Shown piece by piece: positions 1 to 41,444 of a stretch of DNA of 41,444 bases. The translations under genes were made by a program, and so were the position numbers. Position 1 is the first letter of the stretch, and the number at the start of each line of letters is the position of its first letter. Below the pieces are notes generated by a model. The model was not told the DNA's origin and searched no databases. It was given only the letters and a program-made list of their open reading frames with translations. This stretch comes from Chloroflexota bacterium (GTDB taxonomy: Bacteria > Chloroflexota > Limnocylindria > P2-11E). Location of the stretch: positions 1 through 41,444 of the forward strand of contig VBDX01000119.1 in the NCBI GenBank assembly GCA_005881885.1, in the 5' to 3' direction.

Positions 1-70
1 CGAAGGACCCGACAGTAGTTGTCATCAGGGGCGTGGGTTTCAGGGGGGTTCTGCCGCCTTCGACTGTCAT
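1..70 (-). CDS. MetE C-terminal-half protein (partial, runs off window)
   Basis: The first 23 codons of a gene on the minus strand are present; the rest lies outside the window. The ATG at 70 overlaps the TGA of the upstream MetE-like gene in an ATGA arrangement, so the two are translationally coupled. After about 15 residues the protein reads M-T-T-T-V-G-S-F, the usual opening of the catalytic, zinc-binding C-terminal barrel of cobalamin-independent methionine synthase (core MetE). I infer that this is the catalytic half of a split methionine synthase, transferring a methyl group to homocysteine. The zinc ligands fall outside the window, so the assignment rests on the opening motif, the overlap and the operon context. 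Confidence 0.6.
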   Translation of the reverse strand, partial: MTVEGGRTPLKPTPLMTTTVGSF

Positions 71-1047
71 GCGGGCACCTTCTCTCCGGAGACAAGCCGC
101 GCGCCCTCGACGAGAGCGGTGAGCTTCGCGCGCGCGACGTCGCGGGGCAGATACTCGAGCGATGTCGTGGGGGCCAGCCTCAGATGGTCCTCAGGCACGA
201 GCTTGAGGGCTCGTTCGGCGTAGCCCGCGACCTCCTCGGCCGTCTCGAGTCGAGTATTGCGAGCGTCCACGACCCCGAGGAGCACGTACTTGTTGCGGAA
301 CGCGTCGAGCCGCTCGAAGGCCGTCGTGTCGCGGCTCCGCACGTCGATCGCGATCGCCGCCACGGGGAACGAGGCCAGAGACTCGAGGACCGCGTCCGGC
401 GGGAAGAAGTACGTCACGAGAGCGAGCGCGTGGGCTGCATCGGCGAGCCGACTGTAGGCCTCGCGCGCGAGCTCGATGTGACGCGGGGATGCCACCACTG
501 CCGGGTCCTCGATGTCGACCATGCGCGCGCCTGCGTCGCTTAGCCCACGGATCTCACGCGCGGTCGCATCGGCGATCGCGAGGACGCGGTCCTCCAGCGA
601 GCTGAAGTGATCGTCCCGTGAGGCCAGCGTCGCGAACGTCAGCGGACCGGGCACCGCCGCCTTGAGCTGGGCCTTGGCCACGCCGCGCGCGAACGTGTAG
701 TCGCGGACCAGCGATTTTCCGTCGGTGACGATCGGTCCGGTGATCACGGGCTGCCGGTAGTAGGTGTTGTTGTCGTAGAAGCGCTCGAGCGGTCCGGCCT
801 CGACGCCGGACCACGTCCGTGCGAACGGAGCGAGCAGATCGTCCCAGCGGATCTGCCCATCGTTGACCACGTCCACACCGGCGGCTTCGATCTCGCCGAT
901 CGTCGAGCGGGTGACCTCGTCGTACACCTTGTCGAGCTCGGCGTCGCTGATCTCGCCCCGGTCGTGCCGATGGAGCGCTCGGCGCAGCTCCTGCGCTGGC
1001 AGCGCGTCTCCGATCTTGGGATACGCGCCGATGACCGTCGTTTTCAT
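67..1047 (-). CDS. MetE-family protein resembling the N-terminal (folate-binding) barrel
   Basis: A 326-residue protein of the cobalamin-independent methionine synthase superfamily. It opens with K-T-T-V-I-G-A-Y-P. It lacks the zinc ligands of catalytic MetE: where the catalytic half has H-x-C, this reads V-T-Y-F, and where the last Cys should be it reads A-P-T-T-S-L-E-Y-L-P. Those segments instead match the N-terminal barrel of full-length MetE (TTYF; GV-DARN; a serine-rich S-L-x-x-x-P stretch), which helps bind polyglutamylated methyltetrahydrofolate. With the downstream gene it probably forms a two-gene version of MetE. Its ATG overlaps the metF stop by ATGA, so it belongs to the SAM-riboswitch operon. 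A non-methionine-synthase role for a lone MetE-like barrel cannot be excluded. Confidence 0.75.
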   Translation of the reverse strand: MKTTVIGAYPKIGDALPAQELRRALHRHDRGEISDAELDKVYDEVTRSTIGEIEAAGVDVVNDGQIRWDDLLAPFARTWSGVEAGPLERFYDNNTYYRQPVITGPIVTDGKSLVRDYTFARGVAKAQLKAAVPGPLTFATLASRDDHFSSLEDRVLAIADATAREIRGLSDAGARMVDIEDPAVVASPRHIELAREAYSRLADAAHALALVTYFFPPDAVLESLASFPVAAIAIDVRSRDTTAFERLDAFRNKYVLLGVVDARNTRLETAEEVAGYAERALKLVPEDHLRLAPTTSLEYLPRDVARAKLTALVEGARLVSGEKVPA

Positions 1048-1964
1048 GTTCCCACCGCCACCTTTGCTTGCGGCCGCGGCAGCAGTCCCGCCGCTTCGAC
1101 GACGCGAGCCACCGCTTCAGGCCACTCGATCGCGTAGAGATGGACGCCCCGGACGCCGGGAAGCGCTTTGAGCGCCTTCACCATCTCGACCGCGATCAGG
1201 GTGCCCTCGGCCTCCGCGTCGGCCGCTTTCTTCATCCGTTCGAGCACGTCGGGGCCCAGCGCGAGGCCAGGCACCTTCGCCATCCGCTCGGCCTGCTCGG
1301 CCGAGCGCAGCACCAGCACGCCAGCGATGATCGGCACCTCCCGCGCACCGCCGCGGCGGACCTCGACGAGCCACTGGCTGAAGACCGCGAGGTCGAAGAC
1401 GGGCTGCGTCTGTAAAAACTCCGCGCCCGCCGCGATCTTTTCGAAGGTCTTCGTGAGGTCGGCCTCCATCGGTTTTGTGAACGGGGACGCTGTCGCCCCG
1501 ACGAGCATCTTTGGCGGCTGCTTGATTTCGTCCCCCGATAAGAAGCGCGCTTGATCGCGCATGCCTACGGCCATCTTCACGAGGCCGACGCCGTCGAGGT
1601 CCTTGACGTTCACCGCGTCGGGGTGGTTGCCCTGCTTCGGATCATCACCGCTCATGAAGACGAAGTTCTCGATGCCCATCGCCACCGCGCCGAGCACATC
1701 AGCCTGGAGCGCGATGCGGTTCCGATCGCGGCCGGTGATCTGAACGATCGGCTCCACGCCGGACGATCGCACGATCGTGGCGGCCGGGATCGCGGCCATC
1801 GCCACCATCGCGCGGTTGCTGTCGGTGACGTTAACCGCGTCCACGACGCCCTTAAGCGCCTCGCCGCGGCGGCGGACGACGTTCGCCGCCGCACTCTTGG
1901 GCGGGTTCAGCTCCGCCGTGATCACGAACTCGCCCGATCTCAGAAGGCTCGCGAACGCGCTCAA
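1044..1964 (-). CDS. metF: 5,10-methylenetetrahydrofolate reductase
   Basis: MetF reduces methylene-tetrahydrofolate to methyl-tetrahydrofolate with an FAD cofactor, supplying the methyl donor to the MetE proteins downstream. The barrel opens with V-I-T-A-E-L-N-P-P-K, containing the conserved catalytic Glu, and later has F-M-S-G-D-D-P-K-Q-G and Q-T-Q-P-V-F-D, typical MetF segments. I place the start at a TTG at 1964 (306 aa) because an AGGAGAGG ribosome site lies 8 nt upstream; a longer reading from an ATG at 2072 would translate through the riboswitch. metF is first in an operon with the two MetE-like genes, coupled by ATGA overlap. Expression is very likely repressed by S-adenosylmethionine through the leader. 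Confidence 0.93.
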   Translation of the reverse strand: MSAFASLLRSGEFVITAELNPPKSAAANVVRRRGEALKGVVDAVNVTDSNRAMVAMAAIPAATIVRSSGVEPIVQITGRDRNRIALQADVLGAVAMGIENFVFMSGDDPKQGNHPDAVNVKDLDGVGLVKMAVGMRDQARFLSGDEIKQPPKMLVGATASPFTKPMEADLTKTFEKIAAGAEFLQTQPVFDLAVFSQWLVEVRRGGAREVPIIAGVLVLRSAEQAERMAKVPGLALGPDVLERMKKAADAEAEGTLIAVEMVKALKALPGVRGVHLYAIEWPEAVARVVEAAGLLPRPQAKVAVGT

Positions 1965-1968
1965 TAAA

Positions 1969-1995
1969 AAGACCTCTCCTTCTACGAGAGGTCTT
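1969..1995 (-). promoter_or_regulatory. Riboswitch expression platform: RBS-sequestering hairpin
   Basis: On the minus strand AAGACCTCTC (1995-1986), a 7-nt loop and GAGAGGTCTT (1978-1969) form a perfect 10-bp stem. Its 3' arm contains the metF Shine-Dalgarno sequence and runs into a short U tract just before the TTG start, so it can block ribosomes and may also act as a weak intrinsic terminator. CCTCTC in the 5' arm can instead pair with GAGAGG (2015-2010), which is the 3' strand of the aptamer P1 helix. SAM binding would stabilise P1, free CCTCTC and close the blocking hairpin. Confidence 0.85.
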
Positions 1996-2009
1996 CCAGT
2001 TCGGTCGAG

Positions 2010-2139
2010 CCTCTCATCTTTCCCCCTGGGCCTTGCCCCATCAGGAATTCGCCCCTGGGTCGGAATTGGCACCGTCGCGGGTCTCCGCCGGTTGCCGAGG
2101 CGTCATCGGGCCGTTCCCTCAGCCTCTCTGGATGAAAGG
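2010..2139 (-). promoter_or_regulatory. SAM-I (S-box) riboswitch aptamer
   Basis: The leader of metF carries the S-box signature in order: CAGAGAGG, GAGGGAACGGCCCGATGA (kink-turn and ligand core), CCTCGGCAACC, GGTGCCAATTCC and GAAAGATGAGAGG. The closing P1 helix pairs CCTTTCATC (2139-2131) with GATGAGAGG (2018-2010), nine pairs with one G-U. This class binds S-adenosylmethionine and turns expression off. The gap between the aptamer and the divergent gene at 2194 is 54 nt; it contains minus-10-like hexamers on both strands (TAGCAT at 2168-2163 minus, TACACT at 2174-2179 plus) without clear minus-35 boxes. Confidence 0.95.
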
Positions 2140-2193
2140 GGTCGCGTATGAAGTTTCGAACGATGCTAGCACGTACACTTCGCCCGCTTTCGC

Positions 2194-2820
2194 ATGCCCG
2201 ATCGGCTCATCGAACGGACGCTGCGTACCTTCAGCGACGAACTCTCCGCCGACACGCCAGTACCGGGCGGCGGGAGCGCGGCGGCCTATGCCGGTGCGAT
2301 GGGCGCCGCGCTCGCTGCGATGGTCGCCAGGATCGCCGCCAAGAAAGAGAGCTCCGAGCCAATGCGCGCCTTCGCGGAAGAGATGGACGGCTTACGCGCG
2401 GATTTCCTCCGATTCGTGGACGAAGACAGCGCAGCGTACGGCCGAGTGGCCGCGGCGATGAAGCTCCCGCGCAAGACCGAAGAGGAGAAGGCGGCGCGTC
2501 AGGAAGTCATGCAGGGCGCGTTGCTCGGCGCGTCACGCGTGCCGCTCGAGGTCGCGAGGAGCGCCCGGCGTTTGCTCGATGCCTGTGAACGCGCCGCTCT
2601 GGGCGCGAGCCCGATGACCGCAAGCGACGTCGGCGTCGGTGCCCTCATGGCGGAAGCCGCCCTGCGCGGCGCCGCCCTCAACGTGATGATCAACCTCGCG
2701 TCCCTCAAAGATCCCGCGCAGGTGAAGGCGCTATCGGAGGATCTGGACCGCGTTCTCGAGGGCGCCGAGGAGCAGCGGCACCGGATCACGGATTTCGTCG
2801 AGTCACGGATCGCGCGCTAG
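2194..2820 (+). CDS. Cyclodeaminase/cyclohydrolase family protein (FTCD_C), probable methenyl-THF cyclohydrolase
   Basis: A 208-residue protein of the formimidoyl-tetrahydrofolate cyclodeaminase / FchA family. The signature near the N terminus is T-P-V-P-G-G-G-S-A-A-A-Y-A-G-A-M-G-A-A-L, the glycine-rich turn and first helix of this all-helical fold. Family members either cyclise formimino-THF or, as FchA in methylotrophs, interconvert methenyl-THF and formyl-THF. It overlaps the next gene, folD, by one base. That FolD has lost the residues needed for cyclohydrolase activity, so I infer that this protein supplies the cyclohydrolase step. No ribosome site stands out in front of the ATG. It is divergent from the SAM-controlled metF operon, joining two halves of one-carbon metabolism. 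Confidence 0.85.
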   Translation: MPDRLIERTLRTFSDELSADTPVPGGGSAAAYAGAMGAALAAMVARIAAKKESSEPMRAFAEEMDGLRADFLRFVDEDSAAYGRVAAAMKLPRKTEEEKAARQEVMQGALLGASRVPLEVARSARRLLDACERAALGASPMTASDVGVGALMAEAALRGAALNVMINLASLKDPAQVKALSEDLDRVLEGAEEQRHRITDFVESRIAR

Positions 2821-3665
2821 TGCGGCTCCTCCACGGCAAGCCGCTCGCCGAGCAGCTGTACGCGCGGTCGCGGGAGCGGAGCGACGCGCTCCATGCACGG
2901 GGCATCGCGCCACGACTTGCCGCCGTTTCCGTGGGCGCCGACCCCGCGGCGAACACCTACGTGCAGCGTCTCGCCGCTCGCGGGAACCGTCTTGGAATCG
3001 CGGTCGATGAGATCTCGCTGAGCCGCGACGCGACCGAGCGCGACCTCACCGAGAGGCTTGAGCGCCTCGGGGGCGAGCCGGGCATCCACGGCGTGCTGCT
3101 GCTGACGCCCCTCCCGGGCGCGCTCGACGAGGGTCACATCGTCGATCACATCTCGGCGCAGAAGGACGTCGAAGGGATGAATCCGTTCAACGTCGGTCTC
3201 CTCGCCGATGGACGGCCGCGGTTCGTGCCCTCGACCGCCGAAGCCGTGGTCGAGCTTCTGAAGTTCCACGGCGTGGTGCTCCGCGGTGCGCGCGCGGTGG
3301 TGATCGGGCGGAGCACGGTGATCGGCCGGCCGGCGGCTTACCTATTGCTGAAGGAAGACGCGACGGTCACGATCGCGCACTCGAACACCCGGGATCTCCA
3401 GACGATCAGCAAAGGCGCCGAGGTCGTCGTGGTCGGCGTCGGCAGGGCAGGCTTCCTTCGCGGCGACATGATCGCCCCGGGAGCGACGGTCATCGATGCG
3501 GGCATCAACGTGACGCCGCGAGGCATCGTCGGCGATGTAGACGCCGAGAGCGTGTCGGCGGTCGCGGAGGCGCTCAGCCCCGTGCCCGGCGGGCTCGGAA
3601 GCGTGACGACCGAGCTGCTGCTACGAAACGTCCTCACGGCGGCCGAGCGCCAGCAGCCTGATTAG
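2820..3665 (+). CDS. folD: FolD-family methylene-THF dehydrogenase, likely without cyclohydrolase activity
   Basis: A 281-residue FolD homologue with the NADP-binding half intact (V-V-I-G-R-S-T-V-I-G-R-P at about 161-172; P-V-P-G-G-L-G-S near the C terminus). FolD normally oxidises methylene-THF to methenyl-THF and hydrolyses it to formyl-THF at one site. Here three active-site positions differ from E. coli FolD: the Lys four residues after the conserved Tyr is Leu51, the Gln of the L-V-Q-L-P-L-P motif is Leu95, and the Asp of K-D-V-D-G is Glu118. Tyr47 is kept. The Lys is the residue most tied to the cyclohydrolase step. The GTG start overlaps the stop of the cyclohydrolase-family gene by one base. 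I infer a dehydrogenase-only enzyme, though a divergent bifunctional form is possible. Confidence 0.9.
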   Translation: MRLLHGKPLAEQLYARSRERSDALHARGIAPRLAAVSVGADPAANTYVQRLAARGNRLGIAVDEISLSRDATERDLTERLERLGGEPGIHGVLLLTPLPGALDEGHIVDHISAQKDVEGMNPFNVGLLADGRPRFVPSTAEAVVELLKFHGVVLRGARAVVIGRSTVIGRPAAYLLLKEDATVTIAHSNTRDLQTISKGAEVVVVGVGRAGFLRGDMIAPGATVIDAGINVTPRGIVGDVDAESVSAVAEALSPVPGGLGSVTTELLLRNVLTAAERQQPD

Positions 3666-5024
3666 CTACACCTCGACGTTCGCGCTGCCGGGCTTGCTCG
3701 CCGCGTACGCCTGTGTCGCGTAGCGCTCCGCGGCGCGCAGATCCCCGCGCTTCTTCGCGGAACGCGAGAGCCGCATGAGCACATCGCCGAGCTCCGCTTT
3801 CGCGTCAAGCGCGCGGTACGTGGCCGCGACCTCGCGCATCCGGCGCTCCGCACGCACCGGCTGCCCGTCGCGCAGGTCGAGCTCCGCGAGGACCAGCGTC
3901 GCGGTCGCCACTGCGCGATCGGCATCGGCGCCGCGTTCGTCGGTCGCCCCGATCGCCGCTTCCGCGCTCGAGCGCGCGAGGGCGGCGTCCTTCGCCTTCA
4001 GCGCGACCTCCGCGCGAGTCGCGTAGCAGTGCGCGAGATAGGCGGCCGGGCCAGACACCTTGGCGATCTCGATCGCGCGCGCGACATGCTCGTACGCGGC
4101 CAGGGTTCGGCCGGCGTCCGCCGCGAGCACGGCGAGGGCGTTCCGCATGATGAGCACCCCCACGAGGTCTTTGGCGAGCTCGGCGGACGCGAGAGCCTTC
4201 TGGTAATGCCCGGCCGCCGCGTCCTGATCGCCGAGCGCGCGGTACGCGTTGCCAAGCCCCTGATGAATGAAGGCGATGCGTCCAAGGTCGCCGATCTCGT
4301 TGGACCACTCGAGCGCGCGCTGGTAGTAGGAGGTCGCCGCCTGCGGCTCTCCGAGATCCTGCGCGCAGCCGCCAAGGGTGATGAGAATCCGCAGGCGAAG
4401 CAGCTGGTCGGGCGGGCGGGCTGACTCGATGCGCCGCAGCAGATCCTCGAGCATCTGGCGCGCGGCCCGCGGATCCCCGGCGATCCGCGTGGCGATCGCG
4501 AGCTGGTAGTCGGCGGCGCGCGCGAGAGGTTCGTCGCGCAGCTCGCCGGCGAGGCGCTGCGCCACGGCGAGCATCCCCGTGGCGTCGTTCCCGCGATGCA
4601 GTAGGTTCAGCGCCGAGCCAGCGTAGAGGCGCAGCCGGGAGCTCTCGCGGACGGTCAGATCGCCCGCGTCGAGCAGGCGTTCGGCGCGACGGAGCGCTTC
4701 AGGCGCTCCCGCGAACGTCAGCAGGCCGGCGATGGACCCGACCTCGAGCTCGTGCTCCTTGCGCGCGCGCTCCGCGTCGGCATCGTCGAGGAAGTACGAC
4801 GCCGGCTTGTCGAGCTTGCGGGCCATGTGCTCGAGCGAGCGCATCGCCGGCCGGATCTTGCCGAGCTCGATCGCACTCACGTGCGCGCGCGTGAAATACG
4901 GGGCGCCGAGCTGCGCCTGCGAGATGCCAGCGGCGAGGCGCGCCTCGCGAAGCCGGTCGCCGAGCTTCTTGAGCGCGGCAGACATCGGCGCCGGACGGCG
5001 CCGTCGCATCCGGACCTGGGGCAC
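3666..5024 (-). CDS. XRE-family transcriptional regulator with C-terminal TPR repeats
   Basis: A 452-residue protein with an N-terminal helix-turn-helix of the XRE/Cro type (roughly residues 22-78, with G-I-S-Q-A-Q-L-G and S-A-I-E-L-G-K-I-R-P) followed by about 350 residues of alpha-helical tetratricopeptide-like repeats (for example the L-G-N-A-Y-R-A-L-G-D type units). Such regulators often sense a peptide or partner protein through the TPR superhelix. A start at an internal ATG (4985) is possible, but the GTG at 5024 lies 6 nt after a good minus-10, fitting a leaderless transcript, and gives a basic R-R-R-R N-terminal tail. Its stop directly abuts the folD stop. A paralogue is at 15889-17196. 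Its targets are unknown. Confidence 0.88.
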   Translation of the reverse strand: MPQVRMRRRRPAPMSAALKKLGDRLREARLAAGISQAQLGAPYFTRAHVSAIELGKIRPAMRSLEHMARKLDKPASYFLDDADAERARKEHELEVGSIAGLLTFAGAPEALRRAERLLDAGDLTVRESSRLRLYAGSALNLLHRGNDATGMLAVAQRLAGELRDEPLARAADYQLAIATRIAGDPRAARQMLEDLLRRIESARPPDQLLRLRILITLGGCAQDLGEPQAATSYYQRALEWSNEIGDLGRIAFIHQGLGNAYRALGDQDAAAGHYQKALASAELAKDLVGVLIMRNALAVLAADAGRTLAAYEHVARAIEIAKVSGPAAYLAHCYATRAEVALKAKDAALARSSAEAAIGATDERGADADRAVATATLVLAELDLRDGQPVRAERRMREVAATYRALDAKAELGDVLMRLSRSAKKRGDLRAAERYATQAYAASKPGSANVEV

Positions 5025-5030
5025 CGGCGC

Positions 5031-5059
5031 ACGGTACGCGGGAGAGACGACCGCGTCAA
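5031..5059 (-). promoter_or_regulatory. Probable sigma-A promoter of the XRE-TPR gene, leaderless
   Basis: On the minus strand TTGACG (5059-5054), a 17-nt spacer and TACCGT (5036-5031) match a housekeeping promoter. The GTG start at 5024 is 6 nt downstream, where transcription would begin, so the message would have no leader. No Shine-Dalgarno sequence is visible in front of this GTG. Confidence 0.6.
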
Positions 5060-5097
5060 TCTGGAATCGACAGGGCTGGCTTCAATAGACTGCGGGA

Positions 5098-5493
5098 GTG
5101 CGGGGAGAACACATTCGCGTACTGGCCGTCGACGACCATCCGTCGGTCCGGGAGAACCTGCGCTATCTCATAAACGCCGAGCCGGACATGGAGTGCGTGG
5201 GGGTGGCGCGCGATGCGGTCCAGTGCGTGAAGGCTTGCCAGGAGCTCCTGCCCGACGTGGTCGTGCTCGACGACGAGATGCCCGGCGCCCGCGGTCTACA
5301 GGTGCTCGAGTGGCTTGGGAGCGATCATCCCGACATCCGCGTGGTCATGTACACGCTGGACGCCGAGGTCTGCGAGTCCGCTCGCCACCTCGGCGCGGCC
5401 GGCTGCGTCCTGAAGGATGCGAACTATGAGGTGCTGCTGCGCGCGATCCGGAACGCGTATGCGTCAGCGAGGAAGTCCGCGGAGACGCATTAG
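5098..5493 (+). CDS. Single-domain response regulator (receiver only)
   Basis: A 131-residue stand-alone receiver domain. The acidic pair is at V-D-D (11-13), the phosphoacceptor Asp is about residue 58 in V-V-L-D-D-E-M-P-G, the switch Thr is near 86 (M-Y-T) and the conserved Lys is about 106 (C-V-L-K-D). It resembles the receiver of NarL/FixJ regulators but has no DNA-binding domain: the reading frame stops at 5493 and a minus-strand gene follows 6 nt later. It starts at GTG, divergent from the XRE-TPR gene with a 73-nt gap. It probably works as a phosphate shuttle or by protein contact. No histidine kinase is adjacent. Confidence 0.87.
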   Translation: MRGEHIRVLAVDDHPSVRENLRYLINAEPDMECVGVARDAVQCVKACQELLPDVVVLDDEMPGARGLQVLEWLGSDHPDIRVVMYTLDAEVCESARHLGAAGCVLKDANYEVLLRAIRNAYASARKSAETH

Positions 5494-5499
5494 CGCCAG

Positions 5500-6522
5500 C
5501 TACTCGAGGCGGATGATCGGCGGGTGCTCGATGTCCTCGAAGTGCGTCGTGTCGATGAAGCGCAGCTTCCCCATGAGCCGGTCGAGCAGGATCGAGTGTG
5601 TCCGCGCACCTCGCGCGAAGAAGTGGACACCCTTGAGCACCTCGCCGTCGGTCACGCCCGTGGCGACGAAGCGGATGTCGTTCCCGCTCGCGAGGTCTTC
5701 GGTCCGGTAGATCCGCGTCTCGTCGGCGATGCCCATCTTCTTCGCACGTGCGCGTTCCTCCTCGCTGCGGAAGCGCAGGCGACCCAGGATTTCGGCGCCG
5801 ATGCAGCGGAGGGCGGCGGCCGCGAGCACGCCTTCAGGCGCGCCACCGGTCCCCATGACCGCGTGCACGTCGGTGCCGGCGATCGGGACCGACAGCGAGG
5901 CCATGAGATCGCCGTCCTCGATGAGCTTGATTCGAGCGCCGGCTGCGCGGACGTCGTTAATGAGCTTCTCGTGCCGCGGACGATCCAGGATGACGATGGT
6001 CAGGTCGCTGACGTCGCGATTCAGCGACTGCGCGATGGCCTTTAGGTTTTCGGCGACCGGACGGTCGAGGTCGACCTTTCCTCTCGCCGGTGGGCCGACG
6101 ACGAGCTTTTCCATGTACGTGTCGGGTGCGTGCAGCAAACCCCCGGGCTCGGAGATGGCCATCACCGCGACCGCGTTCGGGCGTCCCTTGGCCACGGGGT
6201 TCGTACCCTCGAGCGGATCGACCGCGATGTGCACCTCGGGACCGTCGCCGCGCCCGACGCGCTCGCCGATGAACAGCATGGGCGCTTCGTCGCGCTCGCC
6301 CTCGCCGATCACGACGGTGCCGTTGAAGCGGGCGTCCTCCATGCTCTTGCGCATCGCCTCGACCGCGGCCTGATCCGCCTCGTTGTTGTTCCCGTGCCCC
6401 ATCCAATGCGCGGCGGCGATGGCGGCAGCTTCGGTGATGCGCACGAGCTCGAGGCTCGCGGTGCGATCGCGTGGGATCCGCTCGAGCGGTGGCGTCCCGG
6501 CAGCCGCTGCCGTCTGGCCCAT
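5500..6522 (-). CDS. glpX: Fructose-1,6-bisphosphatase class II
   Basis: A 340-residue GlpX-type phosphatase that hydrolyses fructose-1,6-bisphosphate in gluconeogenesis; some homologues also act on sedoheptulose-1,7-bisphosphate. Diagnostic metal and phosphate motifs are present: G-E-G-E-R-D-E-A-P-M (about residues 73-82), D-P-L-E-G-T-N (about 102-108) and the G-T-G-G-A-P-E-G loop in the C-terminal half. Length is normal for the family. Its ATG lies 12 nt downstream of the stop of the glycerate kinase gene, so the two form a small central-carbon operon. No class I FBPase is in the window. Confidence 0.93.
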   Translation of the reverse strand: MGQTAAAAGTPPLERIPRDRTASLELVRITEAAAIAAAHWMGHGNNNEADQAAVEAMRKSMEDARFNGTVVIGEGERDEAPMLFIGERVGRGDGPEVHIAVDPLEGTNPVAKGRPNAVAVMAISEPGGLLHAPDTYMEKLVVGPPARGKVDLDRPVAENLKAIAQSLNRDVSDLTIVILDRPRHEKLINDVRAAGARIKLIEDGDLMASLSVPIAGTDVHAVMGTGGAPEGVLAAAALRCIGAEILGRLRFRSEEERARAKKMGIADETRIYRTEDLASGNDIRFVATGVTDGEVLKGVHFFARGARTHSILLDRLMGKLRFIDTTHFEDIEHPPIIRLE

Positions 6523-6534
6523 GGCGCAGTAACG

Positions 6535-7692
6535 CTAGTGCGTTGCGCGCGCCCGCGCACGAACGAGACGCTCCGCCGCGCGTTCGATGAGCGGCAGCGG
6601 GTCGCTCATCGCCTGCGCGAGCGTGACACCTTCGTTCGCCGAAGCGATGCCATCGAGGACAAGCGTCTCATGGCCCTCTCCGAGGCCGCCCGCGACCGCG
6701 AGCACGGGGATGCCAGCGCTGCGCGCCACCGCGGTCACCGCCCCCGTCAGCTTTCCGTATCCACTCTGACGATCGATGCGCCCTTCTCCGGTGATCACGA
6801 GATCGGCATCGCGGATCCGCTCCGCGAAGCGGACCGCACGGAGCACGAGGTCCGCGCCGGAGACAAGCCGCGCATCCAAGAAGGCGAGCAGGCCCGCGCC
6901 CAACCCACCGGCCGCCCCGGCTCCGGGAACATCGCGGATCGGACGTCCGATGAAGGCTTCGACGACGTCGGCGTAGCGCGCCAGCGCGGCATCGAGCTCG
7001 CGAACCACCTCCGGGCTCGCTCCTTTCTGCGGTCCATAGATGGCGGATGCCCCCTCGGGCCCGAGCAACGGATTGCGCACGTCGCACGCGACCTCCACCG
7101 CGGGGCGAATCAGCCGTGGATCGGTCTGCCCATCGATCCGCGCAAGGCGCGCCAGTGCCGCGCCGCCTTCAGGGAGCTCGTTCCCATCGCGGTCGAGGAA
7201 CCGATAACCGAATGCTCGTGCCATGCCGGCGCCGCCGTCGTTCGTCGCACTGCCGCCGATGCCGATGACGATGCGATGCGCGCCGCTCGTCGCTGCCGCG
7301 AGGATGAGCTCGCCGGTGCCGCGCGTGCTCGCGATCCGCGGATCGCGCTCGCTCACATCGAGCAGCGGCAGGCCGCTCGCGGCGGCCATCTCGACGACGG
7401 CGGTGACGCCGTCGCCGAGCACACCCCACTCCGCATCGACCTCGCGACCGAGTGGGTCGCGCACATGCGCGACGCGAAGCGAGCCTTTCGTCGCGCGAAC
7501 GAGCGCGCGCACCGTTCCCTCGCCGCCATCGGCGAGCGGCATCTCCTCGACGAGCGCATCGGGCCACACGCGCCGGACGCCACGCGCGATCGCCGATGCA
7601 ACGGCGACCGCATCCGCGGAGCCTTTGAACGATTGGGGAGCGACGATCACCCGATGATGGGATTTGGGGGCCACGCGGGAATTCACGAACAT
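6535..7692 (-). CDS. Glycerate 2-kinase (GlxK/GarK family)
   Basis: A 385-residue member of the glycerate kinase type 1 family, which phosphorylates D-glycerate to 2-phosphoglycerate and feeds lower glycolysis. Family marks include V-I-V-A-P-Q-S-F-K-G-S near the N terminus, L-A-D-G-G-E-G-T, G-I-G-G-S-A-T-N-D-G-G-A-G-M in the middle and V-I-T-G-E-G-R-I-D-R-Q-S in the C-terminal third. The start is uncertain: ATG 7692, GTG 7686 and GTG 7674 are all in frame ahead of the conserved VIVAPQSFKG. It is divergent from the acyltransferase gene, with only 13 nt between the ATG codons, and precedes glpX by 12 nt. Confidence 0.92.
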   Translation of the reverse strand: MFVNSRVAPKSHHRVIVAPQSFKGSADAVAVASAIARGVRRVWPDALVEEMPLADGGEGTVRALVRATKGSLRVAHVRDPLGREVDAEWGVLGDGVTAVVEMAAASGLPLLDVSERDPRIASTRGTGELILAAATSGAHRIVIGIGGSATNDGGAGMARAFGYRFLDRDGNELPEGGAALARLARIDGQTDPRLIRPAVEVACDVRNPLLGPEGASAIYGPQKGASPEVVRELDAALARYADVVEAFIGRPIRDVPGAGAAGGLGAGLLAFLDARLVSGADLVLRAVRFAERIRDADLVITGEGRIDRQSGYGKLTGAVTAVARSAGIPVLAVAGGLGEGHETLVLDGIASANEGVTLAQAMSDPLPLIERAAERLVRARARATH

Positions 7693-7705
7693 TCACTATG
7701 CTCGG

Positions 7706-8683
7706 ATGATCCTCACCACGTCTGACCCGAGCTGTATCGCGCGCGACCCGGCGTCGCTCGAGGCCGAATGGTCCGAGCTCGCCCGGCGTCGCGCGGTGCC
7801 GTCCATCTTTCTGACTCCCGAGTGGATCGCCGTCGCCAGGGCGCACGACCGGCGCAAACAGACCACCCTTGCGATCGGAGAGAGCCGCGGCATCGCCGCG
7901 CTCGCGCACGAGGGCGACGGTACGCTCACGTTCGCGGGCGGCGAATTCACAGACGAGCAGGACGTGATCGCAGCGCCGCGCGACGCGGCGGCGGTCGCCG
8001 AAGCCCTAGGCGGATGGATCGCGGCGCAGCGAACGCCCCGCGTCCGGCTTGAGTATGTCCCCGAAGAGACCCCGACCCCCGAGGCGATCGCGCGGGCGCT
8101 CGCCCCGCGCGGGTACGACGTGCAGGTCGAGCGTTTGATCACCTCGCCGCGACTCGAGCTCCCGGCGAACTTCGAGAGCTACCTACAGAGCCTGACGAAG
8201 AAGAAGCGACATGAGCTCCGGCGCAAGATCCGGCGGCTTGAGACCGGCCGGCGCGTCGCCTTCCGAATCGCCGCGGACGGTGAGCGCGCCCCAGTCCTCG
8301 ATCGGTTCGTGGCGCTGCATCGCCGTTCACGTGGTGAGAAGGCGGAGTTCATGACGACGGACCGGGAGCGTTACTTCCGCGACGTGGCCGACGAGCTCGC
8401 CGCGCCTGGGTGGCTGCGGCTGGGCGTGCTGGACGTCGACGGCGAGGACGTCGCCGTGCTCTTCGCGTTCGCCTACCAAGGAACGCTCGCGCTCTACAAC
8501 GCGGCCTATGACCCGACGCTTGCTGCGCTTTCCGTCGGCGTCGTGTGCCACGCCCACGCGATCCGCTCGGCGATAGCGGAGGGCATCCGGACGTACGACC
8601 TGCTCCGGGGCGACGAGCGCTACAAGTACGACCTTGGCGCCACTGATCGCTGGCTCGTGCGGATCGAGGCGACGCGCCTGTGA
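7706..8683 (+). CDS. GNAT-superfamily acyltransferase, CelD/BcsL or FemAB-like
   Basis: A 325-residue protein of the double-GNAT type (Acetyltransf_6, CelD/BcsL family). Typical segments are F-L-T-P-E-W near the N terminus, the basic stretch K-K-K-R-H-E-L-R-R-K-I-R-R in the middle, then W-L-R-L-G-V-L-D-V-D-G and the closing Y-D-L-L-R-G-D-E-R-Y-K. Such enzymes move an acyl or aminoacyl group onto a sugar amine or peptide; the substrate here is not known. Its stop overlaps the start of the glycosyltransferase gene by 4 nt. In the operon it would fit as the enzyme that N-acylates a deacetylated amino sugar. The ATG at 7706 is the first credible start. Confidence 0.82.
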   Translation: MILTTSDPSCIARDPASLEAEWSELARRRAVPSIFLTPEWIAVARAHDRRKQTTLAIGESRGIAALAHEGDGTLTFAGGEFTDEQDVIAAPRDAAAVAEALGGWIAAQRTPRVRLEYVPEETPTPEAIARALAPRGYDVQVERLITSPRLELPANFESYLQSLTKKKRHELRRKIRRLETGRRVAFRIAADGERAPVLDRFVALHRRSRGEKAEFMTTDRERYFRDVADELAAPGWLRLGVLDVDGEDVAVLFAFAYQGTLALYNAAYDPTLAALSVGVVCHAHAIRSAIAEGIRTYDLLRGDERYKYDLGATDRWLVRIEATRL

Positions 8684-9951
8684 AGACGTCGCGCGTCGCG
8701 ATGGTCTCGGTGCACGCGTGCCCGCTGGCGAAGCTCGGCGGCCGCGATTCGGGCGGTATGAATGTCTACGTGCGCGAGCTCGCGCGCGACCTCGGCAAGC
8801 GCGGCATCGAGGTCGACGTGTTCACGCGCTGGCGGGAGAAGGACGACCCGCGCATCCAACAGATCGGGACCAACGCACGCGTCGTTCACATTCCATCGGG
8901 TCCGATCGGCTACTGGCCGAAGATGGCCGTGTATGAGCATCTCGACGAGTTCACCTCGCAGCTCCTCGAGCATGTCAAAGGCGAGGGCCGGAGCTACGAC
9001 ATCGTGCACGCGCACTACTGGCTTTCGGCGAAGGTGGCGCGGACGCTCGAGCAGCGCTGGAACATCCCCGTCGTCCAGATGTTCCATACGCTCGGCCTGG
9101 TCAAGCGTGAAGTGCTGGACGAGGACGTCGATGGTGAGAGCGACGTGCGTGTCGAGATCGAGCGCGATGCGGTCAGGAGATCCGCGGCCATCGTCGCGGC
9201 GAGCGAGATCGAGCTCGGCGAGCTGCGCCGCCTCTACCGGGCGGACAGCGCGCGTGTGGCCGTGATCCCGTGCGGCGTCGACTCGACCGTGTTCCATCCT
9301 GTGCGCCAGGCCGACGCTCGCGAGGCCCTTGGCCGTGATCAGTGCGAGCGGCTCATCCTCTTCGTCGGCCGAATCGAACAGATCAAAGGCATCGACGTCC
9401 TCCTGCGGGCGATGGGACTACTGTTCCAGCGGTACCCAGATCTGCGAAGTGATGTCTGTCTTCTGGTCGTGGGCGGGGCGCTCGATCCGGGCGACGACGC
9501 ACCCGAGACGGAGAAGATCCTCGAGTTGCGACGGCTCGTCCACGAGCACCGGATGGAATCGAACGTTGCGTTCGTCGGATCGCGCGGGCAGGAAGAGCTC
9601 GCGCTGTACTACGCGGCGGCGGACGTCTGCGCCGTTCCGTCGCTCACCGAATCGTTCGGATTGGTCGCCCTCGAGGCCATGGCCTGCGGTACGCCGGTCG
9701 TGGGCACGCGGGTGGGCGGTCTGCAGACAGTCATAGAGAACGGCGAGTCGGGCCTGCTCGTGCCTGCCGGCGACTATCGCGCGCTGGCCGAGGCTATCGC
9801 TCGGGTGCTCCTCGACGCGCGGCTGCGCATGCACCTGGCTCACGGGGCACGCGATCGCGCCGAGCACTTCACCTGGGAGCGTGTCGGCGATCGCATCGTC
9901 GAACTCTACGATCGCGTGCGCACGGAACGCGGAGAGAAGATCGCACTCTGA
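8680..9951 (+). CDS. GT4 glycosyltransferase, MshA/sucrose-synthase-like
   Basis: A 423-residue GT-B glycosyltransferase of family GT4. The N-terminal domain opens with M-V-S-V-H-A-C-P-L and G-G-R-D-S-G-G-M-N-V-Y-V-R-E, close to MshA, which adds GlcNAc to inositol phosphate in mycothiol synthesis. The C-terminal nucleotide-sugar domain has F-V-G-R-I-E-Q-I-K-G and the E-x7-E motif in T-E-S-F-G-L-V-A-L-E. The following gene is a PIG-L deacetylase, the same two-step order as MshA/MshB, BshA/BshB and PIG-A/PIG-L. The acceptor cannot be read from the sequence. It starts at GTG within the stop of the GNAT gene and its own stop overlaps the next ATG by one base, so translation is coupled throughout. 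Confidence 0.9.
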   Translation: MKTSRVAMVSVHACPLAKLGGRDSGGMNVYVRELARDLGKRGIEVDVFTRWREKDDPRIQQIGTNARVVHIPSGPIGYWPKMAVYEHLDEFTSQLLEHVKGEGRSYDIVHAHYWLSAKVARTLEQRWNIPVVQMFHTLGLVKREVLDEDVDGESDVRVEIERDAVRRSAAIVAASEIELGELRRLYRADSARVAVIPCGVDSTVFHPVRQADAREALGRDQCERLILFVGRIEQIKGIDVLLRAMGLLFQRYPDLRSDVCLLVVGGALDPGDDAPETEKILELRRLVHEHRMESNVAFVGSRGQEELALYYAAADVCAVPSLTESFGLVALEAMACGTPVVGTRVGGLQTVIENGESGLLVPAGDYRALAEAIARVLLDARLRMHLAHGARDRAEHFTWERVGDRIVELYDRVRTERGEKIAL

Positions 9952-10649
9952 TGGCTGACACGTTCGAGATCCCCAAGCGCGCCATGGCGATCTTCGCTCA
10001 CCCTGACGACGTCGACTTCGGGTGCTCGGGCACGCTCGCCTCATGGATCGCGACGGCCGGGACCCATGTCACCTACTGCGTGATCACGAGTGGACAGAAG
10101 GGAACGCACGATGCGAAGACGACGCCGGAGCAGATGTCCGAGACTCGCCAGCGCGAACAGCGTGCGGCCGGCGAGGTGATCGGGGTGAAGGACTTCGTGT
10201 TCCTGGGCCACCAGGACGGCGAGCTCGAGCGGACCATGGACCTGCGGGGCGAGGTCTGCCGGGTGATCCGCGAGCATCGGCCCGACGTTGTCTTTACGAA
10301 CGATCCCTGGAGCCACTACCAGGTGCATCCCGACCACCGCGTCGCGGGATGGAGCGGACTCGATGGCGTCATCGCCGCGCGCGATCATCTCTTCTTTCCG
10401 GAACAGCTGAGGAATGGCCTGAAGCACCATCGTGTCTCGCGGGTGCTGTTGTTCGGCACGCGCGACCCGAACATTTGGTTCGACATCAGCTCGTCGGTGG
10501 ACAAGAAGATCGACGCGCTTCGCGCGCACAAGAGCCAGATCGGCGGTCGCCGCGGCTTCGCCGAACGCATGCGCTGGTGGGCGAAGAACACCGGGTCGAC
10601 CTGGAAGCTCCCGGCCGCCGAGGCCTTCCGCTATATCGAGCTTGCCTAA
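9951..10649 (+). CDS. PIG-L/LmbE-family N-acetylglucosaminyl deacetylase
   Basis: A 232-residue zinc-dependent deacetylase of the PIG-L family. The metal and catalytic motif A-H-P-D-D-V-D-F-G lies at about residues 16-24, and the second metal motif H-P-D-H at about 126-129. Relatives remove acetyl from GlcNAc carried on inositol, malate or lipid. The usual A-H-P-D-D-E reads A-H-P-D-D-V here, a variant found in the LmbE branch. Its ATG overlaps the glycosyltransferase stop by one base. I infer that it deacetylates the product of that enzyme. Confidence 0.9.
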   Translation: MADTFEIPKRAMAIFAHPDDVDFGCSGTLASWIATAGTHVTYCVITSGQKGTHDAKTTPEQMSETRQREQRAAGEVIGVKDFVFLGHQDGELERTMDLRGEVCRVIREHRPDVVFTNDPWSHYQVHPDHRVAGWSGLDGVIAARDHLFFPEQLRNGLKHHRVSRVLLFGTRDPNIWFDISSSVDKKIDALRAHKSQIGGRRGFAERMRWWAKNTGSTWKLPAAEAFRYIELA

Positions 10650-10660
10650 CCTGCTCCGCG

Positions 10661-11428
10661 ATGCAGGAGGAATCGCTCGGGGGCAATCTGAACGATGCGG
10701 TGCGGGTAGGCGACACCGTACGGCGCCGGGCAGGTCCGTGGACGCCCGCCGTGCACGATCTTCTCCGGTTCCTCGAGCGCAAAGCATTCCCCGCTCCGCG
10801 GGTTCGCGGGACGGATGAAGGTGGTCGGGAGATCCTTGGTTACATCGAAGGCGAGGCGCACGCCGGCAACCCCGTTCCGCTGCCTGACCGTGTGTTCGCG
10901 GAGCAACACATGGTCGGGGCGGCGCGATTGCTCCGGCGCTACCACGATCTCGTGACGAGTTTTGTCCCGCCGCCCCGCGCGATTTGGCGGCTCGTCGGCC
11001 CCGAGCCGCACGACATCATCTGTCACAACGACTGGTCGCCCTGGAACGCCCTCTTCCGTCACGGGCGCCTTACTCTGATCCTCGACTGGGATCTCGCCGG
11101 ACCCGGGCCACGAGTGTGGGACGTGGCGAACGCCGCGCACAGCTGGGTGCCGCTCGGCTCGGGAGCGAGGGCGATCCCCGAAATCGCCGAGCGCGCGCGG
11201 CGCCTCCGAGTCTTCTGCGATGCCTACCGTTTGGAGGATCGGCGCGAGCTACTTGCCGCGATGCGCGCCCGACTGATCTACGTCGGCGAATTCATCGCAG
11301 AACAGGCGCGGCTCGGTGATCCCGGCATGAAGCGGCTTGTCGAATGGGACACGCCGCGGAGCATGTTCGAGGACGACATCGGCTATCTCGAGGATCACCG
11401 CGAAACCCTGGAGGGCGCGCTCCACTAA
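10661..11428 (+). CDS. Aminoglycoside phosphotransferase (APH)-fold kinase
   Basis: A 255-residue small-molecule kinase of the APH/choline kinase fold. The catalytic loop is H-N-D-W-S-P-W-N (His, Asp and Asn of HxDxxxxN) and the metal-binding Asp follows in L-I-L-D-W-D-L-A-G-P-G-P. The N-terminal lobe is short and has no obvious glycine loop, as is common in the family. It lies 11 nt after the PIG-L gene and ends the four-gene operon. In that setting it may phosphorylate the amino-sugar product or its precursor; drug resistance is not implied. The start is ATG 10661; the frame is open upstream but that stretch overlaps the PIG-L gene. The stop overlaps the stop of the minus-strand gene. Confidence 0.82.
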   Translation: MQEESLGGNLNDAVRVGDTVRRRAGPWTPAVHDLLRFLERKAFPAPRVRGTDEGGREILGYIEGEAHAGNPVPLPDRVFAEQHMVGAARLLRRYHDLVTSFVPPPRAIWRLVGPEPHDIICHNDWSPWNALFRHGRLTLILDWDLAGPGPRVWDVANAAHSWVPLGSGARAIPEIAERARRLRVFCDAYRLEDRRELLAAMRARLIYVGEFIAEQARLGDPGMKRLVEWDTPRSMFEDDIGYLEDHRETLEGALH

Positions 11429-11817
11429 GGCTGGCGGCGGGACTCCCTGCCCTCGCCCCGTACGGGCGTCTCGACGAGCATCTTTTGATCACCCGCGAGC
11501 CTCTCCTGGAGTAGCCAGAGCAGCTCCTGCTCGATGCTGACGAAGCGCTCGAATGCCTCGAGCAGCGCCGGATCGGACATCGCAGCCTCGTCGTGCCGCG
11601 CCATCGGAAGGTCTCGGTATGCGGCCATGTCGCGCGACGTGGCGAGGAGCTCCTCGGCGGTCCGCCGATGCGCTCGAGCGAGCTTGCGGTACGCCTCGAG
11701 CTCGCGCGCCGCATTCTCGTCGCGCGGGTCAAGCGCGTTCGCGTGCAGCTCGAGGTTCTCGGCCACGGCAGCGGTCAACTCGGCGAGCTTCGCCGGGAGC
11801 GGCGCGTGCTCCGACAG
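11425..11817 (-). CDS. Hypothetical helical protein downstream of purH
   Basis: About 117-130 residues, charged and almost entirely predicted helix, with Ala/Leu/Glu-rich stretches such as A-A-R-E-L-E-A-Y-R-K-L and a C-terminal V-S-I-E-Q-E-L-L-W-L-L-Q-E-R-L. No cysteine pair, signal or membrane segment is seen. I do not recognise the family. The start is unclear: the first in-frame candidate after the purH stop is a CTG at 11817, and a TTG at 11778 is the next standard one; neither has a good ribosome site. The frame stays open through purH upstream, but that translation looks like a shadow. It is probably co-transcribed with purH. Confidence 0.5.
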   Translation of the reverse strand: MSEHAPLPAKLAELTAAVAENLELHANALDPRDENAARELEAYRKLARAHRRTAEELLATSRDMAAYRDLPMARHDEAAMSDPALLEAFERFVSIEQELLWLLQERLAGDQKMLVETPVRGEGRESRRQP

Positions 11818-11858
11818 GCCCTCACCGCATGTGCGTCGCTCTTTGATATGCGTCCCCT

Positions 11859-13427
11859 CTAGTGCTTGAAGTGCCGCCGCCCGGTGAACAGCATCGCCAT
11901 GCGGTTCTTGTTCGCGGTGTCGATCATCATCGCGTCGCGGAGCGAGCCGCCCGGCTGGATGATCGCGGTCACGCCGGCGCGGGCCGCGACCTCGATCCCG
12001 TCGGGAAACGGGAAGTACGCGTCGGAGGCCATCACCGCGAGGCGCCCGTTCTCGCCTGCCTTGCGGACCGCGGTCTCGACCGCGACGACACGCGACATCT
12101 GTCCCGGGCCGACGCCGACCGTCGCGAGGCCCTTCGCCAGCACGATCGCGTTCGACGTCACGTGCTTCACGCAGCGCCACGCGAAAAGAAGGTCGGTCAG
12201 TTCCTCGAGCGTCGGATTGCGTTCGGTGACGACCTTGAAGGTCCCCTCGTCGACGGCGGACTCATCCGGTGTCTGGACGAGCATCCCACCGGCGACGCGC
12301 TTGTAGTCGAACGCGCTGGGGTCTTTGCGGACCCCTCGTGCTTCGCCCCACATGAGGCGTCCGCCGACGATCGCGTGCCCCGGCACGGAAAGGATCTCGA
12401 GATTCTTGCGCTGCCGGAGGATGGGAAGGGCCTCGTCTTCGTAGCCGGGCGCGATGATCGCCTCGTAGAAGGTGCCCTCCATGGCCTCGGCGAGCTCGCG
12501 GGCGACGATGCGATTCGCGCCGACGATGCCCCCGAACGCCGACACCGAGTCGCACATGAACGCGCGGCGGTACGCCTTGGTGATCTCGTTGTCGGACGCG
12601 ACGCCGCAGGGATTCTGGTGCTTGATGATCGCGACCGTCGGCTGCGCGAAGTCGGTGGCCACCCGCCACGCCGCGTTGACGTCGAGCATGTTGTTGAAAC
12701 TGGTGGCCTTTCCGTGCAGCTGGTGCATCGTCGTCATCGCGCCATCCTCGCCGCGGACCGCGTAGAACGCGGCTTGTTGGTGCGGGTTCTCTCCATACCG
12801 GAGGTCGCGAATCTTCCGCAGGGAGAGGGTCATCTCATCCGGGAACTGCACGCCGGCCTCGCTGGCGAAGCGTGACGCGATGGCCGCGTCGTACGCCGCC
12901 GTGTGCGAGAACGCCTCCGCCGCCAGGACGCGGCGCGTCTCGAGCGAGACCTCGCCGCGCTGCTTGAGCTCGTCGAGGACGGCCGCGTAGCGTTCCGGCC
13001 GCGCGACGACGACCACGTGCTCGTAGTTCTTGGCCGCGGCGCGGAGCAGGGTCGCGCCGCCGATGTCGATCTGCTCGAGCAGCAGCGTTCCGCTCCTGCC
13101 AGCTGCCGCGTGCTCCGCGAACGGGTAGAGGTTCACGGCGACGAGATCGATCGGCACGATGCCCTCGCGTTGTAGCTCCTCGCGGTGCGTGGGGTCATCG
13201 CGGCGCGCGAGCAGCGCCGCGTGGATCTTCGGATGGAGCGTCTTCACGCGGCCCCCCAGGAGCGACGGAGAACCGGTCACGTCCTCAACCGAGCGTGAGG
13301 TGATGCCCTCGGCGGCGAGCGCGGCGCGTGTGCCGTCGGTGGCAACGAGTTCCCAACCGAGGTCGTTCAAACCGCGCGCGAACGCGTCGAGACCTGTGCG
13401 ATCAGAGACGGAGAGGAGGGCTCGCAG
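11859..13427 (-). CDS. purH: Bifunctional AICAR formyltransferase / IMP cyclohydrolase
   Basis: PurH carries out the last two steps of IMP synthesis, taking the formyl group from formyl-THF made by the folD/fchA pair. The N-terminal cyclohydrolase part opens with R-A-L-L-S-V-S-D-R-T-G and contains L-H-P-K-I-H-A-A-L-L; the formyltransferase part has L-R-Y-G-E-N-P-H-Q-Q-A, the K-H-x-N-P-C-G motif with its catalytic His, and ends F-T-G-R-R-H-F-K-H as usual. The length of 522 aa is normal. The start is hard to place: the conserved N terminus begins at a CTG at 13427, 7 nt after a TATACT box; GTG or TTG codons further upstream lie inside the divergent gene. A non-AUG, possibly leaderless start is likely. 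Confidence 0.93.
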   Translation of the reverse strand: MRALLSVSDRTGLDAFARGLNDLGWELVATDGTRAALAAEGITSRSVEDVTGSPSLLGGRVKTLHPKIHAALLARRDDPTHREELQREGIVPIDLVAVNLYPFAEHAAAGRSGTLLLEQIDIGGATLLRAAAKNYEHVVVVARPERYAAVLDELKQRGEVSLETRRVLAAEAFSHTAAYDAAIASRFASEAGVQFPDEMTLSLRKIRDLRYGENPHQQAAFYAVRGEDGAMTTMHQLHGKATSFNNMLDVNAAWRVATDFAQPTVAIIKHQNPCGVASDNEITKAYRRAFMCDSVSAFGGIVGANRIVARELAEAMEGTFYEAIIAPGYEDEALPILRQRKNLEILSVPGHAIVGGRLMWGEARGVRKDPSAFDYKRVAGGMLVQTPDESAVDEGTFKVVTERNPTLEELTDLLFAWRCVKHVTSNAIVLAKGLATVGVGPGQMSRVVAVETAVRKAGENGRLAVMASDAYFPFPDGIEVAARAGVTAIIQPGGSLRDAMMIDTANKNRMAMLFTGRRHFKH

Positions 13428-13430
13428 CGC

Positions 13431-13443
13431 GGCTAGTATAGCC
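13431..13443. promoter_or_regulatory. Symmetric bidirectional minus-10 element
   Basis: GGCTA-GTA-TAGCC is an inverted repeat lying in the 21-nt gap between purH and the divergent membrane-protein gene. It presents TAGTAT on the plus strand (13434-13439, 9 nt before the ATG at 13449) and TATACT on the minus strand (13440-13435, 7 nt before the CTG at 13427). Both fit the T-A-n-n-n-T minus-10 pattern and point outwards. No minus-35 boxes are obvious, since both would lie inside coding sequence. An operator reading is the alternative. Confidence 0.45.
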
Positions 13444-13448
13444 AGTCC

Positions 13449-13841
13449 ATGCCCTTCGATCCCCAGCACTTCGTCGATCGATTCTTTCAACCTTTCAACA
13501 GCGAATCCCGTTTCTACTGGCCGGCGCTGATCGCGATCGTGCTGGCGCTCATCGCGAACATCGTCTGGTTCAACTGGCACACGCGCAACGCGGCTCCGCC
13601 CGAGCTCAGCGTGCGACCGTGGGCCTTCTACACGAACGTGATCTTCCTTATCTGGCTTGCGGTGCTGTTGCGAGCAAGCGCGCCGTTCTGGGCGTTCGGC
13701 GTGTCCGTCGCCGCGAACATCGCGGTGCTCGCGTACCTGTACTGGTTCTACCTGCCGCCGCGCGAAGGGGCCTGGGAGCGCGAGCGCAGGCGGCAGGCGT
13801 ATTTCCCCAAGGCGGGCAGGCGCAAGAAGCGCCGCCGCTAG
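13449..13841 (+). CDS. Small membrane protein of unknown function
   Basis: A 130-residue protein with three likely transmembrane helices: about 24-42 (Y-W-P-A-L-I-A-I-V-L-A-L-I-A), about 62-76 (T-N-V-I-F-L-I-W-L-A-V-L-L) and about 79-100 (F-W-A-F-G-V-S-V-A-A-N-I-A-V-L). The C terminus is a strongly basic cytosolic tail (K-K-R-R-R). No known domain is recognised. The ATG is 21 nt from the divergent purH start and the stop shares the CTAG palindrome with the acylphosphatase stop, so the gene is packed between two minus-strand genes. Confidence 0.75.
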   Translation: MPFDPQHFVDRFFQPFNSESRFYWPALIAIVLALIANIVWFNWHTRNAAPPELSVRPWAFYTNVIFLIWLAVLLRASAPFWAFGVSVAANIAVLAYLYWFYLPPREGAWERERRRQAYFPKAGRRKKRRR

Positions 13842-14128
13842 CCTTCGCGGGGCGCGGTCCAGGTCATGTTGAAGCTGTCGTAGCGCGACTTGCCCTCGAG
13901 ATCGGTCCTCTCGACGTCGCTCACCTGGGCGCCGCGCGGACCGGCGTTCAGCCAGGACTGCATCGCCGCCAGCGCGGTCACGTCGCCCTCGGCGATCACC
14001 TCTACCGAGCCGTCGTCGCGGTTCCATATGCGCCCGGTGACGCCAAGCCGGATCGCCTCGCGCACAGCGGTCGAACGGAAGTTCACCCCTTGAACGAACC
14101 CGCGCACCACGAAGCGGGCGCGCGGCAT
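13838..14128 (-). CDS. acyP: Acylphosphatase
   Basis: A 96-residue acylphosphatase that hydrolyses carboxyl-phosphate bonds. The active-site loop reads V-R-G-F-V-Q-G-V-N-F-R with the catalytic Arg, and the catalytic Asn is in G-R-I-W-N-R-D-D-G-S-V-E-V. Length and order are normal. The ATG overlaps the stop of the PolX gene upstream by one base, and the TAG shares the sequence CTAG with the TAG of the convergent membrane-protein gene. Confidence 0.93.
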   Translation of the reverse strand: MPRARFVVRGFVQGVNFRSTAVREAIRLGVTGRIWNRDDGSVEVIAEGDVTALAAMQSWLNAGPRGAQVSDVERTDLEGKSRYDSFNMTWTAPREG

Positions 14129-15879
14129 CAGCGACGCCCCTTGCGAGCGGCCAGCGCGGCGTCGAGTCCACGCGTGTTCGCGATGGACGCCGCCGTGGCC
14201 CAGCCGCGGCGCGCGGTCCCGATCCCCTGGTCCATCCAGTCGAGCTCTTCAATGGCGTGCGCGTCGGAGTTGACGACAAGCGTGACGCCGCGACCTTGCG
14301 CCTTGCGGATCCACGAGTCGGGAAGATCCAGGCGCTCCGGTCCGCCGTTCACCTCGATCCACGTTCCGGTCTCGTTAGCGGTGTCGATCACCGCGTCGAG
14401 ATCGACCGCGTAGGGCTCGCGCTTCTCGAGAAGCCGGCCGGTCGGGTGCGAGATCGCGGTCACGAGCGGATGCCGCATCGCGCCGGTGATCCGTGCAGTC
14501 ATCGCATCTCGGGCCTGCCCGAAGGACGAATGCACGGACGCGCTCACAATGTCGAACTTCGCGAGCACGTCGTCCGGGTAGTCGAGCTTCCCGTTGGCGC
14601 GGATATCGACCTCCGTGCCGACAATCACGCGGAACGGCGCGAGCTCTTCGTTGAGCTTCGCCGCTTCCGCGATCCGGGCCCCAACTCGCTCGAGCGAGAG
14701 GCCGTTGGTCATGCCCAGGCCGGGCGAATGATCGGTGACCGCGAGATACGCATACCCCTTCGCGCGTGCGCGTCTTGCCATGTCGGCGAGCGGGTCGCGA
14801 CCGTCGGTCCAGTTGGTGTGCGTGTGGAGGTCACCTTGGACGTCTGCCAACGCGACCAGGTTCGGCAGCGCTCCGCTCTGGGCGGCATCGATCTCTCCGC
14901 GGTCCTCGCGGAGCTCCGGCGGGATCCAGACGAGGCCGAGCGCGGCGTAGACCTCTTCCTCGGTCGCCGACGCGATCTCCTGGCCACGTGCCTCGGCGCC
15001 CACCCGGTAGAGCCCGTATTCGTTCAAGAGCAGCTTGCGCCGAAGGGCGAGCCCGCGAAGCCGGACGTTGTGCTCCTTCGAGCCGGTGAAGTAGAGGAGC
15101 GCCGCGCCGAACGAGGCGGGCGGCACCACGCGCAGGTCGATCTGCAGTCCGCGATCCACGACCACCGAGGACTTCGTGTCGCCACGCGCGAGGATGCGCT
15201 CGATGCTCGGAGCACGGACGAAGGTCTCCATGATCGGTCCCGCGTCGTCCGCGGCGACGACGATGTCGATGTCGCCGATCGTTTCCTTGTAGCGCCGGAG
15301 GCTGCCGGCGATCGCGATCCGGTCGGTGCCGGTCTCGGTGCGTAAGTAATCGACCATGGTGGTCGCGGCGGCCTTCGCCTCGTGGATGAGCGAACGACCG
15401 GTGCGCTGTTTCAACGCCGCGATCGACCGCAGAATGTTCTCTTCGGTCTTCGCCTGGATCTTCGGAAGCTGCTGCAGCCGGTGATCCCTCGCCGCCTCTT
15501 CGAGCTCCTCGATCGTCGTGATGCGCAGGTGGTCGTAGATGGTGCGAGCGGTGGCCGGACCGACACCGCCGACACGAAGGAGCGTGAGCAGCCCTGGCGG
15601 GACCGCCGCTTTGAGCTCCTCGTGGCGCCTCGAGCTTCCCGTCGCGATGATCTGCTCGATCGCCTCGCCGACCGATGGTCCGACCTTGGGAATCTCCGTG
15701 AGTCGCTTCTCCTGGGCGAGTTTCGCGAGCGGCTCGCGCAGGTCGCGGATCGAACGCGCCGCGGCACGGTAGGTCACCGCGCGGAACACGTTCTCGCCCT
15801 TGAGCTCGAGGAGGTCAGCGATCTCGTCCAGGACCTTCGCGATGGCGTCGTTGTCGAAGGTCAGCGCGTCTCGGGGCAT
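14128..15879 (-). CDS. polX: DNA polymerase X with PHP domain
   Basis: A 583-residue bacterial family X polymerase, active in base-excision gap filling. The N-terminal helical 8-kDa and helix-hairpin-helix region includes I-P-K-V-G-P-S-V-G and V-G-G-V-G-P-A-T-A. The nucleotidyltransferase core is G-S-L-R-R-Y-K-E-T-I-G-D-I-D-I-V-V (two Asp), with the third Asp in Q-I-D-L-R-V-V. The C-terminal PHP phosphoesterase has D-L-H-T-H-T-N-W-T-D-G, T-D-H-S-P, G-T-E-V-D-I, S-V-H-S-S, S-H-P-T and N-S-D-A-H, so the metal-binding set looks complete and the 3'-5' exonuclease activity is probably kept. It shares one base with the acylphosphatase start and lies 9 nt from the upstream regulator. Confidence 0.95.
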   Translation of the reverse strand: MPRDALTFDNDAIAKVLDEIADLLELKGENVFRAVTYRAAARSIRDLREPLAKLAQEKRLTEIPKVGPSVGEAIEQIIATGSSRRHEELKAAVPPGLLTLLRVGGVGPATARTIYDHLRITTIEELEEAARDHRLQQLPKIQAKTEENILRSIAALKQRTGRSLIHEAKAAATTMVDYLRTETGTDRIAIAGSLRRYKETIGDIDIVVAADDAGPIMETFVRAPSIERILARGDTKSSVVVDRGLQIDLRVVPPASFGAALLYFTGSKEHNVRLRGLALRRKLLLNEYGLYRVGAEARGQEIASATEEEVYAALGLVWIPPELREDRGEIDAAQSGALPNLVALADVQGDLHTHTNWTDGRDPLADMARRARAKGYAYLAVTDHSPGLGMTNGLSLERVGARIAEAAKLNEELAPFRVIVGTEVDIRANGKLDYPDDVLAKFDIVSASVHSSFGQARDAMTARITGAMRHPLVTAISHPTGRLLEKREPYAVDLDAVIDTANETGTWIEVNGGPERLDLPDSWIRKAQGRGVTLVVNSDAHAIEELDWMDQGIGTARRGWATAASIANTRGLDAALAARKGRR

Positions 15880-15888
15880 GGCGCGATC

Positions 15889-17196
15889 CTAGGTCTTCGG
15901 CGCTCCCTGGCGAGCGAGCTCGAGCAGGTCGAATGCCTCGTCGACCTTGCCGCGCACGCGCAGCTTCCGTGCGTACTCGGCCGCGAACGCGGACAGATCG
16001 GGGCTGTCGCCGGAGGCGGTCAGAAGCTCGATCGACTTCCGGTAGCCCTGGTCCGAGGCCTCGTAATCGCCGATGGCGTCGTTGGCGGATCCGATGACGC
16101 GCAGCGCGTCGGCGCGCTGCACGGCGTCGCCGACATCCTCGAGAATCCGCTCGGCGCCCTGCGCGAGCCGCAACGCCCCCGCCGCGTCGTTCGCGGCGAG
16201 CGCGATGCGTGCGAGCACCACCTCGGCGACGGCGGACATGCGCTTGTCGCCGACCGCTCTCGCTCGGGCCGCGCAGCGTTGCGCGAGGTCCGCGGACTGT
16301 TGCATGTCGCCGTGCTCCAGGTGCACCGACGCCAGCGAATGCAGCACCGAGAGCTCGAAGCCCGTATCGCTGACGCGTTCGAACAGGTCGAGCGCGCGCT
16401 GGTAGTTGGCGATCGCGCCATCGAGCTCGCCGGAGTCGTAAAGCGAGACCGCGATGCCCATGTAGCCCTGCGCGGCAAGCCGGAGCTCGTCGACGCTCGA
16501 CGCGAGTGAAAGCGCGCTGGCGTAGGTCTGCGCGGCCTTCGTGGTGCGGCGCAACCGGCGGTATGCGGTACCCAGCGAGACGAGGATGCGCGCGCGGAGC
16601 CGCGGGTCGGTGAGCTCGTACTTTTCGACGACGTCGCGGGCCGCCTCTAGCGCTTCGCCCGCCGCGACGTAATGACCCTGCTGCCCGTACGCGAGGCCAC
16701 GCAAGTAGAGAAGGTGAGCGACCTCGATCGGTTCGGCGGCGGCGGTGACCATCCCAAGGCCGCGCGCGATGTGCTCGAACGCGGCTTCGCGGTCGCCCGA
16801 GGTGATCTCGGCCTGTGCGAGGAAGCGCAGCAGCTTCGCGTGCTCGCGCGGCTGGGGTCGCTCGCCGAGCCCGCGCGCGACCTCGGCCCGCACGGTGTCC
16901 CAATCATGCCGCTCGACGGCGGCCTCGGCCGCGAGGCGGTGGAACGTCAGTCGCTTCATCGCGGCGAGGGGCTCGTCGCCGAGGAAGTAATCGAGGCTCC
17001 GGCCCAGGCGGTTCGCCATGATCTGAAGCGAACGCACAGACGGTCTGACCAGGCCGGCTTCCACCTGACTGATGAAGCCCTTGGTCAACTCTCCGCCAGC
17101 CAGCTGCGCTTGGCTCATTCCGAGCTCTCTGCGCGCAGCTCGTACACGTTCCCCGAGCGTGCTCGGACCCTGGACAGTCTCAGGAAGGCTGGCCAC
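15889..17196 (-). CDS. XRE-family transcriptional regulator with C-terminal TPR repeats
   Basis: A 435-residue paralogue of the protein at 3666-5024. The helix-turn-helix covers about residues 15-70 (L-G-M-S-Q-A-Q-L-A-G-G, Q-V-E-A-G-L-V-R-P-S) and is followed by repeats of tetratricopeptide type (for example L-V-S-L-G-T-A-Y-R-R-L-R-R and G-I-A-V-S-L-Y-D-S-G-E-L-D-G-A-I). It starts at GTG 17196 with a good ribosome site (AGGGGGAG) just upstream, unlike its paralogue. Its targets are unknown; the divergent secreted-peptide gene across a 111-nt gap is a natural candidate, since regulator plus secreted peptide is a common arrangement for this family. Confidence 0.87.
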   Translation of the reverse strand: MASLPETVQGPSTLGERVRAARRELGMSQAQLAGGELTKGFISQVEAGLVRPSVRSLQIMANRLGRSLDYFLGDEPLAAMKRLTFHRLAAEAAVERHDWDTVRAEVARGLGERPQPREHAKLLRFLAQAEITSGDREAAFEHIARGLGMVTAAAEPIEVAHLLYLRGLAYGQQGHYVAAGEALEAARDVVEKYELTDPRLRARILVSLGTAYRRLRRTTKAAQTYASALSLASSVDELRLAAQGYMGIAVSLYDSGELDGAIANYQRALDLFERVSDTGFELSVLHSLASVHLEHGDMQQSADLAQRCAARARAVGDKRMSAVAEVVLARIALAANDAAGALRLAQGAERILEDVGDAVQRADALRVIGSANDAIGDYEASDQGYRKSIELLTASGDSPDLSAFAAEYARKLRVRGKVDEAFDLLELARQGAPKT

Positions 17197-17307
17197 CCGA
17201 CGCTCCCCCTTATGGAGACCGGTCTGAAAGCCGCTCTACCCGGCCCCCGGTAGACTCCACGTAGGATAGCGAAGCGAGCGGCGCGCACAATAGGGGAGGA
17301 TGAAGAG

Positions 17308-17586
17308 ATGAGACCAATCCGTTCACGTCTCGCCCGAGCGCTTGCGCTCGCGTTCCTCCTCACGTTCTCGCTGCAGGTCAGTGTCGCCCTTGCAGACGAT
17401 CCAGTGGTTCCCGACCCGACGGCTCCTCCCGCGGAGCCGGCGCCGCCGACCGTTCCGGCAGACCCCGCTCCCGCGCCGCCAACCGTTCCGGAGGATCCCG
17501 GTTTCGGCGGCGGGGTTCCTGTTGTCCCCGAGAACCCGGCCGGCCCCGTACCGACGACACCCGAAGATCCGGGCTTCGGAGGCTAG
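17308..17586 (+). CDS. Secreted proline-rich peptide with repeats
   Basis: A 92-residue precursor: a signal peptide (basic n-region, then A-L-A-L-A-F-L-L-T-F-S-L-Q-V-S-V, cleavage likely after A-L-A) and a mature part of about 62 residues made almost wholly of Pro, Ala, Val, Asp, Glu and Gly. The motif P-E-D-P-G-F-G-G occurs twice, the second copy at the extreme C terminus, and T-V-P-A/E-D-P units recur. No globular domain is seen. GGGGAGG lies just upstream of the ATG. It is divergent from the XRE-TPR regulator. The 111-nt gap between them holds the ribosome sites for both genes, an inverted repeat (CTACC, CGGTAG at about 17237-17254) and possible minus-10 hexamers, but no clear promoter. 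Function unknown. Confidence 0.7.
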   Translation: MRPIRSRLARALALAFLLTFSLQVSVALADDPVVPDPTAPPAEPAPPTVPADPAPAPPTVPEDPGFGGGVPVVPENPAGPVPTTPEDPGFGG

Positions 17587-17623
17587 GCCCAAACCGAGCG
17601 GCGCACTCGCACATACTTCACAC

Positions 17624-17830
17624 GTGCCGTCCACGACATCGGCGCGCCGCCAGCTCATCGAGATCGACGGCAAGCGCTTTCTCTTTCAGCACGGCTATCG
17701 ATTCGGCAAGGTGACCTACGTCACCCGCCTGCCGCTCGGAAAAAGCATGACCGTCTTCACGCCCGGGCACCTGTCGGCGAGCGAAGTCGAAGCGGTCGTG
17801 CGTGGCGACAATCCCTGGATGTTGGAGTGA
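17624..17830 (+). CDS. Small conserved-looking hypothetical protein
   Basis: A 68-residue protein from GTG 17624. It contains R-Q-L-I-E-I-D-G-K-R-F-L-F-Q-H-G-Y-R-F-G-K-V-T-Y-V-T-R, alternating charged and hydrophobic residues that suggest a small beta sheet. No domain is recognised. Support is the compact reading frame between two genes on the same strand, the sensible composition and a GGAG near its end that could serve the next gene. The upstream frame remains open but overlaps the Pro-rich gene and is not believed. Confidence 0.5.
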   Translation: MPSTTSARRQLIEIDGKRFLFQHGYRFGKVTYVTRLPLGKSMTVFTPGHLSASEVEAVVRGDNPWMLE

Positions 17831-17838
17831 GCGACTAA

Positions 17839-18303
17839 CTGCGCGCGATCGTTCAACGGGTGCGCTCGGCTGCCGTGCACGTCGATGACGAGCGGACTGC
17901 CGAGATCGCCCGCGGCGTGGTCGTCCTGCTCGGCGTCGGCGTCAAGGATCGACCTGAGGACGGCGAGCGCCTCGCGGCGAAGATCGCCGGTCTGCGTATC
18001 TTTGAAGAGGATGGTCGGATGCAGCGCGCGCTCGGCGACGTGAGCGGCTCGGTCCTGGTGGTCCCCCAGTTCACCCTGTACGGCGACGCTCGTCATGGTC
18101 GCCGACCCGATTTCACGGCCGCCGCGCCGCCCGATGTCGGGCACCGTCTCTTTGATGCCTTCTGTGGCGTGCTCCGTGGGAAGGGGCTCGAGGTGCGACA
18201 AGGCCGTTTCGGCGCGACGATGCGCGTCACGATCGAGGCCGACGGGCCGGTCACGATCGCCCTATCGACGGATGGCTGGCCGGAAAGCGACATCGGTCGT
18301 TAA
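17839..18303 (+). CDS. dtd: D-aminoacyl-tRNA deacylase, CTG start
   Basis: A 154-residue Dtd that frees D-amino acids (and glycine mischarged on tRNA-Ala) from tRNA. The first strand reads R-A-I-V-Q-R-V, the catalytic pocket has P-Q-F-T-L-Y-G-D (family S-Q-F-T-L), and the Gly-cisPro motif is G-P-V-T-I near the C terminus. An in-frame TAA sits directly before codon 1, so the only start that keeps the conserved first strand is the CTG at 17839; a GTG at 17860 would delete it. GGAG lies 11 nt upstream of the CTG. The stop abuts the ATG of the methyltransferase gene. Confidence 0.9.
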   Translation: MRAIVQRVRSAAVHVDDERTAEIARGVVVLLGVGVKDRPEDGERLAAKIAGLRIFEEDGRMQRALGDVSGSVLVVPQFTLYGDARHGRRPDFTAAAPPDVGHRLFDAFCGVLRGKGLEVRQGRFGATMRVTIEADGPVTIALSTDGWPESDIGR

Positions 18304-18837
18304 ATGCGTCACGCCGATCACGTCCGGCTCCTCGCTGGCGGCGTGCGGCAGAACGAGGGCGGCAGCTGGGCGGATCTCGGCGCAGGTGCGGGCGCGTTCA
18401 CGCTCGCGCTCGCCGACCTCATCGGGCCGCACGGCGTGATCCACGCCGTCGACCGCGACCCAGGCGCGCTCGCGGAGCTCCGGAGCTCGTTCGTCTCCGC
18501 GGTTCCGCAGGCCGAAGTGCGCACGCATGTCGCCGACTTCACACGCCGGTTGGATCTTGCCGATCTGGACGGCATAGTCATGGCGAACTCGTTGCACTTC
18601 GTCGACGACAAGCTTCCGGTACTCGCGCTGGTGCGGGGTTACGTCCGGAGCGGCGGAAAGCTGTTGCTCGTCGAATACGACAGCGACCGCGGCAACCCGT
18701 GGGTCCCTCATCCGATGACGTTCGAGACCTGGCGCTCCCTCGCGGCCGAGGTCGGCCTTATCGAGACACGGCGACTCGCGACGGTCCCAAGCCGGTTTCT
18801 GCGCCAGATCTATTCCGCTTTGAGCCTCGCCCCGTGA
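18304..18837 (+). CDS. Class I SAM-dependent methyltransferase
   Basis: A 177-residue methyltransferase with motif I W-A-D-L-G-A-G-A-G-A-F-T, the acidic ribose-binding residue in V-D-R-D-P-G-A-L, and a later G-G-K-L-L-L-V-E-Y-D strand. It looks like a Methyltransf_25/11-type small-molecule or protein methyltransferase; the substrate is not evident. Its ATG follows the dtd stop with no gap. Confidence 0.8.
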   Translation: MRHADHVRLLAGGVRQNEGGSWADLGAGAGAFTLALADLIGPHGVIHAVDRDPGALAELRSSFVSAVPQAEVRTHVADFTRRLDLADLDGIVMANSLHFVDDKLPVLALVRGYVRSGGKLLLVEYDSDRGNPWVPHPMTFETWRSLAAEVGLIETRRLATVPSRFLRQIYSALSLAP

Positions 18838-18861
18838 TACCGCTCGGTACGCTCGGGCGCG

Positions 18862-19107
18862 ATGCGAAAACTCCTCAATATCCGACTCTGGGCATCGATC
18901 GGCGTGCTCGTGCTCGCCGCGGGCATGCCCTATTGCGCCGCCGCGCTCGGCTGGGCCGCGACGCAGGACGAGACCTCGATCTCGATCCGCGCCGATGTCG
19001 CGATGGGCGTGCTCGTCTCGTGGATCGGATGGACGGTCCTTTCGATCGCGGGGACGCTGTGGCTTTGGAAGACGTGGCGTAGCCGCAGGCTGGCCGTTCC
19101 CGCCTAG
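18862..19107 (+). CDS. Small two-helix membrane protein
   Basis: An 81-residue protein with two transmembrane helices (about 10-32 and 45-68) joined by a short D-E-T-S-I-S-I-R loop, with a basic C-terminal end. No known family. A TACGCT hexamer lies 8 nt before the ATG, which could mean a leaderless transcript. The stop shares CTAG with that of the convergent M28 peptidase gene. Confidence 0.6.
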   Translation: MRKLLNIRLWASIGVLVLAAGMPYCAAALGWAATQDETSISIRADVAMGVLVSWIGWTVLSIAGTLWLWKTWRSRRLAVPA

Positions 19108-20222
19108 CGCGCAAGCTCGAGCGCCGTCGCGAGCGTGAGCTTCGCGGCTTTGAGCCAGAGGCGCGCGTTGGTGATCTTGTCCGGGGTGTCGTTCACTGTG
19201 TGGAAGGTGTAGTTGCCGGGGAACGTGGAGTCGTTATCCCCGTAGCGCTGGCAGAGCGCGATCGACGGAATGCCGGCGAGCCCGAACGGCGCCGCGTCCA
19301 TGATCGTGTTGCCGTCCATCGCGAACTGCGGGTTCAGCGGCGAGATGCCAATGCTGTAAAGGCGGTTCGCCTTCATGACCTCGTCGCGCAGGCCGGCTGA
19401 CACGTCTGTGTACCAAAGCAGGTCGAGCCGATCCGCCAAGGGGTTGAAGCCGACCATGTCCAGGTTGATCGCGGCCTTGTAGCGGTACGGCTTCTCCAGT
19501 GAACTCACGTACGCGCCGCTGCCCTTGAAGAACAGCTCCTCGCCGTCAAAGAACGCGAGCACGATGCGGCTGCGGAGCTGCTCCCGAACACCTTGGGAGA
19601 TCACGCGCGCGAACTCCAACAGCGCGGCGGTGCCCGTCGCGTTGTCGTCGGCGCCCGGCGCCGGGTCCAGGGCCGGTCGCCAGCCTGGCGTGCGGTTCGC
19701 GATCGAATCGTAGTGGGCCGACACGAGAATGGACGTCGTCGACGGCGGGAGCGGCGGGATGATCGATCCGCTCCACGCGGCGGTCGCGCCCTCGATGCTG
19801 GCGAAGATGTTCTCGAGCGGGATGCCCTGATAGACCGTGCGCTGTGACTCGATCTTCCAGCCGTAGTACGCGAGCGCGCCGAGCTGTTCCTTGATGTAGG
19901 CGACGGCCTTCGCATGGCCGGGATGACGCGGGTCGCGCGAGCCGACGCCGGTCAGCGCGAGAAGATGATCGTTCATCTTTGCGAGGCTGATTCTGTTGAG
20001 GGTGTCGACGATGGTGTTGCATGCGGCATCGGGTTCGCATGCCTGCAGTCCCCACATCGGCGCCCTCGTTGGCGCGGGGGTTGCCGAGCGCGGGGCGGAT
20101 ATCGTGGCCGTCGGACTGCCGACGGCCGGCGCGGGCGTCGAAGTCGCCGGTGTTGGAGCGGTCGCGACAGCCTCGCACGCGCAGAGCCAGACCGCGAGGA
20201 CGAGGCCGCCGAGGGCGCGCAT
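19104..20222 (-). CDS. M28-family metallopeptidase, lipoprotein
   Basis: A 372-residue exported zinc aminopeptidase-like enzyme. The N terminus is a lipoprotein signal (L-V-L-A-V-W-L-C-A-C) and a Thr/Pro/Ala-rich spacer of about 35 residues. The two-zinc M28 site is complete: His in V-S-A-H-Y-D-S, bridging Asp in G-A-D-D-N, catalytic Glu in F-D-G-E-E, Asp in N-L-D-M-V-G and the last His in T-F-H-T-V-N-D-T. Family members are mostly aminopeptidases; glutaminyl cyclases share the fold but usually differ around the site. A TAGCGT hexamer lies 9 nt upstream of the ATG. The stop overlaps the convergent membrane-protein stop. Confidence 0.9.
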   Translation of the reverse strand: MRALGGLVLAVWLCACEAVATAPTPATSTPAPAVGSPTATISAPRSATPAPTRAPMWGLQACEPDAACNTIVDTLNRISLAKMNDHLLALTGVGSRDPRHPGHAKAVAYIKEQLGALAYYGWKIESQRTVYQGIPLENIFASIEGATAAWSGSIIPPLPPSTTSILVSAHYDSIANRTPGWRPALDPAPGADDNATGTAALLEFARVISQGVREQLRSRIVLAFFDGEELFFKGSGAYVSSLEKPYRYKAAINLDMVGFNPLADRLDLLWYTDVSAGLRDEVMKANRLYSIGISPLNPQFAMDGNTIMDAAPFGLAGIPSIALCQRYGDNDSTFPGNYTFHTVNDTPDKITNARLWLKAAKLTLATALELAR

Positions 20223-20263
20223 CAGACCACTACGCTAAGAAGCGGCGCGAACGTACGCGCCGC

Positions 20264-22915
<2,652 letters not shown>

Positions 22916-22981
22916 TTCGTTACCTGCTCAATCTCTGGCCTTCGGCCAAGACACGCTCAAGGCTGGTGGACTCGCTTGTGT

Positions 22982-23971
22982 TCACAACAGATGGCTCCGG
23001 ACGTTCTCCCCGCTGTGTGACGATGCGATCTCGCGCGCCAGCTCGCGCTCTTTCTCGTTCAGCTTCGTCGGCATGACGACCTTCACAGTGGCGTAGAGAT
23101 CACCGTGACCGCCGCCCGTCCGCGGCATGCCCTGCCCGGCTAAGCGGATGGTCCGCCCGTTCTGTGTCTCCGGCGGGATGCGGAGCGACACGCGTCCCTT
23201 CAGCGTCGGGACAGTGACCTCGCCACCGAGCATGGCCTCATGCAGCGCGACCGGAAGCTCGACACGAAGATCGTCGCCATCGCGGGTGAAGAACGGATGT
23301 GGCTTCACGCGGACGCGCAGGTAGGCGTCGCCTGGGGGCCCGCCGTTCTCACCAGGGCTTCCCTGCCCTGCAAGTCGGATGCGCTGTCCATCGCGAACAC
23401 CGGGCGGGATTCTCACCGTCAGGCGTCTCGGCGGACCACCGTTAGGAGAGTCCGCTCGTGAGATCTGGATGACCTGCTCCGTCCCGCGATACGCCTCGGG
23501 AAGCGTGACCTCGACCTCGCCCTCGACGTCTTCGCCTTGGCGCGCCCGAGTGCGAGCGCGCGGCCGCGCCCGCGTGAAGACGTCGTCCGTATCGCCGCCG
23601 CCGTTGCCCGCCTGCCCGAAGAGTGTTCGGAAGAAGTCGGAGAACCCGCCCGCATCGCCGAACGGGTTCTCGCCGGGCTGCCCCGTGTACACGTATTGGA
23701 AGCCACCTGAGCCTCCCGGCCGTGCGCCTCCGCCCCTCGCGAACTGCTCCCACTCGGGGCCGATCGTGTCGTAGCGCTTGCGCTTCTCAGGATCGGAGAG
23801 GACCTCGTTGGCCTCGTTGATCTCTTTGAAGGCTTTTTCGGCGCCAGCGCTCTTGTTGACGTCCGGGTGGTGCTTGCGCGCGAGCTTGCGGTAGGCCTTC
23901 TTGACGTCCTCGGTCGTGGCGTTCTTCGGAACGCCAAGGATCTTGTAGTAGTCCTTGTACTCGACCGGCAT
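22982..23971 (-). CDS. DnaJ-type co-chaperone without zinc finger (CbpA-like)
   Basis: A 329-residue class II J-domain protein. The J domain (residues about 5-70) includes the H-P-D motif in K-H-H-P-D-V-N-K. A Gly/Phe-rich linker with [12 protein letters not shown] and [10 protein letters not shown] follows, then two C-terminal substrate-binding barrels ([19 protein letters not shown] is diagnostic). The four C-x-x-C-x-G-x-G repeats of true DnaJ are absent. It activates an Hsp70; no dnaK or grpE is in this operon. It lies 18 nt after lon with a GGGGG ribosome site. Confidence 0.95.
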
Positions 23972-23989
23972 CCGTTACGCCCCCGAAAA

Positions 23990-26422
23990 TTAGTGAGCTG
24001 GCGCCGGCGGGGTGATGCTCGGGCGTGCCGCCTCGATCTGCGCAGGCGTCACGCTGGGTCCCGGCAACAGCGCGGCTTTCAGTACCTCGTCGATGTTCTC
24101 CATCAGCTTGATGTCGACGGTGTCGATGACCTCCTGCGGGACGTCCACGAGGTCCTTCTTGTTCTTCTTCGGCATGAGGAAGGTCTTGATCCCGGCGCGG
24201 TGCGCCGCAAGCAGCTTCTCCTTCACCCCGCCGATCGGCAGGACGAGGCCACGAAGGGTGATCTCGCCCGTCATCGCGACGTCCTTGCGAACCTTGCGGC
24301 CCGTGAGCGCCGAGACGATCGCCGTCGCCATGGTCACGCCCGCCGAGGGGCCGTCCTTGGGGATCGCGCCCGCCGGCACATGGATGTGCATGGCGTGATC
24401 TTTGAAGAAGCCCTTCGGGACCCCGAGCTCAGCGTAGTGCGCGCGGACATAGCTGAGCGCCGCGATCGCGGACTCTTCCATCACCTTCTGGATCTGGCCG
24501 GTGAGCACGAACTCTTCGTTCTTGCTCCCCTGATCCATGATCGTCGCCTCGACGGTGAGGACATCACCGCCGTGCTCGGAAACCGAGACGCCTGTGGCCG
24601 CGCCGACCTGGTCTTCCTTCTCCGCGAGCCCGTACTCGAAACGCTCGGGGCCGAGATAGGTATTGAGGTCCTCAGGCTTGACCTCAACTGTCTCAGCCTT
24701 TTTCTCCGCGATCGCGCGGGCGACCTTGCGGCAGATCGTGCCGATCTCCCGCTCCAGGTTGCGGACGCCCGCCTCACGGGTGTACTCGCGGACGAGCTTC
24801 TTGAGCGTCTCGTCGGTGATCGTGAGCTTGCCATCCTCCAGGCCGTGCTGCTTCAGCTGCTTCGGCAGGAGGAAGCCCGTCGCGATGTGCATCTTCTCGT
24901 CCTCGGTGTAGCCGGGGAGACGGATGATCTCCATCCGGTCGCGCAGCGGCGGGATGATCGTGTCCTCGATGTTCGCCGTGGTGATGAAGATGACCTTCGA
25001 GAGGTCGTAGGGCACCTCGAGGTAGTGGTCGCTGAACGCGTTGTTCTGCTCGGGGTCGAGCACCTCGAGGAGCGCCGAGCTTGGGTCGCCGCGGAAGTCC
25101 GCGCCGACCTTGTCGATCTCGTCGAGCATGAAGACGGGGTTGATCTCGCCCGCGGTCTTCATGTTCTGGAGGATGCGGCCGGGCAGCGCACCAACGTAGG
25201 TGCGTCGGTGGCCGCGGATCTCGGCCTCGTCACGGATGCCACCAAGCGACATGCGGATGAACTTGCGGCCCATCGCGCGAGCGATGGACTTGCCGAGGCT
25301 CGTCTTGCCCACGCCGGGCGGGCCGACGAAGCAGAGGATCGGCGCGCGCAGGTTCTGGCTGAGCTTGCGCACCGCCATGTATTCGATGATCCGATCCTTC
25401 ACCTTGGGCAGGCCGTAGTGGTCCTCATCGAGGATCTTCGCGGCCTGCGCGATGTCCCAGTCGTCGCTCGCCGCCTTGTTCCACGGGAGCGAGACGAGCC
25501 AGTCGACGTACGTCCGAATGACGCCGGTCTCCGGTGAGGCCTGCGGGATCTTCTCGAGCCGGCCCACTTCCTTGAGTGCCTTCTCCTTGACCGGCTCGGG
25601 CATTCCGGCCTGCTCGATCTTGTCCTTGAGCTCCTTGAGCTCCGCGCCGCCCTCATCCTCGCCGAGCTCCTTCTGGATGGCCTTCATCTGCTCGCGGAGG
25701 ATGTATTCGCGCTGCGTCTTATCGAGCGTCTGCTGGACCTCGCTCTGGATCTTCGCCTTGAGCTCGAGGATCTCGTTCTGCTTGGCGAGGAAAACCGAGA
25801 GGAACTTCAGTCGCTCGACGACGCTCGGCGTCTCGAGCAGCTGCTGGCGCTGCTCGAGCGTGAGGTCCGGGCTCGACGCCACGAGGTCCGCGAAGTGCGA
25901 GGGATCCTCTGTGTTCTTCGCGGTCATCGCGAGCTCGGGAAGGATCGATCCGCCGTTGTCGACATACTTCTCGAAGAGCCCTCGCACGCTGCGCAGGAGC
26001 GCCTCACGCTCGACGGCGTTGCCCACCTCGTCGGGGAGCACATCGAACGTGACACGGAAGTAGCGCGACTCCGGCTCGAAGCCCGTGATTCGCACCCGCT
26101 GAAGGCCCTGGACGATGATCTGCGCGCTGCCGTCGGGGATCCGGAGCAGGCGGACGATCTCGGCCACCGTGGCGACGGAGTAGATCTGATCCGGGGCGAC
26201 ATCATCGACCTCGGCATCCTTCTGCGCCGCGAGGATGATGTAGTGCTTCTCCTCGGCCATCGCGGCGTTGATCGCCGCGACGCTCTTCTCGCGACCGACC
26301 CCGAGCGGTACCACCAGCTTGGGGAAAACGACCGCTTCGCGCAGTGGCACGAGCGGGAGGTCGCGCGGGAACAATGCTCCCGGCCCGTCAGGGGTCGTGG
26401 TCTTCGTCTCGGGGTCGGTCAC
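23990..26422 (-). CDS. lon: ATP-dependent protease Lon
   Basis: An 810-residue Lon protease that degrades misfolded and regulatory proteins. The N-terminal LON substrate domain begins [13 protein letters not shown], then a coiled-coil linker, an AAA+ module with Walker [19 protein letters not shown] Walker B, and a C-terminal protease domain with the catalytic Ser in K-D-G-P-S-A-G-V-T (about residue 693) and the Lys of the dyad near L-A-A-H-R-A-G-I-K. It starts at GTG after AAGGAAGAG, 17 nt after hsp20. Confidence 0.97.
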
Positions 26423-26439
26423 TTTTCTCTTCCTTCTAG

Positions 26440-26892
26440 TTACTTGGCAAAAGCGTTGATCTTGATCGTGCGCGGCTTGACGTTCTCGGCCTTCGGGAGG
26501 ACGAGCTCAAGAACGCCGTTCGTGAACTTGGCCTCGACCTTGGTCGGGTCGATCTGCACCGGAACGGTGAAGCTCCGTGCGAACTTCCCGATGCGACGCT
26601 CGTGACGGAGCCAGCCGCTCGTCATGTCCGTCGTGGGCTTGAACTCACCGCTGATGGTGAAGTTCTCCGCGGTGGCGTTGATCTCGATGTCGTCCGGCGT
26701 GAGACCCGGCAGGTCCGCACGCACCTGATAGGCGTCCTTGGTCTCCCAGAGGTCCACCGGCACAACGACTTGGCCGGCAGCTACGGTGCTCCAACCGCCG
26801 TTGGGACGGCTGACGCTGTCCTCGAAGAGACGATCCATCGCCTCACGCAGAGAAACGACGTCTCCAAGTGGGCTGAAGCGTGCGATGGTCAT
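26440..26892 (-). CDS. Small heat-shock protein Hsp20
   Basis: A 150-residue alpha-crystallin-domain chaperone that holds unfolding proteins. The N terminus (P-L-G-D-V-V-S-L-R-E-A-M-D-R-L-F) is the usual amphipathic entry, and the alpha-crystallin domain spans about 45-140, with A-D-L-P-G-L and the closing N-G-V-L-E-L-V-L-P-K-A. An AGGAGG ribosome site lies 7 nt before the ATG. It is directly downstream of hspR; a hairpin (TCAACGCCC, GGGCGTTGA) in the last codons of hspR could stabilise or separate the messages. Confidence 0.95.
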   Translation of the reverse strand: MTIARFSPLGDVVSLREAMDRLFEDSVSRPNGGWSTVAAGQVVVPVDLWETKDAYQVRADLPGLTPDDIEINATAENFTISGEFKPTTDMTSGWLRHERRIGKFARSFTVPVQIDPTKVEAKFTNGVLELVLPKAENVKPRTIKINAFAK

Positions 26893-26907
26893 AGGTGGCC
26901 TCCTCTT

Positions 26908-27291
26908 TTACAGCTCAACGCCCTTGGGGCGTTGACGATTTCGCGGCCTCCGGCCGCGCTCGCCGTCCGTCACGTTCTCGACACGTCCCCCGCCCTCTGC
27001 CTGCGCATCCGCTTCCGCCAGCTGGGCTGCGATCTCACCCAGGAGATCGGCGGCGTCGCGCAGCTGGAACAGGAGCTTCACGCCCGCGAGGTTGACCCCC
27101 CGCGACTGCGTGAGATAGCGGATCGCCCGCACACGCTCGAGATCATCGTCGGAGTAGAGGCGGATGTTCGTGTCCGTTCGGACCGGATCGAGCAGGCCCT
27201 CCTCCTCGTAGATCCGCAGCGTTCGCGGATGGCATCCGGCGAGGCTCGCGGCGATGCTGATGACGTAGACGGGTCGACGGCCAGTTGCCAC
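26908..27291 (-). CDS. hspR: HspR-type MerR-family heat-shock repressor
   Basis: A 127-residue MerR-family regulator whose DNA-binding domain matches HspR: R-P-V-Y-V-I-S-I-A-A-S-L-A-G-C-H-P-R-T-L-R-I-Y-E-E-E-G-L-L-D-P, then R-L-Y-S-D-D-D-L-E-R and G-V-N-L-A-G-V-K. HspR represses chaperone operons with DnaK as co-repressor in actinobacteria. Here it heads hsp20-lon-dnaJ-clpB and probably controls its own operon. I choose the GTG at 27291, 6 nt after the minus-10 of a good promoter, over the TTG at 27297, which overlaps that box. The C-terminal 30 residues are basic and low complexity. I did not find a canonical CTTGAGT-N7-ACTCAAG operator. Confidence 0.92.
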   Translation of the reverse strand: MATGRRPVYVISIAASLAGCHPRTLRIYEEEGLLDPVRTDTNIRLYSDDDLERVRAIRYLTQSRGVNLAGVKLLFQLRDAADLLGEIAAQLAEADAQAEGGGRVENVTDGERGRRPRNRQRPKGVEL

Positions 27292-27297
27292 GACCAA

Positions 27298-27327
27298 TAT
27301 CTAAAGATCTATCAATACCGTTGTCAA
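27298..27327 (-). promoter_or_regulatory. Promoter of the hspR operon, apparently leaderless
   Basis: On the minus strand TTGACA (27327-27322), an 18-nt spacer and TAGATA (27303-27298) precede the GTG start by 6 nt; TTAGAT at 17 nt spacing is an overlapping alternative. A direct repeat TAGAT-CTT-TAGAT covers the minus-10 region and is a candidate regulator contact. Confidence 0.65.
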
Positions 27328-27373
27328 GAGTCCTCTCAGCGCTCGTGCCGCCTCCCAGCGGCCGGGCAAGCCC

Positions 27374-27479
27374 GCGCACAGGGCGGCCTGCCGAAACCCT
27401 CTCTACGCGACGGGGTCCCCCCGGCCTGGCGGCCGGCTCCCCATCGCGCGGGGGCCCTCGGCAGGCCAGCCCTGCGCGC
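27374..27479. repeat. 106-nt nested inverted repeat upstream of the HSP70-like gene
   Basis: Outer arms 27374-27394 and 27458-27479 pair at 20 of 21 positions with one mismatch and one bulged A. Inside, CGCGACGGGG (27406-27415) pairs with CCCCATCGCG (27439-27448) with one mismatch, and the tip CCGGCC (27421-27426) pairs with GGCCGG (27431-27436) around a TGGC loop. The stretch from 27328 to 27497 has no gene. The element ends 18 nt before the GTG of the HSP70-like gene, so it would lie in that gene's leader. It could be a structured RNA, a regulatory leader or a small miniature mobile element; no terminal duplication was recognised. Confidence 0.75.
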
Positions 27480-27497
27480 CCCTACGCTTCTTGGCCC

Positions 27498-28841
27498 GTG
27501 CGCTTCGGTCTTGACTTCGGCACCTCCAATACATCTCTCGCGGTCAATGACGGCGCGTCGACTCGTGTACTCCCCATCGATCCGGTCGCGGGCGAGACGA
27601 TGCCGACGGTTCTGTACATCCGCCGCGACGGGACTCCGCTTGTCGGGCGCCCGGCGATCGAGGCGTATCTCGAAGACAACCGAACGCGCGGCCCGCTCCG
27701 TCGCGAGTTCCAGATGCTCGGGATCCGTATGGCCTCATCCGACCCCGAGCAGCCGACCGTCGAGGCGCACATCTATACCGACACGCACGCGCCGGGGCGA
27801 CTTTTCCAGGCGCTCAAGACGTTCCTCGGCGATCCGCTCGAGACGAGGACGAACGTCTTCGGGAGCGCGAAGGGCTTGGAAGAGCTGATCGCTCTGATCC
27901 TCGCGCACGTCCGCCAGCGCGCCAAGGAGCTGACCGGTGTCGCACCCGAGGAGATCACGCTCGGCCGACCGGTGCGCTTCATCGGCGCGCAGGACGCCGA
28001 CGAGCGCGCGACGACCCGGCTTCGCGCGGCCGCGGATCTCGCGGGCTTTCGGACCGTCCGCTTCGTGGCCGAGCCCGTCGCGGCGGCTCACGCCGCCGGG
28101 ACCGCCGTGGGAACGAGTCTCGTCTTCGACTTCGGCGGTGGGACGCTGGACCTCTGCGTCGTCCGGCGGGACGAGCGTGGTGTGGCCGTCAGGGCGACGG
28201 CGGGCGGTCCCATCGGCGGCGATCGCGCGACCGAGCTTCTGATCGATGAAGTGGTCGCTCCGCGTCTGGGATCGCGAGCGGAGTGGGGGCCGAAACGATT
28301 GCGGCTCCCCCGCTACATCGTCAACGCTCTACGCGACTGGCATGCACTCTCCTCCCTCAACGAGAAGCCGCTGCTCGACGCGCTCGACGATCTGGTGCGA
28401 GCGGGCGCACCCAAACGCGAGCTTGCCGCGCTGCGGAGTGCGATCGAGCTCCAGCTCGGGTACGAGATCTTCCAGAGCGTCGACGCGATGAAGTGCGAGC
28501 TCTCGAGCGCGGCCTCCGCGATCCTTTCGTACCACCACGCCGACGTCGACGTGGATGCACGGGCGACGCGCGGCCGCTTCGAGCGATTGATCGCTGCGCT
28601 CCTCCAAGAGATCGATGCGCTGGTCGCGCAGGTCCTGCGTGATGCGGAGATAGCTCCGGACGACGTCGTCGAGGTCGTCTACACCGGCGGATCGAGCGCG
28701 ATCCCCGCGGTGCGCGCGCTGGTCCAGCGGATCCTGCCGGGGGCGAAAGTGAAGGACGCCGCGGCGTTCACGAGCGTCGCCGCGGGCCTCGCCATGCCCG
28801 GCGTCCAGGAAGCGACCGCAGGGCGAGGTAGAGAATCGTGA
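27498..28841 (+). CDS. HSP70-fold ATPase, YegD-like
   Basis: A 447-residue protein with the actin/HSP70 ATPase fold and no peptide-binding domain. Phosphate 1 is F-G-L-D-F-G-T-S-N-T-S-L, phosphate 2 is V-F-D-F-G-G-G-T-L-D-L, and the adenosine motif is V-Y-T-G-G-S-S-A-I-P-A-V. It resembles E. coli YegD. The role is unknown; position opposite hspR suggests stress control. The start at GTG 27498 matches the family N terminus; the frame is open further upstream but only through the inverted-repeat region. Its stop overlaps the GTG of the histidine kinase gene. Confidence 0.87.
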   Translation: MRFGLDFGTSNTSLAVNDGASTRVLPIDPVAGETMPTVLYIRRDGTPLVGRPAIEAYLEDNRTRGPLRREFQMLGIRMASSDPEQPTVEAHIYTDTHAPGRLFQALKTFLGDPLETRTNVFGSAKGLEELIALILAHVRQRAKELTGVAPEEITLGRPVRFIGAQDADERATTRLRAAADLAGFRTVRFVAEPVAAAHAAGTAVGTSLVFDFGGGTLDLCVVRRDERGVAVRATAGGPIGGDRATELLIDEVVAPRLGSRAEWGPKRLRLPRYIVNALRDWHALSSLNEKPLLDALDDLVRAGAPKRELAALRSAIELQLGYEIFQSVDAMKCELSSAASAILSYHHADVDVDARATRGRFERLIAALLQEIDALVAQVLRDAEIAPDDVVEVVYTGGSSAIPAVRALVQRILPGAKVKDAAAFTSVAAGLAMPGVQEATAGRGRES

Positions 28842-30361
28842 CCGTGATCCGACGTTTCGTGCCATATGTCGCCGCGGTCGCCGCCGTGGCACTGACCAGC
28901 GTCTTCATCGGTTTCGTGGTCGGTCGGACGCAGATCGCGAACATCTCGATGCTCTACCTCGTCGCGGTGCTCCTCGTCGCGGTGGCGTTCGGAACGACTG
29001 CGGCAATCGTGGCGAGCGTACTTGCCTTCCTCACCTTCGACTGGTTCTTTGTGCCGCCGACGCATCAGCTCATCGTCGCGGACGCCGAGGAGCTCTTCTC
29101 TCTGGCGCTCTTTCTGATCACGGCCGTGGTCACCGGTACGCTCGCGGCGCGCGAGCGTGCCCGCGCGCAGGAGGCCGAGCATCGCGAGCGCGATGCGAAG
29201 CTGCTGTATGAGGCCGCGTTCCTCATGGCGGAGCCCGAGCTGGAGCGCGCGCTGGCCGCGGTCGCCGAGCACTTCCGCGCCGCGCTCGACCTCGACGCGC
29301 TGGCGATCGACGCGGAAGCCGAGATCCTGCCGCGGCCGGCGACCGCCGCGCGCGACGAGACGGCGCGCGCTGCGCTAGGCGCCACGACCGGCAACGAGCT
29401 GCGGATGATGGACCAGCACGGTGCCTCCCGGCGTATCCGGCTGGTCGGCGCGCGGACCGGCAGCCGCCGTCAACGGCTCACGCAGGTGATTCCGATCACG
29501 GCATCGGGACAACGCATCGGACGGCTGCTGATCCTGGCGCGCGAGCGCGCGGAAGCGCTTAGCTCGAGTGACGAGCGGCTGCTTGCCATCGCGGCGGCAC
29601 ACCTCGGCGTCACCCTCGAACGTGCCCGCTTTCGCGAGGAGGCCACCGAGGCCGAAGCCCTCCGCCGCGCCGACGAGCTCAAGACCGAGCTGCTGCACGC
29701 GGTCTCCCACGAGCTCCGGACGCCGCTCGCCTCGATCCTCGCCTCAGCCGGCAGCCTGCGGCAAAAGGACGTCGCCTGGACCGATCGCGAGCGTGATGAA
29801 TTCGCCGGCGCGATCCAGGACGAGGCGCTGCGGCTCGATCGCGTCGTCGGGAACCTCCTCGACCTCTCGCGCATCGAGAACGGGACCCTCGTGCCGCACA
29901 AGGCATGGCACGATGTCGGCGCGCTCGTCGAGGACGTGGCCGGCCGGATGCGTCCGGTCACCGCCGGTCATCCCGTTCGGCTCGACGTGCCCGAGGATCT
30001 TCCGCCGGTCGAGCTCGATTACGTGGAGATCGGACAGGTGCTCTCCAATCTCGTCGAGAACGCCGCGAAGTTCTCACCGCCGGGGTCCGAGATCGGCATC
30101 CGCGTTGCTCGCGACGACGGCGACGTGCAGTTCGAAGTCCGCGACCACGGACCGGGTATCGCTCCGGCCGACGCGGAGCGCATCTTCGCGCCGTTCGTGC
30201 GGGTCGCTCGAGCCGGTCAAGGCTCGCGCGGCGTCGGACTCGGCCTCGCCATCGCCAAACGGCTCGTCGAAGCACACTCCGGATCGATCTGGGTCGATCA
30301 GGACGTGAGCGAAGGCGCACGGGTCGTGTTCACGCTGCCGGTCGGTGCGCATGGCGGCTAA
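28838..30361 (+). CDS. Sensor histidine kinase, KdpD-type membrane and kinase part only
   Basis: A 507-residue kinase matching the C-terminal half of KdpD. Residues about 8-105 hold four transmembrane helices of DUF4118 type (with D-W-F-F-V-P-P-T-H), a GAF-like region spans about 120-265, the HisKA phospho-His is about H291 in S-H-E-L-R-T-P, and the ATPase has L-S-N-L-V-E-N-A-A-K-F-S, D-H-G-P-G-I-A and G-V-G-L-G-L-A-I. The N-terminal KdpD and Usp domains that sense potassium and turgor in full-length KdpD are absent. It overlaps the HSP70-like gene by 4 nt and the regulator gene by 11 nt. The kdpFABC pump genes are not in the window. Confidence 0.92.
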   Translation: MTVIRRFVPYVAAVAAVALTSVFIGFVVGRTQIANISMLYLVAVLLVAVAFGTTAAIVASVLAFLTFDWFFVPPTHQLIVADAEELFSLALFLITAVVTGTLAARERARAQEAEHRERDAKLLYEAAFLMAEPELERALAAVAEHFRAALDLDALAIDAEAEILPRPATAARDETARAALGATTGNELRMMDQHGASRRIRLVGARTGSRRQRLTQVIPITASGQRIGRLLILARERAEALSSSDERLLAIAAAHLGVTLERARFREEATEAEALRRADELKTELLHAVSHELRTPLASILASAGSLRQKDVAWTDRERDEFAGAIQDEALRLDRVVGNLLDLSRIENGTLVPHKAWHDVGALVEDVAGRMRPVTAGHPVRLDVPEDLPPVELDYVEIGQVLSNLVENAAKFSPPGSEIGIRVARDDGDVQFEVRDHGPGIAPADAERIFAPFVRVARAGQGSRGVGLGLAIAKRLVEAHSGSIWVDQDVSEGARVVFTLPVGAHGG

Positions 30362-31073
30362 CGCACCGCGGGCGGAGGCGACGGGTGCGCGACTCCTCGT
30401 CGTCGACGACGAGCCCGCGATGGTGCGGACACTTCGCACCAATCTGCGCGGCCATGGCTTCCAGGTGGAGACCGCCGAGACCGCGACCGACGCGAAGGCC
30501 AGCTACGACCGCCGCCAGCCGGACCTCGTCGTGCTCGACATCAACCTTCCCGACGGCGACGGCTTCGAGATCGTGCGTCATATCCGCGAGCGCTCCGGCA
30601 CGCCGATCATCGTCCTTTCCGCGCGGGGCGGCGAGAACGACAAGGTGAACGCGCTCGATCTCGGCGCGGACGACTACATGACGAAGCCGTTTGGGATCGA
30701 CGAGCTGCTCGCGCGCATCCGCGTCGCGCTGCGGCACATCGCGCGTCCGAATACCGGCACCGAGCGGCGCATCCGGAGCGGCGAGCTGGTGGTCGACCTC
30801 GAACGCCGCGAGGTCTCGGTCGCGGGCCGACCCGTGCACCTCACGCCGACCGAATACGACTTGCTCAAGGTCTTTCTCACGAACGCCAACAAAGTGCTGA
30901 CCGACCGCATGTTGCTTCAGCAGGTGTGGGGTCCTGACTACGGTGACGAATCTCATTACCTACACGTGTACGTCGCGCGACTACGGCGCAAGATCGAGGA
31001 CGACCCGCAGGAACCGAAGTTCCTCACGACCGAACCTGGAGTGGGGTATCGCTTTCGTTCAGACGAGCCCTGA
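30351..31073 (+). CDS. OmpR/KdpE-family response regulator
   Basis: A 240-residue regulator with a receiver (acidic pair D19-D20, phospho-Asp about D63 in V-V-L-D-I-N-L-P-D-G, Lys about 112 in Y-M-T-K-P-F) and a winged-helix DNA-binding domain (L-T-P-T-E-Y-D-L-L-K-V-F, ending V-G-Y-R-F). It is closest in feel to KdpE, which fits the KdpD-type kinase just upstream. ATG 30351 or GTG 30345 may be the start. Directly after its stop is an array of GTTGA repeats in 11-bp register, the spacing typical of OmpR/PhoB-family sites, so it likely binds there. Confidence 0.92.
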   Translation: MAANAPRAEATGARLLVVDDEPAMVRTLRTNLRGHGFQVETAETATDAKASYDRRQPDLVVLDINLPDGDGFEIVRHIRERSGTPIIVLSARGGENDKVNALDLGADDYMTKPFGIDELLARIRVALRHIARPNTGTERRIRSGELVVDLERREVSVAGRPVHLTPTEYDLLKVFLTNANKVLTDRMLLQQVWGPDYGDESHYLHVYVARLRRKIEDDPQEPKFLTTEPGVGYRFRSDEP

Positions 31074-31075
31074 AC

Positions 31076-31130
31076 GTTGAGCGAATGTTGAGCGAGCGAT
31101 CCCCGTGCGTTGACACCGCGTTGAGTGGAC
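31076..31130 (+). promoter_or_regulatory. Tandem GTTGA(G/C) repeats in 11-bp register, candidate response-regulator operator
   Basis: GTTGA occurs at 31076, 31087, 31109 and 31120: steps of 11, 22 and 11 bp, so four of five consecutive 11-bp units carry it and the middle unit (31098) is degenerate. Each unit is preceded by C or T. OmpR/PhoB-family regulators bind head-to-tail on direct repeats with this spacing. The array fills the 75-nt gap between the KdpE-like gene and the KimA C-domain paralogue; no distinct minus-10 is seen between it and the ATG at 31149. Confidence 0.6.
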
Positions 31131-31148
31131 GGCGGCGAGGCTTGTCGC

Positions 31149-31586
31149 ATGCGAGCACTCGACCGTGAAGAGCCGCTCTCGCTACCGCGCGCGGCGCCGC
31201 TGCACGCCGTCGTTCCGATCGGAGCGCCGGACGCCACGGCCCTCCGCGCCCTCGGATACGCGAGATCCCTCGCCTCGCATCTCACGATCCTCCAGCTTCC
31301 GGGCGAGGACGCGGCCCTTACGCGACGGCGGCTTCGCCGCTTGGGCGCGGCGTCCGGTGCCGCGTTCGTAGAGCTCAGTGCCGGCCGCGACCCGATCGAA
31401 CAGATCGTGACCGCCCTCGACGCGATCTCCGCCGGCGACCCCGACCATCGGGTCGCCGTGGTCGTGTCGGGGATCGTTCCACGGCGACCATGGCTCCTTC
31501 CGCTGTACGACCAGTCCCTGCGGCTGCAACTGCGCCTGTTCGCCCACCCGAAGGTCGTGGTGATCGACGTCCCCTACCACGTCTAG
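31149..31586 (+). CDS. Free-standing homologue of the KimA C-terminal (Usp-like) cytosolic domain
   Basis: A 145-residue cytosolic protein that aligns end to end with the last 130 residues of both KimA-like permeases in this window: A-V-V-P-I-G-A-P-D with V-I-V-P-I-A-R-L-D, A-L-G-Y-A-R-S-L-A-S with A-L-A-F-A-R-S-V-S-P, D-A-I-S-A-G-D-P-D-H-R-V-A-V-V with D-A-I-D-K-S-D-D-R-P-I-T-V-V, and the shared ending V-I-D-V-P-Y-H. No membrane segments are present. In the permease this domain is the regulatory dimer part. I infer a soluble regulator or subunit for potassium uptake, controlled by the adjacent two-component pair. Its TAG shares CTAG with the convergent Mrp gene. Confidence 0.75.
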   Translation: MRALDREEPLSLPRAAPLHAVVPIGAPDATALRALGYARSLASHLTILQLPGEDAALTRRRLRRLGAASGAAFVELSAGRDPIEQIVTALDAISAGDPDHRVAVVVSGIVPRRPWLLPLYDQSLRLQLRLFAHPKVVVIDVPYHV

Positions 31587-32410
31587 GACGCGGCGAGCTT
31601 CTCCACGACGCGGTCAGCGAGCTTCTCGATAGCTTCCTTCTGAGTGTCGATGGGCGTGAAGGCGAGACGCGCGAGCCGTTCGACGCCCATGGACCAGATG
31701 GTCTGTGCTTCGTCGGCTGCCGGAAAGAGCTCGACCTCCTCGTCGCAATGCGGGCAGCGCAGGTAGGCCATGTTCTCGACGCCGCCGAGGACGGCGATCC
31801 GCAGGTGCTGATAGAGGCGGACCACCTTCTGCGTGTCGAGGTGGGCGACGCGTTGCGGCGTGACCACGAGGACCGCGCCGCTCACCTTCAGGTGTCGCGC
31901 GAGGACGTGCTGCAGCGCGGAGGTGCCGGCGGGCAGATCCACGACGAGGTAGTCAAGCGCCGGCCAGGCGACCTCGTCGATGAGATGCCGGGCGAGCAGC
32001 TCGAGGGTCGATGCTTCGAAGCCCATCGGCTGGTCCTCACCCAGGAGGAACCCGGTCGAGGCGACGAACAGTCCTTCGCGCTCGACGGGACTCTCGCGCG
32101 CCACGGGGCCGGTCCGTGCGAGCGTCCACACGTGAGTCCACTTCGGATTTGCGATCCCGAGCATCGCCGGAATGTCCGGCGCATAGAGGTCGAGGTCGAG
32201 AATACCCACAGCCCCGTGGCGACGGAGCGCCTTCGCGAGGCCGACGGCGACAGTGGACTTGCCAACGCCACCCTTGCCGGCCCCGACGGCGACAACGCGG
32301 CGAAATGGTGAGTTAGCCGAAGAGGGCCTTGCGGACCTCGCTCTCGGATGCGGTCGCCCCGAAGACGAACACGCGGTCGCCGACCTCCAGCTTGGTGTCG
32401 TCATCGGCAT
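31583..32410 (-). CDS. Mrp/ApbC-family P-loop ATPase
   Basis: A 275-residue ATPase with the deviant Walker A G-A-G-K-G-G-V-G-K-S-T, switch D-L-D-L-Y-A-P-D-I-P and, near the C terminus, C-P-H-C (the C-x-x-C that holds a bridging Fe-S cluster in Mrp/Nbp35 proteins). It probably carries Fe-S clusters to apoproteins. The N-terminal DUF59 domain of many Mrp proteins is absent. The start is odd: no ATG, GTG or TTG occurs between codon 36 and the P-loop, so the first usable codons (ATG 32410 or 32404) lie about 95 nt inside the upstream trkA gene and give a low-quality N terminus. Its stop shares CTAG with the convergent gene. Confidence 0.85.
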   Translation of the reverse strand: MPMTTPSWRSATACSSSGRPHPRARSARPSSANSPFRRVVAVGAGKGGVGKSTVAVGLAKALRRHGAVGILDLDLYAPDIPAMLGIANPKWTHVWTLARTGPVARESPVEREGLFVASTGFLLGEDQPMGFEASTLELLARHLIDEVAWPALDYLVVDLPAGTSALQHVLARHLKVSGAVLVVTPQRVAHLDTQKVVRLYQHLRIAVLGGVENMAYLRCPHCDEEVELFPAADEAQTIWSMGVERLARLAFTPIDTQKEAIEKLADRVVEKLAAS

Positions 32411-32969
32411 GCATGAGCTTGCCCCGGCGCAGGACGCCGCCCACCAGCGCGCCGCTCGGCAGACGTAAGCTGCCGATGGTCTTGCCCGCGGGGGGCGTGC
32501 CCGGAGCGATCTCGGCCTCGATCATTTCGTTGTCCGTGCCGGCCAGGGGCATGATCGGCATGAAGCCGCCCGAGGGAAGCTCCTGCTCGATGACGTTCAT
32601 GAGTACGCGGGTCGACGAGATCGTCTCGTCTATGCCGAGCGTCTTGAACACGATCTCGTTCTTGGGGTTGTTCACGCGCGCGATCACGCGCGGCGTATGA
32701 CAGTTCAGCTTCGCCAGCTGGCAGATGACCAGGTTCTTCGCGTCGTCGCCTGTCACGGCGACGAGCGCGTCGGCACGCGAGCAGCCCGCCTCCATCTGCG
32801 CGCGCCCCTCGTCCGCGGCGGCGTTCATGACGATGGAGCCGAGCTTGTCCTGGACAAAGTTCGCGCGGCGCCGGTCGGCCTCGATGATCGTCACCTCGTG
32901 CCCTGCTTCGAGGAGCGCCTGCGAGAGGTGGAAGCCGACCTCACCCGCCCCGGCGACGACGAAGTACAC
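32313..32969 (-). CDS. TrkA-family potassium transport regulator (RCK_N plus RCK_C)
   Basis: A 218-residue RCK protein: a Rossmann domain with G-A-G-E-V-G and the acidic I-I-E-A-D at the end of strand 2 (NAD-binding type), then a TrkA_C domain with V-G-D-R-V-F-V-F-G. Such proteins gate Trk/Ktr channels in response to nucleotides. It starts at GTG 32969; its GGAGG ribosome site is inside a hairpin. No TrkH/KtrB membrane partner is in the window, only KimA-like permeases. Confidence 0.9.
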   Translation of the reverse strand: MYFVVAGAGEVGFHLSQALLEAGHEVTIIEADRRRANFVQDKLGSIVMNAAADEGRAQMEAGCSRADALVAVTGDDAKNLVICQLAKLNCHTPRVIARVNNPKNEIVFKTLGIDETISSTRVLMNVIEQELPSGGFMPIMPLAGTDNEMIEAEIAPGTPPAGKTIGSLRLPSGALVGGVLRRGKLMHADDDTKLEVGDRVFVFGATASESEVRKALFG

Positions 32970-32976
32970 CTACAGC

Positions 32977-32992
32977 ACCTCCGCAAGGAGGT
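32977..32992 (-). promoter_or_regulatory. Hairpin masking the trkA ribosome binding site
   Basis: On the minus strand ACCTCC-TTGC-GGAGGT forms a 6-bp hairpin whose 3' arm is the Shine-Dalgarno sequence, 8 nt before the GTG at 32969. This would reduce translation unless opened by an upstream ribosome, protein or temperature. Confidence 0.55.
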
Positions 32993-33000
32993 ACACGTAT

Positions 33001-33031
33001 AGATGGTGACGAGTGGACCGAGTCACCATCT
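33001..33031. repeat. 10-bp inverted repeat between the two trkA genes
   Basis: AGATGGTGAC (33001-33010) and GTCACCATCT (33022-33031) pair perfectly around an 11-nt loop, starting one base after the stop of the upstream trkA-like gene. On the minus strand no T run follows, so it is not a standard terminator for the operon; it may protect or process the message, or serve as a protein site. Confidence 0.6.
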
Positions 33032-33535
33032 TTATCGGACCTTCACCGGCTCGTGGGCGAGCTCTTCCTCGTGCGCGAGCGACTTCCGGATGAGGACCTC
33101 ACCGACCTCGCGGTCGTCCTGCAGCATGGCGTGGAGAAGCGTGCCGAGGATCGTCGTCCGCGAGAAGGTGTCGATCCCCATCTTCCGGTAGGTCTGCGCG
33201 CGCACCGGGTCGTTCACCTTGGCGATGACACGCTTCACGCCGAAGATCTTCTGGGCGATCTGCGCCGCCATCAGGTTCCGGTTGTCGCCCTCGGTGAGGG
33301 CCAGGATCGCATCCGCCCGCTCCACGCCCGCCTGCCGGAGGACATCGAGATCGGTCCCGTCGCCGAGGATCGTCTCGCCCTTGAACGATGGGGGCAGATG
33401 CGGGAACCAGGCCCGTTCGGCGCGCGCGGGATTCTGAGACGCGATGTCCACGACGCTGACGCGATGCCCCTCGGCGTCGAGCAGACCCGCCAGGAATCCA
33501 CCCACGCGGCCACAGCCGACGATGACGACGTTCAC
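33032..33535 (-). CDS. TrkA_N (RCK) domain protein, short
   Basis: A 167-residue protein with a single Rossmann RCK domain: V-N-V-V-I-V-G-C-G-R-V-G-G and V-S-V-V-D-I, with V-I-A-K-V-N-D-P-V-R near the end. It has an insertion after strand 2 (N-P-A-R-A-E-R-A-W-F-P-H-L) and a C-terminal helix but no RCK_C domain, unlike the neighbouring trkA. It starts at GTG 33535, which overlaps the Usp gene stop (GTGA). It probably pairs with the full-length RCK or with the KimA permeases. Confidence 0.87.
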   Translation of the reverse strand: MNVVIVGCGRVGGFLAGLLDAEGHRVSVVDIASQNPARAERAWFPHLPPSFKGETILGDGTDLDVLRQAGVERADAILALTEGDNRNLMAAQIAQKIFGVKRVIAKVNDPVRAQTYRKMGIDTFSRTTILGTLLHAMLQDDREVGEVLIRKSLAHEEELAHEPVKVR

Positions 33536-33960
33536 TTGGTCTCTTCCTGACGATACGCGAGGACCGCGCATGGCGCGTTCACGTACACATTCTGGACGGT
33601 CCGGCCGACGTACGTCCTCCCCAAACGCTTCCGGAACGGCATTGCGAGCGCGATGAGATCGCACTTGCGCTCCACGGCCGTATCTACGATCGCCGCTGCC
33701 GCGTCGCGTGCCTGAAGCAGCTCGGTCTCAAGCGCCAGGCCCGCCTGTTCGGCGATTTTCTTGGCGCTTTCGAGGAGCTCCTCGCCGCGATCGAGCTCCT
33801 GCTCCATGACCGCATCCAGGGGAAGGTTCCAGCGCACCTCGATCACGTGAATGCCGATCGCCTGCGCCTTCGCGGGCTTGGCGATCGAAGCAACGAGCCG
33901 AATGATGTCGGGGTCCGCGCTCGTCCCCGCGAGCGCCACGAGGACGCGCTTCGGCTGCAT
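33532..33960 (-). CDS. Universal stress protein (UspA family)
   Basis: A 142-residue Usp protein with the start K-R-V-L-V-A-L-A-G-T, H-V-I-E-V in strand 2 and a C-terminal A-M-P-F-R-K-R-L-G-R-T-Y-V-G-R-T-V-Q-N-V-Y-V-N-A-P-C-A-V-L. The usual ATP loop G-x2-G-x9-G-S/T is only partly matched. It lies 12 nt after the second KimA-like gene and overlaps the RCK gene, so it is part of the potassium operon, in keeping with Usp control of transporters. Confidence 0.87.
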   Translation of the reverse strand: MQPKRVLVALAGTSADPDIIRLVASIAKPAKAQAIGIHVIEVRWNLPLDAVMEQELDRGEELLESAKKIAEQAGLALETELLQARDAAAAIVDTAVERKCDLIALAMPFRKRLGRTYVGRTVQNVYVNAPCAVLAYRQEETK

Positions 33961-33972
33961 GAGTGCGCGAGT

Positions 33973-36015
33973 CTAACCTCGGCTCAGGTCGGCGGTGTCC
34001 TGGAAGTGATAGGGCACGTCGATGACGATGGTGTTCGGCCGGAAGAGCAGGTTCGCTTTGAGACGGAACGCGGTCTGGCTGTGCAGGAGCCACTCCCACC
34101 AGTGGCGAGGTACGAATTCCGCAAGCACCACGGTGATGGGCCGGTCGTCGGACTTGTCGATCGCGTCGATGTAGCGCAGGAGCGGCTGCACGAGCGAACG
34201 GTATGGCGACTCGAGGACGTCCACATCGATATCCGTTCCGAGCCGTTCCCACCGCCGGCGGAACTCGTCCCCGCTCGCGCGCGAGGTCGAGATGTGGACC
34301 GCCTTCACGTTCGGCGACACCGAGCGCGCGAAGGCCAGCGCCTGCATCGCCGCCCGGTCCAGGCGTGCGATCGGCACGATGACCACCGGCGCGGCGAACA
34401 CCGGGACGCGCGGCTCGGCACCCGAGAGCACGAGCGCGTCCTGCACCGTCTGGTAATGCCGATGAATCCCGTAGAGGAGAGCGACAAGTAACGGAATGAG
34501 GAGGAGCACCATCCACGCGCCAAGCTGGAACTTGGTCACCGCGACCACCACGAGCACGGTCCCGGTGACTGCCGCGCCGAAGCTGTTGATGACCATCGAG
34601 AGCCGCCAGCCGGGATTGCGCAGGCGCCACCAGCGACGCACCAGGCCCGACTGCGACAGGGTGAACGCCAGGAACACGCCGATCGTGTAGAGCGGGACGA
34701 GCGCGTTCACGCTGCCGCCGAACGCCGCGAGGATGACGGCGGCGAGCACCGCCAGCGAGGCGATGCCGAAGTTGAACGCGAGGCGGGAGCCGACGTCGGC
34801 GAAGTGCCGCGGCATGAACCGGTCGTTCGCGAGGACCGAGGCGAGGCGCGGGAAGCCGGTGAAGCCGGTGTTCGCGGCAAGCAGCAGGATGATCGCGGTC
34901 GACACTTGCACGAAGAGGTAGAGCGGCGAGCCGGCGCCGACGACCGAGCGGGTGATCATGCTGTTCACCGTTTCGATCTCGTTCTGGTCGGGCCGGATGC
35001 CGATCGTCGTCGCGAGATAGGTGAGTCCGAGGAAGATCACCGAGAAGATCGTTCCCATGAGGACGAGCGTGAACACCGCGTTGCGCGTCTCCGGCCGGCG
35101 GAAGCTCGGGACGCCATTGGCGATCGCCTCGCTACCGGTGAGCCCCACGGAACCGGAGGCGAACGCGCGCAGCACGAGCAGGAGCGTGAGCGGTACGGTC
35201 CCGGCCGGATCGAAGGGGTCGGGCGGCACCGCCGCCGGCGGAACATCCCCGGTCGCGATGCGGAAGAGGCCGATCGAGAGGAGTCCGACCATCCCAAGCA
35301 TGTACGCGTAGGTCGGCGCGGCGAACAGCAGGCCCGCCTCACGCACGCCGCGCAGGTTGCCGATGACGAGGAGGGCGATGAGCGCGAGGCCGATCGGCAC
35401 CCGATACGGATGGATCTCCGGCATGAAGCTCGAGATCGCGGCGACGCCCGCCGCGGTCGACACCGCGACGGTGAGGACGTAGTCGATGAGCAGGGCCGAC
35501 GCTGCGACGAGTCCCGCGATGACCCCGTGGTTCTCGCGAGCGACGAGATAGCTCCCGCCGCCATTCGGATACGCGCGGATGACCCGCGACTCGGAGAGCA
35601 CGACGATCGCCAGGACGAACACAACGGCGATCGCGATCGGCATCGTCAGCGCGAGCGCGCCGACCCCCGCGAGCGCGAGAACTCGCATCGCTTCCTCGGT
35701 CGCGTAGGCCGAGGACGAGATGTTGTCCGAGGCAAGGATCGGAAGGCCGGTCGCGACGCCAACGCGCTCCTCGGCCTCCGCTTCGCTGTGCAGACGCTTG
35801 CCGATGAGGACGCGCAGGCCGGCGTTCCAGGCGCGTCCAAGGCGTCCGGCTGCCACCATGGTCTGCTCGGTGGCGACATAGCGGCCGCCGTGACCGCGGA
35901 GGCCGCTGCCGATCGGCCGGACGATTCGGACGTAGCGATCGCCGACGTGACGCCCGGCCTGGGTCACGCGCTTCTCCAGGGACGGCGCCTCGGGGCGCTC
36001 CTCCTCGCCGCTCAA
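33973..36015 (-). CDS. KimA/KUP-like APC-superfamily permease
   Basis: A 680-residue permease resembling Bacillus subtilis KimA, a high-affinity potassium-proton symporter. After an 85-residue cytosolic N terminus come about 12 transmembrane helices; the unwound first helix reads S-D-N-I-S-S-S-A-Y-A-T-E-E-A and a later helix A-Y-P-N-G-G-G-S-Y, both KimA/KUP marks. The last 140 residues form a Usp-like cytosolic domain ending V-I-D-V-P-Y-H-F. Its ATG overlaps the stop of the upstream paralogue by ATGA, so the two may make a heteromer. KimA substrate assignment is by similarity; other APC substrates are possible. Confidence 0.85.
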   Translation of the reverse strand: MSGEEERPEAPSLEKRVTQAGRHVGDRYVRIVRPIGSGLRGHGGRYVATEQTMVAAGRLGRAWNAGLRVLIGKRLHSEAEAEERVGVATGLPILASDNISSSAYATEEAMRVLALAGVGALALTMPIAIAVVFVLAIVVLSESRVIRAYPNGGGSYLVARENHGVIAGLVAASALLIDYVLTVAVSTAAGVAAISSFMPEIHPYRVPIGLALIALLVIGNLRGVREAGLLFAAPTYAYMLGMVGLLSIGLFRIATGDVPPAAVPPDPFDPAGTVPLTLLLVLRAFASGSVGLTGSEAIANGVPSFRRPETRNAVFTLVLMGTIFSVIFLGLTYLATTIGIRPDQNEIETVNSMITRSVVGAGSPLYLFVQVSTAIILLLAANTGFTGFPRLASVLANDRFMPRHFADVGSRLAFNFGIASLAVLAAVILAAFGGSVNALVPLYTIGVFLAFTLSQSGLVRRWWRLRNPGWRLSMVINSFGAAVTGTVLVVVAVTKFQLGAWMVLLLIPLLVALLYGIHRHYQTVQDALVLSGAEPRVPVFAAPVVIVPIARLDRAAMQALAFARSVSPNVKAVHISTSRASGDEFRRRWERLGTDIDVDVLESPYRSLVQPLLRYIDAIDKSDDRPITVVLAEFVPRHWWEWLLHSQTAFRLKANLLFRPNTIVIDVPYHFQDTADLSRG

Positions 36016-38060
36016 TGACGCTTCCCTTGATGGTCGTGCCCGTTATCGAAGTGGTACGGGACGTCGATGACGATGGTGTTTGGGCGGAAGAGCAGGCTGG
36101 CCTTGAGCCGGAGCGCGGTCTGGCTGTGAAGCAGCCACTCCCACCAGCTGTGCGGCACGAAGGACGCGAGGACGACCGTGATCGGCCGATCGTCGCGCTC
36201 GTCGATCCGATCGATGTACTTGAGCAGCGGCGGCACGAGCGAACGGTACGGCGACTCGATGACGTCGAGCGGGACCTTGCCGGCCCAGTGCTCCCACCGC
36301 TTGCGGAACTCTCGGGAGCTCTCCTCGCTCGTCGCGACGTGAACCGCCTTGACGGCCGGCGAGATCGAGCGCGCGAACGCAATGGCCCGCGCTGTCGCAC
36401 GGTCCAGCCGCCCTACCGGAACGATCACCACCGGCGGGCGAACGGCGGGGACCTCCTCGTCGAGGCGTTCGATCACGAGCGCGTCCTGCATCTGCATGTA
36501 GTGGCGGTGGATGGCGAGGAGCACCGAGACGATCACCGGGATCACGAGCACGACGAGCCACGCTCCCTCGCCGGCCTTCGCTACGAGCACGATGACCAGC
36601 ACCAGGGCGGTCACCGCGGCGCCGAGCAGATTGAGAGCCGCCCGCCACTGCCAGCCGGGCGATCGCAGGCGGCGCCACCGCCGGACGAGCCCGGTCTGCG
36701 AAAGCGTGAAGGCCAGGAACACGCCAATCGTGTAGAAGGGGATGAGCTCGGTGACGCTGCCCTCACGCCATACCAGGACCGCCGCCGAGACCACGGCCAG
36801 AGCGACGATCCCGAAGGAGAACGCGAGTCGCTCGCCGCGGTACGCGAACTGGCGCGGCATGAAGCGGTCGTTCGCGAGCACCGACGCGAGGCGCGGGAAA
36901 CCCGTGAACCCGGTATTCGCGGCAAGCGCCAGCAGCAGCGCCGTGGACCCTTGAACGACGTAATACAAAGGCGTGTATCCGACGAGCGACCGCGTCACGA
37001 GGCTGTTGAGCGTCTCGACCTCAGAGCGATCGGGGACCGCGCCGATGGCTTGCGCGAGGAACGTCAATCCGAGGAAGATCGTGCTGAAGGTCACGCCCAT
37101 CAGGACGAGGGTGACCGTGGCATTGCGGCGCTCGTCCTTCTCCATGCTGGGCACGCCGTTGGCGATGGCCTCGCTTCCGGTGAGGCCGACCGAGCCTGAC
37201 GCGAACGCGCGGAGGATGAGGAGCACGCCGGCGAGGCCGACGAGCTGCTGCTCGCCCTCGGCCCCGAATGGGTTCGGCGCCACCGCGGCCGGCGGGACGT
37301 CTCCGGTGAGGATGCGGAAGAGGCCGTAAAGGATCAGCACCCCGAGCGCGGCGATGTACACGTAGGTGGGCCCGGCGAACATCACGCCGGCCTCGCGCAC
37401 GCCGCGGAGGTTACCGATCATGAGAATCGTGATGAAGACGAGGCCGATCTCTACGGAATACGGATGCAGGCTCGGCAGGAAGCTCGTCACCGCCTGGACA
37501 CCTGCCGCGGTCGACACGGCGACCGTGAGCACATAGTCGATGAGCAGCGCCGCCGCGGCGACGAGGCCCGGCAGCACCCCCAGGTTGTCGCTCGCGACGA
37601 CGTAGCTGCCGCCGCCGTTCGGGTACGCCTGGATCACCTGCGATTGCGAAAGGACCACGATCGCGAGCACGCCGACGATGGCGATGGCGATGGGCGTGAG
37701 AAACACGAACGCGCCGATGCCGGCGAGCGCGAGGACGCGCATGGCCTCCTCGGTCGCGTATGCCGATGACGAGATGTTGTCCGACCCCAGGATCGCGAGT
37801 CCCGTGAAGACCCCCAGGCGCTCGCTCTCCTCCGCCTCCATGCTGAGGCGGGGGCCGAACAGGAAACGGCGGACCGCCTCGTACGACCGGCCGAGAGGGC
37901 CCTCGGGGCGCAGCGCGTCCTCGCCGAGAACATAGCGATCGCCTCGACGGCGGAAGTCAGAAGTGTGGTGGATCCGAACGTAGCGGTCACCAGGAAGCCG
38001 CCCGGACGTCGTGGTGCGATCTTCGAGCGATGGGGTCTCCGGCTCCTCGTCGTCGCTCAC
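36012..38060 (-). CDS. KimA/KUP-like APC-superfamily permease (tandem paralogue)
   Basis: A 682-residue paralogue of the next gene, with the same layout: an acidic then R-rich N terminus with two G-D-R-Y-V motifs, the S-S-A-Y-A-T-E-E-A helix break, A-Y-P-N-G-G-G-S-Y, G-L-T-G-S-E-A-I-A-N-G-V-P, about 12 membrane helices and a C-terminal Usp-like domain with L-L-H-S-Q-T-A-L-R-L-K-A and V-I-D-V-P-Y-H-F. The two differ mainly in loops and the tail (this one ends G-H-D-H-Q-G-K-R-H). Its start is one base after the PrcB-like stop, leaving no room for a c-di-AMP riboswitch such as the one upstream of B. subtilis kimA. Confidence 0.85.
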   Translation of the reverse strand: MSDDEEPETPSLEDRTTTSGRLPGDRYVRIHHTSDFRRRGDRYVLGEDALRPEGPLGRSYEAVRRFLFGPRLSMEAEESERLGVFTGLAILGSDNISSSAYATEEAMRVLALAGIGAFVFLTPIAIAIVGVLAIVVLSQSQVIQAYPNGGGSYVVASDNLGVLPGLVAAAALLIDYVLTVAVSTAAGVQAVTSFLPSLHPYSVEIGLVFITILMIGNLRGVREAGVMFAGPTYVYIAALGVLILYGLFRILTGDVPPAAVAPNPFGAEGEQQLVGLAGVLLILRAFASGSVGLTGSEAIANGVPSMEKDERRNATVTLVLMGVTFSTIFLGLTFLAQAIGAVPDRSEVETLNSLVTRSLVGYTPLYYVVQGSTALLLALAANTGFTGFPRLASVLANDRFMPRQFAYRGERLAFSFGIVALAVVSAAVLVWREGSVTELIPFYTIGVFLAFTLSQTGLVRRWRRLRSPGWQWRAALNLLGAAVTALVLVIVLVAKAGEGAWLVVLVIPVIVSVLLAIHRHYMQMQDALVIERLDEEVPAVRPPVVIVPVGRLDRATARAIAFARSISPAVKAVHVATSEESSREFRKRWEHWAGKVPLDVIESPYRSLVPPLLKYIDRIDERDDRPITVVLASFVPHSWWEWLLHSQTALRLKASLLFRPNTIVIDVPYHFDNGHDHQGKRH

Positions 38061-38061
38061 A

Positions 38062-38598
38062 TCAGGAACGGGATTGTGTCACGGTCGCGCGGGCGCGCTC
38101 AGCCCCCGATTGATCGAGTAACACGGCGCTGTGCACGCCCGATGCGGTCTGCTGGTCGATCGACACGAGCTGCGCCGGCGAGGTGATCACCTGGATCGTG
38201 AGCGCCCCCGGCGCCGGGGTGCTGAACGCGGCATGTACCACGAGGCTGTCGCCGCTCCGCTCGATTCGGTCGACCTTAACGCTGTATCCACCCGTTCGTT
38301 GCGTCCCAGCGAACACCCCGATATAGACGCGACCACCCAGAGCGGCCGGCGCGAGCTGGGCGAGCCCGATCGGGCCAGGGTCGGTCGCGACCGTGATCCG
38401 CGCGCCACCGTCGTTGCCCGATTGCTGCGTCGTTCCGTGATCGGTGAACGGGACGCTCTGCGTGTTGCTCACGCCGCTCGTACTGCTCGCGCAGCCGGCG
38501 AAAAGCGCCGCGGCGAACACGAGCTCAAAGCCCGAACGCCAAACGGTCGGCGAAGATCGCCGGAAGTCCCCGGTCCCGGATGCGTCGTTGTGTCTCAT
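38062..38598 (-). CDS. PrcB-like lipoprotein
   Basis: A lipoprotein with a lipobox A-L-F-A-G-C and a C-terminal PrcB_C-like domain (G-G-Y-S-V-K-V-D-R-I-E-R and the A-P-G-A-L-T-I-Q-V-I-T-S-P-A-Q-L-V-S-I strand pair). PrcB partners the protease PrcA in Treponema; the domain also occurs alone in envelope proteins. The start is uncertain: GTG 38520 leaves almost no n-region before the lipobox, whereas ATG 38598 gives a basic n-region (D-F-R-R, V-W-R) but overlaps the phosphoesterase gene by 74 nt. I favour 38598. Confidence 0.7.
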   Translation of the reverse strand: MRHNDASGTGDFRRSSPTVWRSGFELVFAAALFAGCASSTSGVSNTQSVPFTDHGTTQQSGNDGGARITVATDPGPIGLAQLAPAALGGRVYIGVFAGTQRTGGYSVKVDRIERSGDSLVVHAAFSTPAPGALTIQVITSPAQLVSIDQQTASGVHSAVLLDQSGAERARATVTQSRS

Positions 38599-39262
38599 CC
38601 ACTCCATAAGACAAACGATGGAAGGTGATGGTGCCCTCCGCAAGGTCGAGGATGGCGTATGCCGCCCGCGGATCGCCATCCCGAGGCTGGCCCACGCTTC
38701 CCGGGTTGAGAAACACCCGTCCTACGAGCGGGTACGGCGTCTCGAAGCGCACGCGACCTGGCCGCTCCGTGTCCGGCCGCTCGCGGAAGAGCGCGGGCAC
38801 GTGCGTGTGCCCCGCACAGCAATGGGCCGTCTTGGCCAGCGCGAGGGACGCGGTCGCGGACCGCGGATTGGTGACGTACTCCCAAAGAGGATCGCGCAGG
38901 CTCCCATGGCAGAGCGTCACGTCATCGGTCTCGAGCGTTTTCGGCAGGGCGGCGAGCGTGTCGCGTTCGGCCGCCGAGAGCCAGCTCTGATGCATTCGCA
39001 CGGCGAGCGCCGCCGGCCGGTTGAAGAGCTCGAGATCCTCGTTCCTCGCTACCGCGCGGTCGTGATTGCCCGCGACGATCGTCGCCTTCCGCTCGATGAG
39101 CAATGCGAGGACATCCGACGGATCGGGCCCGTAGCCGACGGTGTCGCCGCAGACCCAGATGGCGTCGACCGCACCGATCGCCGCAAGCACCGTCTCGAGC
39201 GCGACGAGGTTCGCGTGGATGTCGCTGAGGACGGCGACCTTCACGCGCGCGTCCGCCCTCAC
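38525..39262 (-). CDS. Metallophosphoesterase (YfcE/MJ0936-like)
   Basis: A 245-residue calcineurin-like phosphoesterase. Metal motifs are all present: L-S-D-I-H-A-N, V-C-G-D-T-V-G-Y-G-P, V-A-G-N-H-D, C-H-G-S-L and G-H-T-H-V-P, with N-P-G-S-V-G-Q-P-R completing the family signature. Substrate is likely a phosphodiester or small phosphomonoester. The GTG at 39262 overlaps the HisA-like stop (GTGA); a second GTG at 39244 just before K-V-A-V-L-S-D is also possible. Confidence 0.92.
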   Translation of the reverse strand: MRADARVKVAVLSDIHANLVALETVLAAIGAVDAIWVCGDTVGYGPDPSDVLALLIERKATIVAGNHDRAVARNEDLELFNRPAALAVRMHQSWLSAAERDTLAALPKTLETDDVTLCHGSLRDPLWEYVTNPRSATASLALAKTAHCCAGHTHVPALFRERPDTERPGRVRFETPYPLVGRVFLNPGSVGQPRDGDPRAAYAILDLAEGTITFHRLSYGVDETQRRIRDRGLPAIFADRLAFGL

Positions 39263-39963
39263 GTTAGCGCGGCTTGCTGGGCTTCCGCGACGGAGAACAG
39301 GCCCTCTCGAAAGGCGCGCCCGATCACGACCGACGCCACGCCGCGCGCGGCGAGCGCGCGAACGTCGGCGAGCTCACGCACTCCTCCGCCCGCATGGAGC
39401 GCCACGCGCGGCCCCACAACGGCGCGGATCGCGTCGATGAGGGCAAGCGGCGGTCCGGACAGCTGTCCCTCTCCGCCGAGATCGATGACATAGAGCGCGC
39501 GGACCCCGGCCACGAGCGCCGCACGAGCCGAGGCGAGCACGCCACGACCGGTCGCGATCGCGACGAGGTTCGCGTCACCGCCGCGCGGCGCGAGAAACCC
39601 GTCCTTCGCTTCGATCTCGACGATCGCCCCGTCGCCGAGTCTCCCGATCTCGCGTAACAGATCGTCGTCACCAAGGACCGCGCTCGAGAACAGCACGCCG
39701 GCGAATCCGCGCTCCATCGCATCGTGCGCGTCCTCGACGCGCGACATACCGCCGGCAAGGCGGCACGGGACGCCCGACGCGCGCGCCGCATCGGCGAGGA
39801 CGGCGACGTTCGTGAAGATGCCGATCTCCGCGCCGTCGAGATCGACAAGGTGCAACTCCCGCGCGCCGGCAGCGACGAGCTCGCGCGCTCGCGCGCTCAC
39901 GGTCGCGCTGGAGCCATCGGCGAGGCGCCGCGCGCGTACGTCGATGGAAGGGACGATCACCAC
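39259..39963 (-). CDS. HisA-like beta/alpha-barrel protein with altered active site
   Basis: A 234-residue barrel of the HisA/HisF family. The first-strand Asp is kept (V-P-S-I-D, about residue 8), as are L-V-D-L-D-G, A-G-G-G-V-R-E-L-A-D and the phosphate loop V-V-I-G-R-A. Two features argue against ordinary HisA: loop 1, usually about ten residues longer with a V-R-L-x-x-G-D motif, is shortened; and in the Y-T-D-I-x-x-D-G motif the Thr is Ile160 and the second Asp is Glu165. It has no his genes beside it. It may be a repurposed isomerase or a weak HisA. GTG at 39963 or 39960; both overlap the rsmG stop. Confidence 0.75.
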   Translation of the reverse strand: MVIVPSIDVRARRLADGSSATVSARARELVAAGARELHLVDLDGAEIGIFTNVAVLADAARASGVPCRLAGGMSRVEDAHDAMERGFAGVLFSSAVLGDDDLLREIGRLGDGAIVEIEAKDGFLAPRGGDANLVAIATGRGVLASARAALVAGVRALYVIDLGGEGQLSGPPLALIDAIRAVVGPRVALHAGGGVRELADVRALAARGVASVVIGRAFREGLFSVAEAQQAALT

Positions 39964-40691
39964 GGCCGACGCTTCGCCTCGGCCGCGGAACGCGGAAAGC
40001 GCGGCGGCGTCGGCCGTGTCTTGCGTACGACGACGAGTGATCGCCCGGGTAGCGTGTCTCCAAGTCCGAGATCCGACGTGGACGTGATCCTGACGATCTC
40101 CCCGCCGATCGAGATGCAGGCCTTGCGGGCGCCGGCGAGCTCGTCGTGAAGGCGCCCTTTCCACGCGATCGCGTCGCCACCTACGCGAAGGAACGGCAGG
40201 AGGTACTCGATGACGGCGCCGAGGGAGCCAACCGCGCGGGCGGTCGCAACGTCGTAGCGATCGCGCCGCTCGCGCGCCAGGGCTTCAGCGCGCGCGTTGC
40301 AAACCTCGACCCCATCGATGGCGAGGGTGGTCGTGACCTCTTCGAGGAAGCGTGCCTTCTTTCCCATCGATTCCACGAGCGTTACCCGAAGACCCGACAG
40401 GGCGAGCCGCAGCGCGAGCCCCGGGAAGCCCGCTCCGCTGCCCACATCGACGACGCGTTCCCGTCCCGTCCATGTGCGCACGGCGAGCGCAGTGATTGAG
40501 TCGAGGAAGTGCTTGCGCGCGATGTCGAGCGGCGCGGTGATCGCGGTGAGGTTCACGGACGTATTCCGTTCGATGAGCAGATCCGCGTACCTCTCGCACA
40601 ACCCGAGCGTCGCCGAGTCGAGCCGCACGCCGATCCGCTGCGCCTCACGCGCAAGCACCGCGAAGGGCGTATCGGCGGACACGGTCGGCAC
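39957..40691 (-). CDS. rsmG: 16S rRNA (guanine-527-N7)-methyltransferase
   Basis: A 244-residue RsmG that methylates G527 of 16S rRNA. The characteristic stretch L-I-E-R-N-T-S-V-N-L-T-A-I-T-A-P and K-H-F-L-D-S-I-T-A precedes motif I V-D-V-G-S-G-A-G-F-P-G-L, and A-R-A-V-G-S-L-G follows. I choose the GTG at 40691, 7 nt after TACGAT; GTG 40682 is an alternative. It opens a run of minus-strand genes, each overlapping or within a few bases of the next, through the phosphoesterase and potassium genes. Confidence 0.93.
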   Translation of the reverse strand: MPTVSADTPFAVLAREAQRIGVRLDSATLGLCERYADLLIERNTSVNLTAITAPLDIARKHFLDSITALAVRTWTGRERVVDVGSGAGFPGLALRLALSGLRVTLVESMGKKARFLEEVTTTLAIDGVEVCNARAEALARERRDRYDVATARAVGSLGAVIEYLLPFLRVGGDAIAWKGRLHDELAGARKACISIGGEIVRITSTSDLGLGDTLPGRSLVVVRKTRPTPPRFPRSAAEAKRRPW

Positions 40692-40697
40692 GTTCCG

Positions 40698-40704
40698 TAT
40701 CGTA
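40698..40704. promoter_or_regulatory. Overlapping divergent minus-10 elements
   Basis: In a 12-nt gap, the sequence TATCGTA gives TATCGT on the plus strand (40698-40703) and TACGAT on the minus strand (40704-40699). TACGAT is 7 nt before the rsmG GTG. TATCGT abuts the cupredoxin ATG (40704) and is 6 nt before an in-frame GTG at 40710, which would be the start if the transcript is leaderless. No minus-35 boxes are clear. Confidence 0.4.
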
Positions 40705-41390
40705 TGAGCGTGAGACCGGCCGCGGTCGTCACGTGGTCCGCGGCGCTCCTCGTGTGTTGCGGCCTTCTGGCGATGTCTCTGGTGGTCTACGCGGCGTCGT
40801 TCGCCGTGACGATCCAGAACTTCGCGTACTCGCCGACGCCGGTGACGATCAGAGTCGGTGACACCGTGACATGGACGAACCGCGATGCCGCGCAGCACAG
40901 CGCGTTCTTCAACGATGGATTCAAGACAGCCGTCCTCTCACAGGGGCAGAGCGCATCGCTGAGCTTCAGCAGCGCAGGCACGTTCAACTACATCTGCGGA
41001 GTCCATGGCGCCGTGATGAGTGGCTCGGTGATCGTGCAGGCCGCCGCGACACCGGTCCCCACCGCGCCTCCGCCGACAGCTCCGCCTCCTCCACCACCGA
41101 CGCTGGCGCCGACGCCGGTGCGCACGACGGCGCCCACGCCGGCCCCGACCGCGCCGCCAACGCCAGAGCCGACGCCGGTTCCATCCGCCCCGGCGCCAAC
41201 GCCGATCGTTACCGCGTCAGCGACGCCCGGACCGGCGAACGTGGCCACGGCGCCGGCCACCGCGGTCGCGGTCCAAGCGACGCCGGCACCCGCGCCCAGC
41301 GAAGGCCCGGGCGCCGTGCTGCTCGCCGGCGCGGTGATCGCGGTCATCGCTATCGGTGCGGCCGCCTGGCTCATCGCGCGTCGGACCTGA
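40704..41390 (+). CDS. Membrane-anchored cupredoxin with Pro/Thr-rich linker
   Basis: A 228-residue secreted copper protein. A signal or first membrane helix (about 8-31) is followed by a small type 1 copper domain of about 80 residues with a complete ligand set: His65 (A-A-Q-H), Cys98, His101 and Met105 in C-G-V-H-G-A-V-M. It is an azurin/plastocyanin-like electron carrier. A low-complexity linker of roughly 90 residues rich in Pro, Thr and Ala follows, then a C-terminal transmembrane helix (A-V-L-L-A-G-A-V-I-A-V-I-A-I-G) with an R-R-T tail. The domain thus sits on a flexible tether outside the membrane. The last 54 nt of the window after its stop show no gene. Confidence 0.85.
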   Translation: MSVRPAAVVTWSAALLVCCGLLAMSLVVYAASFAVTIQNFAYSPTPVTIRVGDTVTWTNRDAAQHSAFFNDGFKTAVLSQGQSASLSFSSAGTFNYICGVHGAVMSGSVIVQAAATPVPTAPPPTAPPPPPPTLAPTPVRTTAPTPAPTAPPTPEPTPVPSAPAPTPIVTASATPGPANVATAPATAVAVQATPAPAPSEGPGAVLLAGAVIAVIAIGAAAWLIARRT

Positions 41391-41444
41391 CTCCAAGCTA
41401 CCTGCAAGAATCCCCGAGGATCCGAGGAAAGCATCGGCCTCGTG

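Follow-up and report, generated by a model that had tools for sequence, protein, structure and literature searches.

Overlapping fchA and folD genes in a Chloroflexota genome as a probable division of bifunctional FolD

Introduction

Bifunctional FolD, known from E. coli and from the core of MTHFD1, combines methylene-THF dehydrogenase and methenyl-THF cyclohydrolase in a two-step active site. Other systems divide this labor. Yeast Mtd1 is a eukaryotic, NAD-dependent dehydrogenase of the FolD fold without cyclohydrolase, and methylotrophs such as Methylorubrum extorquens use the pair MtdA and FchA. In C. perfringens, FolD reportedly acts as a monofunctional dehydrogenase while FchA supplies the cyclohydrolase. 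The C. perfringens study of FolD, FchA, and Fhs (doi 10.1099/mic.0.000209) is cited in PMC7219735, and monofunctional cyclohydrolase and dehydrogenase proteins are described for A. woodii and C. formicoaceticum, unlike Moorella (review PMC9124964). Acetogens are thus already known to place the dehydrogenase and the cyclohydrolase on separate monofunctional proteins (PMC9124964), and the original prediction overstated how novel such a split is. A comparable protein has also been made in the laboratory, since the E. coli FolD mutant K54N has no detectable cyclohydrolase and retains ~19% of the dehydrogenase (PMC5688156).

Here we analyze a window of 41,444 nucleotides (contig VBDX01000119.1, assembly GCA_005881885.1) from a Chloroflexota bacterium, in which an fchA-like gene overlaps a folD gene that has lost the cyclohydrolase lysine. 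The pair resembles the clostridial and acetogen system in its putative dehydrogenase without cyclohydrolase and its separate cyclohydrolase, and fchA lies by folD in many clostridia as well. It differs from that system by an added Asp121 to Glu replacement, by its phylum, and by its neighborhood, which in the window comprises metF and a core metE; unlike the acetogen fhs–fchA–folD module, it stands in a draft genome with no match to Fhs. With the MtdA/FchA system of M. extorquens the pair shares the divided labor and a homologous FchA, whereas its dehydrogenase is a FolD by both domains and not an MtdA. The window FolD would share with E. coli K54N a FolD fold with dehydrogenase but without cyclohydrolase, although the latter is a laboratory-made resistance mutant.

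Results

The window FolD lacks three residues of the bifunctional enzyme

The fchA-like gene (P0002; 2194..2820, plus strand) encodes a protein of 208 aa of the FTCD_C family, a putative 5,10-methenyl-THF cyclohydrolase, and the folD gene (P0001; 2820..3665, plus strand) encodes a Lys-less protein of 281 aa, a putative monofunctional NADP-dependent methylene-THF dehydrogenase. Direct reading of the sequence places the fchA stop codon TAG at 2818–2820 and the folD start codon GTG at 2820–2822, so that the two genes overlap by one base (2818..2822, plus strand). The one-base overlap had been predicted correctly, but the description of the genes as fused had not, as they are separate open reading frames. 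Translational coupling of fchA and folD is likely, and we infer that the two proteins are co-translated.

P0001 matches PF00763 (E 5.4e-25) and PF02882 (E 9.4e-54) and no Pfam domain other than those of FolD. Its AlphaFold model, made with 26 sequences from the window genome and related genomes, has a pLDDT of 95.8, and Foldseek returns bifunctional FolDs as its best matches over the whole length (TM 0.94–0.96). By both domains and by fold, the protein is therefore a member of the FolD family. Unlike bifunctional FolD, however, it reaches a best NCBIfam bifunctional FolD score of 260.6 bits vs a cut-off of 421, and stays well under every listed cut-off.

Alignment with E. coli FolD reveals the three substitutions that had been claimed, all on the plus strand: (I) Leu51 (codon 2970..2972) replaces the cyclohydrolase Lys54 (YVQRLAARGNRLGI vs YVASKRKACEEVGF), (II) Leu95 (codon 3102..3104) replaces Gln98 (GVLLLTPLP vs GILVQLPLP), and (III) Glu118 (codon 3171..3173) replaces Asp121 (KDVEG vs KDVDG). 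The Lys54 and Gln98 pair of bifunctional FolD is thus missing. The protein keeps Tyr50 and, as also predicted, an intact NADP site, with both the GRSxxxGRP and the HSxT cofactor motifs in the form GRSTVIGRP and HSNT, a pattern common to most FolDs of the phylum that retain the lysine. NADP is accordingly the presumed cofactor. We infer dehydrogenase activity from the conservation of the rest of the protein, the confident FolD model, and its place as the sole FolD of the genome; because Lys, Gln, and Asp are lost together and E. coli FolD Q98H shows a dehydrogenase of only ~8%, with cyclohydrolase estimated at 1% (PMC5688156), this activity is put forward as putative.

The upstream protein belongs to the FchA family

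P0002 consists of an FTCD_C domain alone (PF04961, E 6.6e-57, residues 9–184 of 208 aa). It matches the FchA model NF045657 with E 3.6e-48 and 163.8 bits, under the cut-off of 275. In a phmmer search the best PDB match is 7vg4 at 112 bits, vs 76 bits for the FTCD cyclodeaminase, and Foldseek with the AlphaFold model (pLDDT 94.8) again returns 7vg4 as the best match (TM 0.91–0.93, ~38% identity). This entry is the methenyl-THF cyclohydrolase of M. extorquens, and it ranks above the formimino-THF cyclodeaminases 1tt9 and 1o5h. The assignment of the gene upstream of folD to the FchA/FTCD_C family is thereby borne out, and the protein is presumably a methenyl-THF cyclohydrolase. PF04961 is common to FchA and to the C-terminal domain of FTCD; unlike FTCD, the window FchA is not fused to a formiminotransferase domain, and in this genome FtcD lies on another contig. 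The viral contigs scanned with FchA gave no match.

The window genome keeps a single known route to 10-formyl-THF

The window genome is a 3.36 Mb draft, 92% complete, with one FolD and one PF04961 gene, namely FchA. No Fhs (PF01268) was found in this draft, and none in 16/16 sampled genomes of the window's families f1–f3, which makes an assembly gap an unlikely cause of its absence. The sister families f4 and f5 carry Fhs. PurH is encoded in the window on the minus strand (~11862–13430, ORF end 11859; TIGR00355 over cut-off), and Fmt is the sole Formyl_trans_N gene of the genome (TIGR00460 over cut-off), with PurN and PurU not found in the window genome. Both PurH and Fmt use 10-formyl-THF. 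Since these users are kept, yet there is no other FolD or FTCD_C gene and no Fhs, FolD and FchA form the only known route to 10-formyl-THF in this genome, and, as Fhs is missing, the pair has to work in the oxidative direction, starting at methylene-THF. Contig C61 carries FtcD (TIGR02024, 346 bits), which overlaps hutI (TIGR01224, 397 bits). FchA, on contig C39, is neither fused nor adjacent to FtcD.

We note several other features of the window. A SAM-I riboswitch (RF00162, 79 bits; 2011–2138, minus strand) lies ahead of the divergent metF–metE pair and is followed by a terminator-like hairpin near 1965–2000. Because the longest-ORF start of metF (2072) falls within the aptamer, translation of the gene probably begins at the TTG near 1965. 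The methionine synthase beside metF is short (67–1047, minus strand; 326 aa) and resembles a "core MetE", with under half the length of ordinary MetE; its nearest model is PRK04326, under its cut-off. Two XRE-type helix-turn-helix proteins of similar design, with apparent TPR repeats, are encoded at 3666–5024 and 15889–17196 (both minus strand), and two tandem, overlapping, mutually similar amino-acid-permease-like membrane proteins of ~680 aa at 33973–36015 and 36012–38060 (minus strand) appear to be a duplication.

Loss of the lysine goes with FchA in Chloroflexota and Clostridia

We call FolDs with and without a lysine at E. coli position 54 Lys-type and Lys-less, respectively. FolDs were fetched and aligned from 122 genomes of the phylum, taken to be Chloroflexota because sequences of this kind occur in Herpetosiphon, Chloroflexus, Thermogemmatispora, and Anaerolineae records. 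The sample, whose loci were partly picked through FchA matches, holds 74 Lys-less FolDs, with 44 Ile, 22 Leu, and 8 Val at position 54. An unfused FchA is present in the genome in 74/74 cases and at the same locus in 71, whereas FolD-linked FchA occurs with 0/48 Lys-type FolDs. Fhs is absent from 43 of the 74 Lys-less genomes.

A second sample, of 147 genomes, was drawn from the class to which [Clostridium] ultunense belongs, and 112 FolDs were read in it. All 52 Lys-less clostridial FolDs, with Ala, Ile, Leu, Val, or Gln at this position, belong to genomes with PF04961, while 58/60 Lys-type FolDs belong to genomes without it. The two exceptions are G333, which has two FolDs of which only the Lys-less one adjoins FchA, and G378, in which the single Lys-type FolD is accompanied by an FchA-family gene elsewhere in the genome. 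In G333 the Lys54 FolD stands alone and the Ile54 FolD beside FchA (C113, C108; L331, L332), a natural side-by-side control. The co-occurrence of lysine loss with an adjacent FchA, proposed beforehand as a test among homologues, is thus found both in the phylum and in Clostridia.

Elsewhere, in Omnitrophota and Desantisbacteria, FchA close to FolD goes with a Lys to Gln change together with Asp121 to Glu. When the fetched loci are taken together, 106 FTCD_C genes have a Lys-less FolD at their locus. A single one has a Lys-type FolD there, 4 kb off on the opposite strand. No Lys-less FolD without the FchA family in its genome was found among the genomes inspected; these counts leave out about ten low-scoring FolDs from genomes without a PF04961 match (e.g., G029, G230, G237, G265, and family f44), which could contain counter-examples. 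The f44 genomes (G132, G140, G148, G233, and G268) have no FTCD_C, and their FolD-like proteins are very divergent, with E values of just 1e-6 to 1e-8 for the FolD match. Sixteen further genomes of the phylum have no FolD match, some of them near complete, such as G155 and G025 (both 99%), each of which has an FTCD fusion.

The rule is one-directional: among the genomes inspected, a Lys-less FolD comes with an FTCD_C protein in the genome, and the rule also holds for adjacency. An FTCD_C protein in the genome does not imply loss of the lysine, because among 22 genomes from other phyla, chosen for their unfused FTCD_C, FolD was Lys-less in 12 and kept the lysine in 10. The FTCD_C family also provides the cyclodeaminase that acts in histidine degradation. 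We rejected genome-wide PF04961 as a two-way predictor, as many Lys-type genomes also carry FTCD_C, which is fused in FTCD, stands beside FTCD_N (f19), is a divergent copy (f22), or lies elsewhere in the genome (G181, G378).

Three observations bear on what the FolD-linked copies do. Among the 74 Lys-less genomes of the phylum, 33 have FchA and lack the formiminotransferase (PF07837, FTCD_N), so that formimino-THF does not explain their FchA; some genomes, G031 and G067 among them, encode a fused FTCD apart from the FolD-linked FchA; and in families f10, f19, and f41, FTCD_C adjoins or is fused to FTCD_N rather than FolD, and FolD keeps its lysine. Cyclohydrolase is thus the most fitting reading of the FolD-linked FTCD_C copies. 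We also tried a tree of FTCD_C proteins as a means of telling cyclohydrolase from cyclodeaminase, and it failed, the roles being intermingled.

The plain p-value of the association, 2.7e-55, ignores kinship and is not a count of independent events, because the co-occurrence clusters along the phylogeny; a sign test could draw on only two independent pairs and gave no significance. Changes of lysine state on the trees number from 2 (FastTree, 235 rows) to 6 (IQ-TREE, 145 rows), and well-supported branches force only one, which is compatible with a single origin. In the larger tree the Chloroflexota, the main clostridial group, and the clostridial Gln/Leu group stand apart with moderate support, as do the Omnitrophota/Desantisbacteria pair and a Thermoplasmata row.

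Loss of the lysine is general, its combination with changes at Gln98 and Asp121 local

Lys54, Gln98, Asp121, and Tyr50 are invariant in 108/108 Lys-type FolDs examined, and the losses of Lys, Gln, and Asp are therefore more than chance. Among all Lys-less FolDs examined, Gln98 is kept in 58/126 and Asp121 in 115/126; for those of the phylum the figures are 52/74 and 64/74. The original prediction thus holds for the lysine, whose loss is a general, FchA-linked change, but not for Gln98 and Asp121, which are mostly kept in the phylum. Replacement of Gln98 by Leu or Met together with Asp121 by Glu marks the window's order (families f1 and f2), where all 9 sampled FolDs show it, and was found nowhere outside that order in the phylum sample. 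As Gln98 is invariant in Lys-type but variable in Lys-less FolDs, the alignments fit an order in which the lysine would have been lost first and the constraint on Gln98 relaxed afterwards, with the Asp121 to Glu change, together with Gln98 to Leu or Met, as an apparently later, secondary step.

Discussion

We consider it highly probable that the two overlapping genes represent a divided FolD, with FolD as the dehydrogenase and FchA as the cyclohydrolase. In the proposed scheme, FolD (2820–3665) would oxidize 5,10-methylene-THF to 5,10-methenyl-THF with NADP+ and, because Lys54 and Gln98 are missing, would be unable to hydrolyze the product. FchA (2194–2820) would then hydrolyze methenyl-THF to 10-formyl-THF, to be consumed by PurH and Fmt. 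The upstream FchA very likely takes over the step that FolD has lost. The claim that a bifunctional enzyme was split on a FolD scaffold is in this respect supported by the co-occurrence, the genome content, and the K54N mutant data.

The division leaves room for a second function of FchA. Since FtcD and hutI are encoded in this genome and FchA, its only FTCD_C protein, is the only candidate cyclodeaminase, a double role is quite possible, in which FchA would be both the cyclohydrolase partner of FolD and the formimino-THF cyclodeaminase of histidine degradation; this extends the main reading, and we give it somewhat less than an even chance. In its favor, FTCD_C adjoins FTCD_N in some genomes outside the phylum that have a Lys-less FolD (loci L177, L181, L190), and FolD-adjacent and FTCD_N-adjacent FTCD_C proteins are mixed in the tree. 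A missed cyclodeaminase could, however, sit in the unassembled 8% of the genome, and FtcD might be there for 5-formyl-THF disposal instead. More tentatively still, FchA may serve both pathways in the window's order, and this sharing may have let FolD, in a bacterium lacking Fhs, shed Lys, Gln, and Asp and become a pure dehydrogenase.

FtcD and HutI would also suit an FchA that acts as a formimino-THF cyclodeaminase only, with methenyl-THF hydrolyzing spontaneously beside a partly degraded FolD. E. coli K54 mutants do survive without cyclohydrolase, with a growth defect, and the reaction can be spontaneous (PMC5688156). We nevertheless regard this as very improbable: the closest solved relative of FchA is a cyclohydrolase and not a cyclodeaminase, the 33 Lys-less genomes with FchA have no FTCD_N, and the state of the lysine follows the company that FTCD_C keeps, Lys-type beside or fused to FTCD_N in families f10, f19, and f41, and Lys-less beside FolD. 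It also seems scarcely credible that the window FolD retains cyclohydrolase through compensating residues, FchA being redundant or raising capacity. Because most Lys-less FolDs of the phylum keep Gln98 and Asp121, their pocket is not wholly decayed; in the window FolD, however, all three residues are replaced, the E. coli K54N mutation abolishes the cyclohydrolase (PMC5688156), and every Lys-less FolD counted has an FchA-family protein in its genome. We therefore retain the division of labor between FolD and FchA.

In sum, an arrangement known from a few clostridia proves in this analysis to be widespread and to obey a simple one-residue rule. Our search, which reached few subscription papers, found no paper tying loss of Lys54 to FchA across phyla. 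Nearly all annotations describe FolD as bifunctional. The rule suggests another reading: where E. coli position 54 holds no lysine, an FchA is to be expected, usually adjacent, and FolD is to be modeled as a dehydrogenase only. This affects metabolic models and predictions of essentiality, as two genes are needed and not one, and it bears on FolD as an inhibitor target because carolacton anchors on Lys54 (PMC5688156). The lineages in which the lysine was lost, naturally and probably repeatedly, offer material on how a two-step active site divides.
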